Part shown: positions 1-64,000 of the stretch, in pieces
Position numbering within the stretch: the stretch's first letter is position 1
Layout: every line of letters starts with the position of its first letter
Assembly: GCA_025041175.1 (NCBI GenBank)
Contig: JAKCFJ010000003.1
Location: forward strand, 124,001-188,000
Direction of reading: 5' to 3'
DNA: 64,000 bases
DNA from: Halobacteriales archaeon YIM A00010
GTDB taxonomy: Archaea > Halobacteriota > Halobacteria > Halobacteriales > Haloarculaceae
Translations under genes and position numbers: made by a program
The notes under the pieces: generated by a model
The model's input: only the letters and a program-made list of their open reading frames with translations
Database searches by the model: none
What the model was told of the DNA's origin: nothing

Positions 1-1451
1 GTTGTCATCCTCATCATCGTCCGACCGCGATCGATTCGGCAGATAGAGTTGCTTGCGCGTGGGGATGCTGGTGTCGGACTCTTCCTCGGTAACGTGGAAG
101 CGCTTGCCGTTGTGGTACATCCATGCGATTATCTCGGCTTCGTCGCTGTCCATGAAGAGGCGTGTCGGATTCAAGTAGTAGACATCGTACTCTTCACAGA
201 TCTCCTTGACACCCTCGCTGTCGAACTCGCGGTCCATCATTATCAGATCGAGATTAACCATCTCAGTCGTGTGTTCAAGCAGTTTCTCAACGATCTCGTC
301 TTTGGACTGGCCGCGCTCGCGCGGGATGGCGTCGAGCACGAGCGGGACGTCCATCCCGACGATCTTGAGCACCGCCCATTGGTAGTAGTCGTTGCCGTCC
401 TTGTACCCGAGGATGTCGTCCTCGTGGCCTTCACTGTCACCAGTGAACGGGACGCCCTTGGTCACGTCGATAGCCGCCCAGAGTTCTCCAGTGAGTTCGC
501 CGTGTTGACGAGCCCGAGCGATGAGCAGCCGCGTCGTAGTGCGAAGCATCGAACGAATGTCGGCGACTGAGTGCTTGCCGATCTGGTAGCGGTGGGTCGA
601 TCCAGTTGGAATACGCTCCCGTGTCGTATCGAGTAAAAACGAGGCTGGACCGCTTCGGGCGTACATATCCTCGCGCATCCCCATGTAGGCGTGCTGCTCC
701 CAGAACGCGTTCGCGTGGATCTGCCAGTTCCGCCCGCGAGCGCAAACACATCACAGACGAACGGTTTCGCCTGTTGCCACACCTCGTTGGTCTTCTGTGC
801 GAGTAGTTGGCGTTCCGAACAATCATCAGTCTCTGGTTCATCCGCTTCGCCAGCGTCAATTCGCTCGGGCAGGGAGACATCGCAGGCATGCGCGGCTGTG
901 ACGATTCTATCAGCGCATTTCCGCACGGCGTCGCGCAGTGCCTCGCTGCATCGGTGGTTCCATCCCCGCCAAAACGTCGACTGTGCCGGAAGTGACTTGA
1001 AGCCAAGCCGACGGCGGAGCGTGGGATGCGCTCGCAGGTAGTCGTGGAGGGCGGTTTCATCCCAACCGTTGATCGTCTCGATGATGAACGTTCGGACCAG
1101 TAGCGCCATCGGATACAGTCACGAGTACGGAGCGGAGGCATCGTGTGCACCGAACGTGCAATGGTCAATCGGCAGCTGGTAGACCAGCGTCTCGATGTCG
1201 GTGTAGTCCGTTGCGCGCTTGCAGTGTGATTGCGCGATGGTAGCGACATCCGAGACGAATCTCTCAAGATCGTCTGTTCCGTCGGATCCGACGTCGAAAC
1301 AGCACGATTGCTCGGAGGAGCCGTTGGTAGCGGCGAGAATCGTGGTGACTGACGGTGTGGTGTCGGCCGATTGGTCTACGGCCGATGACGTGGCGTCGAT
1401 ACGTGTGTTCGTGTCGGGTGCATCCGCGTCCGACTGCGTGTTCGTACCCAT
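1..1451 (-). pseudogene. Broken haloarchaeal IS transposase, running off the left edge
   Basis: Reading leftwards from the ATG at 1451, the protein starts MGTNTQSD and contains DYTDIETLVYQLPIDHCTFG. It then meets an in-frame TGA at 1119-1121. The same frame resumes as LYPMALLVRTFIIETINGW and runs to about 730, where the reading moves to another frame (NWQIHANAFWEQHAYMG). Further left a long clean stretch includes DREFDSEG and YYLNPTR, which look like the catalytic DDE region of a transposase. Two independent lesions (stop and frameshift) make it a pseudogene. The element continues beyond position 1, so its terminal repeat cannot be paired. I recognise the family as a common haloarchaeal transposase but will not name the IS. 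Smaller relics of it lie at 11.7 kb and 37.1 kb. Confidence 0.8.
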
Positions 1452-1554
1452 GGCATGGATAGCACCGTCCGTATGGCTGCACAGTAGAGCGACCGTCCGG
1501 CGCGGGGTACCAATCTGAGAGAGTTGTTATATAGCTTCGATGTCTAGCCTATAC

Positions 1555-2232
1555 ATGGCTATTGTTGCAGAAATACTCCTCGCTGACCGCACACTCCCAC
1601 TGGTTGGCCTCGCAAACTCGATTCCGATCGGAGAGATATCGATCTCGAACTTGATACCTTTGACAGACGGATACCACCTCATCACGGTTAGCATCGACAA
1701 CGGTTCACGAGATTCGTTCGATCAGGAATTAGATGCCCACCCTGAAATCGTCGATACCGCAGAAATCGGACAGACAACAGATGGATGGTTCTATCAACTG
1801 ACCATTCGCGATGATTCCGGCCTCGTTGCATCCCACGACCACGAGACGTTCGAAGGCGTGTTACTGGAGGCGACGGTTACTGGCGAAGGATTACGAGGGC
1901 GGAAGGTGTTTTCCAACTACGACGCGTTCAATACGCTCCGGGATCGGTGCGATGTCCACGATATCCCGTTCGAGTTACTGACCATCGCCGCCGATCCCGA
2001 GAACCCCGGAGAACGCGACCAGTTCGGACTCACCGACAAGCAATATCGAGCGCTTGCGCTCGCATTCTCGCGTGGCTACTACGACTCGCCACGCAACTTC
2101 TCAACGCAGGAGCTCGCTGACGAGCTCGGAATCACCGCAGCCTCCGCATCTGACCTCCTTCGGCGGGGCGAGAATCAACTCATCAATCAGACGCTCGGAC
2201 CGAAGCGGTACTTGAACACGCCTATCCACTAG
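1555..2232 (+). CDS. HTH_10 (Bat-type) transcriptional regulator
   Basis: A 225-residue protein of the bacterio-opsin-activator-like haloarchaeal regulators. The N-terminal ~150 residues look like the sensor-type beta-rich half of this family. The C-terminal ~55 residues (about 165-220) contain FGLTDKQYRALALAFSRGYY followed by STQELADELGIT and a second helix starting with ASASDLLRRGE, the signature of the HTH_10 DNA-binding domain. I prefer the ATG at 1555 (MAIVAEILL); an in-frame ATG at 1540 would add five residues. An AT-rich element (gttatata near 1526) lies just upstream and could be the TATA box. No ligand or target is evident. It faces away from the transposase relic, so its role cannot be read from context. 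Confidence 0.85.
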   Translation: MAIVAEILLADRTLPLVGLANSIPIGEISISNLIPLTDGYHLITVSIDNGSRDSFDQELDAHPEIVDTAEIGQTTDGWFYQLTIRDDSGLVASHDHETFEGVLLEATVTGEGLRGRKVFSNYDAFNTLRDRCDVHDIPFELLTIAADPENPGERDQFGLTDKQYRALALAFSRGYYDSPRNFSTQELADELGITAASASDLLRRGENQLINQTLGPKRYLNTPIH

Positions 2233-2271
2233 CACAAACTCTCTCAGGTATGACGGGCGTCTGAGTGCAGG

Positions 2272-2480
2272 CGTGATCAAACGCGGTCGCGTGGTGCAAC
2301 GGCGCCGACCCGACGACACTCACACCGCTGCAGGAGGTTATCGACGTGGGAGCACTGGACGCGCTGATGGACGACGCGGACCAAGAGCGAATCGAGGAAG
2401 CGACGGCACTTCTGGAGGATGTGAGTGTGCTCACTCGACCAGGAGACAGTGAAGCCGAAGACGGGCAGGTCGAGTCCTAA
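2272..2480 (+). pseudogene. HalOD1-domain remnant
   Basis: An open stretch reads GADPTTLTPLQEVIDVGALDALMDD and ends at a TAA at 2478-2480. This matches the core of the HalOD1 output domain, which has the pattern 'DPT.L.PL.EVIDPDALDALF'. No plausible start codon precedes it in frame (a TGA sits near 2272), and the beta-strand half that normally follows is replaced by a short acidic tail. I read it as a decayed copy. An intact HalOD1 gene lies at 22.09 kb. Confidence 0.5.
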
Positions 2481-2588
2481 TCGCTCTTTCGTCCCAGGTG
2501 GACTGAGGCTCTCCGAACCGGTTTATCGTCCCCGAAGAGGGGTGCGGGGCGACACGACAGATGAATCGCCTCGTGAGGTGATTTTCCT

Positions 2589-3005
2589 ATGGGACATCGC
2601 GCACTCGTTGCGTACGAACGTACCGACGGCCTGTACACGCTCCACTACAGTCACTGGGGCGGAGCGGACCTCAAATTGAAGCACCGCATCACGGCCGAAA
2701 CGCCGTTCGGTGGCGAGAACACCGACTCGAAGTGGGCGAAACAGCTGCTCGCGGAACTGGCCGATGGCCTCGAGGCAGTTGTCGTCGACGGCTACCTTGT
2801 TGGCGAGGACCGACCATCGACTGTCGTCGAGCCGAAGCCCCGCGCCATCGGCCTCACCCTCGACGAGATCGTCGCCGGCCACCTGCAGGGGCAGTTCCAA
2901 GCGCTCAGGGGCATCGTCGGTGATATGATGGACAAAGGGGTTTTCACTCAGTCGACCGCTCGCCGGTATCTGAAACAGAAACTCCGTGAGTGGGTCAGGG
3001 AGTGA
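2589..3005 (+). CDS. DUF6735-like haloarchaeal protein, probably shortened
   Basis: A 138-residue protein starting MGHRALVAYER and continuing LHYSHWGGADL, an N-terminus I recognise from a conserved haloarchaeal family of unknown function (DUF6735). Family members are, as far as I recall, closer to 200 residues, with a tyrosine/tryptophan-rich middle. Here the region after about residue 110 is a basic helix (STARRYLKQKLREW) that does not resemble that part, so the gene may be truncated or re-fused. Its function is unknown. It stands alone, 100 bp after the HalOD1 relic. Confidence 0.6.
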   Translation: MGHRALVAYERTDGLYTLHYSHWGGADLKLKHRITAETPFGGENTDSKWAKQLLAELADGLEAVVVDGYLVGEDRPSTVVEPKPRAIGLTLDEIVAGHLQGQFQALRGIVGDMMDKGVFTQSTARRYLKQKLREWVRE

Positions 3006-3137
3006 CAGGACCTACTCATCCCGAACGGCGAGTCACTGGCCGAAGGCACGACTCTCGGCGAGCCGTAGGCAATACGCATCGAGGCAGCCGCTGTTTTTCA
3101 GGGCAGGAAGATCGAGGCCCTGCGTGGGGCGAATAAC

Positions 3138-4205
3138 TCATTCCACCTCGGGCACCAGTACGACTTTCCCGCTCGCCCGCCCGGTATCCAGCAACTGGAG
3201 CGCGTCGCTTGCCTCGGGTAAGGGGACCCGATGATCGATTTCCGCGTCGATCGTCCCATCGGCAAGCAGCGTCAGCACTTCAGTGAGGTCCTCGTCGAAG
3301 TACTGTGGCCAGCGCTGGACGTAGTAGAACGTCGCTTGCTTCCCGTTCGGCAGCGCCTTCCACAATAGCAGCCGGGCGGCGAGCGGGATGAAGGGACGCA
3401 GTCGGTGCCCGTTGGCGTCAAGTGCGGACGCAACCCCATACGAGACGAGCGTGCCGCCGGGGGCGAGCACACGCCACGAGTCGGCTAAGCCCGATCCACC
3501 AACGTGGTCGAAGACGGCATCGACTCCGTCCGGCGCGAGTTCGCGTACTTGATCCGGCACGTCATCATCGTGGGAGTCAATCGGCGTGGCGCCAAGCGAC
3601 CGCACGAAATCGTGTTTCGACGCGGACGCCGTCCCGATCACGTCGACGGTAGCGGCTCGAGCGAGCTGCGTGAGAAGCGTTCCAACGCCGCCAGATGCAC
3701 CGTGGACGAGAACGGTTTGGCCCGCCTGGACCTGGGCGACGCGATGGAGCATCTGCCACGCAGTCACACCGTTCGTCACTACGGCGACCGCCTCGGCGGG
3801 ATCGAGTTCGTCTGAGATCGGGACGAGTTTCTCGGCGGGGAGCACGACGTGATTGGCCCAGCTGCCGGTTTCGGTCAGTGCAGCAACCCGCTGTCCGACT
3901 GCAAGTTCGCTGACGCCCGACCCGACATCGGTGACGGTGCCCACGAGATCGTAGCCAGGAACAAACGGGAACGACGGCTGGTTGAAGTACCGCCCGCGCA
4001 GCATCTGGACTTCGGCGAACGAAACGCCAGCAGCCTCAACGCGAACGCGCGCTTCGTCGGCTCTCGACGGCGGAAGTTGTCGCTCGCGTTTTTGCAGCAC
4101 GTCCGGACCGTCGGTGTGCGGCATTACGACCTCGGTCGTTTCTCGTGTGTTAGTGGATTGTGCCGGGGATGATTCCGTGTCTCTCGACAAGATGTTGCTC
4201 TTCAT
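3138..4205 (-). CDS. Zinc-type alcohol dehydrogenase / quinone oxidoreductase family (MDR)
   Basis: A 355-residue medium-chain reductase. An N-terminal GroES-like barrel (FVPGYDLVGTVTDVGSG) is followed by a Rossmann domain with the NADPH-binding loop VLVHGASGGVGTLLTQLA near the middle, as in quinone oxidoreductases and zeta-crystallins. The structural-zinc cysteines of true alcohol dehydrogenases are absent, which favours a zinc-independent NADPH:quinone/enone reductase. The open frame extends to an ATG at 4280, but the ATG at 4205 (MKSNILSRD) gives a more typical start. The conserved fold begins only near EVVMPHTDG, leaving about 25 poorly conserved leading residues. A TGTTAACATC motif lies about 80 nt upstream. 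The substrate is unknown. Confidence 0.85.
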   Translation of the reverse strand: MKSNILSRDTESSPAQSTNTRETTEVVMPHTDGPDVLQKRERQLPPSRADEARVRVEAAGVSFAEVQMLRGRYFNQPSFPFVPGYDLVGTVTDVGSGVSELAVGQRVAALTETGSWANHVVLPAEKLVPISDELDPAEAVAVVTNGVTAWQMLHRVAQVQAGQTVLVHGASGGVGTLLTQLARAATVDVIGTASASKHDFVRSLGATPIDSHDDDVPDQVRELAPDGVDAVFDHVGGSGLADSWRVLAPGGTLVSYGVASALDANGHRLRPFIPLAARLLLWKALPNGKQATFYYVQRWPQYFDEDLTEVLTLLADGTIDAEIDHRVPLPEASDALQLLDTGRASGKVVLVPEVE

Positions 4206-4283
4206 CGTGTGTCCCAGTGGTCGAATATCAAATCGTTCATCACCGAGTCTGACGCGCGCGTTCTGCATAGCCCCGTCCATGAT

Positions 4284-4293
4284 GATGTTAACA
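4284..4293 (-). promoter_or_regulatory. TGTTAACATC motif upstream of the MDR gene
   Basis: On the minus strand, in the direction of the dehydrogenase gene, the sequence reads TGTTAACATC about 79-88 nt before its start codon. The identical 10-mer stands at 5156-5165 ahead of halocyanin, and a related palindrome is at 5968-5981. A shared operator is an inference. The 4294-4556 interval holds no gene that I can recognise. Confidence 0.4.
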
Positions 4294-4556
4294 GGTACAT
4301 CAACGGGGCCGTTCGGACGAGGTACTCTCTCGCCGTCCTACCAGCAATTTCGTGCGTTTTGTCAAGTGTGTGTCAAAGCGCCGCCGAAGCAGGCATTTTT
4401 GCCTCGACGACTACCTGTCTACAGAGAGTGCTTTGCCCGGGAAGGCTGATTTCGTGACTCTCTGGCAGTACAACGGCAGTTGAAGACGGGTAGTTGGAGA
4501 CCATCTCACGAATGGTCCCGTTCGGTGCAGCGATCTCTCGAGCCAATGTGGACGAC

Positions 4557-5015
4557 TCAGTTGTCTTCGACGACGATTACGCCCGTCATGTGCGCTTCGT
4601 GGGGGATACAGAAGTACTCGTATCGGCCCGGAACGTCGAAGGTGTACTCGTACGTGTCTCCACCATCGACTCCGCCCCCGTCACCGGAGGTATATCCGTC
4701 TCTGGCCGCCTGTTCGCTCGAGAAGTCGCCGCTCGCGAAGTACGCTGCGTCGTCCGGAATGTCGTCCTCGTAGGCCGTTACGGTGTGGTCAGCGGTCAGT
4801 GCGTCGACACCTAGGTATCCAACGGTTTTCCAGACGACAGTCTCACCGGAAGAAACGGTGAGTTCCGCTGGCTCGAACGCATCGTCCGGCGTCATCTCCA
4901 CGAGCGTCTCGTCGCTCGCTACGCCGTCACTTGAACCCAAAGTGGTACAGCCCGCAAGTCCGACCGAGACGAGGCTGCTTGTACCGGTGGCCCGAAGGAA
5001 CGTTCGACGATTCAT
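4557..5015 (-). CDS. Halocyanin-type blue copper lipoprotein
   Basis: A 152-residue secreted electron-transfer protein. The N-terminus MNRRTFLRATG followed by VGLAGC is a Tat signal with a lipobox, so the mature protein should be anchored to the outer face of the membrane through Cys 22. The plastocyanin fold shows its copper ligands: His in ADHTVTAY, then Cys, His and Met in YFCIPHEAHMTG. It is expected to carry electrons between membrane complexes or to a terminal oxidase. It is divergent from the HTH_10 regulator at 5299 across a 283-bp gap, which suggests that the regulator controls it. Confidence 0.92.
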   Translation of the reverse strand: MNRRTFLRATGTSSLVSVGLAGCTTLGSSDGVASDETLVEMTPDDAFEPAELTVSSGETVVWKTVGYLGVDALTADHTVTAYEDDIPDDAAYFASGDFSSEQAARDGYTSGDGGGVDGGDTYEYTFDVPGRYEYFCIPHEAHMTGVIVVEDN

Positions 5016-5155
5016 TCGTTCCCCCGGTGGGTGGAGAGGGTGCGCCCACGTCGGTCACTATGTTGGTCGTGAGGGCTGTCCTGCTCGTTCTGTCGTATTG
5101 TCTGTTTCCTCACGATACCGTAAAGGAGCGCCCATTTCGTAGCCGTGTTCGCGAA

Positions 5156-5165
5156 GATGTTAACA
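5156..5165 (-). promoter_or_regulatory. TGTTAACATC motif in the halocyanin/regulator intergenic region
   Basis: The same 10-mer as at 4284-4293 occurs in the same orientation relative to a leftward gene, about 140 nt before the halocyanin start and 134 nt before the divergent HTH_10 regulator at 5299. Similarity extends to about 15 nt (TA-2nt-TGTTAACATC-1nt-TC). It is a candidate binding site for the adjacent regulator. Confidence 0.4.
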
Positions 5166-5298
5166 CCTACTTGAGCCTGCTGGTGAACCTTCGTGGGATC
5201 GCTGCTGTTTTGAGAAGTCAGATCGACGATCGAACAGCGCGTGAACCAACCGATATTTCGACAGCCAGATTCCTTACGCTGCTCGTCGTACGAGTAGC

Positions 5299-5937
5299 AT
5301 GGTCAAGGCGCAATTGTGGATTGACCCCCCGTCAGAAGAGTGGTTTGTTCAATTGTCGACCGCACGCCCGGAGGATGATTTCACGCTCCAGACGGTCTAC
5401 GACGACGAGACGCAACTCGTCGGGATCTTCGAAGTGGAAACCGACGATCTCCCCGCGCTCTGTCGGACGCTCAAGTCGATCGATCGGATCCGTTCCCACG
5501 AGGTGTTGCACGACGACGACGAGTTCGCCGTGATCCAGTACACGACGACCGAGTCGATCGTGTACTCTGCGACCATCAATTCGGGAATGCTGCCTCCCGC
5601 ATCGGTCACGGTCAAAGACGGCGTGATGCTCGCGGAGGTGACGATGCCACATGATCAGTTGTCACAGACGATCACCGCTTTAGAGGAGAACAGTGCGTCG
5701 TGTGAACTACGGTCGCTCTCACAGGAAGTCGACACTGAACATGTACTGACGCCATCACAGCATGAGTTCGTCGTCGAGGCGGTCCGGCGCGGCTATTACG
5801 ACACGCCGCGTCGATGTTCGCTCACCGAACTGGCCTCGGAAATGGACGTGACCCCGGCAGCGGCCAGTACGATGGCCCACCGTGCCGAAGAACGAATCGT
5901 CAAAGCACACGTCGAACATCTCGAGACGGACCTCTAG
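5299..5937 (+). CDS. HTH_10 (Bat-type) transcriptional regulator
   Basis: A 212-residue regulator starting MVKAQLWIDPPSEEWF. The N-terminal ~150 residues are the sensor-like domain typical of the family. The C-terminal DNA-binding HTH_10 reads LTPSQHEFVVEAVRRGYYDT, then SLTELASEMDVTPAAAS and a recognition helix ending RAEERIV. It is divergent from halocyanin and may control that gene and neighbours that share the TGTTAAC motif; this is an inference from position only. Confidence 0.85.
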   Translation: MVKAQLWIDPPSEEWFVQLSTARPEDDFTLQTVYDDETQLVGIFEVETDDLPALCRTLKSIDRIRSHEVLHDDDEFAVIQYTTTESIVYSATINSGMLPPASVTVKDGVMLAEVTMPHDQLSQTITALEENSASCELRSLSQEVDTEHVLTPSQHEFVVEAVRRGYYDTPRRCSLTELASEMDVTPAAASTMAHRAEERIVKAHVEHLETDL

Positions 5938-5967
5938 CGGTGCCGTTGCGACAAGGCCAATAAAGCT

Positions 5968-5981
5968 GTTAACCGGTTAAC
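5968..5981. promoter_or_regulatory. 14-bp perfect palindrome GTTAACCGGTTAAC
   Basis: A fully self-complementary 14-mer, 31 nt after the HTH_10 regulator stop and 43 nt before the start of the DUF5518-like gene. It embeds the GTTAAC core of the two TGTTAACATC motifs in the same neighbourhood. An operator for the preceding regulator is the simplest reading. A terminator stem is less likely because no T-run follows. Confidence 0.45.
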
Positions 5982-6023
5982 GGGACAGCCCAACGGAGCT
6001 CAGGGCGTACGATACCCTGCACT

Positions 6024-6368
6024 ATGAGAGACAATGTGAGAGCGGTACATTGGAGGGCGGTCGTGATCGGGTTTGGTGTGGGGTTCGTCATCGCGATTCT
6101 CGGCGAGGCGACGGCCGTTGGCGAATTGCTGCTTCCGGACGGCGGCGGGTACGTACTCGCCGGATTGCTCGGTGGCTTCGTCGCCGGTTTCGTGGCCGGT
6201 GGCTCTGCCGGGACTGGGGCGTTCACCGGGGGGCTCGCGAGCGTCTTCGGTGGCCTCGGCGTCCTCTTGCTCGAGATCTACGCCATCCCAGGGGCTATCG
6301 GCGGCGTCATCGGTGCCGCCGTGAAAGGGCGTTGGGACGGAAGCACGGCGGCTGAGCGGCCCGTCTGA
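6024..6368 (+). CDS. DUF5518-like small membrane protein
   Basis: A 114-residue glycine/alanine-rich protein with about four hydrophobic segments (AVVIGFGVGFVIAILGEA; YVLAGLLGGFVAGFVAGG; FTGGLASVFGGLGVLLLEIY; AIPGAIGGVIGAAVKG). This pattern is common in haloarchaeal DUF5518 proteins of unknown function. The short polar C-terminus probably faces the cytoplasm. No operon partner is clear, but the GTTAAC palindrome precedes it. Confidence 0.7.
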   Translation: MRDNVRAVHWRAVVIGFGVGFVIAILGEATAVGELLLPDGGGYVLAGLLGGFVAGFVAGGSAGTGAFTGGLASVFGGLGVLLLEIYAIPGAIGGVIGAAVKGRWDGSTAAERPV

Positions 6369-6767
6369 TCGCGCGCGGCCCGAACGTTTCGTTGTACTCG
6401 AGTCCCAATTGGCTGCGATTGAGGCCGTTGGAGTACTGGGACCCGTCCACTCGGACGAACCCATATCGGGGTCAGGTCGGGCCGGTCCGCACCTGTGACT
6501 CCGATGCCCGCCACGTTATAGGTCAGTACGCCTGGCCATTGATCGCCCCGCAGGGTCGGCAGCGACCACGTCTACGACCGTGTCATCGACTACGAAATGT
6601 GGGTGGGCGCAGTCGGTGTGCACTGAACAGCCGGCTGGCTCGGGGTTGCCGACCGCGAGAACACTCACACGGCGAGAGCCGTATCCGTTCGAAAGACGGC
6701 GCGGACGGACATCGATCGAACCGCGTTTCTCGTTCGATTTCGGGATCGAGATGACCACTCGCTACGC
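6369..6767. other. Intergenic stretch with no recognisable gene
   Basis: About 400 bp between two convergent genes. Open frames here lack any family resemblance that I can see. No tRNA clover-leaf or repeat is apparent. Confidence 0.5.
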
Positions 6768-7727
6768 TCAGGTTTCGGCGTGACCGGGGACGTCCGTCGC
6801 CTCGGTATCCCCCGAAAGGTACTGGACGCCGGTCAATTCCTCTGCAGTCACCCAGAGTCGTCGCGCCGTCCGCCTGTCTTTAGCCCCGGAGGGAAGCGTT
6901 GCGAGTTCCGGGTAGCCTGCCCGTTCGAGAAAGCCGTCGGGTCCGTAGTACGCTCCACCGATCGCTTCCGGGTCGGTCGCTGCATACAGCGTCGGGAGTG
7001 CCCCCTGTGCGCTCGACGTTTGGATCAGGTTGAGGACGAAATCAGGGACGGGGAGGTGGCGCGCGAGATTCGTGCTCGCAGTGCCGGGATGGGCGGCGAA
7101 CGATTTCGCATTCGTGCCCGTCCGAGTGAATCGTCGTTGGAGTTCGAGCGCGAACAGGTTCATCGCCAACTTGCTCTGTCCATACGCACGGAACCGGCTA
7201 TACGAATCCTCGTCGTCACATTGGAAGCTTTCTAGGTCGATCTTCCCTAGAGGGGCACCGACACTGCTCAATGAGACGACTCGCGCGCCTGGCGTCGCCG
7301 TCAACGTCCCAAGGAGGTGGCCGGTGAGCGCAAAGTGACTGAGGAAGTTCACCCCGATCTGTAACTCGAAGCCGTCCTCGGTCGTCGAAAATGGTGGCAT
7401 CATTACACCAGCGTTGTTGACGAGGATGTCAAGTTCGTCATGAGTGTCCTCGAATGCCGTCGCAAAGCGCTCTACCGACGCCAGACTGGCGAGGTCGAGT
7501 TCGATGATCGAGAGGTCAGCGTCTGTGACCGAGCGCGTGATCCTTGATTCGGCATCGCGTGCTCGTTCCATGCTCCGACAGGCCATGACGACGTGCGCGC
7601 CCTTGGCCGCGAGCGCTTTAGTCGTCTCGTACCCGAGACCGCTGTTCGCACCGGTAACGATCGCTTTCTTTCCTGTCTGGTCCGGAATGTCGTCCGCGGT
7701 CCACTCGTTCGATGATGGTGATGGCAT
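6768..7727 (-). CDS. Short-chain dehydrogenase/reductase (retinol-dehydrogenase-like)
   Basis: A 319-residue SDR. Near residue 25 the cofactor loop reads TGANSGLG, followed by NNAGVMMPP and the catalytic Ser/Tyr/Lys set (SLSSVG, then YGQSK). The length and the C-terminal region YYGPDGFLERAGYP match the retinol-dehydrogenase-like SDRs common in haloarchaea, which probably use NADP(H). The substrate cannot be deduced. It is a single gene with an AT-rich upstream region, flanked on that side by a resolvase relic. Confidence 0.88.
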   Translation of the reverse strand: MPSPSSNEWTADDIPDQTGKKAIVTGANSGLGYETTKALAAKGAHVVMACRSMERARDAESRITRSVTDADLSIIELDLASLASVERFATAFEDTHDELDILVNNAGVMMPPFSTTEDGFELQIGVNFLSHFALTGHLLGTLTATPGARVVSLSSVGAPLGKIDLESFQCDDEDSYSRFRAYGQSKLAMNLFALELQRRFTRTGTNAKSFAAHPGTASTNLARHLPVPDFVLNLIQTSSAQGALPTLYAATDPEAIGGAYYGPDGFLERAGYPELATLPSGAKDRRTARRLWVTAEELTGVQYLSGDTEATDVPGHAET

Positions 7728-7790
7728 CAGAGAGTGAAAAGAGCCTTCGTAGGATGCGTATTGTGCTCATCAGTAAGTGTGTTTAAGTAG

Positions 7791-8051
7791 TACCCGTCCT
7801 CAACCCCGCGACGCGAGTACCCGCGTCTCCAAGAGCACGTCAAGGAATGTGACGTGGTGAGCGCGCACGAACTCGACTGGTTCGGCCGGTCGTTCGCCGA
7901 TCTCGCTGGGTTTGTCGAAGACCTCCACGAGAAAGGCGTCGATTTCGATCTCGTGAACCAGCCCCTCGGCACGGTCCGCGAAGACGACTGGATGGCTGAG
8001 CTGATGGTGAAAATGATGGCGTTCGCTACGCCAAACGAAACTTCAGACTAG
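7791..8051 (+). pseudogene. Serine resolvase fragment (copy 1)
   Basis: After a stop at 7788, the frame reads EYPRLQEHVKECDVVSAHEL, then FGRSFADLAGFVEDL and DLVNQPLGTV. This is the middle of a serine recombinase catalytic domain; the usual AHELDR is AHELDW here. The N-terminal catalytic serine segment and the DNA-binding C-terminus are missing, and the frame ends at 8051 after PNETSD. A matching segment recurs on the minus strand near 17.7 kb. Confidence 0.75.
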
Positions 8052-8495
8052 GTGAGAAATGAGATAGATTACTGAACCTGGACGATAACACACCCCGACG
8101 TATCTATGATCGATTGTGCGTGGGCAACAAACCCGGCTTCCGCTCGAACTGCTGAGCAGGTAAAATCGACAGTATATATCGAAGCGGCAACAGATTTGGA
8201 GATGCCTCTGAAGGCAGGCAGGTGGTTTCCTCATGCACTATAGGCTCTGAAATAAATCTCGGCAGCCTACATTTCGCGCCCTTTACGCCGACGACCTGCC
8301 TGGCCGGAAGCGTGTAAGGCGCTGGAAGAGCACGCCAGTTCGCAGGGTAGCGTCGAATGTAAGTAAGGCTCAAACCCACCTACTTTAGACGGCTGTGGTA
8401 CAGATTCGACCTCTTAAACTAGAACGTGTGGCCTCTTAACAGTCTCCCGTGAACAACACTTCGATACGGACGAGAAAGACATATGTCGAGAGGAT
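8052..8495. other. Non-coding stretch
   Basis: About 440 bp between the resolvase fragment and the next gene. A 45-codon frame starting at the ATG at 8107 (MIDCAWATNPASA) resembles nothing that I recognise. I see no repeats, RNA gene or operator. Confidence 0.4.
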
Positions 8496-9017
8496 TCAAT
8501 TGTTGATGCGCTCGTATACTATACCGGCAACACACCCGAGAGGGAATGTTACCCAGAACGTCAACAGTAGAGCGAAGAATCCGACGAATCCCATGAAGAA
8601 TGTAGATGCGGAAAGCTGACCTAACCGGCCGTAGACGGCCGCAACAGAGGCGTTGAGAGCGAACAGGACTAGTGTCGAGAGGACGTATGTTCCAGCCGCC
8701 GCTAAAACACCGCCAACTGCACCGAAGTACGGAGTATTCTTAGGGAGAATGCGCCAGACGAAAACCGCTGAAACGAATGCTGTCGGGACAACAAGTGGTG
8801 CAGCAAGTAGCCCGAAGATACTGAGGCCACCCCAAGAGAAGTCAATTGGACCCCCTACAACACTCATGATTTCGAAGACACACGCCCAAACTATAGCGAT
8901 TGCCAGCGCTGTCGAGGCTAATGCGTATCCAGCACCGATATCGTGATGGTCCGCATTCGGTAAGCGGCCGGGACCATATCGTTTACAAACTGTTCCAAGG
9001 CGGTTGTAGAAATCCAT
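8496..9017 (-). CDS. Four-helix membrane protein of unknown function
   Basis: A 173-residue protein with a soluble start (MDFYNRLGTVCKRYGPG) and four hydrophobic stretches (around residues 30-52, 65-87, 100-122 and 135-160), ending VYERINN. I do not recognise the family. An in-frame ATG four codons upstream (9029) is possible. It is isolated between relics, and no partner suggests a job. Confidence 0.6.
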   Translation of the reverse strand: MDFYNRLGTVCKRYGPGRLPNADHHDIGAGYALASTALAIAIVWACVFEIMSVVGGPIDFSWGGLSIFGLLAAPLVVPTAFVSAVFVWRILPKNTPYFGAVGGVLAAAGTYVLSTLVLFALNASVAAVYGRLGQLSASTFFMGFVGFFALLLTFWVTFPLGCVAGIVYERINN

Positions 9018-9184
9018 AGATAGAAACACTCTTCTCGGATAGAAATAGGTTTCGAAAATATGGTACGAACGTGATAGATATCGACCGCCCGCACCGTCTA
9101 GTTAAGGAATGAGCAGGTCAAAGACCTACTTTCCTATGCTGCTCCAGGACCTGCTCAGAGAGAGTTCAGACACAGCTACGTTGA

Positions 9185-9722
9185 ATGTTGGCAGCGTGGA
9201 GGCGGACGGCGAACGCCCTGATGGGCGTCCCCAGCACCCTTCGGGTTCGTGTGTGCGAACAAGACGCGTCGCGTCTCGTCAACGGCGTGGCTCTCATCAC
9301 GGGACCGGTCCTTGGGGGCTTCCTCACCGCCCAGTTCACGTGGCGGTGGATCTTCTATATCAACATCCCGCTCGGGATACTCGCCCTCGTGCTCGTCCAG
9401 GTCGTCCTTGACGTTCCCGTCCCCTACGAGGATTCCTCCGTGTTACACGGAGGAGGATGTCAAGCACTGGATATCTCTCCTGCTGGGCTGGAAAAAGGTG
9501 AGCAACTTGCGGATGAACAGGGGGTCACAATAACGTCTGTCGAAGAGGACCTGAACGACATCGAATTCCCGACACAGGTTGATGTGGTTCATTCGAGTGG
9601 AGCGGTTCAGTATATTCGACCGCAGAACAGGGAGCGTCAGTTCAACCGATTCAAGCGAGATACTACCATCGTCGGTCTGCATTCCATCTTTGCTTTTGTT
9701 GACCATCCTGAATCGTCATTGC
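9185..9722 (+). pseudogene. Chimeric relic: MFS exporter piece joined to a methyltransferase piece
   Basis: One open frame holds two unrelated fragments. The first reads GVALITGPVLGGFLTAQFTW and then YINIPLGILALVLV, which is the middle of a 14-helix DHA2 drug-exporter (EmrB/QacA type). From about 9460 it becomes LDISPAGLEKGEQLADEQGV, then DVVHSSGAVQYIRP and GLHSIFAFVDHPE, which is the Rossmann core of a TehB-like SAM-dependent methyltransferase. Neither part has its own start or end, so a deletion has joined two dead genes in frame. Confidence 0.7.
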
Positions 9723-9881
9723 GCGGAATCCGTGATTCCAAGGGGAAACAATATCAACCACCCCATCAGTACGTTCTACACTGTGGTCGATCACCCCGCA
9801 TTTATTGGGCTATACCATGTCAATAGCCACTTGGCTGCCGACAGGAGAGTGATACACAGCTTTCACCGATGAAGGAACGTT

Positions 9882-10157
9882 TTAATCAATTTCTTGCCAC
9901 CAGAAGTACATGTCATGGAGAACCGGCCCGAAATCTCGAAGTTTTTGTGTCGCCTCATATTCGACGCGTGGGGGAACCTCATCGTACGAACGACGAACGA
10001 TGAGGTCCTCTTCGACGAGGTCACTGAGCCGAGTTGAAAGCGTTGTCTGAGAGAGTTCGGTCTCATCCCTAATTTCGTTGAATCGCCATGGGGACTGTGA
10101 CTTGGCAAACATCGCTGCAAGCATCATCATATGTGATTTGCCGAAAAAGTCGAACAT
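9882..10157 (-). CDS. HxlR/winged-helix transcriptional regulator
   Basis: A 91-residue single-domain regulator with a winged helix (WRFNEIRDETELSQTTLSTR, then LSDLVEEDLIVRR and a wing with VEYEAT), ending FWWQEID. HxlR family members share this 'F.EI...ISQ.TLS.RL..L...GL..R' pattern. The leading segment MFDFFGKSHMMMLAAMF is short for the family but plausible. It is divergent from the P450 gene across a 294-bp AT-rich region and may control it. Confidence 0.8.
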   Translation of the reverse strand: MFDFFGKSHMMMLAAMFAKSQSPWRFNEIRDETELSQTTLSTRLSDLVEEDLIVRRSYDEVPPRVEYEATQKLRDFGPVLHDMYFWWQEID

Positions 10158-10451
10158 ATTTTGCCCTTCTTTGATGATTTTATCAATCTGCCTATACTTT
10201 TTTATGTTATCATTTGATTTGATCTCTACAACAGCCTCTTTTTGATTAATTGGTTCTGTGTCTTATCCATGTTCTTTCGGTCCGCTTTCTGTACTCATAG
10301 ATTATCTTGCGCCATAAGCTTTCAGCACGACTCGTTCAAAGGTGCAGAATTCTGGAGTTAGTATTGAAGAGGGAACTTAGTTTCATATTCAATACTCAAT
10401 ATTACTTGTCATTCGATTCTCTATACGAAGTTGTACTATGGTGTCTAATCC

Positions 10452-11692
10452 ATGAGCAACGATTCGATCGAACCCAGCTGGACCAGCTACCAAAAGCACT
10501 CCGCGGCGAGGACGCCCGGCTCGACCCATACGGCTGGTATCGAAAGATGCGCGACGAGAACCCCATCCGGTACGACCCGGATCGCGGCGTCTGGGACGTC
10601 TTCCGCTACGACGACGTCAAGCGTGTCGTTCGTGAGTACGAACTGTTTTCTTCTTCGACGAACTTCCAACCAGGAGACGACGTAGCTGGAGGTCAAGATG
10701 CAAACTTATCAGCTGAAAAGAATGAGTCCGAAAGTGGACTGTTCGGCGAGATGTTGGTCAAGACCGACCCGCCGAAGCACGACCGCATCCGGTCGGTCGT
10801 CGCCGAGCACTTCCAAGCGGACGCGCTCCAGTCGTACCGGCCGCGCGTCGAAACTATTGCGAACGAATTGGTGGACGACCTCAAACGCGGACGAGTCGAC
10901 CTCGTCGACGCGTTCTCCTATCCCTTGCCCGTGGACGTCATCGCGGGCGTGATCGGCGTACCCCGCGAGGAACGCGCGACATTCAAGCGCTGGTCTGATG
11001 CCCTCACCGACGTAGCGAGCGAGCCAGGAGACGGGGACGACCTGACGCAACCGGAAGTCATGATGCAGATGGGCGAGTACTTCCAGAAACGACTCGCTGA
11101 CCGCCGGGAGTCCCCCCGAGACGACCTCTTGAGCGCTATCGCGACGGCGGGGGACGCGGAGTCGGCGCTGAGCGACCGAGAAGCCGTGTCGCTCTGCATC
11201 ATCCTCCTCATCGCGGGGAACATCACGACGACGAACCTCCTCACAAACGCCGTCTGGTCCTTCCACGAACACGGCATTCTCGACGATGTTCAGACGGGTG
11301 CAGTCCCGCTGAGGCCAGCGGTCGAGGAAGTGCTCCGGTATCGTTCGCCGCTCCACAGTGTGGACCGGGTCGCGCGTAGAGATATCGAACTCGGTGGGGA
11401 GACTATCGAGGCCGGAGACTACGTCGTCGCGTGGCTCGGTTCCGCGAACCGCGACGGCCGTCACTTCGACTCCCCCGACGAGTTCGACCCGACACGCCGT
11501 CCGAACGACCACCTCGCGTTTGGACAGGGGATCCACTACTGCCTCGGTGCACCCCTCGCCCACCTCGAAGCGGACATCGGGTTCTCCGCGCTCTTCGACC
11601 GGTTCGAGATAACCGATGTCGACACGAATGACCTCCAACGGTCGCCGAGCGGCGTCTACGGGCTAGAGGAACTCGTCGTCACGCTGGCGTAA
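10452..11692 (+). CDS. Cytochrome P450, with a likely frameshift at its start
   Basis: About 410 residues of a soluble haem-thiolate mono-oxygenase, with EEVLRY..P (the ExxR helix), a PERF-like DEFDPTRRP, and the haem loop HLAFGQGIHYCLGAPLAH carrying the cysteine ligand. In the I-helix the usual AG-x-(E/D)-TT reads AGNITTT, so the acid of the proton-relay pair is isoleucine. The natural start appears to be the ATG at 10452 (MSNDSIEP), but that frame shifts into the P450 frame (LDQLPKALRGEDARLDPYGW) only if a base is restored near 10476. The P450 frame itself has no ATG or GTG upstream, only a TTG at 10307. Electron partners are not nearby. The substrate is unknown. Confidence 0.8.
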
Positions 11693-11714
11693 CCGCATGA
11701 GACGTGGGAGACCC

Positions 11715-11850
11715 CCACCAGGGTCACTCTCCCCGAGCGAGTCACACCCGTAACACCGACGAACCGGAGGCCGACAACCGTCCCGAACACCAGCTCATCG
11801 CCGAGAAGACCGACGAATTCTGGCAGCAGGCGAAACCCTTCGTCTGTGAT
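11715..11850 (+). pseudogene. Relic of the same transposase family as at 1-1451
   Basis: Just after the P450 the plus strand reads TDEPEADNRPEHQLIAEKTD then EFWQQAKPFVCDG. This aligns with DEPETDDCSERQLLAQKTNE / VWQQAKPFVCD of the transposase at the left edge. A short upstream piece (VTLPERV) matches its DVSLPERI in another frame. Only about 45 codons remain. Confidence 0.7.
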
Positions 11851-11882
11851 GGCCGTGTTGAATCGCCATAAGGCAGAGGGAT

Positions 11883-12352
11883 TCATTGTTTCACGGCCCG
11901 TTTGATGGTATAGACCACACACATCAGGGCAATCTCTCGGAACTCACGGAACCAGGACCGCGCTCGCACGGCGAAGCCGAGCGAGCGCTTGACAGCCGAG
12001 TTCACGGTTTCGGTTATTGAGCGCTGATTGTAACGTTGCTCGTCGATTCTGGCGTTGTGTGCGTGATCGTAGGGAGCGAAGACGCGGTGTTTGATCAGGG
12101 GTCTGATGCCAAGTTCACGGAGGGCCTTGCGAAGTGCTTGCTTGTCGTATCCCGTATCGGCGGCCAGAGACCGCAGATAGCCCGCTGGAACGCGGGAGAT
12201 ATGCTCAGCGAGGGCTGCATCGCTTCCGTCCCGGTTTGTCGGGCAGTGAACGTCACGGACAGCTTGTGAGTCTGTATCGACGAGTTTTGTAACCTTCAGC
12301 TTCTGAACGCGGTAGCTTGTTCGCTGGCAGTAGTGGCGGCTCGCAGCGGACC
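11883..12352 (-). pseudogene. IS5-type transposase, C-terminal ~155 residues only
   Basis: The leftward frame reads RTSYRVQKLKVTKLVDTDSQ, then DTGYDKQALRKALRELGI, IKHRVFAPYDHAHNAR and AVKRSLGFAVRARSWFREFR, ending IKRAVKQ. This is the second half of a haloarchaeal IS5-family (DDE) transposase, with the final catalytic-domain helices intact. Its N-terminal half is missing: at about 12352 the sequence switches abruptly to a resolvase fragment in another frame. Confidence 0.8.
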
Positions 12353-12475
12353 TCGCGGATGAAGGTCTGAGTACGAACATATTCCGAGGGAATCTGCTGA
12401 AGAAAGCCGTCCTCGATGGTGTAGCCGAAGGGTGGGCGGCCGACGCGCTTGCCGTCGGCGTTCGACCGCCCAGAC
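12353..12475 (-). pseudogene. Serine resolvase fragment (copy 2)
   Basis: The leftward frame reads NADGKRVGRPPFGYTIEDGF, then LQQIPSEYVRTQTFIREVR. This is the linker and start of the helix-turn-helix region of a serine resolvase, closely matching LFDYAVEDSLLQQVPTEYVR at 17.6 kb. It is cut by the IS5 relic on one side and by the GNAT relic on the other. Confidence 0.7.
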
Positions 12476-12706
12476 AGAATCATCGTCTGTGAACTCTACG
12501 TCGGTGAGCCGTATCGCGGGGCGGGTCTCGCCCACGAGTTGATTGAGCGTGCCGAAGGGCGGGCACAGGCAGAGGGCTGTTCCGAACTCGTTCTTAGTGT
12601 CAATGTCGACAACGAGCGAGCGCTCCGATTCTACGAAAAACTAGGCTTTGAGCCGCTTCGTCACCGGATGACCGTCGATGTTGCGAATCTCGACGAATCT
12701 GGGTGA
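12465..12706 (+). pseudogene. GNAT acetyltransferase, C-terminal half
   Basis: The frame contains YVGEPYRGAGLAHELIERA, the acetyl-CoA binding loop (R/Q-x-x-G-x-G/A pattern), then SVNVDNERALRFYEKLGFEP, the typical end of a GNAT fold, and stops at 12706. The N-terminal half is missing, because the frame abuts the resolvase fragment, so it is probably inactive. The acceptor substrate is unknown. Confidence 0.7.
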
Positions 12707-12891
12707 TCAACTTGCATACCTCGGATGATGGGCAGGTACAATTCCTAATGCACAGCCACCTGCGAAATTTGGACTGACGAGCTAGATTTCAAGATAAACC
12801 GTGTATTAGGAATCTTACCTAGCCGACTTCAGTATTAAACGCGTTGTTCAGTGTGAGATGAACAATCAGAGCAGATCCACCGTAAAGCTCG

Positions 12892-13713
12892 TTAGGTATT
12901 CCACGGGCCGTGATCAGGATCGATACACCGCTTTTCACGTTCAATCGCGTCGATTGTCGCGATGTCATCCGCATCGAGTTCGAGCTGCTGGGCCTCGAAG
13001 TTACTCTGGAGGTGGTCTTCGTCCATCGTACGCGGTATGACGGCGACGTTCTCCTTCGAGAGCAACCACGCGAGGCTCACGTGTGCTGGACTCACGTCGT
13101 GTTTGTCCGCGATGTCCTGTATGTCCGGGACGTTGAAGACCTCTCCTCTCGCAAGCGGCGAGTAGGCGACAAGCCAGTGATCGTGTTCGCACGCGTACTG
13201 GTGTAATTCCTCCTGTTGGAGCAGGGGATGCATTTCGACTTGGTGAGCAAAGACAGGTGCGCTGAGGACCTCTTGTGCCTCGTCGAGTAGATCCGGCGTG
13301 AAATTGCTCAACCCCACGTGACGGATCGCCCCTTCCTCGTAGAGACGGTCATACGCTGGGAGAACGGTTTCATGATCATAGATGCCGACAGGCCAGTGGA
13401 CGTATAACATGTCAACGTAGTCGAGACCGAGACGATCGAGACACCCTTCGGCGGCCGTGAGGATATCCTCTGTATTGGGGGTAGGGCCCGGAATGTCGAC
13501 ATGAACCGTCTTGGTGGAGACGAAGACATCTTCGCGGGGAACGGACGCGTGTTCGAGTCCTTCGCCGACGTATTCCTCATTGCCGTAGACCTGTGCTGTA
13601 TCGATATGACGGTAGCCGACCTCGAGTGCTGATTCGACGATTTCAGCCCAGTGATCTCTGTTGTCGTCTGAATATGTCCCAAGTCCGAATCGTGGGAAGT
13701 CGTCTGCTGGCAT
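12892..13713 (-). CDS. Aldo/keto reductase
   Basis: A 273-residue (beta/alpha)8 NADPH-dependent oxidoreductase. The catalytic tetrad is visible: Asp in IDTAQVYGNEEYVG with Tyr in the same segment, Lys in VSTKTV, and His in YVHWPVG. The cofactor segment VIPRTMDEDHLQSNF is near the C-terminus. The length matches the 2,5-diketo-gluconate-reductase-like AKRs. Substrate unknown. A single gene. Confidence 0.9.
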   Translation of the reverse strand: MPADDFPRFGLGTYSDDNRDHWAEIVESALEVGYRHIDTAQVYGNEEYVGEGLEHASVPREDVFVSTKTVHVDIPGPTPNTEDILTAAEGCLDRLGLDYVDMLYVHWPVGIYDHETVLPAYDRLYEEGAIRHVGLSNFTPDLLDEAQEVLSAPVFAHQVEMHPLLQQEELHQYACEHDHWLVAYSPLARGEVFNVPDIQDIADKHDVSPAHVSLAWLLSKENVAVIPRTMDEDHLQSNFEAQQLELDADDIATIDAIEREKRCIDPDHGPWNT

Positions 13714-14007
13714 ATGTATGGAAGCTCAGGGCGGACGGAAGACTCTAGTGGTTTCGGAAGCTTGGCCGTGACAGTGGACAGTAACCGAGGACGGGATTTA
13801 TCAGTCCGATTCCCACCTGAGCCTTCACCAAGCCTGTGGTTAGGGTGCTCTGAATTCGGTGAACATTCTCTGTAAATATTATCCTGTTGATCTTGTAGGT
13901 GCTCCCCCAGATTCTGTACGGTTTAAGCCGTCAAACGACAACCTATACTTAAACGGCTATTCATAGGAAGGGATTGTTGTTAGTGATATCATTCCTGACT
14001 ATTCTGT
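13714..14007. other. Intergenic stretch with no recognisable gene
   Basis: About 290 bp. Its right half is AT-rich and probably includes the promoter of the DUF1450-like gene. No repeat or RNA was seen. Confidence 0.4.
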
Positions 14008-14298
14008 ATGCCACGCTCCAATCGAGACCTGTCCAGAATCAAGCCAGGCGTGACTGCGGGTGAAGCCACAGGGGCTACTGATCAGCCAGAAGTAGAGTGC
14101 TGCATCGATAATGTGGAGGTAGACGAGCTTCAAGAAATCAAAGCTAGTAGCAAATCTGTTGATATACAATATTGTTTACAACGGTGCGGAATCTGCTACA
14201 AGAGGCCGTTCTTCGTAGTAGATGGAGACGTAGTCTTTGGGGCGAGGCATCTGGATTTACTCAACCGTCTGGATTCGGAGAGCAGTTACAATGAGTGA
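14008..14298 (+). CDS. DUF1450-like small cysteine-rich protein
   Basis: A 96-residue protein. After a 25-residue polar start, it shows the DUF1450 (YuzB-type) pattern: VECCIDNVEV, then QYCLQRCGICYKRPF and VVDGDVVFGARHLDLL. The Cys in 'ECCIDN' and the CxxRCGxC cluster could bind a metal or form a thioredoxin-like redox site; the family's function is not established. It overlaps the following sulfatase-type frame by 8 nt, suggesting translational coupling before the sulfatase was truncated. Confidence 0.6.
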   Translation: MPRSNRDLSRIKPGVTAGEATGATDQPEVECCIDNVEVDELQEIKASSKSVDIQYCLQRCGICYKRPFFVVDGDVVFGARHLDLLNRLDSESSYNE

Positions 14299-14971
14299 TC
14301 TGAACGTCCTGTTCATCTCGATAGATAGCCTCAGAAAGGATATGCTGGGGGCCTACGATTCACCGTTCGACTGGGTGGAGGACCTGAGTGTGGAGACCCC
14401 CAACCTCGATCAATTCGCCGAGAAGTCCATCACCTTCGACAGCCACTACGCTGGGAGCCTCCCGTGCATGCCCGCCCGTCGCGAATGGGATACTGGGATA
14501 CAGGAATTCCTGTGGCGGGGATGGGGGCCTACCGAAGCATACGATACCACACTCCCTGAGAAGGCTCGCAACGCTGGCGTGTTGACGAAACTAATCACGG
14601 ACCACTTCCACCTCTTTCAGCACGGATCCAGCGGCTACTACGAGGATTACCACGGATTCGAATTTATCCGTGGTCACGAAGACGATCTGTGGAAAACACA
14701 GCCATACGGACCAGATCAGATCCTCCTGCAACAGGTCGGCTACGATCTTGAGGACGCACAAGAGGAGATCACCGCAGAGGTTTCAGACGCAGCAGCCAAC
14801 CCTAACCACGTACTCGACCCCTACGATCTGGAACACTATCGACCACGCTGGAAATACGTCCGCAATGTCGCCGAATTCGACGACAACGAGGAAGATTTCT
14901 TCGCCGCGAAAGTCTTTTCCAGTGCAGCAGACTGGATCGAGAACAACGTTATATTCACGACCAAAGGATAA
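14291..14971 (+). pseudogene. Sulfatase-family protein, truncated after 226 residues
   Basis: The protein starts MSDLNVLFISIDSLRKDMLG, the N-terminal metal-binding strand of the arylsulfatase/alkaline-phosphatase superfamily, with TPNLDQFAEKSITFDSHYAG after it. The segment SLPCMPARR matches the C-x-P-x-R formylglycine motif. Members are normally about 450-550 residues; here the frame ends at 14971 after WIENNVIFTTKG, before the second metal-ligand half. It is therefore probably a relic, unless a short form has been kept. Confidence 0.75.
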
Positions 14972-15002
14972 TACTTAAGTATGTGTCATATTTGGGTGAT
15001 AT

Positions 15003-15563
15003 ATGGGTGGTGTGGTGAACAAACCACAAGAATTTCCACAGGATGTAATCCTTCTCGCCGGACTGGCGCTTTCAGTCTTGGGCCTCACGAACGTGTTCAC
15101 CATTGCCGGATACCTCCTTGAACACTGGACCACACAATCACCGATCCAGTTGGGAATTGGGGTTGGTCTCCTTTCGGTAATCGTTGGCTACGGATTCGCT
15201 GCCGGATCGGGGGGGCGACGTTTACTGGTCGGGCTGGCGCTGCTCGTTTCGTGGGGAGCGTTCTTCCATGAAGGAAATCTCCGTCTTCTCGGCTGGGGTG
15301 GACTGTTGGTCTGTATTGGGCTGCTCATCTCCGACGGAGTGCAGGAAGAGCGACTCGGTATCAGAGTGCATTTCCTGCAAAGTGGAATGCTGATGGTGCT
15401 GACAGTGGTAGGAGCTTCTACATACGGACACTTCCAGACGCCACTCCCGATCACAGGTGTCTGTAGTCTCTGGGGGTGGAGCGGCATTGTGCTGTCGGTC
15501 GGGGGATTCGCACTATGGCTGGTTGGCCTCACGTACAACAATAGCCCCGAGGGGAGCGTTTAA
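15003..15563 (+). CDS. Multi-pass membrane protein of unknown function
   Basis: A 186-residue protein with five to six hydrophobic segments (e.g. VILLAGLALSVLGLTNVFTI; LGIGVGLLSVIVGYGFAAGS; LLGWGGLLVCIGLLISDG; GIVLSVGGFALWLVGLTY). No conserved motif that I recognise. It begins 31 nt after the sulfatase relic; a TATA-like stretch (taatacttaagt) precedes it, so it probably has its own promoter. Confidence 0.6.
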   Translation: MGGVVNKPQEFPQDVILLAGLALSVLGLTNVFTIAGYLLEHWTTQSPIQLGIGVGLLSVIVGYGFAAGSGGRRLLVGLALLVSWGAFFHEGNLRLLGWGGLLVCIGLLISDGVQEERLGIRVHFLQSGMLMVLTVVGASTYGHFQTPLPITGVCSLWGWSGIVLSVGGFALWLVGLTYNNSPEGSV

Positions 15564-15688
15564 TTCGGCCAACGCCTTCCGCCAGCGGTGTTATGAGAGG
15601 GAGACAGCACTGTACCATATCGACTCCACCGAACCGGAGCTGACACAGCTCTATTGAGCGTTTTCAATCGCTGTTCCGACATCGCTGT

Positions 15689-16993
15689 TCATGGTGGATT
15701 CTCCCCAAAGGCCGCAGCGAGTCGTTCGCGCATGTACTGTCGACGGAGTTGTCGACGCCGGTCTGGAGAGAGGTATTCCTGAAGCACGACCTCGGCACTC
15801 GCGCTGCCCTGTTCTGCAGCGATCTCGCCGACTTCAGCGAGGATCGTCTCCTGAGTTGCTGAGTAGGCGTCGTACCAGAAGCGTCGCCCCATCTGTGGAA
15901 TCGGCTTTTGGCCGTCAATCTCCGCTGGAAGACCAGCGCTGTCAGCAAGTGCATCGAACCACGAGAGAATTGTCTGGCGTGTTCGATGACCCGCAGCAGA
16001 CCGATCTGAGGGGAACAGATACCCGTTCCACTGGTCTCGCTCGTCGAGCTCAGCCAGCCGGTCAGTCGCTGCTTGCTGCCCGTAGAGGATCGAGACCTGA
16101 CCGGGGCCGTTTTTCCGGTCTTCGAAGTCGACATAGGGCACCTCGGCCTCGGGAGAATCAAGTACAAGCTGGGAGCGATGCAACGCAGCTACCTCACCCG
16201 AGCGCAGGCCCCACGCACAGAGCGCGACGATGAGGAGGCGGTCGGTCAGTGTCGTCGCAGCTTCGTAGAGCGCTTGGACGTGAGTGGCGTCGAGCGCCGG
16301 GTTCGCACGAGCATCACCAGCCGTGTCGGTGCGGCGACTCCAGCGGTATTCGTCTTCGAGGCCCGCCACAGGATTGACTGCTGCTCGTTTGCGTCGCACC
16401 AAGTGCGCGTACCAGCTGTCGACGGCTTCATGGATCCGCCGCATCGTTCGTGGGGCGAGGTCGTCGTCGAGTGCGTCGAACGCTGCCCACGCGGCGTCTG
16501 TCGCCTCATACGCTGGGACATCGCCGTCGCGAACGACCGGGGCGAGGAGGTCGTCAGTCCCGTTGACCCTGTGGTAGGCGCGAACGTAGTTCGCAAGCCG
16601 GTAGCGGAGCGTGTCGGCGGATGACTCGCTCAAGTCACCGCGTTCAGAACGGCTCTCTAGGTACGCTTCCAAGAGCCCGACGGTTGGGTTGTGGGTTGTC
16701 CCCCAGTCGTAGCTGTCGTCGTGCTGATCGAGATCGAGATCGTCGGCCCAGAATTCACCGAACGTCCGGTCGTGGTACTCACGCAGCGCGTAGATCAGCC
16801 CGCGAAAGCCGTGAGCCGAGAGCCATTCGTGGGTCGGGCGCTCAGTGTCAGGATCGAGCCCGGCCTCGTGCATCGCCGGAGCGACGAGTTCCCAGTACGC
16901 GTCGACGAGTTCATCGAGATCGAGCAGTGTCCACGAGGGACCGGTATCTTGATCCGGGGGCTCGGTGGACGCGGTGCTGGTCTCGTTGCTCAC
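15689..16993 (-). CDS. Tyrosine recombinase / phage-type integrase
   Basis: A 434-residue protein. The N-terminal ~200 residues (LVDAYWELVAPAMHEAGLD; SADTLRYRLANYVRAYHRV) resemble a core-binding SAM-like domain. The catalytic half has the first active-site arginine in LCAWGLRSGEVAALHR, the second box as QMGRRFWYDAYSA (the common HxxR is not plain), and a likely nucleophile tyrosine in VLQEYLSPDRRR. It would cut and rejoin DNA at an att site. A long AT-rich region with an inverted repeat lies directly upstream. No tRNA gene is visible at either end. Confidence 0.8.
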   Translation of the reverse strand: MSNETSTASTEPPDQDTGPSWTLLDLDELVDAYWELVAPAMHEAGLDPDTERPTHEWLSAHGFRGLIYALREYHDRTFGEFWADDLDLDQHDDSYDWGTTHNPTVGLLEAYLESRSERGDLSESSADTLRYRLANYVRAYHRVNGTDDLLAPVVRDGDVPAYEATDAAWAAFDALDDDLAPRTMRRIHEAVDSWYAHLVRRKRAAVNPVAGLEDEYRWSRRTDTAGDARANPALDATHVQALYEAATTLTDRLLIVALCAWGLRSGEVAALHRSQLVLDSPEAEVPYVDFEDRKNGPGQVSILYGQQAATDRLAELDERDQWNGYLFPSDRSAAGHRTRQTILSWFDALADSAGLPAEIDGQKPIPQMGRRFWYDAYSATQETILAEVGEIAAEQGSASAEVVLQEYLSPDRRRQLRRQYMRERLAAAFGENPP

Positions 16994-17113
16994 GATCGTG
17001 TCCCTCCGTTGTTCCTCAAAAGAAGCCGCTGTGCTTTGGGTGGGGGTGAATCTGAGTCAGTCATATTCGCTTGGTAGCGCGATACGGACAGCTTACGTAT
17101 AGTTGTTGGGTCC

Positions 17114-17136
17114 ATACAGACCACAACAGTCTGTAT
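17114..17136. promoter_or_regulatory. Inverted repeat upstream of the integrase
   Basis: ATACAGAC, a 7-nt spacer, then GTCTGTAT: an 8-bp perfect inverted repeat about 120 nt before the integrase start. It is followed by repeated CAGTATA units near 17155-17178. It is a candidate operator or recombinase-accessory site. The rest of 16994-17373 (380 bp, AT-rich) holds no gene. Confidence 0.45.
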
Positions 17137-17373
17137 ATCCAACGGTCCACACTGTCAGTATATGCACCAACAGTATAAACCGTATATCGCTATAGCAAAT
17201 TAGCCAAAAGAGATTCCCCCTACTTCGGAGGATGGGTTTCTGTAAATGGCTTTTGCTCACGAAGATCGAGATGGAATTTGTATATTCTTGCCACGAGAAG
17301 GCTTCTCTCGGTATGCTAATCGATCTCAGATACTGGGCCGAATATTCCAGCAAGTGGCTGGTAATCGTGCGAT

Positions 17374-17815
17374 CTACTCGAGGCTCTGATCAGCAAGCGG
17401 TGGAAGGTCTTTCTTGCCAGCTTCGATCAGGGCCCGCTCGATCCGCCACTGATCGGTATCGAATGGGATGTCATAATTGGCAGCCACTCGATCGAGGATA
17501 CTCCGCATCTTCGAGGCCGAAATCTCGAAGAAGTCGGCCGTCGCCCGTTTCTCACGGCTCTTTCGCACCTCACGGATGAAATCCTGAGCTCGTACGTATT
17601 CTGTGGGAACCTGTTGCAACAAGCTATCCTCAACGGCGTAGTCGAACAACGGTCGTCTGATTCGTTTTCGATCCTCAATCGCCGCGCCGATGCCTTCTTG
17701 ACCGTCCCAGCCGGCTGGTTCACGAGATCGATGTCGACATTGTACTCACGTAATTCCTCGACGAATCCCGCCAGATCGGCAAACGACTTCCCGATGCGAA
17801 TCCGCCACTAAGTGG
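17374..17815 (-). pseudogene. Serine resolvase, frameshifted remnant (copy 3)
   Basis: Reading leftwards from 17815: IGKSFADLAGFVEELREYNV then DIDLVNQPAGTVKK (catalytic-domain helices). After a frame change near 17650 it continues as LFDYAVEDSLLQQVPTEYVR, AQDFIREVRKSREKRATADF and SASKMRSILDRVAANYDIPF (resolvase HTH), ending ADQSLE. The N-terminal serine region is absent. It is homologous to the pieces at 7.8 and 12.4 kb, and this copy overlaps both. Confidence 0.75.
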
Positions 17816-17931
17816 TGTATAAAACCGTCTTCTCGGTGATTCATCGAACGTCAGGACCTCTATCTGTGAGAATCAGTGACCGTCATCAGTAGTAGAGCGA
17901 CAAAGGAGATCTCATCCGGCGCGATGCGTCA

Positions 17932-18213
17932 TTAGATGTGTCCCTCATGTCGGAGCTGCTCTGCGTTTTGATCCGTATAGCGCCACTCAATAGTCGCCTT
18001 CTCGTCCTGCCAGTCCCAGGGTTCGACGAGGACGACGTCATCCTCGTTGATCCAGATACGGTACTTCATCCGGCCGGGAATCCGTCCCAACCGCGTTTTG
18101 CTATCCTCACAACGAACACGGACGTGGTTCCCACCGAGATGTTCGGTCACGACCGCGAATAACTCGTTATCGTTGGGCATACGAAGGTTCCGCCGCCCTG
18201 TTTCCTCACTCAC
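17932..18213 (-). CDS. eif1A: Translation initiation factor aIF-1A paralogue
   Basis: A 93-residue (GTG start at 18213) or 99-residue (ATG at 18231) S1/OB-fold protein. It contains [40 protein letters not shown] and [20 protein letters not shown], the full set of archaeal IF-1A motifs. aIF-1A binds the 30S A-site and helps start-codon selection. GTG gives the usual family start (MSEETGRRN). It sits between mobile-element relics, so I expect it to be an extra copy rather than the housekeeping gene. Positions such as [15 protein letters not shown] differ from the usual RVRCMDG-type loop. Confidence 0.9.
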
Positions 18214-18242
18214 GGTCCTTCTACGAGACAAGCACGGTTAAG

Positions 18243-18567
18243 TCGTTGGTAATCCGTATCAGTTATTAATATAATACATTATAGAGAAAATCTAATAGTT
18301 AATAAATGATAATTTTTGGGATTCTGAGTTGGACTTTGACGAATCGCATGGCAGCGTGCTTAGATCGTTAGAACAGAAGTCGACTAGGTAGTATTTTCTA
18401 ATGCACGATTAATCCCGAAATCTATCTTACCAACCTCAGTTCCAAACAAGCTGCTCGCCACCGCCACAGGAACGGCTGTACAATTTTGCGTATAAATAGG
18501 ACTGTCAGCGAGCGGCAACCAGACGTCACCACCAGACAAGACTACCTTGAGGTACCCCCGATCGGAA
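18243..18567. repeat. AT-rich spacer carrying a dispersed repeat copy
   Basis: About 325 bp, including a very AT-rich tract (18255-18310). At 18398-18425 it holds CTAATGCACGAT followed by CGAAATCTAT, closely matching 50018-50045 with identical spacing. A leftward open frame over 18384-18560 resembles nothing that I know. Confidence 0.45.
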
Positions 18568-18951
18568 TCACGGGCTGTACTTGGGGGATTGGACTTCGAT
18601 CGTGTCTGCAACGTTATCAAGTTGTTCGCCGATCGTGGCGACGAGATCATCTACCGTCACAATTCCTGTTAGCGTACCAGTATCATCGACGACAGGAATC
18701 CGGCGAAAGTTATGCTCATCGATCGTCCCAGAGATTTCTATCGCTTCTTCGCCTTCGTGAAGCGTCATTGAGCCCTCTGTCATGACCGATTGCACTGATT
18801 CGGTCCCGATATTGTCGTCTTCCGTGACAGCCAACGCGACGTCTCGGTCCGTTATGATGCCAACCGGTTCATCGTTTTCAGCGACGACGATCGCTCCGAC
18901 GTTCTCCGATGCGCAGATTTGGAGACACGTCCGGCACGCTCGGAATACCAT
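18568..18951 (-). pseudogene. CBS-domain protein, N-terminally truncated
   Basis: From an ATG at 18951 the frame reads ENVGAIVVAENDEPVGIITD, RDVALAVTED (rest of CBS 1), then EISGTIDEHNFRRIPVVDDT and LTGIVTVDDLVATIGEQLDN (CBS 2). CBS pairs bind adenosine ligands and regulate partner proteins. The first strand and helix of CBS 1 are replaced by MVFRACRTCLQICAS, and an integrase fragment on the other strand begins there, so the 5' end has probably been lost to a rearrangement. A residual function is possible. Confidence 0.65.
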
Positions 18952-19128
18952 CTTCGATGGTTCGACACCGGGCGCACCGCGAACGCAATGTATCCCGACA
19001 GCCAGTTTGACGAACTGCAAGCACGGATGGCGCTCGGTGGTTGGAGCAGCTACGACGCGATCGAGCCGTATCTCGCTGCACCGACCGAGGAGAATATCAT
19101 CGAATCGATGAGCACCGCTGCGCTCTGA
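18919..19128 (+). pseudogene. Integrase C-terminal fragment
   Basis: The frame reads ELQARMALGGWSSYDAIEPY, then LAAPTEENI. It resembles the end of haloarchaeal tyrosine recombinases, where a 'GWSS..S...Y' segment carries the nucleophile tyrosine. About 70 codons remain. It overlaps the 5' edge of the truncated CBS gene on the opposite strand and may mark one edge of the island whose integrase is at 15.7 kb. Confidence 0.5.
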
Positions 19129-19260
19129 ACGTCTGATTTCATCTGTTCCAACCCATTCATGTACTGACAAGTTGGGGGAGTTCCAACATCTCACTACACC
19201 CCAAGTACAATACATATCCAATTCAATATATTTTTCAGGGAATGGATCTTTGACAAAATT

Positions 19261-20610
19261 ATGGCTGAGAAGAATGCTGAAGTGCCCACGAATCGATGTG
19301 GCTTTGAGCTACAATCCGACGATATAGGATTTTCTGGCTCTGATCAAGCGTGGGAGAAATGGACCAGTCCAGTCTGTTGTTGGCGTCCGATCTGGGAGTC
19401 TCACGATGAGACAAATTGGTGTATCTGGCATGCTGATGTCGACGAGAAACCGCTTGCGGAACTCATCGCGGCACGGGCAGACTCTCCTGAACGGCTCGAT
19501 GGAGCTATTCTCCGACATCTCCACATACAGGGTGAAGCGTTGTCACTCGGTGACTGCACATTACACGGAGCCAGATTTGATAATTCGAAGCTTCAGGAGA
19601 CCGATTTTACCAATACGGATCTCATAGGGGCCACCTTCACCGACGCTGACATCACAGAGACCGCCTTCACCGACGCTTTCCTCCCATGGGTCGCCTTCAT
19701 TGACGCTAACCTCCGATTCACCGACTTCACGGACGCTTTCCTCCGAGGAACCGACTTCACCAATGCTGACCTCCAATACGCCTACTTCACCGACGCTTTG
19801 CTCCGAGAGGCCGTCTTCACCAATGCCAATCTTCAGGACGCTGAGTTGTCCGATGCCGACGCCAGATATGCAAGCTTTCGTCATGCAACGCTTCAGAACG
19901 CTGTGTTCACGCGGGCCGATTGTCGTGGTGTGACATTTACGAGTGCACTCCTCTACGAAACCGTATTTGCAGACACACGCATCAACTCTACAACGACGTT
20001 TTTCGACCCACCGACGACGTTCTACGATTCTATCACGTCGCGCCCAGGATGTGTGTATGAGGAAAATTCCCTCACGACAGACCAACTCCCTGATGATATG
20101 CAACCGCTCGAAGCTGCCCGGTGGGTGTATCGGCGGCTCGAAACCCTCCACGAAAAGAACGCCCTCTCCGAGGAGGCCCGCCAGTTCCACATCAGTAAGG
20201 AAGAAGCTGAACGAGCACTCTACCGGAAGCAGGGGAAATTCCGTCGATGGGGTGTCAAAACTCTCATGGGATATCTCACAAAACACGGCGAAAGCGTCCA
20301 GCGCGTGCTCACCTGGTGGCTTGGCGTTATCTTCGCTGCGGGGATTCTCTTTTCGATTAGCGGCGGCGTCACGGATTCTAACGGCACTCATTACGCCATC
20401 ACATCACTCGGTGAGCTAGAGACAATCGCCGGCTGGCAGGCGCTGTTGATGAACGTTTACTTCAGCGTCACCACGTTCTCGACGATCATGGATGGGGGGC
20501 TCGCCCCCGCCGGGACAGGGACGCGGGCCATCGTCGCCATCGAGTCCGTCATGGGCGCGTTGTTCGTCGCCCTTCTCGTCTTCGTCCTCGGTCGGAGGAC
20601 CGCCCGATAA
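19261..20610 (+). CDS. Pentapeptide-repeat protein fused to a two-helix ion-channel-like domain
   Basis: A 449-residue protein. Residues ~1-70 hold cysteines and tryptophans (VCCWRPIWES; WCIWHAD). Residues ~95-245 are pentapeptide repeats (e.g. ARFDNSKLQETDFTNTDL), which form a right-handed beta-helix. Next comes a helical linker (PLEAARWVYRRLETLHEKNA). At the C-terminus are TM1 (VLTWWLGVIFAAGILFSISG), a pore-like segment VYFSVTTFSTIMDGGLAPAG and TM2 ending FVLGRRTAR. In K+-channel relatives the pore carries T-x-GYGD; here it is STIMDGG, so the selectivity filter is not canonical. It has its own promoter. Confidence 0.8.
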   Translation: MAEKNAEVPTNRCGFELQSDDIGFSGSDQAWEKWTSPVCCWRPIWESHDETNWCIWHADVDEKPLAELIAARADSPERLDGAILRHLHIQGEALSLGDCTLHGARFDNSKLQETDFTNTDLIGATFTDADITETAFTDAFLPWVAFIDANLRFTDFTDAFLRGTDFTNADLQYAYFTDALLREAVFTNANLQDAELSDADARYASFRHATLQNAVFTRADCRGVTFTSALLYETVFADTRINSTTTFFDPPTTFYDSITSRPGCVYEENSLTTDQLPDDMQPLEAARWVYRRLETLHEKNALSEEARQFHISKEEAERALYRKQGKFRRWGVKTLMGYLTKHGESVQRVLTWWLGVIFAAGILFSISGGVTDSNGTHYAITSLGELETIAGWQALLMNVYFSVTTFSTIMDGGLAPAGTGTRAIVAIESVMGALFVALLVFVLGRRTAR

Positions 20611-20986
20611 CACGTCTCGATCACACACACGAGCACATCGCCATGTCTTCTCCGCGAGAGTGGATCGGCGACGGTCTCAATACACTTCTCGCCACCTCTT
20701 TCGCACAGATAAGGTGTCCCACATTTTTTACAGACTGTCGTAAAACTATACTATTATACTATAGCAATAAAACCCACTATCACCACCAGTTACCCCACGC
20801 AGTGGGATCAATTCGAATCGTGGGATGACTGCGAGGATTGTTCTCATTCTTTTCTCAATGGGTACTCTGAGGTTAGCGATAAACCGGTAGTACCAGCTCC
20901 GTTATAGCGTTGATTGATCAGAGACGGAGGCGACCAATCCTCCGTAGCGGAGAAACCTTTCAGTGACTTCACCCCGAAGGCTCTTT
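20611..20986. other. Intergenic stretch with no recognisable gene
   Basis: About 375 bp between the pentapeptide/channel gene and the Lrp/AsnC gene. It includes an AT-rich patch near 20745-20775. I see no repeat family or RNA gene in it. Confidence 0.4.
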
Positions 20987-21508
20987 ATGGCCCGCGACTT
21001 GGACGACGTGGACCGCAGTATCCTCTATTTGCTTCAGCGGAACGCCCGTCAGACGACAGCCGAAGAGATGGCTGACAAGGTTGGCGTGTCGGCCAGTACG
21101 ATTCGCAACCGAATCGATCGACTCGAAGACGATGGGATCATCAAAGGCTATCATCCCGAGATCGATTATGAAGCGGCGAATCTGCCGTTGCAAGTGACGT
21201 TCGTCATCACCGCAACACCCACCAATATCGCCGAGTTCTCCGAGCAAATCCGCGAGATTCAGGGCGTGATAGACGTTCGTGAGATGTTGACTGGCCGACG
21301 AAATATCCCCGTCGATGTGGTTGGTACCAGTACAGGTGACATTACCACAGTCACCGACGCGATCCACGACCTTGGGGTGGAAATCGAGTCGTCGGAGATG
21401 ATGCGACAGCGCCACGTCCAGCCGTTCAACCACTTCTTCCTGCAAGGCACCGAAGAGACGGAGGCACGCACAAACGACGTAGCAGACGAAGAGCCACCGA
21501 CTGAGTGA
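20987..21508 (+). CDS. Lrp/AsnC-family transcriptional regulator
   Basis: A 173-residue protein. An N-terminal winged helix (LDDVDRSILYLLQRNARQTT; MADKVGVSASTIRNRIDRLE) is followed by an RAM/ligand-sensing alpha-beta domain (LPLQVTFVITATPTN; VIDVREMLTGRRNIPVDVVG). I chose the ATG at 20987 (MARDLDDVDR), which is the usual family start; a GTG at 20963 would add eight residues. It may respond to an amino acid. No adjacent target is obvious. Confidence 0.88.
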   Translation: MARDLDDVDRSILYLLQRNARQTTAEEMADKVGVSASTIRNRIDRLEDDGIIKGYHPEIDYEAANLPLQVTFVITATPTNIAEFSEQIREIQGVIDVREMLTGRRNIPVDVVGTSTGDITTVTDAIHDLGVEIESSEMMRQRHVQPFNHFFLQGTEETEARTNDVADEEPPTE

Positions 21509-21728
21509 ACGGTAGCTGAGTTCGAGATTCCACAGAATAAAGCGCAAATTTTCGTATCTCCACATCATCTAATATGGAAGTCACAATTTCACACGCGTAT
21601 GTTGTGAAAGTCGCAATCTGTGTATTTATATTCACAACAGCGTTATCCATACGCCTGTCCTGCCATTAGAGTGAGGAGAGAATCTGTGAAGGACGATTGG
21701 CCTTCAGGACACACTTCTTGGAGCCACA

Positions 21729-22022
21729 ATGAACGACAATATTTTCGACGCGCTCAGGGACGAACACCGCCGAGAACTGTTACTTGACCTGCTCAAACAC
21801 AATCCACAGAGCGTCACGAAACAGAGCACTGCAAATAGACAGACAGAGCAAGCGGACGCTGACCGGCAGTTGCAGATAGCGATGTACCATACCCACCTTC
21901 CCAAACTCGAAGACTATGGCTTTATTCAGTGGAATAAGAATGAGAACGAAGTTAGCACGGGTCCACAGTTCGGGGAGCTTCGTCCACTCCTTGAATGGAT
22001 GGACGACCCCAGTGAGAATTGA
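21729..22022 (+). CDS. DUF7344-type winged-helix protein
   Basis: A 97-residue protein with MNDNIFDALRDEHRRELLLD, then QIAMYHTHLPKLEDYGFIQW. This is the compact ArsR-like winged helix found widely in haloarchaea, in which the IFDAL..EHRR helix and the YH.HLPKL recognition region are typical. It is expected to bind DNA. It is followed after 67 bp by a HalOD1 gene on the same strand, a frequent haloarchaeal pairing. Confidence 0.8.
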   Translation: MNDNIFDALRDEHRRELLLDLLKHNPQSVTKQSTANRQTEQADADRQLQIAMYHTHLPKLEDYGFIQWNKNENEVSTGPQFGELRPLLEWMDDPSEN

Positions 22023-22089
22023 GTGTCGCCGAGAAGTGATCGTCCATGAGAACAGTAGCTGTATACCGTTGTGACTTCTAAACCAATAT

Positions 22090-22326
22090 ATGAGTCCATC
22101 ACCACCTTCCGTCGATGAATCGCTCAGTAGGGCCGTCATTGAGGCAGTCGCCACAGAGATGAATATTCACCCGACAGAACTTTCAGAGCCGTTGTACGAC
22201 GTCCTCAATCCCGACGCTCTGGATGTTCTGTTCGTAAACAACGATGGATCGGGCGGGGAGGTAACGTTCAACTACTGTGGATACTCCATAACCGTGACTG
22301 CAGAGGGCGACGCGTCCGTCGAATAG
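22090..22326 (+). CDS. HalOD1 output-domain protein
   Basis: A 78-residue stand-alone HalOD1 domain: SLSRAVIEAVATEMNIHPTE, LYDVLNPDALDVLFVNN, then the beta-hairpin VTFNYCGYSITVTAEGD. HalOD1 is a haloarchaeal domain seen alone or behind response-regulator sensors; its partner is unknown. It lies downstream of the DUF7344 winged-helix gene and is likely co-transcribed. The relic at 2272-2480 is a decayed member. Confidence 0.85.
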   Translation: MSPSPPSVDESLSRAVIEAVATEMNIHPTELSEPLYDVLNPDALDVLFVNNDGSGGEVTFNYCGYSITVTAEGDASVE

Positions 22327-22845
22327 ACGAACCGACCAGAAATCGGCTAGGTCGGTTCTAATTTATGAGATAATTGCGAGGCACATCGCCCGAGCGCGAG
22401 GAGAGGACACACCAACTACCGAATGAAACTACCCCACTGATCGATACACCGCTATCGAAGTGTACCACGGACTGGTGAAGCCACCACATATATGGTGATT
22501 CGACACGCAGGGGAAACAGCCCTCTCGCTGAATCACATTGGTACTGTTCAGCGAATGTGAAACACCTCACGTAGTTCACCGCAGAACGCTTTTCGCGTCC
22601 AGTACCGAACGGGAGATATGGACGTGACCGGCGGAATGCACAGCTCTGGAAGCGGTTAGAATGATTCATCTTTGGACGCGATTGATTTGCCACGCTGAGT
22701 GAGAACAGAATCGATAAGGATCAACTCTCTACGGGTAAGAGTGATAACATGCAAATCGGTCTAATTGGCGACCACGACGAATCGACGCGCGCACACCGAG
22801 GAATCTCAAAATCACTCAATCTTGCTGCTTCGGTGCAAGACCAAC
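22327..22845. repeat. Non-coding stretch with a TAGCCGA-type repeat motif
   Basis: About 520 bp. At 22340-22360 it has AAATCGGCTAGGTCGGTTC, an inverted copy of the CCTAGCCGAC motif also seen near 12818-12832 and 50090-50103. The rest shows no gene that I recognise. It ends at the right end of the TnpB element. Confidence 0.35.
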
Positions 22846-22933
22846 CTCTCGAGTGTAAACAACCCCTCCTTACCGTTCGGGCATTCCGCCCTCACGCTTG
22901 AGGGAGGGGCTTTCAGCGTGGCCTCGCGCCTTC
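22846..22933 (-). ncRNA. Probable right end / omega-RNA region of the TnpB element
   Basis: Immediately 3' of tnpB the sequence can fold as nested stems: CCCTCA (22889-22894) with TGAGGG (22899-22904), enclosed by CCCCTCC (22863-22869) with GGAGGGG (22903-22909, sharing two bases). In IS200/IS605 elements the tnpB 3' end and the right-end hairpins form the guide (omega) RNA scaffold. The exact boundary of the RNA and guide cannot be fixed by eye. Confidence 0.5.
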
Positions 22934-24184
22934 TTACCGAGGGACAACGGTCCCGCGGCTTTCGACGGTCAACAGCCCGCTGTTCAAGCGCACGTCTACA
23001 GGTGCGCCTCCACCGGAGGACGTGTGCAACCGATGGAGATTCTTTGCACACTTCACTGCAATGTTCTTCGCTGCATTGTAGTCGGCGTGAATCTCGTAGC
23101 CGCACTTCAGGCAGCGGAACTCGTCTTGGCCGTTCGTCGTCGGCCGGTTGTCCTCGTGAGTGAACCCGCAGTCGGTGTGTGAACACTGCTGAGACGTGTG
23201 CCGAGGGTTCACCTGCTCGACGCGGATACCGTCCGATTTGGCCTTGTACGTCACAATCTCGACGATCTTCCGGAACGCCCACCGATGCTGCCACGTCGCG
23301 TCTGGCAGGCGCTCGCGGATGTCGGTCAAGTCCTCGAAGGCGATATGCGTACAGTCGTTCTCGCGTGCCTCGGCGAGAATCGTGTTCGCCGTCTCGTGAA
23401 CGAGGATCGTGAACCGACCGTCTTCTTTCCGGCCGACTGACTGCATGTTTTCGTGCGCCCATCGGGTGCCGCATTGTTGGAGTGACGCCCGTCGCTGTTC
23501 GTATTCGTTTTGCCAGTGGGTGAGTTCGCCACCCGAGACGAACGTTCCCGTCGATGTAACGGCGATGTTTTCGACACCGAGGTCGACCCCGAGAACCGTT
23601 CCGTTCTCGGCGGTTCGCTGCTCGGCTGTGCGTTCAGCGTCGGTCTTGTGCCGCCGAAAGCCCATGTGTAAGAAGTAGGTGCCGTCGCGGGCGGTAAGCG
23701 TACTCTCGGTGAGTTCCCACTGCGCGTCGTTCAAGAATTGCCACTGATAGCCGTCTTCGTCCTGCGGAAGGGCGAGTGGACACCGGATACGGCTCTCGAC
23801 AGTGGTCAACGACACAGTGTGGTCGTCGAACAGCGTCATGGTCCGCGTGTCGTAGGTAATGGTCGGACTCGTGTACGTCGGCTTGGATGCTTTTAGTCCC
23901 TTGTTCTTCCGTTCTAAGCACCCGGAAATCGCTTCGGCGGCTTGGTGGGTGGCGAGAATGGCGTGTTGGCTCGACAAGTCGGTTTGCTCGCGGATCGGAT
24001 CGTAGGCGAGCGGCTGAAGCTTGTCTTTGGTACTGACGTTGGGCCACACCATGTCGGTGGCGAGTTGTGTGCCGGTCAGATACTCGCTGATAGTGGCTTC
24101 CAGCAGCGACTGTTGCTCGTCGCTCACTACGAGGCGAGTGATAGCCGTGCGGCGCACATACTCGTCGTCCACTACTATGTTCAA
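22934..24184 (-). CDS. tnpB: TnpB, RNA-guided nuclease of an IS200/IS605-type element
   Basis: A 416-residue TnpB (TTG start at 24184; a GTG at 24172 giving MDDEYVRRTAI is equally likely). The RuvC-like catalytic residues all appear present: Asp in LGVDLGVENIAV, Glu in HIAFEDLTDI, and Asp in IHADYNAAKNIA. The zinc finger shows CSHTDCG and CLKCGYE. TnpB cuts DNA that matches an omega-RNA guide made from its own 3' end. No tnpA transposase gene is beside it, so it depends on another copy or is a stand-alone survivor. Its frame is intact and long, unlike most mobile genes in this window. Confidence 0.92.
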   Translation of the reverse strand: MNIVVDDEYVRRTAITRLVVSDEQQSLLEATISEYLTGTQLATDMVWPNVSTKDKLQPLAYDPIREQTDLSSQHAILATHQAAEAISGCLERKNKGLKASKPTYTSPTITYDTRTMTLFDDHTVSLTTVESRIRCPLALPQDEDGYQWQFLNDAQWELTESTLTARDGTYFLHMGFRRHKTDAERTAEQRTAENGTVLGVDLGVENIAVTSTGTFVSGGELTHWQNEYEQRRASLQQCGTRWAHENMQSVGRKEDGRFTILVHETANTILAEARENDCTHIAFEDLTDIRERLPDATWQHRWAFRKIVEIVTYKAKSDGIRVEQVNPRHTSQQCSHTDCGFTHEDNRPTTNGQDEFRCLKCGYEIHADYNAAKNIAVKCAKNLHRLHTSSGGGAPVDVRLNSGLLTVESRGTVVPR

Positions 24185-24493
24185 TGTATCTGAATCTACT
24201 TAAGTATGCTGGATGTATGGTGTGGCCGAACGCGCTCCTCCCCTCCCTACTCGCTCGCTATCGCTCGCTCCGTGAGGAAGGGGACTCCGCGCTACCGCGA
24301 AAGTCGAAAAATAGAGAGTGTCATTATTTCTATGGAAAAGTCGGTCGTATTTGCGCTTCATGGAGAACTGTCTGTATCGTCTGGAAGTCTCCCTATTCGA
24401 GTGACAGCCGATGAGTTCTTCGTAATATTAGATTTGGAAGCGGTATCGATCCAAATCGTTCTACTACTTTCGCCCAATCACACCAGTATTATT
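24185..24493. other. Left flank of the TnpB element, no gene
   Basis: About 310 bp. It includes a direct TCGCT-rich tract (cgctcgctatcgctcgctcc near 24250-24270), which could be part of an imperfect left-end hairpin. No tnpA was seen. Confidence 0.35.
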
Positions 24494-25405
24494 TTAAAAA
24501 AGATTGTATACATCCCGCACTACGCCATATTTGTAGTCCATATATTGACAGTGTTGTTTCATACCCGTCGCATGGTCTGTATAATTGTTCGGGACAGGGC
24601 CACTGGCGATGCCTTTAAAGCCGACCGGCCATTTACCGCCCTCAACAGATCGGTAGACCTGACTGAGAACGGGATCGCTCGCGCTATGCCAGTTGTGCAT
24701 CCAGCCGCAGCCACCCTCCACATCGGGGCGGTAAGTCCCACCGACATCCCGATCATGTACGGCACCACCGAGGAGATGGACAGTATGTACGGACTTCCCA
24801 TGATTTCTACAAAGCACTCGGAGACATTCTAACGCCACCTTGGCACCGAGTGAGTGACAGACGATATCGATGTTCTTGGCGTCCTGGGTCGTCCAGCCAC
24901 GACCATTCAAGTAGTCCGCGAGCCACTTCCCAGCATCGACGGCATTGCCCTTGGCAGCCCACCAATCGTTTATCCCGTTACCAGCGGCCCAGGAAAAGGA
25001 GAAACAAGCTCCTGGGTAGCCAAGATCACGCAGGTGTCTCCACACTTCGTGACCGTCATCAACCGCCCTCTGCCTGCCAGTTTGGAACCCATGAATATAT
25101 ACTGTGAGACCGTTGTTAGCGTGCGCTGGCACATTGTGGGCGCCATTGACCGGGTCGAGATAGCCAAACCAGCTTGGTGCGCTTGGAGGGACGTGATGAC
25201 ACGTTCCCCAGCCTCCGGCAGCAGCTGTCCCACTGATTGCGGACAGCCCGGTCATACCGACGGCTGCCGATGCTGTCCCCTTCAGCAGTTTCCGTCGACT
25301 CATCTGAGCTGTCGGGTTGGACGTCTCCTCTATGGAATCAGTATCGTCCTGGTCGTCTGCTATTGCTGTACTGTCGGCCACATCAGCGGAGTTATCCTGC
25401 GTCAT
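24494..25405 (-). CDS. Tat-exported alpha/beta hydrolase (lipase/esterase-like)
   Basis: A 303-residue protein with a Tat signal (MSRRKLLKGTASAAVG) preceded by about 35 acidic residues. The alpha/beta-hydrolase core shows LTVYIHGFQTGRQRAV (oxyanion region), then the nucleophile elbow IDIVCHSLGAKVALE with Ser in the H-S-L-G motif. A late His (DHATGMKQH) may complete the triad. Cysteines in GGWGTCHHVPPSAP and elsewhere may form disulfides after export. ATG 25405 (MTQDNSAD) is chosen over 25432. The substrate (lipid or ester) is unknown. Confidence 0.75.
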   Translation of the reverse strand: MTQDNSADVADSTAIADDQDDTDSIEETSNPTAQMSRRKLLKGTASAAVGMTGLSAISGTAAAGGWGTCHHVPPSAPSWFGYLDPVNGAHNVPAHANNGLTVYIHGFQTGRQRAVDDGHEVWRHLRDLGYPGACFSFSWAAGNGINDWWAAKGNAVDAGKWLADYLNGRGWTTQDAKNIDIVCHSLGAKVALECLRVLCRNHGKSVHTVHLLGGAVHDRDVGGTYRPDVEGGCGWMHNWHSASDPVLSQVYRSVEGGKWPVGFKGIASGPVPNNYTDHATGMKQHCQYMDYKYGVVRDVYNLF

Positions 25406-25631
25406 GGAACGACAATCGAAACCAGGAGCCACAGAATAATCCCATCATTGGCGCGTCCGCGGATGTCTGTCTGAAAACTCCTATATATACATTTCTATTC
25501 GTTCATCAAATGGCAACAAAACATGGTGGATAGCTGTATTCTGTACCCGATTCTAGCGATCTTATTCACTAGCCAACACTATATGCAACCCCGTGTCGAA
25601 CGCGCTGATTCAGGTGTCTTCATCGGGAAAA

Positions 25632-25830
25632 TTAGTTGATCTGTTCGAGGTCCGTCCGTGTTCGCTCGGTTTCGACGTTGCCTGTGTTGCGCGTGTCGGT
25701 CGGTTCTAATAGCAAAATCTCCGCCTCCGTGTCGGCAATCCGATGATATTCGATCCCTCGCGGTACGATAGCGAACGTTCCCTTCTGGAGTATCACGTCC
25801 AAGCCGCCCCAGCACGGTGTCTGGCATTGT
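25632..25830 (-). pseudogene. Cupin C-terminal piece joined to a regulator start
   Basis: The leftward frame reads DVILQKGTFAIVPRGIEYHR, then IADTEAEILLLEPTDTRNTG, ending in DLEQIN. This is the last two strands of a small cupin. Its upstream edge is TGTTGACAACAATGCCAGA, the same 19 bases that begin the HTH gene at 27223. A deletion has apparently fused the start of a second copy of that regulator, out of frame, to a cupin tail. Confidence 0.6.
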
Positions 25831-26038
25831 TGTCAACAGTCGGTGTTCTTTCCAGATTATATTGCAATTTTAATGCAAAAATAGCATAGAAAATTCATAT
25901 GAGCGTTCGACATCGTCCGACTTGGATTCTCACACACCACTGGAGTTAATGCACACGAATGGTGTCTTTCACCTGATTCGCGTCAATCTCTGGTCGGGGG
26001 CGATAGCCCTATACCTACAGTCCTCATTGCAATATCTA

Positions 26039-26158
26039 TGCAAGTAACTGATGGCAGTGGCGATCTGGAGTGCGATGTCGTCATCATCGGTAGCGGACCG
26101 GTAGAAGCGGCTGTCAATACAGGACTCTCCGGTGAAGTATTTGAGGTGGTGGGGTAAT
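26039..26158 (+). pseudogene. Collapsed thioredoxin-reductase-like flavoprotein (copy A)
   Basis: The frame starts MQVTDGSGDLECDVVIIGSG (the FAD-binding Rossmann start) and ends after about 39 residues as GEVFEVVG. That end resembles SREAFEEGW of copy B at 27444, so both ends of a longer gene are present and the middle is gone. It stops 1 nt before the GTG of the methyltransferase at 26160. Confidence 0.6.
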
Positions 26159-26159
26159 C

Positions 26160-26795
26160 GTGACTGACGATTCCGAAGAGGAGTTCTGGGATGAACGGTA
26201 CCGCTCTCGGGACCAACTCTTTAGTGGCGATCCCAATCCCAGACTTGTTAGCCAGACTAAACAGCTTAAGCCAGGAACAGCACTCGATATCGGGTGTGGT
26301 GAGGGTGCAGATGCCATTTGGCTGGCTGAGCAGGGCTGGGAAGTTACAGCGGTTGATATCTCCACCGTCGCGCTGGAACGTGGCGTATCACGCGCTAGTG
26401 AGATCGGAGCTGACGTGGCAAATCGAATCGATTGGGTTCACGAGGATCTCTGCACGTGGGAAGGGCCAGAACCGAAATCCCACGATCTCGTCTCGTCTCA
26501 GTTTACTCCGTTCCCTGTCGAGTCGCGTCAGTCGATGTTTCGTCGGCTTGCTGACGCCGTCGCACCTGGAGGCACGCTCTTAATCGTCAGTCACCACCAG
26601 TCAGACATCCAGACCACAATTCCGCGCAACTCGAACGAGGAGATGTACTTCACAGCATCTGATGTGGCTGAAGCGCTCGATTCTGCAGACTGGGACATCA
26701 TCATCGAAGGGAAACTCGAACGCTCCGCTACAGACCCTGACGGAAACGAGGTCACCATTCACGATACGGTATTCAATGCCCATCGACGGGAGTGA
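26160..26795 (+). CDS. Class I SAM-dependent methyltransferase
   Basis: A 211-residue methyltransferase (GTG start, MTDDSEEEFWDERYR). Motif I is ALDIGCGEGADAIWLAEQGW, followed by VTAVDISTVALERG, then a motif IV-like VSSQFTPFP and post-motif GGTLLIVSHH. The opening 'EEEFWDERY....F.G.PNP' is typical of the thiopurine/tellurite-type (TehB-like) small-molecule methyltransferases. It directly follows the collapsed flavoprotein, whose leader probably sets its translation. Confidence 0.85.
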   Translation: MTDDSEEEFWDERYRSRDQLFSGDPNPRLVSQTKQLKPGTALDIGCGEGADAIWLAEQGWEVTAVDISTVALERGVSRASEIGADVANRIDWVHEDLCTWEGPEPKSHDLVSSQFTPFPVESRQSMFRRLADAVAPGGTLLIVSHHQSDIQTTIPRNSNEEMYFTASDVAEALDSADWDIIIEGKLERSATDPDGNEVTIHDTVFNAHRRE

Positions 26796-26824
26796 TAATC
26801 TACAAGCACCCTGAAAAGGGTAAG

Positions 26825-27223
26825 CTACGATTCTATCTCCGGTGGTCGGCTCTCCCCATATGTATCTCGGAACTCCTGAATCAGCTGGCCTGTATTGGCG
26901 TACCACTCGTTGAGCATTCGTTGGAGTCCGTCCGCAATCGCGTCAGCGTCTTTGACTCTGTACACGTGGTGATAGCCGCCATGTTGACAACTCTCTTGTT
27001 CTTTCTTCACAACTCCTGCTTCTTGCAGTCGTTTGACCGACCGGTATGCGGTCGTCCGTTCCCGATCGATGAATTTTGCGATATGGTCCACCGTGAGCGG
27101 TTCATCGCTCTCAACTAACAACCTAAACACCCCTCTGTCCAACTCGTTCAGTCCCAGCATACACTCGAGCAGGTCATCACAGTCCTGTTCCGCTCGGATC
27201 TGTTTCAGTACGGCCTCTGGCAT
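26825..27223 (-). CDS. TrmB-like winged-helix regulator
   Basis: A 132-residue regulator from the ATG at 27223 (MPEAVLKQIRAE). The winged helix reads LNELDRGVFRLLVESDEPLT, VDHIAKFIDRERTTAYRSVK and LQEAGVVKKEQES. Its C-terminal helix (LQRMLNEWYANTGQLIQEFR) is probably for dimerisation. It is divergent from the flavoprotein/methyltransferase pair at 27444 and is the likely local repressor. The start of a second copy survives at 25.83 kb. Confidence 0.8.
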   Translation of the reverse strand: MPEAVLKQIRAEQDCDDLLECMLGLNELDRGVFRLLVESDEPLTVDHIAKFIDRERTTAYRSVKRLQEAGVVKKEQESCQHGGYHHVYRVKDADAIADGLQRMLNEWYANTGQLIQEFRDTYGESRPPEIES

Positions 27224-27443
27224 TGTTGTCAACACTTGGTGCTGCTACCAGAAAAAGATTGCACTCTCACCACAAATGTTGTAATAGCGAAACAAGGAAG
27301 ATTGACAAACCAACCTTGGATTTCACCATCCCAAACATCGAGAATATCGACCAAAACGGTACTCTATGAGCGAACTGAATTGTCTCGCCAATTCTCAAGT
27401 TGGAGTCGATAACCTTAAGCCCACTATCCTACTTGTGCTATCT

Positions 27444-27671
27444 ATGCAAATATCGGGTGGCGGTAGCAGACCGGATTACGATGTCCTCATTATCGGCGGC
27501 GGTCCCGCAGGGTTGAGTGGGGCACTCCAATTATGTCGCTCGCTCCGGAGCGTATTGATCTGCGATAACAACGAGCCTCGCAATGGTCCAGCAACCGAAG
27601 CCCACGGGTCAATGGTTGGTGGAACGGTCAACCTGGAACTCTCGCGAGAAGCGTTCGAGGAGGGGTGGTGA
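27444..27671 (+). pseudogene. Collapsed thioredoxin-reductase-like flavoprotein (copy B)
   Basis: A 75-residue frame with the full FAD-binding start (YDVLIIGGGPAGLSGALQL; VLICDNNEPRN), then a jump after ATEAHG to the probable native end VNLELSREAFEEGW. Intact relatives are about 300 residues, so some 230 residues, including the CxxC redox site, are missing. The frame is still open and sits 2 nt before the next ATG with a good ribosome-binding site (gaggaggggtgg) inside it. Confidence 0.65.
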
Positions 27672-27673
27672 TT

Positions 27674-28336
27674 ATGCACGAGGAGCTCGGGGAACTCGCT
27701 AACCACTTCTCGCAGATAGCCCACCACTACGACGACAAGCACGACAGCGAGGCGAAGCCAATATACAATGCGTGCGCCTCGCTCGTCATCGAACACGCCG
27801 GCCCGCGTCCTGACGACGTGGTTCTTGACCTTGGAACAGGCACGGGCCTGATCGCTTTCGCGCTCGCCGATGATGCTGGCCACGTTGTCGGTCGCGACAT
27901 CAGCGAGGGAATGATAGAGCAGGCGCAGACGAAGGCCACTGACAGCGGTATCGAAAACGTAGAGTTTGGGTATGGAGAGTTCCGCGACCCGCAACACGTC
28001 GGCGAGGTGGACGTCATCGTCTCGAATTTCTCCCTACACCACCTACCCGACGAAGGGAAACGTGAAGCTATCGAGGTCATCGCCGATCTCGACCCGCGCC
28101 GGTTCGTCCTCGGTGACGCGATGTTCTTCGGCTCGTCCGATCCCGAAGAACCATTATTCGGCCACGGGGTTGATGCGGCAACCGTCGGCATGCTCGTGGA
28201 CGTACTCACCGACGTTGGATTCGTGGTGATGGCGGTTGAGCGAGTGCACGACCAGGTTGGCGTCCTCGTCGCCGAACAGGCCGATGACGGTGCGGAAATA
28301 GACACCGTCTCCACGGAGCCCACGAGCGAGAAATAG
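27674..28336 (+). CDS. Class I SAM-dependent methyltransferase
   Basis: A 220-residue protein starting MHEELGELANHFSQIAHHYD. Motif I is VVLDLGTGTGLIAFALADDA, followed by VVGRDISEGMIEQAQ, then VDVIVSNFSLHHLPDEGKRE. The pattern is that of UbiE-like small-molecule or metalloid methyltransferases. ATG 27674 lies 2 nt after the flavoprotein stop. It parallels the methyltransferase at 26160 in position, but the two proteins are not close relatives in sequence. Confidence 0.85.
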   Translation: MHEELGELANHFSQIAHHYDDKHDSEAKPIYNACASLVIEHAGPRPDDVVLDLGTGTGLIAFALADDAGHVVGRDISEGMIEQAQTKATDSGIENVEFGYGEFRDPQHVGEVDVIVSNFSLHHLPDEGKREAIEVIADLDPRRFVLGDAMFFGSSDPEEPLFGHGVDAATVGMLVDVLTDVGFVVMAVERVHDQVGVLVAEQADDGAEIDTVSTEPTSEK

Positions 28337-28457
28337 GACGTTCTGTGAACGGTCTACCCAAACACGGGCACACTAGTTGGCACGATCGTATATTTCTCGT
28401 ACACGACTGGGTGTAGCGAATAGTACCGAACTGGCTTCAGATCTGAAGTCGAGTCGA

Positions 28458-29180
28458 CTAGCAGTCAGCTCGTTCCCTCCCGTCAAGTAGGTAGCGTTTC
28501 GCGGGGAACGCTCGGGTCGCGGTTGCCTTGAATGAGGCACCCACCTCGTCGCCGGGAGCAAGATCGAGCGTGGCGATACTCGTCCGGGTCACGAGTGCGG
28601 TCAAGTCGGTATCGGCACCGATATCGAGCACAACGCGCACGATCGTTTCACCCATCTCAACACGTACGACCTTGCTTTGAAACTGATTACGGGCACTGGT
28701 CTTCGATTCTGGAATGGTTCCTGGCGCGTGGAGCGTAACGGCGTCCGACCGAATTGAGAGCCAGACGTCCGGGGGGGTCGCGGGCACGATCGCTCGGACC
28801 GGCCCTGCAGCCGTCTCAACTGTGGCAAGTTCGCCCTCACATTCGATGATCGTTCCCGGGAGGACCGTTTCCTCGGCTTCTGCCACCCCGGTGAACTCGA
28901 CCTGTAAGCGGTCGAATTCCCGAAGGAGATGACGAGCGGTTTCCGTCAGGGTGCTTCCTCCACCCCCGGAGCCACCTCGTTGGCGGTCGACCAACGGTCC
29001 GAACGCCTCTTCAAGTTCGACCACGCGCTGCTGTGAGCGCGAATATGACCGCCCGAGCGCATCGGCGGCTTTGTTGAGCGAGCCGTGTTCGTGGACCGCC
29101 TGGAGAAGTCTCACATCACGATCGGTGAATCCCACCCCCGCCTTGTCTAACCGTGCGTCAAAGTCTGCGTGCAGGTCCAT
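28458..29180 (-). CDS. modE: ModE-type molybdate/tungstate-responsive regulator
   Basis: A 240-residue protein. The N-terminal LysR-like helix-turn-helix reads DRDVRLLQAVHEHGSLNKAA, DALGRSYSRSQQRVVELEEA and VDRQRGGSGGGGSTLTETAR. Two TOBE/Mop-like domains (VLPGTIIECEGELATVET; QFQSKVVRVEMGETIVRVVL) would bind the oxyanion. It is divergent from the transporter genes at 29239 across only 58 bp, so it almost certainly acts on that promoter. Confidence 0.9.
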   Translation of the reverse strand: MDLHADFDARLDKAGVGFTDRDVRLLQAVHEHGSLNKAADALGRSYSRSQQRVVELEEAFGPLVDRQRGGSGGGGSTLTETARHLLREFDRLQVEFTGVAEAEETVLPGTIIECEGELATVETAAGPVRAIVPATPPDVWLSIRSDAVTLHAPGTIPESKTSARNQFQSKVVRVEMGETIVRVVLDIGADTDLTALVTRTSIATLDLAPGDEVGASFKATATRAFPAKRYLLDGRERADC

Positions 29181-29238
29181 ACCGTTCCATGTATGCGAAC
29201 GAGCAAAACATTTATGCTAAATAGGAAATAACACGGTT
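29181..29238. promoter_or_regulatory. Divergent modE / transporter promoter region
   Basis: A 58-bp region with an AT-rich TATA-like element (tttatgctaa, 29211-29220) 19-28 nt before the transporter ATG, which implies a nearly leaderless mRNA. A repressor bound here could control both directions. Confidence 0.5.
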
Positions 29239-30303
29239 ATGTCTATGAAAGAACAACGATGGCGTGTAAATGGCCATTCACGCCGAACGTTCCTACGAGT
29301 GGCTGGCGGAGCAGGTCTTGCTAGTGTAGCGGGGTGCGTAGGTGACAGTGGTTCCGGCAGCAACCGCAGCGAGAGTGGCGGTGGGGAATCCACGACAATC
29401 GCGATTCTCGCGGCTGGAAGCCTCCAGAACGCGCTGTCGAACGGTCTCAAATCTACTGTGGATATACCGGTCCAGATCGAAGCTCACGGCTCTGCAACCG
29501 TCGCTCGCCTGATCTCTGAGGGCAAGAGCGACCCCGACATCGTCTCGGTCGCGGACGTAGCGCTATTCGACCAACCGCTCTCCCCGCCGTGGCACTCTGT
29601 GTTTACAAGCAACGCCGTCGTCATCGCATACAATTCCGACACGGACGGAGGACAGCGCATCGCCGAAGCGGGCAAGGAAAATTGGTACAAACCGATGGCT
29701 AGCGGCGATGTCAAGATCGGTCGAACCGATCCGGACCAGGACCCGCTTGGCTACCGCGCGTTGTTCACTCTCGAACTTGCCTCGCGATACTACGACGACG
29801 CGTCGAATCTCAAGCAGAAGATCCTGCAGCAAAACCAAATCTACCCGGAGACCGCGCTCATCAGTCAGTTCGAGACTGGCTCGATCGACGCCGCAATCAC
29901 CTACCGAAACATGGCCGTCGAACGCGACTACAACTACATCGACCTGCCCGACCAGATCGATTTGAGTAATCCACAATACGCAGACTGGTACTCGACGGTT
30001 TCGTACGCACTGCCGAGCGACCAGAAAATCCAGGGAGGTCTCATCAGCTATGGCTCGACCATCCGCCACATGAGCGACGCTGCCCTGACCGTGTTCGCCG
30101 CCCTCACGACCGGCAACTACCTCAAAGACCACGGCTTTCTCCTGCGCGAGCAATTCCCGGCCTACGAAGGGAACGTTCCACAACAAGTCAGACAGGCAAC
30201 CAATCAAACCGATGGAGATCAATCCGGTGGAACGCAATCCATGCTCGGCAGTCCCACCGTGGAGGTATCGCCAGCGGCGTCTGACATCACGGTTCTGACC
30301 TGA
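29239..30303 (+). CDS. Molybdate/tungstate-binding lipoprotein (ABC transporter)
   Basis: A 354-residue substrate-binding protein. A Tat signal with lipobox (HSRRTFLRVAGGAG; SVAGC) puts it on the outer membrane face. The mature domain reads IAILAAGSLQNALSNGL, AHGSATVARLISEGKSDPDI and DPDQDPLGYRALFTLELA, the pattern of tungstate/molybdate-binding WtpA/ModA proteins. It delivers the oxyanion to the permease encoded next. The first gene of a tight operon with the permease (1-nt gap) and ATPase. Confidence 0.88.
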   Translation: MSMKEQRWRVNGHSRRTFLRVAGGAGLASVAGCVGDSGSGSNRSESGGGESTTIAILAAGSLQNALSNGLKSTVDIPVQIEAHGSATVARLISEGKSDPDIVSVADVALFDQPLSPPWHSVFTSNAVVIAYNSDTDGGQRIAEAGKENWYKPMASGDVKIGRTDPDQDPLGYRALFTLELASRYYDDASNLKQKILQQNQIYPETALISQFETGSIDAAITYRNMAVERDYNYIDLPDQIDLSNPQYADWYSTVSYALPSDQKIQGGLISYGSTIRHMSDAALTVFAALTTGNYLKDHGFLLREQFPAYEGNVPQQVRQATNQTDGDQSGGTQSMLGSPTVEVSPAASDITVLT

Positions 30304-30304
30304 T

Positions 30305-31120
30305 ATGGCGACTCGATCGAACTCGACTCGATCACGGACGATACCGCTGGCCCTCGATTGGCTCACCGTCGCACTCGGACTTGGTGGCGTATTGTGTCTG
30401 TATTATCTCGCGCCGCTGGTGTCGCTGTTCCTTTCGGTGCCGCCGGGAGAGCTCCTTGCCCGGATGAACAACCCAGCCGTCGTGGATGCAGCGACCACTT
30501 CGGTGCTGTCAGCGTCGATCAGCACAGTCGTCGCCACAGTGTTCGGCTTGCCACTCGCGTACTGGCTTGCACGCACCGACGGCCGCTGGACGAACGCCGT
30601 GCTCGCGGTCGTGGTCCTGCCGCTCGTACTTCCGCCGACAGTGGGCGGAATCGTGCTGCTCACGGTATTCGGTCCTGGGGCACCGATTGGGGAAGCCGCA
30701 GTCGCCGCCGGATTCCCCCTCACCCGATCGCTCGCTGGAGTGGTACTCGCCCAGACGTTCGTCGCATCACCGTTCGTGGTTGTGACGGCGAAAGCCGCCT
30801 TCGAGGGCGTCGACCGAACGCTCGAACACGCCTCTCGATCGCTCGGGAAAGGACGGTGGACGACCGCTCGCAACGTCACGCTCCCGCTCGCTATGCCGGG
30901 AATTCTCGCGGGCGTGACGCTTACGTTCACGCGCGCAATGGGCGAATTCGGCGCGACCATGATAATGGCGTACTATCCCCGGACGATGCCGGTCCAGATT
31001 TGGGTGGCGTTCATCGAGCTCGGACTGGACAATGCCTATCCCGTAGCGATACTCTTATTACTCATCTCGGTCGCGGCACTCGCAACCCTCACCACCATTG
31101 TGTCGAATCCATGGGAATGA
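30305..31120 (+). CDS. Molybdate/tungstate ABC transporter permease
   Basis: A 271-residue inner-membrane subunit with six hydrophobic helices. The EAA coupling loop reads EGVDRTLEHASRSLGKGRWT. The region RAMGEFGATMIMAYYPRTMP near the C-terminus is the hallmark of molybdate/tungstate/sulfate permeases. It pairs with the ATPase that overlaps its stop codon. Confidence 0.92.
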   Translation: MATRSNSTRSRTIPLALDWLTVALGLGGVLCLYYLAPLVSLFLSVPPGELLARMNNPAVVDAATTSVLSASISTVVATVFGLPLAYWLARTDGRWTNAVLAVVVLPLVLPPTVGGIVLLTVFGPGAPIGEAAVAAGFPLTRSLAGVVLAQTFVASPFVVVTAKAAFEGVDRTLEHASRSLGKGRWTTARNVTLPLAMPGILAGVTLTFTRAMGEFGATMIMAYYPRTMPVQIWVAFIELGLDNAYPVAILLLLISVAALATLTTIVSNPWE

Positions 31121-32217
31121 CACTCGCATTCGACGGTTTCGTGAAAACCTACGAGGGATTCGAACTCGGTCCCATCGACCTCACCGTCAAGAATGAGGTG
31201 CTCTCAGTACTCGGCCCGTCAGGCTGTGGCAAGACGACGCTCCTGTCGACGATCGCTGGGATTGTTTCTCCCGACGCTGGGAGGGTCACGCTGAACGGGA
31301 GGGACCTCACCGGACAGCCACCCGAAGAGCGCGGGACGGTACTCGTCTTCCAAGACGGAGCGCTCTTCCCGCACATGACTGCCCGAGAGAACGTTGCGTA
31401 CGCTGCAGAGTCGATGAAGCAGGTCGAAGAGCTGGCCACAACGCTCGAAATCGAAGGTATCCTCGACCAGCGCGCGGACACGCTGTCGGGTGGCGAGCGC
31501 CAGCGAGTCGCGCTTGCACGCTCGCTTGCCACCGATCCCGCAGCGTTGTTGCTGGATGAACCACTTGCCAATCTCGACGCACCGATCAAACGCCGGCTCC
31601 GGGACGAGCTACGCCCTCTCCTGTCGTCGCTGTCCATCCCGATAGTCTACGTCACTCACGACCAGCACGAAGCAACGGCTATCGGTGACCGGCTCGCAGT
31701 CATGGAAGACGGAACAGTCCACCAAATTGACACGCCGAAGGAGGTGTTTGCCCATCCCGCAACGCCGTTCGTCGCGTCGTTCACCGGCAGCATCAACGTG
31801 TTTCAGGCACAGGTCGCAGGGACGGACACCAGTCTCGTCCTCGACTGGAACGACCGACAGATCGAAACCCCCGGCTACGGACACGAGGTCGGGGAAGATG
31901 TCTGGTTTTGTATCCGACCCGAGTACGTCGCGACTACCGATGACTCCGCCGCTGATGAGGCGAACGTCCTCGATGGGAACGTCACACGCCGGGTGTTCGA
32001 GGGCGACGACTATCTGGTCGATATCGCTCCGGACGGGATGGACGACGTGATTCGAATCAAGCTATCGCCGCCCGTCTACGATCGGTTGGGGCTTGCCGAC
32101 CAGGACCGAATTCGGGTGTTGCTCGCAAAGGAAGCGATTCATGTTATCGGTGACAGAAACGGTGATCACGAGAGCGCTAGCGACGAAATGACAACAGTTC
32201 AGTCGGAGGTGCAATAG
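31117..32217 (+). CDS. Molybdate/tungstate ABC transporter ATPase
   Basis: A 366-residue ATPase. Walker A is VLGPSGCGKTTLLSTIAG, the Q-loop is VFQDGALFP, the signature is LSGGERQRVALARSLA and Walker B is LLLDEPLANLD, with the switch His in YVTHDQHEA. A C-terminal TOBE-like region (DVWFCIRPEYVATTDD; IRIKLSPPVYDRLGL) may sense the oxyanion. ATG 31117 overlaps the permease stop (ATGA); an ATG at 31111 is also in frame. Confidence 0.92.
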   Translation: MTLAFDGFVKTYEGFELGPIDLTVKNEVLSVLGPSGCGKTTLLSTIAGIVSPDAGRVTLNGRDLTGQPPEERGTVLVFQDGALFPHMTARENVAYAAESMKQVEELATTLEIEGILDQRADTLSGGERQRVALARSLATDPAALLLDEPLANLDAPIKRRLRDELRPLLSSLSIPIVYVTHDQHEATAIGDRLAVMEDGTVHQIDTPKEVFAHPATPFVASFTGSINVFQAQVAGTDTSLVLDWNDRQIETPGYGHEVGEDVWFCIRPEYVATTDDSAADEANVLDGNVTRRVFEGDDYLVDIAPDGMDDVIRIKLSPPVYDRLGLADQDRIRVLLAKEAIHVIGDRNGDHESASDEMTTVQSEVQ

Positions 32218-32429
32218 CTAAATACAACCACAGAATCGGTATTCATGCGAATCCGAGCAATCTGACGCGCTGATTGCCGAAGATCTCGAGCAGTGTGGTG
32301 AGATGCAGCCGGATTGACGCTGTTTGCCGGCTGGTATCTGTCTCACTACGGGCTGTTGCTGTGGGGCGTCCAGAATCCGCTGGTGGAGACACTCTTTTTC
32401 TTGTGAGGGCCATCTGGTCGGAGGTCGCC

Positions 32430-33287
32430 TCACGGCCAGTCCGGATCCACGCCCACGAGGTCGGCGCTTTCCGTCCAGAGGCGTTGGCGGAACTCGGGCT
32501 CTCGCACTTGCCCGGACGGGGAGGCCCGGTCAGTCCCCGAGAAGTACGCGCCGGAGACGTCGGCCGTCTCCTCGTCCGCCGTGAGGTGGACAATACTATC
32601 GGCGCCGCGCTCCACGGACGAGCCGACGAAGGGAAGGAGCGACGCGAGCCACGTGGTGATCCGGACGTGCACCGCCGACTCGCGAAACAGGCGGCTGCCG
32701 GGGACGAACCCCGGATGGAGGGCGTTCGCTGTGAGATCGGTTTCGGCGTCTGCCAGCCGCTCGGCCAACTCGATCGAGAACGCCACGTTCGCCAGCTTCG
32801 AGCGGGCGTATGCCTCCAGCGGATCGTAGTCGGCCATCGAGAGGTCCGCGAGCGGGTCCACTGCGCGGCCGTGAACGCCGGAGGCGGTGACGACCACCCG
32901 TGGATCGTGGTCCCTGCGGAGCGTCCCGAGCAACTCGTACGTGAGCAGGTACGGCGCGAGGTGGTTGACGATGAACGTCTCTTCGACAGTCCGACCGGCG
33001 AGATCGGCGGTGTGGCGCTCGCCGCGGGAGAGTCCCGCGTTGTTGACGAGGATGGCGGGATCGTACGCCTGGGCCTCGTCAGCGAGGTCGCGAACGGCAC
33101 CGAGATCGGTGAAGTCGGCACGGAGGAAGACTCCCTCGCCGCCGGCCTCCGAGACGTTCGCCGCGACCGCTTCCCCCCGCTCGCGGTCTCGGCCGTGGAC
33201 GAGCACGCGCCAGCCCCGCCCGCCGAGTCGCCGGGATGCCGCTGCACCGATGCCGCTGGTCGCGCCGGTAACGAGGACAGTTCGCAC
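32430..33287 (-). CDS. Short-chain dehydrogenase/reductase
   Basis: A 285-residue SDR with the N-terminal VLVTGATSGIGAAASRRLGG, then AILVNNAGLSRG, a Ser in VVVTASGVHG, and the catalytic YARSKLANVAF. It resembles the second SDR of this window (6768) in class but not closely in sequence. It lies downstream of the PEP-synthase-like gene on the same strand, with the relic of a duplicated start in between. Substrate unknown. Confidence 0.88.
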   Translation of the reverse strand: MRTVLVTGATSGIGAAASRRLGGRGWRVLVHGRDRERGEAVAANVSEAGGEGVFLRADFTDLGAVRDLADEAQAYDPAILVNNAGLSRGERHTADLAGRTVEETFIVNHLAPYLLTYELLGTLRRDHDPRVVVTASGVHGRAVDPLADLSMADYDPLEAYARSKLANVAFSIELAERLADAETDLTANALHPGFVPGSRLFRESAVHVRITTWLASLLPFVGSSVERGADSIVHLTADEETADVSGAYFSGTDRASPSGQVREPEFRQRLWTESADLVGVDPDWP

Positions 33288-33359
33288 GCCCGGACACTCG
33301 GGCGCGGGCGAGAAAAAAGATGGTGTCCGCGATCCGATCTCGACGAGCTACGCCGATCG

Positions 33360-33442
33360 GGCGTCCCCAGAACTCGAAGAGTTCTGGTGTGCGAACGAGA
33401 CGACGTACGTCCCTCCGTTTGGATCTCTTCGGTCTCACTCAT
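33360..33442 (-). pseudogene. Surviving 5' end of a second PEP-synthase-like gene
   Basis: Overlapping the stop of the large gene, an ATGAGTGA begins a frame MSETEEIQTEG, and two extra bases later the sequence reads TYVVSF in another frame. This matches MSEIEDIQTGTYVVGF at the start of the large gene (36152). It is the debris of a tandem copy whose remainder has been deleted. Confidence 0.65.
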
Positions 33443-36152
33443 GATCGTCCTCCATGATCTCGACGGTCCCCCGTGTGCCGTCGATTCGCACCCGTTGACC
33501 GGTCTCGACGCGGCGGGTCGCTTCAGGGACCGATACCACGGCGGGCAGCCCGTATTCGCGCGCGACAAGCGCGCCGTGGCTCAGACGACCGCCAACCTCC
33601 ACGACGATGCCTGCTGCGTTCAAAAACAGTGGCGTCCAGCCGGGATCGGAGGAGGGCGCGATGAGGATTTCACCCGTCTCGATCGTCTCTTCTGCGGGAT
33701 CGTGAACCACGCGGGCAGTCCCTTCGACCACGCCGCCCGACACGCCGGTCCCAACGAGTGCGTCTTCGGGAACGTCCGCACGCTCGATGTCCGCACTCGG
33801 CGCTTCGCCCTCGCTCGTCAACACTGGCGGCGCGTCCATCGCCGCGTGGCGCTCGAACGCGGCGCGCCGAGCCGCGATATCGACATCGATCGAATCGCCC
33901 TCCAGCGCTGCGAACAGCTCGTCCTTCCGGAGGTACCAAACGTCGTCAGGATCGGTCAAGTGCCCCTCGTTGACGAGCTTCTCACCGGCATCACGGAGTG
34001 CCTCGTGCCACGCTGTGAATAGGTACGCAGTTCCCTGTTTGGGGTATTCGCGTGTTTGGATGTAGCCCCGATACGTTCGGAGCAGTTGGCGGATACATCG
34101 TTTCCGGATCGGGCCGAGCAGCCCGCGATCGGCCTGTTCTTCGAGGCGCTCGGCCGCCGCGGCCGCCTCCCGTTCCATCTCGCGGAGATGCTCGCGGTGC
34201 TCGCCTTCTTGCTCGTGTTCGAGGTTGGCGCGGACCGTCGCAAGCAGTCCGGAGGGATCCTCGTGCCATCGGGGACGGCTGACATCGATCTCGCCGGTCG
34301 CACGGTGGCCGAACTCGTCGAGATACTCATCGAGCGCGTCTCGGAACGCCTCGCCGCCTTCTCGGGACTCGATCTCGTCGAGCGATGCGCCCTGCCGGAG
34401 CGCCTCAGCAACCTCGGGATGCTCGCGCGCCACGTCCGCGAGGTCGCCCAGCCCGAGGTTGATCCGCGTCACCAGCTCGTCCGGAAAGCCCCTGCCGACG
34501 GCGTTCACGTCCTCGGAAGCGTCCGAGAACCGCCGTTGGAGCCACCCATCTAGCGTGAAGGCGGCCATCAGCGGCCCCATGCGCGGTATGCTGGTGAAGC
34601 CGGTTTTGTCGGGATCAAAGACGGCGTGGGCGCGCTCGGCGGGCGTGTCGGGCCCGCGGATTTGCGCGGCAACGGTCTGTCCCCACGTGATCCACTTCGC
34701 TTCCTCGTGTTCCGGCGGATTCGGCTCGCCGACGAACGCACCGAGAAACCCGCGAACCATCGCCGACATTAGGGGGAAGCCGTTCCGAGCTTCCGTCCAT
34801 AAGGTGCCAATACCCCGACGTAGTACCGCGAGTGTCTCGCGTACCGTCCGCTCTTCTTCGAACTCCTCGCCCCGTCTGGCCAGCAGATCGTCGAGGGCTA
34901 CACCGATCGGTTCGCTCACTGCCGCCATTCGATCCGGGATGCGGTGTCGAAAGATGCCGATTCGCAATAGCGATGTCATATCGATGTAGATACGCCCACC
35001 GGCCTCGGCCGTCCACCGCGTTTCCGAATCCAAACCCAACCCTGCCAATGCGTTTTGAGTGTACGTCATCCAGAAATCCCTGACGAGCGGCGGCATCGCT
35101 TCGGCAAACGCCTGTCCATGACCCATACTGTAGTAGACGTGGAGGCGGTCATCGGTCGGCTCGGGCGATGGCACGGGGTAGAGCGACGTGATCGGTCGGG
35201 CCTGCACGATGGAGAATTCTCCATCTGCAAGACACCATTCGATGTCCTGGGGACACTCGAACAGCGTTTCGATCTCCTCGCCTAGTTCCACGAGGGTTTG
35301 AATCCGATCGTCCGAGAGCACGCGCGTCGTGCGGTCGGTCGCGTCGAGTTCGACCGTTTCGGTGCCGCCTTCCGGAGTCGGTCGAACCGCGATCTGTTGC
35401 TCTCCGACCTCGTAGTCGAGGATCTCACCGGTCCGCGTCTCGACGCGAACGCTGTCGGCGGTCACTTCCCCCGACACCAACGCGTCACCGAGACCGACCC
35501 CGGCCTCGATGGACGTGATGAGGCGATTCCCCGTCTGTGGATCGGCGGTGAAGCAGATGCCCGACACGTCGGGAGAGATCATCCGCTGGACGACGACCGC
35601 TAGCGCCACCTCCTCGTGGGCAACGTCGTTTCTGGCGCGGTAGGCGATCGCCCGATCGGTGAATAGGCTCGCCATACAGTCGCGGACTCGGTCGACGATC
35701 GCCTCCCAGTGGACGTTGAGGAACGTCTCCTGTTGACCCGCAAAGGACGCCTCCGGGAGATCCTCGGCCGTCGCGCTCGACCGGACCGCGTACGCCTGCT
35801 CCGGATCGCTTGCCATCGCGTCGAGAGTGTTCTCGATCGCCTTCTGGACCTCCTCGGGAACGTCGCGCTCTCGAATCCGAGCGCGCAGAGTGCTTCCTGC
35901 CTCCGCGATCGCCGCCGTATCCGTCGGATCGAGGCCCGACAGCTCGTCGATCGCTTCTTCGATAGACGGTTCGTCGATCAGTTCCTCGTACGCGGCGGTC
36001 GTCACGCAAAAGCCCGCCGGCACCGGCAGCTCGGCCCCGGCAAGCCGTGCCAGGTTCGCGCCCTTGCTACCCACCAGCGCGCGCTCCGTTGCACCAGCGC
36101 CGTCGAATCCCACGACGTACGTCCCTGTCTGGATGTCTTCTATCTCACTCAT
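33435..36152 (-). CDS. PEP-synthase-like phosphotransferase (rifampicin phosphotransferase family)
   Basis: A 905-residue three-domain enzyme. The N-terminal ATP-grasp/PEP-synthase domain includes LVGSKGANLARLAGAELPVP, AYAVRSSATAEDLPEASFAG and IEWCLADGEFSIVQARPITS. A central helical region of about 400 residues lacks the PEP-synthase pattern. The C-terminal swivelling phospho-His domain reads VVEVGGRLSHGALVAREYGL. The arrangement and length match rifampicin phosphotransferases (AMP + Pi + phospho-drug from ATP) more closely than true PEP synthases, but the acceptor is uncertain. ATG 36152 overlaps the TetR stop, so the two are translationally coupled. Confidence 0.8.
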   Translation of the reverse strand: MSEIEDIQTGTYVVGFDGAGATERALVGSKGANLARLAGAELPVPAGFCVTTAAYEELIDEPSIEEAIDELSGLDPTDTAAIAEAGSTLRARIRERDVPEEVQKAIENTLDAMASDPEQAYAVRSSATAEDLPEASFAGQQETFLNVHWEAIVDRVRDCMASLFTDRAIAYRARNDVAHEEVALAVVVQRMISPDVSGICFTADPQTGNRLITSIEAGVGLGDALVSGEVTADSVRVETRTGEILDYEVGEQQIAVRPTPEGGTETVELDATDRTTRVLSDDRIQTLVELGEEIETLFECPQDIEWCLADGEFSIVQARPITSLYPVPSPEPTDDRLHVYYSMGHGQAFAEAMPPLVRDFWMTYTQNALAGLGLDSETRWTAEAGGRIYIDMTSLLRIGIFRHRIPDRMAAVSEPIGVALDDLLARRGEEFEEERTVRETLAVLRRGIGTLWTEARNGFPLMSAMVRGFLGAFVGEPNPPEHEEAKWITWGQTVAAQIRGPDTPAERAHAVFDPDKTGFTSIPRMGPLMAAFTLDGWLQRRFSDASEDVNAVGRGFPDELVTRINLGLGDLADVAREHPEVAEALRQGASLDEIESREGGEAFRDALDEYLDEFGHRATGEIDVSRPRWHEDPSGLLATVRANLEHEQEGEHREHLREMEREAAAAAERLEEQADRGLLGPIRKRCIRQLLRTYRGYIQTREYPKQGTAYLFTAWHEALRDAGEKLVNEGHLTDPDDVWYLRKDELFAALEGDSIDVDIAARRAAFERHAAMDAPPVLTSEGEAPSADIERADVPEDALVGTGVSGGVVEGTARVVHDPAEETIETGEILIAPSSDPGWTPLFLNAAGIVVEVGGRLSHGALVAREYGLPAVVSVPEATRRVETGQRVRIDGTRGTVEIMEDDHE

Positions 36153-36792
36153 GATCGTCCCTCGTAGTATTCGATTCGATGACATTCCCCGTCATTCCGG
36201 CAGCGACCGTGTCGATGTACATCTCCCGGATCTCTGAATAGCGATCATCAATGATGAGTTCTTTGTTGTATGGGAACATGGCAGCAGCCCGAATCGTGTG
36301 CGCGATCGTCTCGGGATCGGAACCACTCACCCGCCCCTCGTCGTACCACTCTTCGATGTACGGCAGAAAGTACTCGATCGAACGCTCGCGTTCCTCGGCG
36401 ACTTCCTCGTCGGAGTGCTGTGCGGAGTACTGTGCCCGGATCCGGTCGTATAGGTTTTCGGTGATGATCTGGTTGAGGAGTGGGTTCGATTCGGCTTCAT
36501 CCATGATCTCTTCGAGGAACGCCGCGATCGCCGCTTCCGGATCGTCGTGCGCCTCGAAGGAATTGTCCAGCAAACGGGGAATGAGATCCTCGCTGTACGC
36601 TTCTAGGATTTCGATGTAGAGCGCTTCCTTGGAGTCGTAGAATTGATAGAACGTGCCGGTCGCGATCCCGGCCGGTTCGGTGAGTTCGGCGATTGTCGTC
36701 TTGTCCAATCCATAGCGGGCGAACAACTCCCGCCCGGTTTTGTGGAGCGTCTCGCGGATCCGTTCTCGCTTCGCATCAGAGAAGTGTGGCAT
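36145..36792 (-). CDS. TetR-family repressor
   Basis: A 215-residue protein starting MPHFSDAKRERIRETLHKTG. The TetR helix-turn-helix is ELFARYGLDKTTIAELTEPA and GIATGTFYQFYDSKEALYIE. The helical ligand domain follows (EAAIAAFLEEIMDEAESNPL and onwards). It is first in an operon with the PEP-synthase-like enzyme (8-nt overlap) and probably senses that enzyme's substrate. An upstream open frame to 36891 lacks family character and is not used. Confidence 0.88.
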   Translation of the reverse strand: MPHFSDAKRERIRETLHKTGRELFARYGLDKTTIAELTEPAGIATGTFYQFYDSKEALYIEILEAYSEDLIPRLLDNSFEAHDDPEAAIAAFLEEIMDEAESNPLLNQIITENLYDRIRAQYSAQHSDEEVAEERERSIEYFLPYIEEWYDEGRVSGSDPETIAHTIRAAAMFPYNKELIIDDRYSEIREMYIDTVAAGMTGNVIESNTTRDDHE

Positions 36793-37074
36793 GATCGGTG
36801 TCGTCCGTGGTCTGTCGGTCGTCTGCGCGTCCGTTACGGCCCAGCGCTCGGTCGGCTCGGTGCGAGTGGTCCTTCGGGCGGGGACGGGCACCCGAACGCG
36901 CGCCGGAAAAGCGGTGCGTCGTCAGCCCGATCGGCTGGATCGCTGGCTTGTGTCCATTCACGATTCGACGTATGAGAGATGAATGTTTAAACATTTCGTT
37001 CAGAAGATATTTTTGTTCGCGATTAATATATGGAACCAAATATAATGTGTGATCGTCTGCGGGCGAGCGTGGAA

Positions 37075-37268
37075 CCACCGATGCAGCGATGAACGGTGTG
37101 ACCCGTAGGAGTGTGTCGAGAATCGTCGGAGTCGCGCTCGTCCCCTCCTCGACCGGATCGATACCGACCGAGCAGGCACGGGAGCCGACGACCGTCAGGA
37201 ACGCTCCTGCGGCGAAGACCGACGTGTGACAGCAGGCCAAACCGTTCGTGACCGATGCGTTTTCACCC
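37075..37268 (+). pseudogene. Heavily decayed relic of the left-edge transposase
   Basis: Plus-strand pieces read QQAKPFVTDAF (with TGA in place of the usual Trp codon before QQ) and, upstream in another frame, LLDRIDTDRAG, matching SLPERIDAGEA and WQQAKPFVCD of the transposase at 1-1451. Frame changes and a stop show it is long dead. The remainder of 36793-37547 holds no gene. Confidence 0.55.
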
Positions 37269-37348
37269 GCTTCCGTGATCGGGGAGTGAACTGATACCCG
37301 ACACCGTCGGGGATCCGTCTATGGGCATCGGAGATACGTTAGTCCGAG

Positions 37349-37372
37349 CTAAGTTAGCTGAGACTAACTTAG
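37349..37372. promoter_or_regulatory. Perfect 9-bp inverted repeat
   Basis: CTAAGTTAG, a 6-nt spacer, then CTAACTTAG, nested inside a second pair GTTAGTC / GACTAAC (about 37338-37368). It lies 176 nt before the S9 peptidase ATG in a gene-poor region. The strong two-fold symmetry suggests an operator or an element terminus. Confidence 0.5.
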
Positions 37373-37547
37373 GATGAACTATTTTATGGAAACAACGCCG
37401 TCACACTGTCAGCGGTGATCCGGGGGACGAGAATGCGTTATTCAGCCGGTCCTGATTCACCGTCGATGATGTCATCGGACTGATCACCGAGTGACGGTCG
37501 ATTGCCGCCGTCCGACCATTGATGCGCCCGGAGGACGGTCGCGGGGT

Positions 37548-39500
37548 ATGGTCACAGCCGACGAAATTCTCGATCTGGAATGGCCCGACCCGGCCGAGTG
37601 GTCCCCAGACTCCGCATACCTCGCTACGACGATGTACGAGGACGATGGCAAAGCGTTGTTTCTGGCCCGACCGGGGGACGAGTCGTGGCGGATCCGTCCG
37701 AACGACGCACACGTAACCGAGTTCGCCTGGTCGCCGACCGATCCGATCCTCGTCTGTGTGACCGAGGAGGGAACGGTGGTGCGCGTGGATCCCGAAGGCC
37801 GAACGACCACGGAACTCGCCCGGACGCCCGGCGGAGACTCCTCGCTCGCGTGGTCGCCCGACGGCACGCGAATCGGGTACTACCGCGAAGGAAGGCCCTG
37901 GGTGCGGTCGGTCGAGGATGGAGCTGAACGCGGATTCGACGTTCCAGAGCGCGGACCGTATCTCGATGACTCGCGCATGCTCGCGTGGCGCGAGGACGGA
38001 CTGCTCGCCTACCGGTTCTTCGAACGGGGGACGAACTGCGTCGGCGTGATCGACACCCAAACCGGGGAGTTGGTCTGGCGTACGCGATCGAACGCGTCGG
38101 CGCATTCTCCGGCATGGCTCGGCGACGGCCGGCTGAGTTTCGTACGAAACGCCGCGTACGGAACCGTACGGGAGTTCGTCGCTGTCGACCGTTCGGGGAC
38201 CGAAACCATGCTCTTTCGGGAAGAAGACACGGAGAGGGGAACGCTTTCACGTGGATCACCGCGGGTCTCACCCGACGGAACCAAACTGGGTGCGGTGCTC
38301 TCGATCGATGGGTTCGAACACGTATACGTGATAGACACGACGACGGGCGAGCGAACCCGACTCACGGAGGGCCCGTTCGAGGACAAAGGGCTCGCGGATT
38401 CGTCGCCCCGATGGATCGACGACCGAACGCTCGTGTTCGCTTCCAACCGCCGGGACTCGGGGCAACGCCAGATCTACACCGTCACGATCGACGGGACCGT
38501 AACGCCCGTGATCGAGACGCCGGGAACGAACGTCGCTCCGCGTCCGTCACCGAACGGCGAACGTCTCAGTTACCTTCACGCGAGCCGCGAACGATCGACC
38601 GAGGTCCGCGTTCGAGAGATAGATGGAAAACACGAGCATCGCGTGAGCCGTTCGGCCGTGGAGCAGTGGGCGACGCTACCGATCGAACCCGAACCGGTCG
38701 CGTTCGAGAACGACAGTCTGACCGTCCACGGCTACCTGCTCGATCCCCGACGGGGGGAATCGACTCCGGACGACGCGACGGATCGTCCGAGCATCGTGTA
38801 CGTCCACGGGGGACCGATGCGCCAGATGCGCGATGGCTTCCACCCGAACCGCTCGTACGGTCTCGCGTACGCGATCCAGCAGTATCTCGCTTCGCGCGGC
38901 TACGTGGGTCTGCTCGTGAACTACCGCGGCGGGATCGGCTACGGTCGGGACTTCAGGGGCGCGATCGGAGGGGACCGGGGCAGGGTCGAAATGAACGACA
39001 TCGCTCGTTCGGCCGAGTACCTACGCGAGCTCGAATACACGAGCGACTCCGTCGGGATGTGGGGACTCTCCTACGGCGGCTACGCGGCGCTGCAGCTACC
39101 CGGCATCCACCCGGGGGTGTTCGACGTAACGATCAACCTCGCCGGACTCGCCGACATGGAGAACTTCTACGAGTGGGCCATCGAAACGAAGCACTCGGAA
39201 ATCGCCTCCGCGACGACCGTGCGGATGGGCGGAAGACCGTTCGAGGCACGGGACCGCTGGGACGACGCGAGCCCAGTCACGCACATGCACCGGTACGAAA
39301 CTCCGATTTACAGCTTCCACGGAACCGGTGACCGATACGTGAACGTCGAACAGCAGGACATCGTCGTGGACGCGCTGCTCGATCTCGACATCGAGTTCGA
39401 GGCCGAGTACTATCCCGGCGAGTCCCACGTCTTTTCGCGGCGCAACACGTGGGAGCGGACGATCGAGAAGCTCGAAGCCGCGTTCGACACCCACCTGTGA
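37548..39500 (+). CDS. S9 family (prolyl-oligopeptidase/acylaminoacyl-type) peptidase
   Basis: A 650-residue serine peptidase without signal peptide, hence cytoplasmic. The N-terminal ~400 residues form a beta-propeller with TolB/PD40-like blades (SPDGTRIGYYREG; SPDGTKLGAVLSID; SPNGERLSYLHAS). The C-terminal alpha/beta-hydrolase domain has YVHGGPMRQM (oxyanion loop), the nucleophile in MWGLSYGGYAAL, the Asp in HGTGDRYVNVEQ and the His in PGESHVFSRR. It hydrolyses short peptides. ATG 37548 (MVTADEILDLEWP) is chosen over 37491. It opens the region that I interpret as peptide/murein scavenging. Confidence 0.9.
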   Translation: MVTADEILDLEWPDPAEWSPDSAYLATTMYEDDGKALFLARPGDESWRIRPNDAHVTEFAWSPTDPILVCVTEEGTVVRVDPEGRTTTELARTPGGDSSLAWSPDGTRIGYYREGRPWVRSVEDGAERGFDVPERGPYLDDSRMLAWREDGLLAYRFFERGTNCVGVIDTQTGELVWRTRSNASAHSPAWLGDGRLSFVRNAAYGTVREFVAVDRSGTETMLFREEDTERGTLSRGSPRVSPDGTKLGAVLSIDGFEHVYVIDTTTGERTRLTEGPFEDKGLADSSPRWIDDRTLVFASNRRDSGQRQIYTVTIDGTVTPVIETPGTNVAPRPSPNGERLSYLHASRERSTEVRVREIDGKHEHRVSRSAVEQWATLPIEPEPVAFENDSLTVHGYLLDPRRGESTPDDATDRPSIVYVHGGPMRQMRDGFHPNRSYGLAYAIQQYLASRGYVGLLVNYRGGIGYGRDFRGAIGGDRGRVEMNDIARSAEYLRELEYTSDSVGMWGLSYGGYAALQLPGIHPGVFDVTINLAGLADMENFYEWAIETKHSEIASATTVRMGGRPFEARDRWDDASPVTHMHRYETPIYSFHGTGDRYVNVEQQDIVVDALLDLDIEFEAEYYPGESHVFSRRNTWERTIEKLEAAFDTHL

Positions 39501-39736
39501 TCGGTCGACAGCGGAGGGAAGCATCGAAACCGATCCCCACCGCTTTCGTCCGCGGACGGCCGTCCGGTCGGGAAACGGTGACTCGACGGCCGCTCGAAGC
39601 ACTCGAATCGTGTCCTCGACATCGTCGAGTGATACCGGCTCGACCGGCTGGGTTACCGGCAGGAAACGGCGATGGCGCCTACCGGCCGTGGACCGTCGAA
39701 ACAGTCATCACAGTCCCGTCCCACGACCCGGTACGG

Positions 39737-40258
39737 ATGGAGTCGAACGGGAGGGGTTCGAAGACGGAACGCGATCCCGCACGTCGCTTTCCCGCGAACG
39801 CGATGGATCGGACAGACGACGATGGCCGCCGGGTTGGCGTTCTCGCGTCGAAAATCCCGGATGCTGTCGCAGCGGGACTCCTGACGTGTTCGCTCGAAGC
39901 GCCAACACGCTTTTCGATCGGGGACTCCTCGGGGTTTCGATTCCACGTGAAAAACCGCGCGCCGACGGGCCTCCTACTCACGTTGCCGACGAGTCGATCG
40001 TGGGGGTGGCGGATCGACGACGAGCCCGAGGCCGGAATCGGCCGGTTCGATCCCCCACCGGTACCGTCGAAGCTGGCGTTCGGGCCCCGAGAACGACGAA
40101 CGTTCGCCGGTACCTGGGACGGGCAGATCCGTGACCGAGTCGACGGACAGGACGTCTGGACGCCCGTTCCGGGTGAACGCGAACTCACCGCGTACGTCGC
40201 CGTCGACGATTGGAACCAACGAGGGCTATACGCGCGACGGACAGTGGAAGTCGCCTGA
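39737..40258 (+). CDS. BsuPI-like beta-sandwich protein
   Basis: A protein of 173 residues (ATG 39737) or 151 residues (ATG 39803, MDRTDDDGRR). The core reads FSIGDSSGFRFHVKNRAPTG, RSWGWRIDDEPEAG, FGPRERRTFAGTWDGQIRD and PGERELTAYVAVDDWN. This resembles the BsuPI (intracellular proteinase inhibitor) fold seen in haloarchaeal DUF proteins. No signal peptide is visible. Its place between a cytoplasmic peptidase and a peptide importer makes a peptidase-modulating role possible, but that is speculation. Confidence 0.55.
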   Translation: MESNGRGSKTERDPARRFPANAMDRTDDDGRRVGVLASKIPDAVAAGLLTCSLEAPTRFSIGDSSGFRFHVKNRAPTGLLLTLPTSRSWGWRIDDEPEAGIGRFDPPPVPSKLAFGPRERRTFAGTWDGQIRDRVDGQDVWTPVPGERELTAYVAVDDWNQRGLYARRTVEVA

Positions 40259-40329
40259 CGATCCACAGCGCGAAGCCGACCGCTTCTAGCATCCTAGGAC
40301 AACGAATAACTGTCGTCTGTTGAACCAAT

Positions 40330-40337
40330 ACTTATAG
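40330..40337 (+). promoter_or_regulatory. Probable TATA box of the dpp operon
   Basis: The AT-rich element tacttata lies 18-25 nt before the dppA ATG at 40355, the spacing expected for a leaderless haloarchaeal transcript. Confidence 0.45.
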
Positions 40338-40354
40338 CAAAAAGTGTGTTCTCA

Positions 40355-42040
40355 ATGTTCAACCCAGACGATCGATCCGATCTGAACCGCCGGCGATTCA
40401 TCAAGTCGATGGCGATCATCGGTGGAGCCAGCCTGTTCGCTGGCTGTTCGAGTGGACCCGACGGACCCGGCGTAGACGACAATGACGCGGCGGGTGATGG
40501 AAGTGGGGGGACGTTCGTCCTCTCGACGCCGAACGAAGTGGAAACGCTCGACCCGCGGATGAACTCGCTCGCGTGGTACAGCACCGCCGCCCACTACCTG
40601 TTCGATGGGTTGCTCATGATGGCGCCCGACGGTTCGGGCACCGCTCCCCACCTGCTCGAGAACCACCTCGAGGAAGCCGACGAGCTCACGTACGTGGGGA
40701 CGCTCCGCCAAGACGTCCAGTTCCACGACGAGAGCGAACTCACGGCCGAGGACGTCGCGTACTCGTTCGGTTGGATGCTCGACCCCGACAACGCATCGCC
40801 GAATCAGGCCGATCTGGATTTCATCAGCGAAGTGGAGGCCAGCGGCGAGTACGAGGTAACGTTCCACCTCGAGTACCCGTTCGCGCTCATGGAGACGGTG
40901 TTGGCCGGGATGAACGCGCCGATCGTCCCCCAAGCGGCCGCCGAGGAGATGGGTGAGGAGGAGTTCGGGGTGAACCCCGTCGGGACCGGACCGTTCCAGT
41001 TCGTCGAAGCCGAATCGGCCTCCCACCTCCAGACCGAAGTGTTCGAGGACTACTTCCTCGGAACGCCGCGACTCGGAGGTCTCGAGTACCGCATCATCCC
41101 CGAGGCCGAAGTAGGCTACGTCGAACTCACGACCGGTGGGGTACACCAATCGTCGATTCCGGAGACGTTGTTGGATCAGTCGGAGACCGAGGACAACATC
41201 GACACGACGCGATATTCGAGCTTTAACTACCGGGGACTCATCCTCAACTGCTTCGAAGAGCCGTTCGACGACGCGCGGGTCCGTGAGGCGATGCACTACG
41301 TCGTCAATTACGACGAGCTGCTCAGCGGCTCGGTCGATCAGTTGGGAAAGCGAAACTGGGGCTACCTGCCACAGGAGGTCATCGATCTCTGGGACTTCCC
41401 CTACGAGGAGTGGGAAGAGGAGTACTATCCGGAACAGGACCACGACCAGGCGGTCTCGATGCTCGAAGACGCCGGCGTAGGCACCGATTTCGAGGTCGAC
41501 ATCCTAGCGCTGTCGGGCGAGAAGTGGATGGGGATGTCCGTCGTTCTCCAGAACGAACTCGAACAGATCGGCGTCGACGCCTCGGTCCGCGAGGTCGGCA
41601 CTGGCGAATGGCTCGACGCGCTCGATACAGGCGAGTTCGACGTCTGCACCTACGGCTGGGGCGGTGGCGACGATCCCGACGGCTACTACTACTACATGTT
41701 CCGCGATCTCGAAAACGACGAGGGGGGTATGTCGGACGATGTCGTCGGGAACGCTTCGGCGGGATACATACACCAGGCCTACCGCGGCACCGAAGAGGAA
41801 GAGACCCTCCAACGCCTCGATGGGATCATCCGCGACGCCCGCGCGACCCTCGATCAGGACGAACGCTTCGATCTCTACGTGGAAGCCGCAGAGATCATGC
41901 AGGGGTACTATCCCGCCATTCCCATTTACGCGGGCGAGACCGCGGTGGGATGGCGCACCGAAGTCCAGGACTACGAGCCGACGGCGTTCGGCGACCAAGA
42001 AGTGTTCAACCACTGGCAGGAGGCCTGGATCGAGGGGTGA
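40355..42040 (+). CDS. dppA: Peptide-binding lipoprotein of an ABC transporter
   Basis: A 561-residue family 5 solute-binding protein. The Tat motif RRRFIKSMAIIGG and lipobox LFAGC anchor it outside. The mature part shows VETLDPRMNSLAWYSTAAHY, YVGTLRQDVQFHDESELTAE and VNPVGTGPFQFVEAE, the standard dipeptide/oligopeptide/nickel-binding pattern. The context (peptidase behind it, importer genes after it) supports a peptide ligand. I start at ATG 40355 (MFNPDDRSD); a GTG at 40346 adds three residues. In the scavenging model it would capture murein peptides. Confidence 0.9.
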   Translation: MFNPDDRSDLNRRRFIKSMAIIGGASLFAGCSSGPDGPGVDDNDAAGDGSGGTFVLSTPNEVETLDPRMNSLAWYSTAAHYLFDGLLMMAPDGSGTAPHLLENHLEEADELTYVGTLRQDVQFHDESELTAEDVAYSFGWMLDPDNASPNQADLDFISEVEASGEYEVTFHLEYPFALMETVLAGMNAPIVPQAAAEEMGEEEFGVNPVGTGPFQFVEAESASHLQTEVFEDYFLGTPRLGGLEYRIIPEAEVGYVELTTGGVHQSSIPETLLDQSETEDNIDTTRYSSFNYRGLILNCFEEPFDDARVREAMHYVVNYDELLSGSVDQLGKRNWGYLPQEVIDLWDFPYEEWEEEYYPEQDHDQAVSMLEDAGVGTDFEVDILALSGEKWMGMSVVLQNELEQIGVDASVREVGTGEWLDALDTGEFDVCTYGWGGGDDPDGYYYYMFRDLENDEGGMSDDVVGNASAGYIHQAYRGTEEEETLQRLDGIIRDARATLDQDERFDLYVEAAEIMQGYYPAIPIYAGETAVGWRTEVQDYEPTAFGDQEVFNHWQEAWIEG

Positions 42041-42115
42041 CGGCCGTTGTCCGAGATCCAGTCACGCGCCCGATCGCGCGCAATCCAACGCCACACTCAC
42101 TGATTTCAGACACCA

Positions 42116-43066
42116 ATGGGAATGGGCAGATACGTGCTCCGGCGGCTCGTCCAGATCGTCCCCGTGCTGTTCGGCGTCATCACGCTCACGTTCGTGCTGA
42201 TGCACGCCTTACCGGGGGATCCCGTGAAGATCTACCTCGGACTCGAGCCGAGCCAGGAGCTAGCGGACGAGCTGATCGAACACTACGGCTTCGATCAGCC
42301 ACTGTACGTACAGTACGTCGATCACCTCACGAGACTCCTCCAGGGCGACCTGGGACGATCGTTCACGCACCGACAGCCCGTCTCGTCGCTCATGCTCGAG
42401 CGCATGGGTCCGACCGTGACGCTGATGGGGCTGTCCTACCTCGTCGCGCTCCCGACGGCCATCGCGCTCGGCGTGTACGGCGCGGCCCGGCACAACCGCG
42501 CCGGCGATCACGCATCGCGCATCGTCGGTCTCGCCGGCATCTCGACGCCGAACTTCTGGCTGGCGCTGATGCTGATCTACGTGGTCGCATACGAATTCCA
42601 GTTGCTACCGGCGTCGGGATACGTCTCGCCGCTCGAAAACCCGGTTCAGTCCGCGAAGCTGTTGGTCATGCCGGTCGCCACGCTCGCGACGGCGCAGATG
42701 GCGCTGCTCATGCGCATGACCCGGTCGAGCATGATCGAAGAGCTCCGCGCGGATTACATCGAGACCGCACGCGCGTACGGCATCCCGGAACGGCGGGTAC
42801 TCTACAGGCACTCGCTTCGCAACGCGCTGTTGCCGCTGATCACCATCGTCGGACTGCAGCTCTCATTTTTGCTCAGCGGGAGCGTTATCGTCGAGGAGAT
42901 CTTCGCCATCCCCGGCATGGGACGGCTGTTCTTCGATTCGCTCGTCGTCCTCGATTACTCCGTCGTTATCGGGATCACGCTGTTTTTCGCGGTGTTGTTC
43001 CTGATCGGCGTGCTGTTGACCGACCTGGCGTACGCGTACATCGATCCGAGGATCAGGTATGACTGA
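42116..43066 (+). CDS. dppB: Peptide ABC transporter permease 1
   Basis: A 316-residue DppB/OppB-type permease: MGRYVLRRLVQIVPVLFGVI, MHALPGDPVKIYLG, six helices, and the coupling loop near RADYIETARAYGIPERRVLY. It ends with the typical VLLTDLAYAYIDPRIRYD. It forms a heterodimer with DppC. Its stop is overlapped by an ATGACTGA that begins a 30-codon bridging frame. Confidence 0.93.
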   Translation: MGMGRYVLRRLVQIVPVLFGVITLTFVLMHALPGDPVKIYLGLEPSQELADELIEHYGFDQPLYVQYVDHLTRLLQGDLGRSFTHRQPVSSLMLERMGPTVTLMGLSYLVALPTAIALGVYGAARHNRAGDHASRIVGLAGISTPNFWLALMLIYVVAYEFQLLPASGYVSPLENPVQSAKLLVMPVATLATAQMALLMRMTRSSMIEELRADYIETARAYGIPERRVLYRHSLRNALLPLITIVGLQLSFLLSGSVIVEEIFAIPGMGRLFFDSLVVLDYSVVIGITLFFAVLFLIGVLLTDLAYAYIDPRIRYD

Positions 43067-43151
43067 GGCAACCGACACACCGAACGACCGACCGTCCGGC
43101 TCGCAGCCTCCAGAGCCCGGATTCCCGAACCCGCGTGGAGGCGATCGATGA
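43059..43151 (+). CDS. 30-codon bridging ORF between dppB and dppC
   Basis: It begins with ATG inside the dppB stop (ATGACTGA), encodes a polar, proline-rich peptide (MTEATDTPNDRPSGSQPPEP and 10 more residues), and stops at TGA 43149-43151, overlapping the dppC ATG (ATGA). It could serve only to pass ribosomes from dppB to dppC, or be a displaced N-terminal part of DppC. A similar 18-codon bridge lies between dppD and dppF. Confidence 0.45.
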   Translation: MTEATDTPNDRPSGSQPPEPGFPNPRGGDR

Positions 43152-44221
43152 GTTCCGAACAGGGCCGCATCGCCGACACGAGCTTCGAGACGGAAAGCAC
43201 CGTGGTGGTGACGCTGAAGAAGCTCAAGTACAGTCCGACATCGCTCGTCGGCCTGTTTCTGATCGGTGCTCTCGTCGTGATGGCGGTCTTCAGCACTATC
43301 GATAACTTCCTCCTCGACCGGGCGGTCATCACGTGGCTCCACGCCGATCCGCACGCGATGAATCAGCCGAACCGATACGCCGCGCCCTCGATGGACCATC
43401 CGATGGGAACCGACCAGTACGGCCGCGACATCCTCGTGCGGATCATCTACGGGAGCCGAACGGCGCTTACCATCGGTATCGTCGCCGTCGGCATCAGTTT
43501 CGTCGGCGGCGTCGTCATCGGGGGAGTGTCCGCCTACTTCGGGGGGTACGTCGACGACGCCCTCATGCGCGCTATCGAGGTGCTGTACGCCATTCCGGGC
43601 CTCATTCTCGCCATGATCTTCATGGCCATCTTCGGTCCGAGCCTCTACAACCTGTTTCTCGCGTACGGCATCGTCGGCATCCCGGCGTACGCCCGAGTGA
43701 TGCGTTCGGAAGCGTTATCGATCCGCGACCGTCAGTACGTCGAGGCGGCCAAACTCGCCGGCCTTCCCCGGCGGACCATCCTCTTCCGGGAGATCGTCCC
43801 GAACGGCATCGCGCCGGTCGTCGTGCAGGCGACGCTCTCGATGGGCAGCGTCATCATCGGTGCGGCCGCGCTCTCCTTTCTCGGCTTCGGTGTCCAGCCG
43901 CCGACGCCCGACTGGGGGCGGATGCTCAGCGACGGACGGACAGCGCTGCTCATCGCCTGGTGGGTGGCGTTCTTCCCGGGGATGATGATCTTCATCACCG
44001 TCATGGGGTTCAATATGCTCGGGGACGGCCTGCGCGACATCATGGATCCGAAGACGACCGTCGAATCCGTCGAAACGGACGACATCGAACTCGAAGCGCT
44101 GCGCGCCGACGAACCGCCGGGGGAAACCGACGCGTTCGACGACGCACACGACGGATCGCCCACCCGGGCCGACGGATCGGGCGCGGGAACCGCCGACGAG
44201 CAAGGGGGTGATCGGTCGTGA
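43148..44221 (+). CDS. dppC: Peptide ABC transporter permease 2
   Basis: A 357-residue DppC/OppC-type permease: SPTSLVGLFLIGALVVMAVF (TM1), HPMGTDQYGRDILVRIIYGS (the family hallmark), and the coupling loop RQYVEAAKLAGLPRRTILFR. The C-terminal ~60 residues are an acidic, disordered tail (ELEALRADEPPGE onwards), longer than usual. Its TGA overlaps the GTG start of dppD. Confidence 0.93.
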   Translation: MSSEQGRIADTSFETESTVVVTLKKLKYSPTSLVGLFLIGALVVMAVFSTIDNFLLDRAVITWLHADPHAMNQPNRYAAPSMDHPMGTDQYGRDILVRIIYGSRTALTIGIVAVGISFVGGVVIGGVSAYFGGYVDDALMRAIEVLYAIPGLILAMIFMAIFGPSLYNLFLAYGIVGIPAYARVMRSEALSIRDRQYVEAAKLAGLPRRTILFREIVPNGIAPVVVQATLSMGSVIIGAAALSFLGFGVQPPTPDWGRMLSDGRTALLIAWWVAFFPGMMIFITVMGFNMLGDGLRDIMDPKTTVESVETDDIELEALRADEPPGETDAFDDAHDGSPTRADGSGAGTADEQGGDRS

Positions 44222-45261
44222 GTCTCCTCGCGGTCGAGGACCTCCGGACGTATTTTTTCACCCCGGAGGGGATCGTCCAAGCTGTCGACGGTATCGACTT
44301 CGAACTTGAAGCCGGCGAGTCGCTCGGCATCGTCGGCGAGAGCGGAGCCGGCAAGAGCGTCGCGGTGAAGAGCCTCATGGGCTTGATCCGTGAACCCGGT
44401 CGCGTCGTCGATGGATCCATCCGGTTCGAGGGACGGGAGTTGACCGATCTCTCGGAGGAACAACTGCGCCGGGAGATCCGAGGCAACGAGATCGCCATCG
44501 TCTTCCAGGACGCGATGTCGGCGCTCAACCCGGTCTTCACCGTCGGCAGCCAGCTCGTCGAGGTGATCCGAGAGAACACGGGACGGACGGAAACGGAGGC
44601 GCGAGCCCGCGCGATCGAGCTGCTCGACGACGTCGGCATCCCCGATCCCGAACAGCGCATCGACGAGTACCCCCACCAGTACTCGGGCGGGATGCAACAG
44701 CGGGCGATGATCGCGATGGCGCTTGCGTGCGATCCGAAGCTCATCATCGCCGACGAGCCGACGACCGCTCTCGACGTGACGATCCAGGCGGGCATCCTCG
44801 ACCTGTTCGAGGACATCCAGGAGAGATACGATACGAGCGTCATCTACGTCACGCACGATTTGGGCGTCGTCCGCGAGGTGTGTGATCGGGTCGCGGTCAT
44901 GTACCTCGGTAAGATCGTCGAGACCGCGCCGTACGAGGAGCTGTATCGAAACCCGAAACACCCATACACGCAGTCGTTGCTCAACTCGGTGGTTACCCCC
45001 GACGCGACGCTCGATGGGATCGATCCGATCGAGGGGACGATGCCGAGCGGGGTATCGCCGCCGTCGGGGTGTCGGTTCCGGACGCGGTGTCCGGTCGCGT
45101 TCGACGAGTGCAGTCGGCTCGTCCCGCCACGGTACGACGATGGGACCGACCACGACGTGGCGTGTCTTCTCTACGACGAGCGGAACCCGCGGGACGAGCC
45201 CGCGTTACACGAACGGCCCGGAAGGGGCGACGGTTCCGCGGAGGGATTTACCGATGACTGA
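44218..45261 (+). CDS. dppD: Peptide ABC transporter ATPase 1
   Basis: A 347-residue ATPase with a GTG start (MSLLAVEDLRTYFFTPEGIV). Walker A is GIVGESGAGKSVAVKSLMG, the signature is YSGGMQQRAMIAMALA, Walker B is LIIADEPTTALDV and the switch is YVTHDLGVV. The C-terminal oligopeptide-type domain has the PPSGCRFRTRCPVAFDEC cysteine motif. It works with DppF as a heterodimeric motor. Confidence 0.93.
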   Translation: MSLLAVEDLRTYFFTPEGIVQAVDGIDFELEAGESLGIVGESGAGKSVAVKSLMGLIREPGRVVDGSIRFEGRELTDLSEEQLRREIRGNEIAIVFQDAMSALNPVFTVGSQLVEVIRENTGRTETEARARAIELLDDVGIPDPEQRIDEYPHQYSGGMQQRAMIAMALACDPKLIIADEPTTALDVTIQAGILDLFEDIQERYDTSVIYVTHDLGVVREVCDRVAVMYLGKIVETAPYEELYRNPKHPYTQSLLNSVVTPDATLDGIDPIEGTMPSGVSPPSGCRFRTRCPVAFDECSRLVPPRYDDGTDHDVACLLYDERNPRDEPALHERPGRGDGSAEGFTDD

Positions 45262-45310
45262 ACAGATGACCACGACGGATTCGATCGATCGAACGGAGGG
45301 CCGCGCATGA
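45254..45310 (+). CDS. 18-codon bridging ORF between dppD and dppF
   Basis: It starts in the dppD stop (ATGACTGA) with MTEQMTTTDSIDRTEGRA and ends at a TGA that overlaps the dppF ATG (ATGA). It has the same geometry as the bridge at 43059. It is probably a translational-coupling peptide; function unproven. Confidence 0.4.
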   Translation: MTEQMTTTDSIDRTEGRA

Positions 45311-46614
45311 GTACGACCGATTCGACGGGCCGCGACGCGACCGACCGCGCCGACGAACCGCTGTTGGACGTGCAAGACCTGAAAAAGCACTTCCCGGTCA
45401 ACACCGGCCTGTTCGCGTCGGTTCGGTTCGACCGCGGGTCGGGGATCCTTCCGTTCGGCTACGACGATTCGAGCGTGAAGGCCGTCGACGGCGTCAGCTT
45501 CGAACTGCGTCCCGGCGAGACGTTCGGCGTCGTGGGAGAGTCGGGGTGTGGGAAATCGACGCTCGCGAGGACCATCCTCGGATTGGAAGAGCCGACGGCG
45601 GGCGACGTGCACTTCGACGGGCGATCGATCGACGAGATCCCCGAAGCGGAGTTTCGAAAGCGGTCCCAGATGGTGTTCCAGGATCCCAATTCGAGCCTCA
45701 ACGCTCGACGGAAGGTCGGCCACATCATCGAGGATCCGCTCGAAGGAGCGGGGTGGGAAACGGAGCGCCGTCGCCAGCGCGCGCTCGAACTCCTCGAGCA
45801 GGTCGGCCTGAAGCGCGAGTACTACACCCGCTATCCACACGAGTTCTCGGGGGGACAGCGACAGCGGATCAACCTTGCGCGCGCGCTGTCGATCAACCCG
45901 GATCTCGTCGTTGCCGACGAGCCGGTGAGCGGGCTCGATGTCAGCGTGCAAGCCCAGATCCTGAACCTGATGGACGATCTCCAGACGGAGTACGGCCTGG
46001 CGTACTTGCTCATCTCACACGACCTGAGCGTCGTGCGCTACGTCGCGGACAGGGTGGCGGTGATGTACCTCGGCGAATTCGTGGAGGTCGCGCCAGCAGC
46101 GCGGTTGTTCTCCGAGCAGTACCACCCCTACGCCAACTCGCTGTTGAGCGCCGTGCCGAACCCCGATCCCGACGAGCCGGGCGTCACCACGCGGATCGGC
46201 GGTAACGTGCCAAGCGCGTCGAACCCGCCGTCAGGCTGTCGGTTTCACACCCGCTGTCCAGAGTTCATCCACCCCGATGGGTTCTCGGTAGATGCCTACG
46301 AGCGATACGAGCGGCTGCTGGCGGACGTCCGCGACCGCAATCTGGAAGACGGCACAGGGGCCCCCGATTCGATCCTCGCCGCGTACCTCGACGACAGCGA
46401 GGGGCTCCCGTCGAACGCCCGTCGTGCCGCTGAGAGGGCGGTCCAGGCCGCGGCGGACGACAAGTGGGACGAGGCCGAGCAGGCGCTGGCCGAGCACGAG
46501 TCGGTGTGTCAGGCGAACAACCCCGCTCTCGAGCCGGTGGGCGCTTCCGACCGCGAGACGGCGTGTCACCTCCCGTTCGATGGCGTCGGATCCGAGGAAC
46601 GGGGGCGAGAATGA
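45307..46614 (+). CDS. dppF: Peptide ABC transporter ATPase 2
   Basis: A 435-residue DppF/OppF-type ATPase: GVVGESGCGKSTLARTILGL (Walker A), FSGGQRQRINLARALSINPD (signature), LVVADEPVSGLDVSVQAQIL (Walker B) and LISHDLSVVRYVADR (switch). The cysteine motif NPPSGCRFHTRCPEF is followed by a haloarchaeal insertion of about 90 acidic residues before the last Cys-containing segment (SVCQANNPA; ETACHLPFDG). Its stop overlaps the D,D-peptidase start. Confidence 0.92.
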   Translation: MSTTDSTGRDATDRADEPLLDVQDLKKHFPVNTGLFASVRFDRGSGILPFGYDDSSVKAVDGVSFELRPGETFGVVGESGCGKSTLARTILGLEEPTAGDVHFDGRSIDEIPEAEFRKRSQMVFQDPNSSLNARRKVGHIIEDPLEGAGWETERRRQRALELLEQVGLKREYYTRYPHEFSGGQRQRINLARALSINPDLVVADEPVSGLDVSVQAQILNLMDDLQTEYGLAYLLISHDLSVVRYVADRVAVMYLGEFVEVAPAARLFSEQYHPYANSLLSAVPNPDPDEPGVTTRIGGNVPSASNPPSGCRFHTRCPEFIHPDGFSVDAYERYERLLADVRDRNLEDGTGAPDSILAAYLDDSEGLPSNARRAAERAVQAAADDKWDEAEQALAEHESVCQANNPALEPVGASDRETACHLPFDGVGSEERGRE

Positions 46615-47966
46615 GCCGCTGTGCCCGCGGGAACGGACTCATCGAGCGGACGCTCCCCGACCGCGATCACACGACAGCGAGCGTTTACGCGTGGGATCGT
46701 CGGACCGAGGAGCCGCTCGTCGCCCACGACCGGGACGTGCCGATGCTCCCGGCGTCGAACGCCAAGCTCGTGACGGCGGCGCTCGGCTTCGCGGAACTCG
46801 GCCCGACCTACGCGTTCGAGACGACGGTGCACGCCATCGGAGAGGTGTGTGCCGGCCGCGTCGGTGACCTCGTGGTCACCGGTTCGGGGGCGCCCGACCT
46901 CTCACGGTCGGATCTGACGGATCTCGCAAGGGCCGTCCGAGAAAGGGGGATCGAGACGGTCGCGGGCGACCTCGTTATCGACGCCTCGGTGTTCGACGAG
47001 GGATCGCTCGGGCCGGGGTGGACGTGGGACGACGGTCAGTTCGCCTACGGCGCCGAGAGCACGCCGTTGGCGCTCGAAGGCAACACCGTCGACGTCACCG
47101 TCACCCGTCAAAACGCCTCGGTGCACGTCGACGCCTCGCCGGCGTCGAACACCGTCGCGATCGACGTTGACGTGGCCGTCAACGCGGGCTGTGACGCGAA
47201 CGCCAATCTCTCGGTGTACAAGGACCGAGCGTCCGGGGTCATCCGCGTGGAAGGTACCGTACCACCCGAGTCGACGGTCGTCGAGTCGGGTCCCGTCGAC
47301 GATCCGATGATGCACGCAGGACACGTGCTCGAAGACGCGCTCGAAGCCACGGGCGTCACCGTCGACGGCCAGGTCCGCATCGAGAACGAATCCGTCCCGA
47401 CACCGGGTGCCCCGTGCGCCGCCGTCACGTCCGCACCCTTATCCGACCTCGTTCGACCGATGCTCGTCCACTCCGATAACTTCGTGGCCGAGCAGTTGGC
47501 GCGGACGGTCGCCCGCGACTGCGATGGGACGGGGAGCTGGGAGGCCTGGGGCGACCGCTCGGGTGCGTTCTTCGAGGCACGCGGCGCGAGCGGCGTGCGT
47601 CTCTGCGACGGATCGGGGCTCTCGCGGTACAATCTGCTGTCGGCGGCGAGCATCGTCTCGACGCTGGAGTGGTGTCTCGATCAGCCGTGGGGCGAACAGT
47701 ATCGCCGGTCGCTTCCGGAGATGGGCACCGAAGGGACGGTCGAAGCGCGGCTGGGCGACCTCCCCGATCGGATCACGGTTCGAGCGAAGACCGGCACCCT
47801 CACGGGAGTACGGACGCTCTCCGGATACGTGTTCGACCACGGCGAGCCGGTGGTGACCTTCTCCTGTCTGCTCTCGAACCTGACCGGTGAGTACGAGGAG
47901 AAGGCGACCGAACGCATCGATTCGTTCGTGCAGGAACTCCTCGCCACGGCGGAACTCGGCGACTGA
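46611..47966 (+). CDS. dacB: PBP4-type D-Ala-D-Ala carboxypeptidase/endopeptidase (S13)
   Basis: A 451-residue penicillin-binding-protein fold of the S13 family. The SxxK motif is LPASNAKLVTAALGFAELG (Ser 49, Lys 52), SxN is VHSDNFVAEQLART, and KTG is RAKTGTLTGVRTLSGYVF. It cleaves D-Ala-D-Ala or D-Ala-mDAP bonds in murein peptides. The start MSRCARGNGLIERTLPDRDH has no hydrophobic signal segment and overlaps the dppF stop (ATGA), so the product is probably cytoplasmic and co-made with the peptide importer. Extra Cys residues (GEVCAGRV; VNAGCDANAN) are unusual. Confidence 0.88.
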   Translation: MSRCARGNGLIERTLPDRDHTTASVYAWDRRTEEPLVAHDRDVPMLPASNAKLVTAALGFAELGPTYAFETTVHAIGEVCAGRVGDLVVTGSGAPDLSRSDLTDLARAVRERGIETVAGDLVIDASVFDEGSLGPGWTWDDGQFAYGAESTPLALEGNTVDVTVTRQNASVHVDASPASNTVAIDVDVAVNAGCDANANLSVYKDRASGVIRVEGTVPPESTVVESGPVDDPMMHAGHVLEDALEATGVTVDGQVRIENESVPTPGAPCAAVTSAPLSDLVRPMLVHSDNFVAEQLARTVARDCDGTGSWEAWGDRSGAFFEARGASGVRLCDGSGLSRYNLLSAASIVSTLEWCLDQPWGEQYRRSLPEMGTEGTVEARLGDLPDRITVRAKTGTLTGVRTLSGYVFDHGEPVVTFSCLLSNLTGEYEEKATERIDSFVQELLATAELGD

Positions 47967-48323
47967 GCCGGAACGGCGGCGACAGCACCACGTCGGAAAC
48001 GAGGTGTTGTGGAACCCCATCGCGAGAGAACACCCGGCACGATCGTACCATACTTCAGTTTAGTCCGATCGTTCGTAGATCATACGTACTGTGCTTCTGT
48101 GTCTCACACGCGACGAAAGCCATCGCGTCTATCGGGCGTATACCAATGCTCGTGTATCGTATCGGCCGTCGATCCATCCCACGATCTTTCCGTACGGCTA
48201 TCCTCGGCACACCTATTATATTTCAATCAGTTCTATATGTATTATATTACGGCGTCGATCGTACACTGGAGGTCCGTTCATACTAGGGTGGCGCTTTTGT
48301 TGTCGCATCAGCACGTCAAAGAC
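47967..48323. other. Gap upstream of the decarboxylase gene
   Basis: About 355 bp with no gene; its right half is AT-rich (ctattatatttc near 48212, attatatta at 48241-48249) and probably holds the promoter of the decarboxylase gene, which therefore seems to be transcribed apart from the dpp operon. Confidence 0.4.
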
Positions 48324-49589
48324 ATGAAAATCGACGCGCGCAGGGCCCGCCTTCTCGAATTCGAATCCGAGGTTCGTTCTCCGTTCGGGACGCCGGTTTA
48401 TGTCTTCTACGAGGACGACATCAGGTCGAACTACCGCCGCCTTCGAAGCGCGCTGGACGAGCAGTACCCGGATTCGACGATCCATTTCGCCGTGAAGGCG
48501 AACTACAACCCCGGAATACTCTCTGTGCTTCGCGACGAGGGGTGTAAGGGTGAGGTGTACGCCCACGGGGAACTGACGGCGGCACTCGCCGCCGGCTTCG
48601 ATCCGGTCGACCTGTTGGTGACGGGAATGAACCGCCAGCCGGCCGATCTCGAACGGGCGCTCGAAATCGGCGTCGAGCGGTTCTTGGTGGATAACGACGC
48701 CGAACTCGAGCGGCTGATTGCCACCGCGAGCGAAACGGGAAAGCGGCCACGCGTGTTGATCAGGGGGAACCCGGCGATGGACGTTCCGACCCACCCGGAG
48801 GTGGCGACGGCGACGCGGGAAACGAAGTTCGGGCTCGACATCGGATCCGGCCGGGCGCTGGCGGTCGCGCGGCGGGCAGTCGGGGCGCGCGAGGTGGATC
48901 TGGCCGGCATCCAACTCCACATCGGGAGTCAGATCCGTGGGATCGAACCGTACGCCCAGGCGGCCCGACGGATGTGCTCGTTCGCGACCGACGTTCGAGA
49001 CGAACTCGGCGTCGAAATAGACGTGCTCGATCTCGGCGGCGGCTTCCCGGTGCCGTACGACGAACCGGTTCCCGACGCGGCGGCGATCATCCGACGCATC
49101 GCGGAGACGGTTCACGCAGCGACCGACGAGGCGGACCTGGCCCGACCGCACCTCGTTCTCGAACCCGGCCGACGACTCGTCGGTAACGCTGGAACGCTGC
49201 TCGCCGCGGTCGGCGTGGTGAAGGAGACGCCCCACACCACCTTTGCCGTGCTCGACGCGGGGACGAACGCGGTTTCCTCGTACTGGCCGTATCCGGTCTA
49301 CGCCCTTTCGGAGGAGGTCCCGGCCGAGTCCTACCACGTTGCGGGTCCGCTCTGTTACTCCGGTGACGTGATCGCAGAGGACGTCTCCCTCCCGCCGCTC
49401 GACCGCGGTGCCGTCGTCGCCATCGATCGTATCGGCGCGTACTCGCTCGGGAGCGCATCGCACACCAACGCCCAGCCGAAACCTCCGGTCGTCCTCCGCC
49501 GATCCGATGGCAGCATCGATGTCGTTCGCCACCCCGAGACGATCGATGACGTGCTCGTACGGGCGACGGTTCCCGACGACCTCGCATGA
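48324..49589 (+). CDS. PLP-dependent diaminopimelate/ornithine-type decarboxylase
   Basis: A 421-residue fold-type III decarboxylase. The PLP lysine is in STIHFAVKANYNPGILSV (Lys 58). Other family motifs are IQLHIGSQI, DLGGGFPVPYDE, LVLEPGRRLVGNAG and a C-terminal Cys segment AGPLCYSGDVIAED. In DAP decarboxylases this last motif is usually CES-x-D; here it is CYSGD, so the substrate may be DAP, ornithine or a related D/L amino acid. Beside a D,D-peptidase and a peptide importer, conversion of murein meso-DAP to lysine is the attractive reading. ATG 48324 (MKIDARRARL) is chosen. Confidence 0.85.
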   Translation: MKIDARRARLLEFESEVRSPFGTPVYVFYEDDIRSNYRRLRSALDEQYPDSTIHFAVKANYNPGILSVLRDEGCKGEVYAHGELTAALAAGFDPVDLLVTGMNRQPADLERALEIGVERFLVDNDAELERLIATASETGKRPRVLIRGNPAMDVPTHPEVATATRETKFGLDIGSGRALAVARRAVGAREVDLAGIQLHIGSQIRGIEPYAQAARRMCSFATDVRDELGVEIDVLDLGGGFPVPYDEPVPDAAAIIRRIAETVHAATDEADLARPHLVLEPGRRLVGNAGTLLAAVGVVKETPHTTFAVLDAGTNAVSSYWPYPVYALSEEVPAESYHVAGPLCYSGDVIAEDVSLPPLDRGAVVAIDRIGAYSLGSASHTNAQPKPPVVLRRSDGSIDVVRHPETIDDVLVRATVPDDLA

Positions 49590-49599
49590 AACGAAGGGT

Positions 49600-49985
49600 G
49601 TAGTTGACGATGTGCATCGCGGAATGTCCGTCGACGACCAGGAACGGGACGGGCGTCGGCGGGTCATCGGCGCGACCCGTGGCGGTCGTCATCGCGCTCA
49701 GGCCTGCATGGGAAGATCCTGCCCGGGACGGTCCGCGTACAGTCCATCGCTCCCGAAACCGGACGCCGAGTCGGTATACGATATCGGGCGCAACCGCCCA
49801 GACAGCCTCATAATCGAAGTCGAGACGCTCCATCACCCCGGGTCGGAAGTTCCCGACGAGGACATCGGCCTCGGCGATGATATCGAGCGCTGTGCCCGTC
49901 CGTCGGCAGCTTTCAGATCGAGCGCCACGCTTGCACCGTGTTCGCCCAGCACCAGCGGCATCTCTCTCCACCGACCCATTGTCCA
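49600..49985 (-). pseudogene. CaiB/BaiF CoA-transferase fragment
   Basis: Leftward pieces read GEHGASVALDLKAADG, then in another frame ALDIIAEADVLVGNFRPGVM and ERLDFDYEAVWAVAPDIVY, the middle of a family III CoA-transferase. Both the catalytic start and the C-terminal half are absent, and at least one frameshift is present. It is debris between the decarboxylase and the NamZ gene. Confidence 0.6.
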
Positions 49986-49996
49986 ACCATAGTAGC

Positions 49997-50103
49997 AGAG
50001 GTCGGCTAAGTGGATCTCTAATGTACGATCGATCTCGAAATCTATATCAGTAGTCTAAGTTTCGCAGATAGCCGTGCATAATGAATCGACCTAGCCGACC
50101 TCT
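49997..50103. repeat. 107-bp element bounded by a 12-bp inverted repeat
   Basis: AGAGGTCGGCTA (49997-50008) pairs perfectly with TAGCCGACCTCT (50092-50103). The interior at 50018-50045 (CTAATGTACGAT...CGAAATCTAT) recurs at 18398-18425. A second CCTAGCCAACCTCAG follows at once. It looks like a miniature inverted-repeat element or the remains of an IS end. Confidence 0.55.
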
Positions 50104-50799
50104 GACCTAGCCAACCTCAGATAGTAGTGGAAATTAGAATTGTATTGATGGGGGTGGAGTTACTCCCCGCTTCGTTTTGTTCGACTCACACCTGTTATCA
50201 TAATCTCCACTCCTGCAGCAGACCGGCAGTTCGATATATTGACATAGAGTTCATTCGTGTGATGCATACGCCAACACAATGCGGGTAGTCGTCAGATCGA
50301 CACGTACAAAAAGAAAGATTTCGGCTCGGTCGAAACGTGCGTACGATGTTGGCGGATCGTACACCCGTGAATAGCCATCGTGAAGGAGATTACCGTCAGG
50401 AGATCGGTCTCTACCAGATTCCTCTTCGGTATCCGAGACGACCCGACGCGTGATTACGGCCAAGCGAAAACCACCGGCAACGCGTCCCCCGCTGTCGGCA
50501 CCCGATCGGCGCCGATCAAATTTCCTTTACAGACGTACTCGTGTAATCTCCAGACTCGACGGCCGGAAGAGCGCTTCATTCCGCTGTTCACGATGGCCGT
50601 TAGCAAGCACCAGGAGATCGATAGAGCTTCGGATAGACCGAAACCGCTGGTGTGCGTGATCATCCCGTTCGACCTGGCGGGTGTAACTCTTCGTGCACAG
50701 CTATCCGGGAGCGTTACACTGCAAGATGTATTTCGATACTGATCGTGTATTGGTCCAGTTTCCCTCGTTCGACGGGGGTTAGCGCCGGCGCGATCGGCG
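50104..50799. other. Gene-free stretch before the NamZ gene's 3' end
   Basis: About 700 bp. Open frames here (such as a 120-codon one at 50380-50742) have no recognisable family and irregular composition. I see no RNA gene. Confidence 0.4.
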
Positions 50800-52185
50800 T
50801 TAGATGTCCTTTCGGCGTCCCCGCCAGCGATCGTTGTACAGGAGATACGGCTCTGTAGCGGCCTGGAACTCGTCGGTATCCGCCTCCCAGTCGCTCCGGA
50901 TTCGGTCCGCTAGTGCCACCGGATCCGTATCGGAATCCGCTGCGTCGATGGTTTCCCGGAGTTCGCTTCCGTTGGCGCGACTGTCGATCGCGTACGTGTC
51001 ACCCCACGAGATCCATTCGGTCTCGGGATACGTGAGGAACGCGGAGATAAGCATTGTCAGGCCAACTCGAACGGGCTGGAGGCGTGACCGATCGATCACG
51101 TGGGTCTGGACGCTGCCCACGTTCTCCCCCGCGTGGTCGTCGAACGTCGGTTCGAACCAGACAGGACGGAACCGAACGCCGGGGAGATCGAGTGCGTTCA
51201 GGGAGGCGGCCCACGCTTGGCTGTCGATCCACGGCGCACCGACGTACTCGAACGGTTTCGTCGACCCACGACCCTCAGAGAGCGTGGTCGCCTCGAAGTA
51301 CACCATTCCCGGATAGATGGTCGCCGTCTCCGTCGTCGGCATATTCGGCGAGGGCGGGACGAAAGGGAGACCGGTTTCGTCGTACCACATCTCCCGGTGC
51401 CACCCCTGCATCGGGACGACATCGAGGGCCGCTCCCATCTCGAACTCGCTGTTGAAGTAGCGCGCGAGTTCGCCAACCGTCATCCTGTGGATTATCGGTA
51501 GCCGGTAGTCCCCGATGCCCGAGGCGTTTTCGTCGTCGATCCGGCTTCCGGTTACCGACAGTGGTGCGATGGGGTTCGGCCGATCGAGAACCACGAAGCG
51601 CTTGTCGGTTTGACCGATGGTTTCCAACGAGCGCGCGATGTCGTAGATGTACGTGTAAAACCGAACGCCGACGTCCTGAACGTCGAACAACACAGCGTCC
51701 AGATCCTCTATCATCTCCGGCTGCAGCTGGCGGGTGTCGCCGTAGAGGCTGAGGACCGGTAGCCCCGTCTTCTCGTCGACCGTGTCGCCGACGCCCTCGC
51801 CGGCTTCCGCGTTGCCCCGGATGCCGTGTTCGGGGCTGAAGAGCGTCCGAAGATCGAACGCTTCCCGTTCGTACAGCAAGTCGATCGTCGACCGCAGTGA
51901 GCTGTCGGTGCCAGAGGGGTTGGTGATCAACCCCAGTCGTTCGCCCTCGAGGAGATCAGCCTGCTCTTCGAGCAACGTCTCGACGCCGAGCCTGGTCGAC
52001 GGCGTGGCCCGATCCGGTGGACCCTCTCTCTCGCCGCCCGAAGCCGCCACGGTTCCCTGGCCGCTCAGCCCGAAGAGGACGCCGAACACCCCCGCTGTGG
52101 TCGCCTGTAGCCATCCTCGTCTCGTCGCAGGAATTGATCCGATACGGTTCTCACTGTCCGCCTCCGTAGTGTCATTTGACACCAT
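50800..52185 (-). CDS. namZ: NamZ-type exo-beta-N-acetylmuramidase (DUF1343), Tat-exported
   Basis: A 461-residue protein. Residues ~20-50 form a Tat signal (TRRGWLQATTAGVFGVLFGL). The mature part shows the DUF1343 signature series: LLEGERLGLITNPSGTD, LRTLFSPEHGIRGNAEAGEG, DEKTGLPVLSLYGDTRQLQP and VLFDVQDVGVRFYTYIYDIA. Later motifs are VLDRPNPI, PNMPTTETATIYPGMVYFEA and EGRGSTKPFEYVGAPWID. Characterised NamZ removes terminal MurNAc from murein glycans. Haloarchaea have no murein, so the substrate should come from bacteria. Its first 11 residues closely resemble those of the GH3 protein at 56823. Confidence 0.88.
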   Translation of the reverse strand: MVSNDTTEADSENRIGSIPATRRGWLQATTAGVFGVLFGLSGQGTVAASGGEREGPPDRATPSTRLGVETLLEEQADLLEGERLGLITNPSGTDSSLRSTIDLLYEREAFDLRTLFSPEHGIRGNAEAGEGVGDTVDEKTGLPVLSLYGDTRQLQPEMIEDLDAVLFDVQDVGVRFYTYIYDIARSLETIGQTDKRFVVLDRPNPIAPLSVTGSRIDDENASGIGDYRLPIIHRMTVGELARYFNSEFEMGAALDVVPMQGWHREMWYDETGLPFVPPSPNMPTTETATIYPGMVYFEATTLSEGRGSTKPFEYVGAPWIDSQAWAASLNALDLPGVRFRPVWFEPTFDDHAGENVGSVQTHVIDRSRLQPVRVGLTMLISAFLTYPETEWISWGDTYAIDSRANGSELRETIDAADSDTDPVALADRIRSDWEADTDEFQAATEPYLLYNDRWRGRRKDI

Positions 52186-52205
52186 ATGCTACTGTGATGG
52201 CTTCC

Positions 52206-52216
52206 AAATATAAATG
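52206..52216 (-). promoter_or_regulatory. Probable TATA box of namZ
   Basis: On the minus strand catttatattt lies 21-31 nt before the namZ ATG at 52185, consistent with a leaderless mRNA. The GH3 gene at 56823 has a similar element (acttatttag, 56845-56854) at the same distance. The AT-rich 52300-52370 stretch on the other side likely serves the divergent GH20 gene. Confidence 0.45.
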
Positions 52217-52378
52217 TTTGCTAGATTCAAATTGTAGATAACTACCTCATATCCGGAACTAACGTCGTAGGAGGTGTGGTCACATGAATAGATTCCACAC
52301 CATATTTTAATTATTATTTATATAATAAAACCTTTGTTGGATAAATATATTACCGGTAGGAACGTATCACCTAACGGT

Positions 52379-53989
52379 ATGTCCGATAATGACATGCTCG
52401 AACGGAGAAACGTGCTCAGATCGATAGCGGCCATTGGTTTGTTCTCGGCAGGAACCTCCGGTGTGGAGGGTAATATCGCGGGAAACCAGTCGTCCGACGC
52501 GTTGGCCTCGGACGAGATACAGGGCGTGGTGCCTGCTCCGGTTACGTCCACGTCGACCGGGAGCGAGTACGCGATCACGTCCGACACGGCGATTCACGTC
52601 GAATCGAAAGCGGCAGCCGGTGTTGCTAACTACCTTGCCGGAATCCTTCGTCCGTCGACCGGGAACGAGTTACCCGTCGTTGACGCGCACGGGAGCGGTG
52701 CGGAAGATAGCATCTCGTTGTTGCTCACCGGAGCACCCACGACGGTCGGTGAGGAGGGCTATCGACTGAACGTCAACGCTCACGGCGTGACGATCCGCGC
52801 GAACGAACCGCCCGGTCTCTTCGCCGGCGTGCAGACGCTGCGTCAGCTTCTGCCGCCGACGGTGGAGAGCGACACGGAGCAGCCCGGACCCTGGACTGTC
52901 CCAGGCGGGCACATCCTCGACTACCCGCGGTTTTCCTACCGCGGAGCGCACCTCGATGTCGCCCGGCACTTCTTTTCGGTCGACAGCGTCAAACAGTACA
53001 TCGAGTACCTCGCCCAGTACAAGATGAACCACCTGCACCTCCACCTCACCGACGACCAGGGGTGGCGCATCGAGATCGAGAGCTGGCCGAAGTTGACGGA
53101 AATCGGTGGCAGTACCGAAGTTGGCGGCGGTCCGGGCGGCTATTACACCCAGTCCGAGTACAGGGAGCTCGTCGAGTACGCGCAGGATCGGTTCATCACC
53201 GTTATCCCCGAGATCGACATGCCGGGGCACACCAACGCAGCCCTAGCATCGTACGCCGAACTCAACTGCGACGGTGAACGCGAAGATCTCTACACAGGAA
53301 CGAGCGTCGGGTTCAGTTCGCTTTGTGTCGATAAGGAGATAACCTATGAGTTCATCGACGACGTTATTCGGGAAGTGTCCGAGATAACGCCCGGCCCGTA
53401 CATCCACATCGGCGGCGACGAAGCCCACGAGACATCCGACGAAGAGTACGACGAGTTCATGGATCGGGCCGTTTCGATCATTGAGAAACACGACAAACGT
53501 CCCGTCGGATGGCACCAGATCCTAAACGCCGATCCGCCGGAGTCGACCGTCGCACAGTACTGGTATCCGGGCCAGGAAGCACCGGACGTCGCCGAAGCGG
53601 CGCGAGACGGAACCGAGCTCATCGCGTCTCCCGCTAGCCACGCCTATATCGACATGAAATACACCGAGAACACCGAGCTAGGGCTCGACTGGGCGGGGCT
53701 AACGACCGTCAAGGACGCCTACAGCTGGGATCCCGGGAGATTCCTCGAGGACGTTGACGAGTCAGCCGTGAAAGGTCCCGAAACGGCGCTGTGGTCCGAA
53801 ACCCTGGAGACGCTCGCTGACATCGAGTTCATGCTGTTCCCGCGCATGCCGGCTGTCGCAGAACTCGGCTGGTCACCCGAGTCGAGAACAGCGTGGGAGG
53901 AGTTCAGGCAGCGGCTGGCTACCCAGGGATCCCGCTGGGACGTACAAGACGTCAATTACTACGAATCGCCACTGGTGGCCTGGCCCTGA
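52379..53989 (+). CDS. GH20 beta-N-acetylhexosaminidase, Tat-exported
   Basis: A 536-residue protein. The start MSDNDMLERRNVLRSIAAIG is a Tat-like signal. A GH20b domain (PSTGNELPVVDAHGSG; YRLNVNAHGVTIRANEPPGL) is followed by the (beta/alpha)8 barrel: PRFSYRGAHLDVARHFFS, MNHLHLHLTDDQGWRIEIES, IPEIDMPGHTNAALASY, and the catalytic Asp-Glu pair in YIHIGGDEAHETSDE. The enzyme removes terminal GlcNAc/GalNAc by substrate-assisted catalysis. It is divergent from namZ over 193 bp. ATG 52379 is chosen over 52334 because the Tat motif follows it directly. Confidence 0.92.
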   Translation: MSDNDMLERRNVLRSIAAIGLFSAGTSGVEGNIAGNQSSDALASDEIQGVVPAPVTSTSTGSEYAITSDTAIHVESKAAAGVANYLAGILRPSTGNELPVVDAHGSGAEDSISLLLTGAPTTVGEEGYRLNVNAHGVTIRANEPPGLFAGVQTLRQLLPPTVESDTEQPGPWTVPGGHILDYPRFSYRGAHLDVARHFFSVDSVKQYIEYLAQYKMNHLHLHLTDDQGWRIEIESWPKLTEIGGSTEVGGGPGGYYTQSEYRELVEYAQDRFITVIPEIDMPGHTNAALASYAELNCDGEREDLYTGTSVGFSSLCVDKEITYEFIDDVIREVSEITPGPYIHIGGDEAHETSDEEYDEFMDRAVSIIEKHDKRPVGWHQILNADPPESTVAQYWYPGQEAPDVAEAARDGTELIASPASHAYIDMKYTENTELGLDWAGLTTVKDAYSWDPGRFLEDVDESAVKGPETALWSETLETLADIEFMLFPRMPAVAELGWSPESRTAWEEFRQRLATQGSRWDVQDVNYYESPLVAWP

Positions 53990-54027
53990 TAGGTCACGAC
54001 GAACCGTCCGACAGTGGTCGCCTCCTC

Positions 54028-54909
54028 TCACGAATTCTCCCTCCCCACGGCGGATCCGGGGAGCGAGAGATCCGCGACCACCGGCCGGTGGTCGGACGCG
54101 GGCGTATTTGGGACGTCGACCGAGTTCGTCTCCACAGTCGGGGACGTCAATACGTAGTCAATCCGCTTTGTGGGTTCCGTTGCAGGGTACGTGTACCCCG
54201 GCTCCGCTCCCCGCGCGTCCCATGAGTCGTCGAACGCCTCCCAGAGTGGGCCGAGTTCCGGCGCGTCGGGCGGGGCGTTCAGATCACCCACGAGCAGCGC
54301 CGGCTCACCGTCGACGATCTCCAGCATATCGTCGACCTGCGTCCGGCGCACAGCGGGGTCCGCTCTGTAATCGAGGTGCGTCGAATAGAAGGAGACGTTC
54401 ACACCCCGCACGTTCACCTCGACTTCGGGGAAGCCGGGCGCCAGCTGGGGCTCCGTACCGAGCAGCGGCGAGAGGCGGGTTATCTCGTGGTTCTTCGAGC
54501 GCAAGATCGGATGTTCGCTCAGCACCGCTAATCCGTACTCGCGGCGAGGGCGGCCGTGTTCGGGCGGATCGAGGCTGTAGATCGGGGCGAAGAAGCAGTT
54601 TACACCCAGCATCTCCGCCAGCAGCTTCGCTTGATCCTGGAAGTTCGAGCGTTCGCCCCAGTGGACATCGACTTCCTGCAGTCCGACGATCTCGGCTCCG
54701 AGCTCCCGTATCACGCGCGCCGTCCGTTCGAGATCTAACGCCCCATTCGAACCGGCTCCGTGGTAAATGTTGTAGCTCATCGCCGTTAGCTCACGATCAG
54801 GCGGCTCGGCCGACGCACTTCCCGCGAACTGCCCGGATAGCAGACCACAACTGCTGGCTCCGAGAAACGATAGCACACTCCGCCGTGTTCGAGTCGTAGC
54901 TAACGACAT
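54028..54909 (-). CDS. Tat-exported endonuclease/exonuclease/phosphatase-fold hydrolase
   Basis: A 293-residue protein with a Tat signal (TRTRRSVLSFLGASSCG). The EEP fold is clear: LTAMSYNIYHGAGSNGALDL, EIVGLQEVDVHWGERSNFQD, VSFYSTHLDYRADPAVRR, ALLVGDLNAPPDAPELGPLW and ASDHRPVVADLSLPG. It includes the metal-binding Asn, Glu, Asp-x-Asn and Ser-Asp-His residues. Members cleave phosphodiesters or phosphomonoesters in nucleic acids, lipids or sugars. Between two glycosidase genes it might act on bacterial cell-envelope phosphodiesters (e.g. teichoic acids), an unproven guess. It converges on the GH20 gene. Confidence 0.85.
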   Translation of the reverse strand: MSLATTRTRRSVLSFLGASSCGLLSGQFAGSASAEPPDRELTAMSYNIYHGAGSNGALDLERTARVIRELGAEIVGLQEVDVHWGERSNFQDQAKLLAEMLGVNCFFAPIYSLDPPEHGRPRREYGLAVLSEHPILRSKNHEITRLSPLLGTEPQLAPGFPEVEVNVRGVNVSFYSTHLDYRADPAVRRTQVDDMLEIVDGEPALLVGDLNAPPDAPELGPLWEAFDDSWDARGAEPGYTYPATEPTKRIDYVLTSPTVETNSVDVPNTPASDHRPVVADLSLPGSAVGRENS

Positions 54910-54978
54910 ATTCGAACAATGATCGTTCACCAATTCAAAATTTCCCTAGTATAGTAACAACGTGGAGTAAGGCTGTCT

Positions 54979-56823
54979 CTACCCGTCGTACCCCAATCCG
55001 TGACCCAGTGGATAGTGGTTCTCGATCTCGACGGGGAGCGTTCCCCTCGGTTCGGCACCGAAGACGACCTCGATGACCGCCTCCAACGCGGACACGTTCA
55101 GTTGCTTCCACCGGTCGAGCGCGTAGGAGGCGAGGTAGGCGTCGACGTCCGGGTACGACGCGATGTCGTAGGGGAGTCCGAGCGACGCGGCAGCAGTGGG
55201 TGTTCCGGTTTCTCGGAGCGAGTCGACGAGTTGGGCCTGTCCGGCAGGGAGTTCGGATGCCGAGAACGTTGCGACGAGGACACGATCCGCCGCTCGGGCG
55301 AGTGCCGTGGCCTCATCTATCTCCTCGTCGGTCGGATCGTCTCCCGACTGCCAGACAACGATGTCACCTCGAGATCGCTCGCGTGCGGCGTCCGCGAGAA
55401 CGTCGATCTGCGCGACGCCCGCGACGAGCGTGGTCCCCTCGTCGTTCGGATCAAACGGGAGGACGCCGTCGTTTTTCACCAGCGTCGTCGACCCGCGAGC
55501 GATTTCCCCAGCACGGCGGCGGTGCGGAACTGTGCCGGTCCTGTGGGCCGCCTGCTCGGGGTTGACGAAGAGACGGCCGCTCGGTCGTCCGCCTCCCCGC
55601 GTCAACAGGCCGTACGTTCGCTTCGCTTCGAGCACGCGGGTGGCTGCCTCCGTAACGCGCTCTATCGACAGCTCGCCGGACTGGACGGCGTCGTACAACG
55701 CGTCGACAGTGGCAGCGTGGTCCTCGTACCCGCCCATCGACATGATGACATCCGCGCCGGCCTTCACAGCGAGAACGGCGGCGCGTTGCTGTCCCCACCT
55801 GTCCGTGATTGCCTGCATCGACATCGAGTCGGTGACGATGAGACCGCCGAATCCGAGTTCGTCGCGGAGGAGACCGGTCAGCACCGGTTCGGAGAGCGTC
55901 GCCGGGCGCTCGGAATCGATCGCCTCGACGACGATGTGAGCGGTCATGATAGCGCTGATCCCCGCGTCGATGGCCGCTCGAAACGGGGGCAGGTGAATCT
56001 CTTCGAGCGTCTTCCGGTCGTAGGAGACGGTGGGGAGACCGGTGTGCGAATCAGTGTGCGTATCCCCGTGGCCAGGGAAGTGCTTCGCGGTAGCGATGAT
56101 ACCGTTGCCCTTCCTCTGGAAGCCCGCCACCTGGGCAGCGGTGAGCGTCGATGTGAGATCCGTGTCGCCGCTGAACGCACGGATGCCGATCACCGGGTTC
56201 TCGGGATTCGTGTTAACGTCGGCGACCGGCGCGAACCCCCAGTGATAGCCCATTGCGCGCGCTTCAGACCCGGTGATCCCCGCGGCGTCGGCGGCCGCCT
56301 GCTCGGAGCCGAGCGCTCCGAGACTCATGTTTCGCGGGAACTGCGCCGTCCGGTCGTCCAGAAGGTCGCCGACGCTGTGAGCGGCGCCGAACTCGAAGTC
56401 CGCGCCGACGAGAAGCGGAAGCGCTGTTCCACTCTCTAACGCCCAGCGTTGGAGTTGGTTGTTGAACCGGGCGGTTTGGGCCGGCGTACCGACGTGTTCG
56501 ACCATCGCCGATCCGACCCCGAGCTCTGTCACCACATCTTCGGCTCTCAACGGCGGTTTCCCGTCGTCGGTCGGGTTCATCAACGCCATTACTATCTGAC
56601 CGATCTTCTCTCGGTCGGAGAGATCAGCCACGAGGTCGTCGACCGGTCGGGAATGGGCTGTTGGCCGTGACTGGACCGTTCCGGAAACGAGCCCCGGAGC
56701 CATCGCGCTACCGCCGAGAACGCCAGTCGTCTTGACGAAGCGACGACGAGTGGTAGACTGCGATCGATCGCTGTTCGAATCGCTGCTCGTGCTGTCCGCT
56801 TCCATCGTGTCATCCGACACCAT
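54979..56823 (-). CDS. nagZ: GH3 beta-N-acetylglucosaminidase (NagZ-like), Tat-exported
   Basis: A 614-residue protein. After an acidic lead, TTRRRFVKTTGVLGGSAMAP is the Tat signal. The GH3 barrel has LPLLVGADFEFGAAHSVGDL, the NagZ-specific loop ATAKHFPGHGDTHTDSHTGL (His-Asp acid/base dyad) and the nucleophile Asp in LIVTDSMSMQAITDRWGQ. The C-terminal ~200 residues form the second GH3 alpha/beta domain (STTLVKNDGVLPFDPNDEGT and onwards). NagZ trims GlcNAc from murein glycans and in Bacillus works with NamZ. The N-terminus MVSDDTMEADS nearly repeats that of namZ (MVSNDTTEADS). Confidence 0.9.
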   Translation of the reverse strand: MVSDDTMEADSTSSDSNSDRSQSTTRRRFVKTTGVLGGSAMAPGLVSGTVQSRPTAHSRPVDDLVADLSDREKIGQIVMALMNPTDDGKPPLRAEDVVTELGVGSAMVEHVGTPAQTARFNNQLQRWALESGTALPLLVGADFEFGAAHSVGDLLDDRTAQFPRNMSLGALGSEQAAADAAGITGSEARAMGYHWGFAPVADVNTNPENPVIGIRAFSGDTDLTSTLTAAQVAGFQRKGNGIIATAKHFPGHGDTHTDSHTGLPTVSYDRKTLEEIHLPPFRAAIDAGISAIMTAHIVVEAIDSERPATLSEPVLTGLLRDELGFGGLIVTDSMSMQAITDRWGQQRAAVLAVKAGADVIMSMGGYEDHAATVDALYDAVQSGELSIERVTEAATRVLEAKRTYGLLTRGGGRPSGRLFVNPEQAAHRTGTVPHRRRAGEIARGSTTLVKNDGVLPFDPNDEGTTLVAGVAQIDVLADAARERSRGDIVVWQSGDDPTDEEIDEATALARAADRVLVATFSASELPAGQAQLVDSLRETGTPTAAASLGLPYDIASYPDVDAYLASYALDRWKQLNVSALEAVIEVVFGAEPRGTLPVEIENHYPLGHGLGYDG

Positions 56824-57395
56824 AGTACCGAATCATAGCAAACTACTAAATAAGTTTCGCTGCACGAACCACTCGAAAATGGTATGTCGTGCGATATATT
56901 AATCTGCACGGCTTGCAGACCGACTGTAGTATTGAAGATAAACTCTGCAAACAAAATCCAGGGCTCCGTCGGTTCAGGATACGATGAATATCAGTATAGT
57001 GGTGAGCTGTTTGACCAACTTTGAGACGAGAACCGGACGTTCTCCGCGCTTTCGACGGTGATCGGCGAGGCTTTCTCCCCGAAATCGACGTGTCGAACGA
57101 GAGCGACGGGTAGTGTCGCTGTTCGAGCCGTTGTGTGCGTCTCGAGCAACCGTTTCGGTGGTCCTACTCACCGCCGAGCTTCTGGTACATGTAGCACGTT
57201 TAATTTCATAACAAATCTTGTGCAGTAGCATGCGCAGGTGGACGAGAGCCGACCGAACCAGCGATGCAAGAACCTGGTGGCAGTCGTCGGGAGGGTCATA
57301 GGTAGTTCCAAAGTGCTGATGGCGACAGCTACGAGAACGTCTCGAACAGGTCGTCTACAGATATACAGGCCGAGCGAGGCTCAACCGCGGGTAGT
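56824..57395. other. Intergenic stretch with no recognisable gene
   Basis: About 570 bp between nagZ's promoter side and the DUF2267 gene. It includes the nagZ TATA element (56845-56854) and a second AT-rich patch (gatatattaatc near 56895). No RNA or repeat was recognised. Confidence 0.45.
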
Positions 57396-57836
57396 TCACC
57401 CCGAACGTTGCTCTTCGTCAACGGGTTTTTCCTCTTGATCGACCAGTACGAACAGCTCATTCCAGTCGTCTGCGGCGGAGATCTGGTCTCGGAGGTCTTC
57501 GATCGCGCCGACGGTGACCGCGTCCTCTACAACGTCCATCACAACTCGTGTGTGGTGGACAGCGTCTCCGCGCTCGTCTTCGCTGTAGTTCCCCTTCTCG
57601 ACGATCCGGTCAATGAACTCGGTCCACTCGAACCGCTCGACAGTGTCCACTTTTGAGAGGAATCGCCCGATCTCTCCGGGGAGTTGCGCTCCGATGTTCT
57701 CAGCTCCGCCCGGTTCGATCCGCTGACTGAGTGTCTCGAGCGTGATACGCGTCGTGCGGACGGCGTCCTCTCGGGACGGGAACTGTCCTCGGTTCTGCAC
57801 TTCGCCAATGAAGGTATCGTAGTCCATTCCATCCAT
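57396..57836 (-). CDS. DUF2267 protein
   Basis: A 146-residue soluble helical protein with two related halves: YDTFIGEVQNRGQFPSREDA and TTRITLETLSQRIEPGGAEN, then WTEFIDRIVEKGNYSEDERG and HTRVVMDVVEDAVTVGAIED. This internal duplication is characteristic of DUF2267. Its function is unknown. ATG 57836 and ATG 57827 are both possible. It lies downstream of the glutaredoxin-like gene on the same strand. Confidence 0.8.
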   Translation of the reverse strand: MDGMDYDTFIGEVQNRGQFPSREDAVRTTRITLETLSQRIEPGGAENIGAQLPGEIGRFLSKVDTVERFEWTEFIDRIVEKGNYSEDERGDAVHHTRVVMDVVEDAVTVGAIEDLRDQISAADDWNELFVLVDQEEKPVDEEQRSG

Positions 57837-57985
57837 TACTACACGATCGGATCTAATAGATGCACCGCCCGATTCGACACGCTCTATACTCTCGACTCGA
57901 ACCAGTCGGTTGCGATGTCCGTCACCTGTTCGAGTTCGCCCGCTCGATGATTTCGAGATCGTTGGTGGAGCGCGTCTCCGTCGTA

Positions 57986-58243
57986 TCAATCACCGTAGTG
58001 GTCTTCGAGATAGTCGATGATCGCGTTGGTTTCATACACCGTCTGGCCGCGCTGGTGGTCGACCAGGAACGGAATTTGGTCTTGTCCACCGATATCGACC
58101 AATTCCTCGAGCGTCTGCTCGTTTCGTTCCTCTCCTCCCGCAGTCCGCGGGTTGTGAATCACGCACGACACACCCAGCTCAGTCAGCGTTTCGCGCACTT
58201 CAGTACAGTACGGACAGCCCTCCGCCTGGTACAGTTCGAGCAC
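57986..58243 (-). CDS. Glutaredoxin / GST N-terminal-like protein
   Basis: An 85-residue thioredoxin-fold protein. The redox motif CPYC is at residues 10-13 (ELYQAEGCPYCTEVRETLTE), the cis-Pro is in GGQDQIPFLVDHQRG, and the end YETNAIIDYLEDHYGD resembles GST N-domains and glutaredoxins. It probably reduces disulfides or glutathione-like mixed disulfides in the cytoplasm. It is co-directional with, and 117 bp after, the E2 gene. Confidence 0.88.
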   Translation of the reverse strand: MLELYQAEGCPYCTEVRETLTELGVSCVIHNPRTAGGEERNEQTLEELVDIGGQDQIPFLVDHQRGQTVYETNAIIDYLEDHYGD

Positions 58244-58360
58244 AGGTCACCATAGCGGACACGGCACTGTGAGTATTTTGCTCCACACACTGGAACTACC
58301 TGATATCGGATGTTTTCCTCTCCGGTCGCGAGGAGGGGATTCGGTTAATTCGAACGTCGA

Positions 58361-59725
58361 TCACAGCCGTGAGAGCAGTAGATCCGGATCCTCGATCCCT
58401 TCGATCAGATGCTCCACGAACTGGTTTGCAACAGCTCCGTCGATGAGACGGTGGTCGTACGACAAGCTGAGACCGAGTCGTTGCTGAACCTCGACCGTTT
58501 CATCGTCGGTTGCCACTGGTTTCCGTCGAATGCGTCCGATTCCCAAGATGGCCGCCTCGGGATGGTTGATGATAGGGGTTCCGAACGTCCGATGTTCGCC
58601 GTACGTAGCAAGGTTGGTAACCGTGAACGTCCCGCCGCGGAGGTCGTCCATGTCGATCGTCCGATCGCGTGCCTGTTCCGCCAGCGTGCTCAGTTCCTCG
58701 GCGATTTCGATGACGGATTTGGTATCAGCGTCCTTGATAACGGGAACAATAAGCCCATCATCGGTGTGGGTTGCAACCCCGATGTTGTAGTAGTGTTTCT
58801 CGACGATTTCGTCGGTCGTATCGTCGATGCTGGAGTTGACGATCGGGAACTCCTTGAGCGCTGGCACGACCGCTTTGACGAGCAGCGGTGTGTACGTAAC
58901 GTGAACGTCGTGTTTCTCGTCGAGCCGTTTTTTGAGCGCGACGAGTTCGGTCGCATCGGTCTCGAAACCCGATGTGAGATGCGGAACGATCGTCTTCGAT
59001 CGGGTCATGTTGTCCGCGATGGTCCTGCGGAGTCCGGAGAGATCCCGGCGCGTCGAGCGCGACTCGTCCTCGTCGATCGGTTCCGTCTCGATGGGAACCG
59101 TCGGATGTGCTCGCTCAGGGCGCTCTGGCCCGGCCTCCGGCTCTTGAAGATGCGCGTCAATGTCCTCCTGAAGAACCCTCCCCTCCGGTCCCGAACCATC
59201 GACATCCGACAGGGCAACGCCCTCCTCACGAGCGTACCGACGGGTCCGTGGAGCGGCGAAAACGCGCTCCTCGGTCAGTTCGGCGTCGGCTTCGTGAACT
59301 GTCCCCTCCTCAGCGCGTTCCGCACCGACCTCCTGTACTGCTTGCTCGACATCTCCTTCCTCCTCTTCTGCCTCTTCTGCTTCCTCCTCTTCCGCTTCTT
59401 CCCCTTCCTCCTCTTCTGTCTCTCCTGCTTCCTCCTCTTCCGCTTCTGGTTCGGTCGCACCACTCACCTGTTGTTGGGGTGGATTTTCCGTTTCGATCGT
59501 CACGATAGTCGCTCCAACGTCCACGGTATCACCTTCGCTCGCGGAGAGTTCTTCGATGGTTCCGGGGCACGGTGATGGAACGTCCGAAACGGCTTTATCG
59601 GTCTCGACCTCGCAGAGGACATCGTCTTCTTCGATTTCGTCGCCCGCTTCGACGTGCCATTCGACAATTTCGGCTTCTGTCAGTCCCTCACCCGGATCTG
59701 GGAGACGGAATTCGAACGCTGTCAT
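58361..59725 (-). CDS. 2-oxoacid dehydrogenase E2 (dihydrolipoamide acyltransferase)
   Basis: A 454-residue protein. The lipoyl domain carries the modified Lys 44 ([20 protein letters not shown]). A very acidic linker (59330-59450) is built of Glu/Ala repeats. The E1/E3-binding domain reads [20 protein letters not shown] with [13 protein letters not shown]. The catalytic acyltransferase domain ends [20 protein letters not shown] (His-x-x-x-Asp-Gly). It transfers the acyl group to CoA. Third gene of the E1alpha-E1beta-E2 operon. Confidence 0.93.
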
Positions 59726-59809
59726 TATGGGTGCCTCCACACGGTTGAATCAAATCCAGCCGGCGACGAGGTGGCCGAACGATGCGATTGGCGTTTCGGT
59801 CGTAGCGGG

Positions 59810-60850
59810 TTAGAATTCATAGTTCATCACCGCCTGAATAGCGTATCGGGCGCGGTCGTCGTCCGGGAGATAGTCATCCTCGATGTCGTGACCCGGAAAA
59901 TGCGCGTCGTATCCCGTCGCGCGTTTGATCGGGGCTTTGAGGCGATCGAGGGCGTATTCGTTGATCAGCGCGGACAGCTCCGCGCCGAGTCCGAGCGTGC
60001 GCCGGGCCTCGTGAAGGACGACACACCGACCCGTCTTCGATACCGAGTCCAGAATCGTTTCGATGTCCAATGGGGAGAGCGAACGCAAATCGATGATTTC
60101 GACGTCCGCGTCCACGTCGGCAGCAGCGGCATTCGCCTGGTGTACCATCGCGCCCCACGTGAGCACCGTAACGTCGCTCCCCGATCGAACGACACGCGCT
60201 TCGTCCAGCGGAAGGGTGTATTCGTCCGTCGGTACCGGCTCTTCGACACCGCGGTAGATCTTTTTCGGCTCGAGGAAGATCACGGGATCGTCGTTGCGGA
60301 TGCTCTCCGCCAACAGCCCCTTTGTTTGGGCGGGCGTACTCGCACAGACGACCCGAACGCCGGGCGTATGAACGAAGTACGTCTCGGTCGATTCCTGATG
60401 GTATTCGAGCGCTTTAACCCCGCCACCGTACGGCATTCGGACCGTCATCGGCATCTCCAACTCACCTCCGGTTCGTTTGTAGGTTTTCACGACTGCGTAC
60501 ATGAACTGGCCGAAGGCGGGGTAGAAAAAGCCCATAAACTCGATTTCGGGGACCGGACGCTCGCCCCGCATCGCCATGCCCGCAGCGGTACCGATGATAC
60601 CGTTCTCCGAGAGAGGGGTGTCGATGACCCGTTCTCCGCCGAACTCCTCGAGTAGTCCCTCCGTTCCACGATACACACCCCCGAGCGGTCCGATGTCGTA
60701 GCCAAGGAGACGAACACTCTCGTTGCGGTTCATCTCCTGGCGAAGCGTTCGATTGACCGCCGTGATGAGGTTCATTTCCTCGGTGTCCGGTTCCGATTCC
60801 ATACTCATCTCGTCGGTGTTCAGCTCCAGTTGTTCGGACTCGCTACCCAT
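59810..60850 (-). CDS. 2-oxoacid dehydrogenase E1 beta subunit
   Basis: A 346-residue protein. The transketolase-like pyrimidine-binding domain reads NLITAVNRTLRQEMNRNESV, GGVYRGTEGLLEEFGGERVI and DTPLSENGIIGTAAGMAMRG. The C-terminal domain has TVLTWGAMVHQANAAA and ATGYDAHFPGHDIEDDYLP. It pairs with E1alpha in an alpha2beta2 decarboxylase. ATG 60850 overlaps the E1alpha stop (ATGGGTAG). Confidence 0.93.
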   Translation of the reverse strand: MGSESEQLELNTDEMSMESEPDTEEMNLITAVNRTLRQEMNRNESVRLLGYDIGPLGGVYRGTEGLLEEFGGERVIDTPLSENGIIGTAAGMAMRGERPVPEIEFMGFFYPAFGQFMYAVVKTYKRTGGELEMPMTVRMPYGGGVKALEYHQESTETYFVHTPGVRVVCASTPAQTKGLLAESIRNDDPVIFLEPKKIYRGVEEPVPTDEYTLPLDEARVVRSGSDVTVLTWGAMVHQANAAAADVDADVEIIDLRSLSPLDIETILDSVSKTGRCVVLHEARRTLGLGAELSALINEYALDRLKAPIKRATGYDAHFPGHDIEDDYLPDDDRARYAIQAVMNYEF

Positions 60851-61982
60851 CGAATCCCTCCCCGGTGAAGTCGACGAACGGATTGTCACCGTTCAGCTCC
60901 CGGTGCAGTTCCGCTCGTTGGTGGTGCTCACGCCACGACCGTTCGTGAAGGGTGTTATCGAACATGCGTTCTGGCTCCGAGTTCGAAATCGAGCGTGCTT
61001 GATCGACGGCGTCAGTGACACGCTCGTCGATCTCGTCTCGAATCTCCGCGTCCGTCTCGTCGTCGAGAACGCCCTCGCTGCGGAGGTACGTTTCGAATCG
61101 ATCGACCGGATCCCGATCTTCCCAGTACTCCCGTTGCTCGCTGTCGTCCCGATACAGATCCGGATTGTCCGAGGTGTTGTGCGCTCCCATCCGGTACGTT
61201 ACACACTCGATGAACGTTGCGCCGCCACCGGATCGGGCGCGTTCGACCGCCTCGCTGGCTTTCTCGTATACGGCGAACACGTCGTTCCCATCGACGCGCT
61301 CGTTGGGCAACCCGTACGCGTCGGCTTTCTGGGCGAACGTCTCGCTGGCCGTCTGTCGCTGTGACGGCTCGGAGATCGCCCACTGGTTGTTCTGGCAGAT
61401 GATGACCGCCGGGACATCGAACACGCCAGCGAAATTCATCCCGTCGTGGAACGAGCCTTGGCTGGTCGATCCATCACCGGTAAACACCATCGTGACCGTA
61501 TCCCGGTCGTTGAACGCATCCGCCATGGCCGATCCGACAGCGTTGGTGACGTTCACGCCGATCGGCGTGTAGCCCGGGGGGAAGTTCACGGGTGGGTCCT
61601 CGGTGTCCAACTGTTCCGCGATCGTTTCGGGCTCGTGTCCGGTGGCGCTGGCGATCACCTCTGCCATGGGTAGATCCCAGTAGAGCAGCGCCGGTGTCTG
61701 ACGATACGTGTAAAATATCCAGTCGTCGGATTGCAGGGCAGCAGCACCGCCCAGTGGCGTGGCCTCTTCTCCGAAGGTTCGCGCGACGAGGCTGACCTCA
61801 CCACTGCGTTGCATGTTCAACATCTTTTCCTCGAGCACACGAGTTGAGAGGAACGTCCGATACAGCTCCAGTAGCTCGTCGTCTGCTAGCTCGGGCGCGT
61901 CCGTCTGAAGCTTACCCTCCGGATCGAGAATCCGATAAAAATCCTCTGGCGGTCGCTCTTCCGCCCACGTTTTTTGTGACAT
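60843..61982 (-). CDS. 2-oxoacid dehydrogenase E1 alpha subunit
   Basis: A 379-residue thiamine-diphosphate enzyme. The ThDP/Mg motif is FTGDGSTSQGSFHDGMNFAG ... CQNNQWAI, with the phosphorylation-loop-like region YRMGAHNTSDNPDLYRDD and upstream GGAAALQSDDWIFYTYRQTP. Pyruvate and branched-chain 2-oxoacids are both possible substrates; the sequence by eye does not decide. First gene of the operon. E3 (lipoamide dehydrogenase) is not in this window. Confidence 0.93.
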   Translation of the reverse strand: MSQKTWAEERPPEDFYRILDPEGKLQTDAPELADDELLELYRTFLSTRVLEEKMLNMQRSGEVSLVARTFGEEATPLGGAAALQSDDWIFYTYRQTPALLYWDLPMAEVIASATGHEPETIAEQLDTEDPPVNFPPGYTPIGVNVTNAVGSAMADAFNDRDTVTMVFTGDGSTSQGSFHDGMNFAGVFDVPAVIICQNNQWAISEPSQRQTASETFAQKADAYGLPNERVDGNDVFAVYEKASEAVERARSGGGATFIECVTYRMGAHNTSDNPDLYRDDSEQREYWEDRDPVDRFETYLRSEGVLDDETDAEIRDEIDERVTDAVDQARSISNSEPERMFDNTLHERSWREHHQRAELHRELNGDNPFVDFTGEGFDG

Positions 61983-62069
61983 CGTTCGACTGTGATGTCT
62001 GTTCCCGATTCACTAATTCTCTCGGGTTTCGTAGACCGGGTACCGAACACACGGAGCAGTGATTGCGTG

Positions 62070-62169
62070 ATACTGTCGGACAGAGCCACGTACGGACTGA
62101 GACGGGATATCCAGCTGCTGTCTGTCGGTTCACCGCATTCGATATTCAATTACCTCTGTCCGACAGTAT
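62070..62169. repeat. 100-bp miniature element with 16-bp inverted repeats (A)
   Basis: ATACTGTCGGACAGAG (62070-62085) and CTCTGTCCGACAGTAT (62154-62169) are exact reverse complements. The 68-bp interior has no gene. Such a structure fits a miniature inverted-repeat transposable element or paired IS ends. Confidence 0.65.
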
Positions 62170-62424
62170 GAGAGTCGTGCATCATGCAATCGGTCGCCCT
62201 GAGACGGAGTGTGAGCTCGCGGCCGAGACTGGTGTCGACGCACGGATTCAGGAGGTTCGAGGAAAGCCACCTCCGGTACCGAATGTATTACGGGCGTACA
62301 CTTGTAACAGCAAGCACATAGTTATTATACCCTGCTTCAGGGACGTGACGGACACAGTGAGCCACCGTTTACGGAGCAGCGTGGAACCATCGGGACCGGT
62401 GCTGTGGTGGAGTCTCGTTGCTGG

Positions 62425-62520
62425 TGTCGGACAGAGATGGTCGACTATCGGATGCTGTGAATCGCCAGATGGCAGCTAGATATTCCGTCTCAATCCGTAC
62501 ACGGATCTGTCCGACAGTAT
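62425..62520. repeat. Related ~96-bp inverted-repeat element (B)
   Basis: TGTCGGACAGAG (62425-62436) and CTGTCCGACAGTAT (62507-62520) use the same terminal motif as element A, in the same arrangement and length, 255 bp further on. The right terminus matches that of A exactly over 14 bp. The 62170-62424 interval between A and B and the 62521-62654 flank hold no recognisable gene. Confidence 0.55.
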
Positions 62521-62654
62521 GAATCGTCACAGTGGTCTTTCCGTGTTAACGGCGTCCGCGAGGGCCGGGGATTGCCGTGGATCACCTCGACCGCCACTCG
62601 CTGACTGAATCACCTAGTCGTCATCTATACCCCTGTGCGGCGCCCACATCGAGT

Positions 62655-62951
62655 ATGGAAGACTGTCGCGAACATTCACTAGACGAGAACGCAGACCGGA
62701 TCACGGTGACGTATCCAACAACGGCCGGTGCCCACACCAGGTCTAACCTCGAAACTGATTCGTATCGGAGATACCTCCGAACGTCGAAGGCGGGGACGGC
62801 CACCGTCGGTGATGAGTGGGAGGAGTTCGTCAGCGGCGGCTGTGGGAGTACGACAGACCTCGTGCTTCGGATCGAGGCGGTCGAAGGCGGTGACCGCATC
62901 GGCGAGAAAACGGACATTGCGTTCGAGCCGCGGTCCGAAACCGACGAGTAG
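62655..62951 (+). CDS. Small hypothetical protein
   Basis: A 98-residue acidic protein (MEDCREHSLDENADRITVTY; DEWEEFVSGGCGSTTDLVLR; ending EPRSETDE). Its composition and codon use look haloarchaeal and real, with two cysteines. I do not recognise a family, and the neighbours (repeat elements, BioY) give no clue. Confidence 0.45.
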   Translation: MEDCREHSLDENADRITVTYPTTAGAHTRSNLETDSYRRYLRTSKAGTATVGDEWEEFVSGGCGSTTDLVLRIEAVEGGDRIGEKTDIAFEPRSETDE

Positions 62952-63530
62952 CTCCGTCGGGATCGACAGCAACCGAGGCAAATCAACCGCTGGAGACCGA
63001 CCCGGCAATTGCTCGCAACCGTTCGGGTGACCATGCTGTGTGGGACGGCGGAACCTCTTGGAGTGGACGGTGATCGTACCCTCCGCAGCATCCGCAGATC
63101 ATAGTTATATTATAATATTAAATTTATATATTAAAATAAGATATTTATATGAGAATCAAAGATTGCAATCGTTCGCTTTGGTTTCTGCGTCGCCGTTGCT
63201 GGAACAGTTTGGGTACGAAGAGGTCCGTTGTTATCCCTCGCAAAATACATATTCGATACTGTTTCTATCACCACGCTATTCGGGTGTGAACGCACGCCTG
63301 CGTTTCTCGTAAGATTTCGTGGATTACCTTGCTATCGTGAGAAATGAACGATTTCTCGCATCCAGCAAATCTCGGACCGGTGTGCGAGACCACGAGACAC
63401 TCGCCATATTCTACCTGAAAAGCGATCAGTGTCTGTCATCGATAGGATAAGCAGACCTCGATCGAGGATCGTTACCACACCCGCTTGTCAACCGACGTGT
63501 CTAAGTGGGTTGACCGTCGGATGCATACCG
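62952..63530. other. AT-rich intergenic stretch upstream of bioY
   Basis: About 580 bp, including a strongly AT-rich tract (63105-63150). I recognise no gene, riboswitch or tRNA in it. Confidence 0.45.
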
Positions 63531-64000
63531 ATGACCGAACGGAGTCAGGATCGGACAGAACACGAAGAAACGAACGCAATAACGTCCGACGTGGAACTCG
63601 TGGGCGATGAGACGACGACCAACATCGTCCGCGCCGCCTCGTTCGCGGCGCTGATCGGCGCGCTCTCGTACGTGAGTTTTCCGAACCCGGTTTCACCGAC
63701 ACCCGTTACGTTGCAGGTGCTCGGAATATTCCTCGCCGGGATATTCCTGGGGCCGATTTGGGGGGCGACAGCGTGCGCGTTGTATCTCGTTGCTGGTACA
63801 CTCGGCGCGCCGGTGTTCGCGGGGGGAGCGGCGGGGTTCGGCGTGCTTCTCGGTCCCACGGGTGGGTACCTTTTGTCGATGCCGTTCGCGGCGTTCGCCG
63901 TGGGTGCGATCGTTCACGGGGGGTTCGCGCCTTCCGATCCGAGAGCAAGGGGTCTCATCAGGCTCGTGGGCGCGATGGTCGTGGGGACGGTGCTCATCTA
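63531..64000 (+). CDS. bioY: BioY-type biotin transporter, cut by the window edge
   Basis: The frame opens at ATG 63531 (MTERSQDRTEHEETNAITSD) and runs to the end without a stop. The visible ~156 residues show VRAASFAALIGALSYVSFPN, the BioY motif SPTPVTLQVLGIFLAGIFLG and YLVAGTLGAPVFAGGAAGFG, then LLGPTGGYLLSMPFAAFAVG. BioY is the substrate-binding membrane unit of an energy-coupling-factor biotin importer. The hydrophilic N-terminal ~35 residues are a haloarchaeal extension. Confidence 0.88.
   Translation, partial: MTERSQDRTEHEETNAITSDVELVGDETTTNIVRAASFAALIGALSYVSFPNPVSPTPVTLQVLGIFLAGIFLGPIWGATACALYLVAGTLGAPVFAGGAAGFGVLLGPTGGYLLSMPFAAFAVGAIVHGGFAPSDPRARGLIRLVGAMVVGTVLI

What the first reader, a model, noticed from the sequence alone, without database searches (positions are those of the whole stretch)
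25632..28336. Twice-occurring regulator / flavoprotein / methyltransferase cassette with both flavoproteins collapsed
At 25.8-26.8 and 27.2-28.3 kb the same divergent layout occurs: a regulator start (shared 19-mer TGTTGACAACAATGCCAGA), a thioredoxin-reductase-like start (MQ.....), then a methyltransferase 1-2 nt after the flavoprotein stop. In both copies the flavoprotein keeps its FAD-binding start and its last residues but has lost the middle by different deletions, leaving 39- and 75-codon frames. Open frames and tight coupling were kept twice, so the short frames may be needed to translate the methyltransferases.
Basis: seen in the sequence. Interest (0 to 1): 0.55.

Follow-up and report, generated by a model that had tools for sequence, protein, structure and literature searches.

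The report
Gutted enzyme genes kept as leaders
In a salt-loving archaeon and its relatives, the first enzyme gene of a small operon has repeatedly lost its middle while both ends and an open reading frame survived, most likely because ribosomes must still travel through the stub to reach the methyltransferase gene behind it.

Summary
In this Halocatena-group haloarchaeon two neighbouring cassettes begin with a short frame (39 codons, 26038-26157; 75 codons, 27444-27671) that is a remnant of a ~315-aa TrxB-like (HlmI/DepH/GliT-type) flavoprotein and ends 2 nt before a SAM methyltransferase. Intact regulator/flavoprotein/methyltransferase operons exist in other haloarchaea. Stub 2 lacks exactly 720 nt. 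Of 28 distinct loci of its methyltransferase clade, 18 have an intact flavoprotein, 4 an open stub (all Halocatena group, three different deletions), 1 a frameshift and 5 little or nothing. Haladaptatus halobius has the same tandem block: second flavoprotein intact, first already a stub.

Where two genomes share a stub, its peptide drifts (dN/dS about 0.8-1.0; methyltransferase and regulator 0.09-0.23) but stays open up to the methyltransferase start. A TTGCA-N7-TGCAA dyad overlapping the start explains the kept 5' end. Published work on Haloferax (overlapping genes need upstream translation) would explain the open frame and kept 3' end. So the stubs are probably ribosome-delivery leaders. There are no expression data, stop-avoidance alone is weak, and 1-nt indels occur near the ends of two stubs.

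The parts
25820..25838 (-). start of the lost cassette-1 regulator (ATG at 25827 minus, MPDTV...); only about 10 codons remain
   Evidence: in Haladaptatus halobius the same gene is a frameshifted pseudogene
25862..25878 (.). operator-like dyad TTGCA-N7-TGCAA, regulator side of cassette 1
   Evidence: exact match; position conserved in relatives
26010..26015 (+). TATA-like box 23-28 nt upstream of the first stub's start (leaderless start inferred)
   Evidence: read from sequence; similar box at the same position in relatives (by eye)
26027..26043 (.). operator-like dyad overlapping the ATGCAA start of stub 1
   Evidence: exact match
26038..26157 (+). stub 1: 39-codon in-frame remnant of the flavoprotein (about 21 N-terminal and 17-18 C-terminal codons)
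   Evidence: orthologous 42-codon stub in Haladaptatus halobius
26160..26795 (+). methyltransferase 1 (TehB/TPMT-like class I SAM methyltransferase), GTG start 2 nt after the stub stop
   Evidence: 90% identical protein behind a stub in Haladaptatus halobius; homologue next to an intact flavoprotein in Deinococcus aetherius
26825..27223 (-). cassette-2 regulator, TrmB-type winged helix, 132 aa, intact; inferred to control both cassettes
27259..27275 (.). operator-like dyad, regulator side of cassette 2 (8 of 10 positions)
27433..27449 (.). operator-like dyad overlapping the start of stub 2 (8 of 10 positions)
27444..27671 (+). stub 2: 75-codon in-frame remnant of the flavoprotein (55 N-terminal and 20 C-terminal codons)
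27600..27609 (+). deletion joint of stub 2, GCCCACGGGT; in Haladaptatus halobius similar 10-mers (8 of 10 alike) flank the missing 720 nt
27674..28336 (+). methyltransferase 2 (class I SAM methyltransferase), ATG 2 nt after the stub stop; SD-like GGAGGGGTGGTGAT lies at the stub's 3' end

Best explanation
SHOWN: they derive from the ~315-aa flavoprotein; the 5' end (TATA-like box, operator-like dyad, ATGCAA start) and the 3' end (stop/start within 2 nt, G-rich SD-like stretch) are kept while the middle is lost; the same happened by different deletions in related genomes; the stub peptide then drifts almost freely while regulator and methyltransferase stay constrained. INFERRED: transcription starts at or near the stub's ATG; the dyad binds the TrmB-type regulator, and the cassette-2 regulator now also governs cassette 1; ribosomes terminate at the stub's stop and reinitiate at the overlapping or adjacent methyltransferase start, because haloarchaea do not use Shine-Dalgarno de novo initiation there. 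Deletions or indels that close the frame far from the methyltransferase would silence it and be lost. The cellular role (oxidising or methylating a dithiol or similar small molecule) is a guess from the family.
For: Intact operons with the same regulator, overlap and order (methyltransferase start at -1 nt in 9, +2 in 6, +5 in 1 and +11 in 1 of 17). Stub 2 aligns to Haladaptatus halobius positions 1-166 (86%) and 877-948 (90%), so exactly 720 nt are missing, flanked by GCCCATGGGT and GCCGACGGGT. Open stubs also in G368/H. salina (119 codons), G183/Actinarchaeum (58) and G400/YIM A00013 (57). Haladaptatus halobius has the same tandem block with stub 1 (42 codons, overlapping the methyltransferase start by 8 nt) and an intact second flavoprotein. 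dN/dS: stub G183/G400 0.98 against methyltransferase 0.23 and regulator 0.09 (ratios by hand from dN and dS); stub 1 window/halobius 0.81 (0.35-2.22) against methyltransferase 1 0.17 and regulator 0.14. TTGCA stands exactly 7 nt before the TGCAA of the ATGCAA start in 21 of 21 other loci. Internal control: the cassette-1 regulator of Hd. halobius has frameshifts with stops while its stub stayed open. Literature: 9 of 9 gene pairs in H. volcanii strictly coupled and no de novo SD initiation there (PMC6728339, passages); coupling needs overlap or very short distance, and the last 15 nt of the upstream gene suffice in E. coli (PMC10666635, abstract and section 7).
Against: No expression data. Avoidance of stop codons alone is weak (simulated P of staying open 0.145-0.386). 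The dN/dS interval of stub 1 (0.35-2.22) allows some peptide constraint, and stub 2 is too recent to judge (0.27, 0.12-0.63). The exact frame is not always kept after collapse: H. salina has a 1-nt insertion about 17 codons before the end of its stub and Hd. halobius a 1-nt deletion near the end; both still end within 5 nt of, or overlap, the methyltransferase start. G333 has a full-length flavoprotein with a frameshift before an intact methyltransferase; the shifted frame stops about 315 nt upstream (could be a draft error). In Hd. halobius the stub start is GTG, and an ATG 2 nt earlier is in frame with methyltransferase 1, so a fusion start is possible there. H. salina's stub has no SD-like match. 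In G162=L083 and L084 the methyltransferase survives with no flavoprotein remnant detected.
Confidence: 0.66

Rival explanations
1. The stubs are plain pseudogenes in decay. Their open frames are chance (short length, few mutations), and the methyltransferases are translated on their own.
For: Stop avoidance alone is not significant; stub 2 is recent; two of three indels seen after collapse are 1 nt long; one frameshifted flavoprotein precedes an intact methyltransferase (G333); some methyltransferases of the clade live without any remnant.
Against: Four different deletion joints are all in frame (chance about 1/81, hand calculation; about 0.045 if G333 is counted as an out-of-frame fifth). 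After collapse, two separately compared stub pairs stayed open and kept the overlap while the peptide drifted at dN/dS about 0.8-1. The equally useless cassette-1 regulator of Hd. halobius was broken by frameshifts. In Haloferax, the tested downstream genes of such pairs do not initiate de novo.
Confidence: 0.23
2. The stubs encode small functional proteins, for example an FAD- or ligand-binding micro-protein or a sensor peptide.
For: Stub 2 keeps the GGGPAG dinucleotide-binding loop and Pfam FAD_binding_2 above its cut-off (27.3 against 20.4 bits).
Against: The peptides differ in length and sequence between genomes (39-119 aa). Stubs of G183 and G368 have lost the glycine loop. dN/dS is near 1 where measurable. 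The conserved first residues MQ are explained by the DNA dyad.
Confidence: 0.06
3. Only the 5' end is under selection (promoter plus overlapping operator). The 3' end is kept merely because deletions reaching the methyltransferase kill it, and translation coupling plays no part.
For: The dyad reaches into codon 2, so some coding sequence must stay for regulation alone.
Against: This does not predict an open frame across the joint or a kept stop/start overlap through 57 codons of nearly neutral drift, nor the 8-nt re-overlap after a 1-nt indel in Hd. halobius.
Confidence: 0.15

Closest known systems
Termination-reinitiation coupling of overlapping gene pairs in Haloferax volcanii (Huber et al. 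2019, PMC6728339, passages; 2023, PMC10666635, abstract and section 7)
   Same: Stop/start overlap or very short gap, SD-like stretch inside the upstream gene, haloarchaeal host; a short 3' end of the upstream gene is enough (shown in E. coli).
   Different: There the upstream gene is a native protein gene or a reporter construct. Here a natural enzyme gene was reduced to its two ends, repeatedly.
Short upstream ORFs that deliver ribosomes to the next gene (review PMC12548453, three passages read)
   Different: Origin is visible here: collapse of the operon's own first gene, with intact relatives. The passages read name mycobacterial interspersed elements (an insertion) as a natural case, not gene collapse.
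HlmI/DepH/GliT-type flavin dithiol oxidases with thiol S-methyltransferases (GliT/GtmA)
   Same: The intact flavoprotein's best solved relatives include 4ntd (named thioredoxin reductase; HlmI is my recollection), DepH and GliT, and it has CPYC. GliT and the methyltransferase GtmA both act on gliotoxin (abstract start of PMC5356443 in the listing).
   Different: Substrate unknown. The two methyltransferases here are only generic class I SAM enzymes by profile, and the oxidase is lost in the window.
Rrf2 regulator / flavoprotein / class I methyltransferase operon of Deinococcus aetherius (L153)
   Same: Same order of a related flavoprotein and a methyltransferase 1 homologue (37% identical).
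   Different: Different regulator family; bacterial; flavoprotein intact.

Membership tests
TrxB-like FAD dithiol oxidase (HlmI/DepH/GliT type): the intact relatives | full-length homology to solved members | tested here: met
   4ntd E 3.8e-53, DepH 6.5e-44, GliT 1.4e-34 for the intact Natrialba asiatica protein
TrxB-like FAD dithiol oxidase (HlmI/DepH/GliT type): the intact relatives | redox CxxC motif | tested here: met
   CPYC at residues 137-139 in 17 of 17 intact proteins
TrxB-like FAD dithiol oxidase (HlmI/DepH/GliT type): the intact relatives | dithiol oxidase activity | not testable with these tools
   needs an enzyme assay
TrxB-like FAD dithiol oxidase: the window stubs | CxxC and the NAD(P)-binding middle | tested here: not met
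   both stubs lack the middle of the protein; they are remnants, not members
Termination-reinitiation coupled gene pair | stop and start overlap or lie within a few nt | tested here: met
   2 nt in both window cassettes, 1-nt overlap in G183/G400, 8-nt overlap in Hd. halobius, 5 nt in H. salina
Termination-reinitiation coupled gene pair | SD-like motif in the upstream gene's 3' end (often helpful, not essential, in H. volcanii) | tested here: inconclusive
   anti-SD pairing better than 95% of shuffles in 12 of 17 intact loci but in 2 of 6 stub loci
Termination-reinitiation coupled gene pair | downstream translation lost when the upstream gene carries a premature stop | not testable with these tools
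   needs a reporter experiment
Class I SAM methyltransferase (both downstream genes) | Methyltransf_25 domain above its curated cut-off | tested here: met
   57.8 and 64.6 bits against 27
TrmB/Lrs14/Sta1-type regulator (cassette 2) | family profile above curated cut-off | tested here: inconclusive
   TrmB Pfam 49.4 bits against 25.6, met; Sta1 65.5 against 80 and Lrs14 44.9 against 90, not met

The most novel reading that the evidence does not exclude
In archaea with leaderless mRNAs and no Shine-Dalgarno start at 5' UTRs, the first gene of an overlapping operon cannot simply be lost. It is recurrently hollowed out in frame into a peptide-indifferent leader that carries the operator at one end and the reinitiation site at the other. 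Leader ORFs (uORFs) would thus be born by enzyme-gene collapse, and this operon would be a natural series with intact relatives, several independent collapses and near-neutral drift afterwards.
Probability: 0.48. Interest if true: 0.65.

Novelty: new variant of a known kind. Interest (0 to 1): 0.52.

Why it matters
Translational coupling in haloarchaea has been shown with constructs. Here nature seems to have run the minimal-upstream-gene experiment several times in one operon, leaving only what coupling and regulation need. It gives a concrete origin for leader ORFs and a set of sister loci (intact, fresh stub, old stub) to test it. It also warns annotators that 'hypothetical' stubs before conserved genes may be obligatory translation leaders. 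Of 7 paper searches, five bore on coupling or leaders; in their listings, and in the abstract, passages or one section of the five papers opened, I saw no description of this operon or of leader ORFs arising by collapse of the operon's own first gene. Most subscription papers are not in that library.

Tried and rejected
Stop-avoidance simulation as proof of frame selection: too weak alone. A search with the dyad over 7 genomes of the genus: the exact motif is not enriched genome-wide against the reversed control (9 against 13 in the window genome), so the operator claim rests on conserved position, not on frequency. In one search the leader-side dyad was anchored on ATGCAA, so only its left half (TTGCA) is independent evidence there. 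Chance origin of the repeat, an unrelated small ORF and an assembly artefact were rejected because several separately sequenced genomes carry stubs. Methyltransferase 1 searches: in 292 genomes of the class 7 other genomes had only 36-38% hits, with no such flavoprotein next to them (by eye); in 7 genomes of the genus only the window genome has a close copy; in plasmids the nearest full-length hits are Embleya (45%) and other actinobacteria, where Streptomyces clavuligerus has no annotated flavoprotein beside it and the Embleya record has no annotation. An intact archaeal flavoprotein/methyltransferase 1 operon was not found in these searches; the tandem block in Haladaptatus halobius appeared only when methyltransferase 1 was compared with loci already fetched. 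Two bacterial loci with related flavoproteins but no methyltransferase gave nothing. Pfam gave no hit for the fragment behind the cassette-1 regulator start. No structure prediction was run.

Intact 18: G346=L072, G057=L035, G186=L075, G277=L074, G314, G347=L076, G271, G242, G331=L077, G316, G396, G116=L079, G253=L080, G161, L073, L078, L081 and Natrinema sp. SYSU A 869 (the last from tblastn rows only). Open stub 4: G000, G183=L082, G368=L031, G400=L085. Frameshift 1: G333. 3' tail only 1: G022. None or degenerate 4: G162=L083, L084, L106 (partial methyltransferase), Haloterrigena turkmenica pHTUR03. More distant paralogues (about 57-67% identical in the rows listed) were left out.

I therefore lowered the main confidence from 0.70 to 0.66, raised the pseudogene rival from 0.20 to 0.23 and lowered the novel case from 0.50 to 0.48.
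Full report
WHERE IT IS. The window is G000:C3:124001-188000, on a 0.93-Mb contig of a 5,969,888-base genome.

THE OBSERVATION. Searches confirm two divergent cassettes. Stub 1 is 39 codons (26038-26157) and stub 2 is 75 codons (27444-27671). Each is followed after 2 nt by a class I SAM methyltransferase (26160-26795; 27674-28336). Copy 2 has an intact TrmB-type regulator (26825-27223, minus strand). Copy 1 keeps only the first codons of its regulator.

INTACT RELATIVES. A search with stub 2 in 292 genomes of the class found 14 further places, in 12 genomes, in open frames of 321-433 aa. Eight of the fourteen sit in the canonical order: regulator, divergent flavoprotein of ~315 aa, methyltransferase with overlapping or nearly adjacent stop/start. 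Five (L009, L016, L017, L021, L022) show no such methyltransferase in the stretch held, and L020 is a more distant flavoprotein with another arrangement. The intact protein's best solved relatives include 4ntd, DepH and GliT, and CPYC is present in 17 of 17. So the frames are flavoprotein remnants.

THE DELETIONS. Stub 2 matches the Haladaptatus halobius gene at positions 1-166 (86%) and 877-948 (90%). The two parts share 10 nt of the stub, so exactly 720 nt (240 codons) are missing, between GCCCATGGGT and GCCGACGGGT (8 of 10 alike). This is an ordinary short-repeat deletion. Stub 1 joins about 21 N-terminal codons to 17-18 C-terminal ones.

RECURRENCE. A search with methyltransferase 2 in 392 genomes of the order found 21 members of its own clade (at least 70% identical, the window's included). 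Altogether 336 of 392 genomes have a match at E <= 1e-30; the further rows listed are about 57-67% identical and were not studied. One scan of named genomes (best 80 of 207 kept) and the plasmid collection added more. Of 28 distinct loci, 18 have an intact flavoprotein, 4 an open stub, 1 a frameshifted full-length gene, 1 only the 3' tail, and 4 none or a degenerate locus (list in Tried and rejected). The four stubs are all in the Halocatena group: window stub 2 (75 codons), H. salina (119), Actinarchaeum (58) and YIM A00013 (57). The last two share one deletion. Of six genomes of that genus, five carry this clade, and only H. marina (G277) is intact. Stub 1 belongs to a different methyltransferase. 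Haladaptatus halobius has the same tandem block (85.5% DNA identity over 1.6 kb), with the second flavoprotein intact and the first already a 42-codon stub. Halegenticoccus tardaugens keeps part of methyltransferase 1 next to an intact second cassette, and a Hd. salinisoli plasmid keeps a remnant of methyltransferase 1 beside a remnant of the regulator. Stub 1 is therefore probably older than stub 2, and at least four different deletions are seen.

WHAT SELECTION KEPT. Actinarchaeum against YIM A00013: stub dN 0.63, dS 0.64, ratio 0.98; methyltransferase 0.23; regulator 0.09 (ratios by hand). The stub stays open over 57 codons, with a single 3-nt indel and the same TAATG overlap. Window against Hd. 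halobius: stub 1 0.81 (bootstrap 0.35-2.22), methyltransferase 1 0.17, regulator 0.14, methyltransferase 2 0.16; retained codons of stub 2 0.27 (0.12-0.63), consistent with a recent collapse. H. salina's stub has 55% amino-acid identity to H. marina over codons where two intact genes share 92%. Two 1-nt indels occurred after collapse. One, near the end of the Hd. halobius stub, moved its stop, which now overlaps the methyltransferase start by 8 nt. The other, an insertion about 17 codons before the end of the H. salina stub, leaves it open to 5 nt before the start. So what is kept is an open frame reaching the methyltransferase, not one exact frame; coupling needs only the former. The Hd. halobius cassette-1 regulator, by contrast, is closed by frameshifts. 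Stop avoidance alone is weak (P 0.145-0.386). Four of four deletion joints in frame has a chance of about 1/81 (hand calculation; about 0.045 if G333 is counted as a fifth event).

WHY BOTH ENDS STAY. At the 5' end, TTGCA stands exactly 7 nt before the TGCAA of the ATGCAA start in 21 of 21 other loci (the right half is given by the anchoring), and a second dyad lies at the regulator: 10/10 in 6, 9/10 in 12 and 7/10 in 3 of 21. Cassette 1 has two perfect dyads although its regulator is gone; cassette 2 scores 8/10 twice. A TATA-like box 23-28 nt before the start suggests leaderless mRNA. The conserved 'MQ' is thus explained by DNA. At the 3' end lie a G-rich SD-like stretch and the stop/start overlap. 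Pairing with the anti-SD beats 95% of shuffles in 12 of 17 intact loci but in only 2 of 6 stub loci, with no match in H. salina. In H. volcanii, 9 of 9 tested pairs were strictly coupled (a premature stop upstream abolished downstream translation), SD motifs did not start translation de novo, and SD was often helpful but not essential for reinitiation (PMC6728339, passages). Coupling nearly vanishes by about 20 nt, and 15 nt of the upstream gene suffice in E. coli (PMC10666635, abstract and section 7). An open stub is just what such a system would leave.

AGAINST. No expression evidence. G333 shows a frameshift before an intact methyltransferase. In Hd. halobius an ATG 2 nt before the GTG stub start is in frame with methyltransferase 1, so a fused start is possible. 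Two of three indels after collapse are 1 nt long, though close to the end. Some clade members have no remnant. Species are related, so loci are not fully independent.

FUNCTION. The ancestral cassette probably handled a reactive thiol or dithiol compound, an oxidase plus a methyltransferase, by analogy with GliT/GtmA (abstract start in a listing only) and with a Deinococcus operon pairing a related flavoprotein with a methyltransferase 1 homologue. This is a guess. Loss of the oxidase and retention of the methyltransferase in the Halocatena group is the biological change; its reason is unknown.

VERDICT. Observation confirmed; interpretation favoured but not proven. It is a new variant of a known kind: a translational-coupling leader ORF with a visible origin by gene collapse.

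Noticed in passing
L072:1653-1776 (Haladaptatus halobius): An ATG 2 nt before the GTG stub start is in frame with methyltransferase 1 and open through to it, so a ~41-residue N-terminal fusion is possible there.
   Followed up: partly
window 25820-25838 and 27216-27234: The TGTCAACA part of the 19-mer is shared by both window cassettes but absent from both Hd. halobius cassettes; it may be recent local homogenisation between the copies.
   Followed up: no
window 25632-25802 (minus): A 56-codon fragment of unknown origin joined behind the lost cassette-1 regulator start; cupin-like by eye (recalled), no Pfam hit.
   Followed up: partly
window 22934-24184 (minus): TnpB/OrfB-type transposon protein (Cas12f1-like TNB domain, OrfB_IS605) upstream of the block.
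   Followed up: no
window 28458-31120: TOBE/ModE-like regulator divergent from a solute-binding protein and an ABC permease (Pfam), probably molybdate or tungstate uptake, directly beside cassette 2.
   Followed up: no
L047 (G022): Methyltransferase of the clade behind an unrelated open frame (VOC-like by eye), with only the last 26 codons of the flavoprotein, including the overlap, retained: a different route to a short upstream tail.
   Followed up: partly
L083 and L084: Halorussus litoreus and Halohasta litorea carry the flavoprotein-free methyltransferase with an identical junction; recent transfer or cross-contamination.
   Followed up: no
G403 and G277: Two genomes of the genus share a contig of identical length (3,915,224) and hits at identical coordinates; G403 (5.3 Mb, 9% contamination) probably contains the same strain.
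   Followed up: no
336 of 392 genomes of the order: Matches to methyltransferase 2 at E <= 1e-30 occur in most genomes of the order, in the rows listed mostly as a 57-67% identical paralogue; what it does is not known to me.
   Followed up: no
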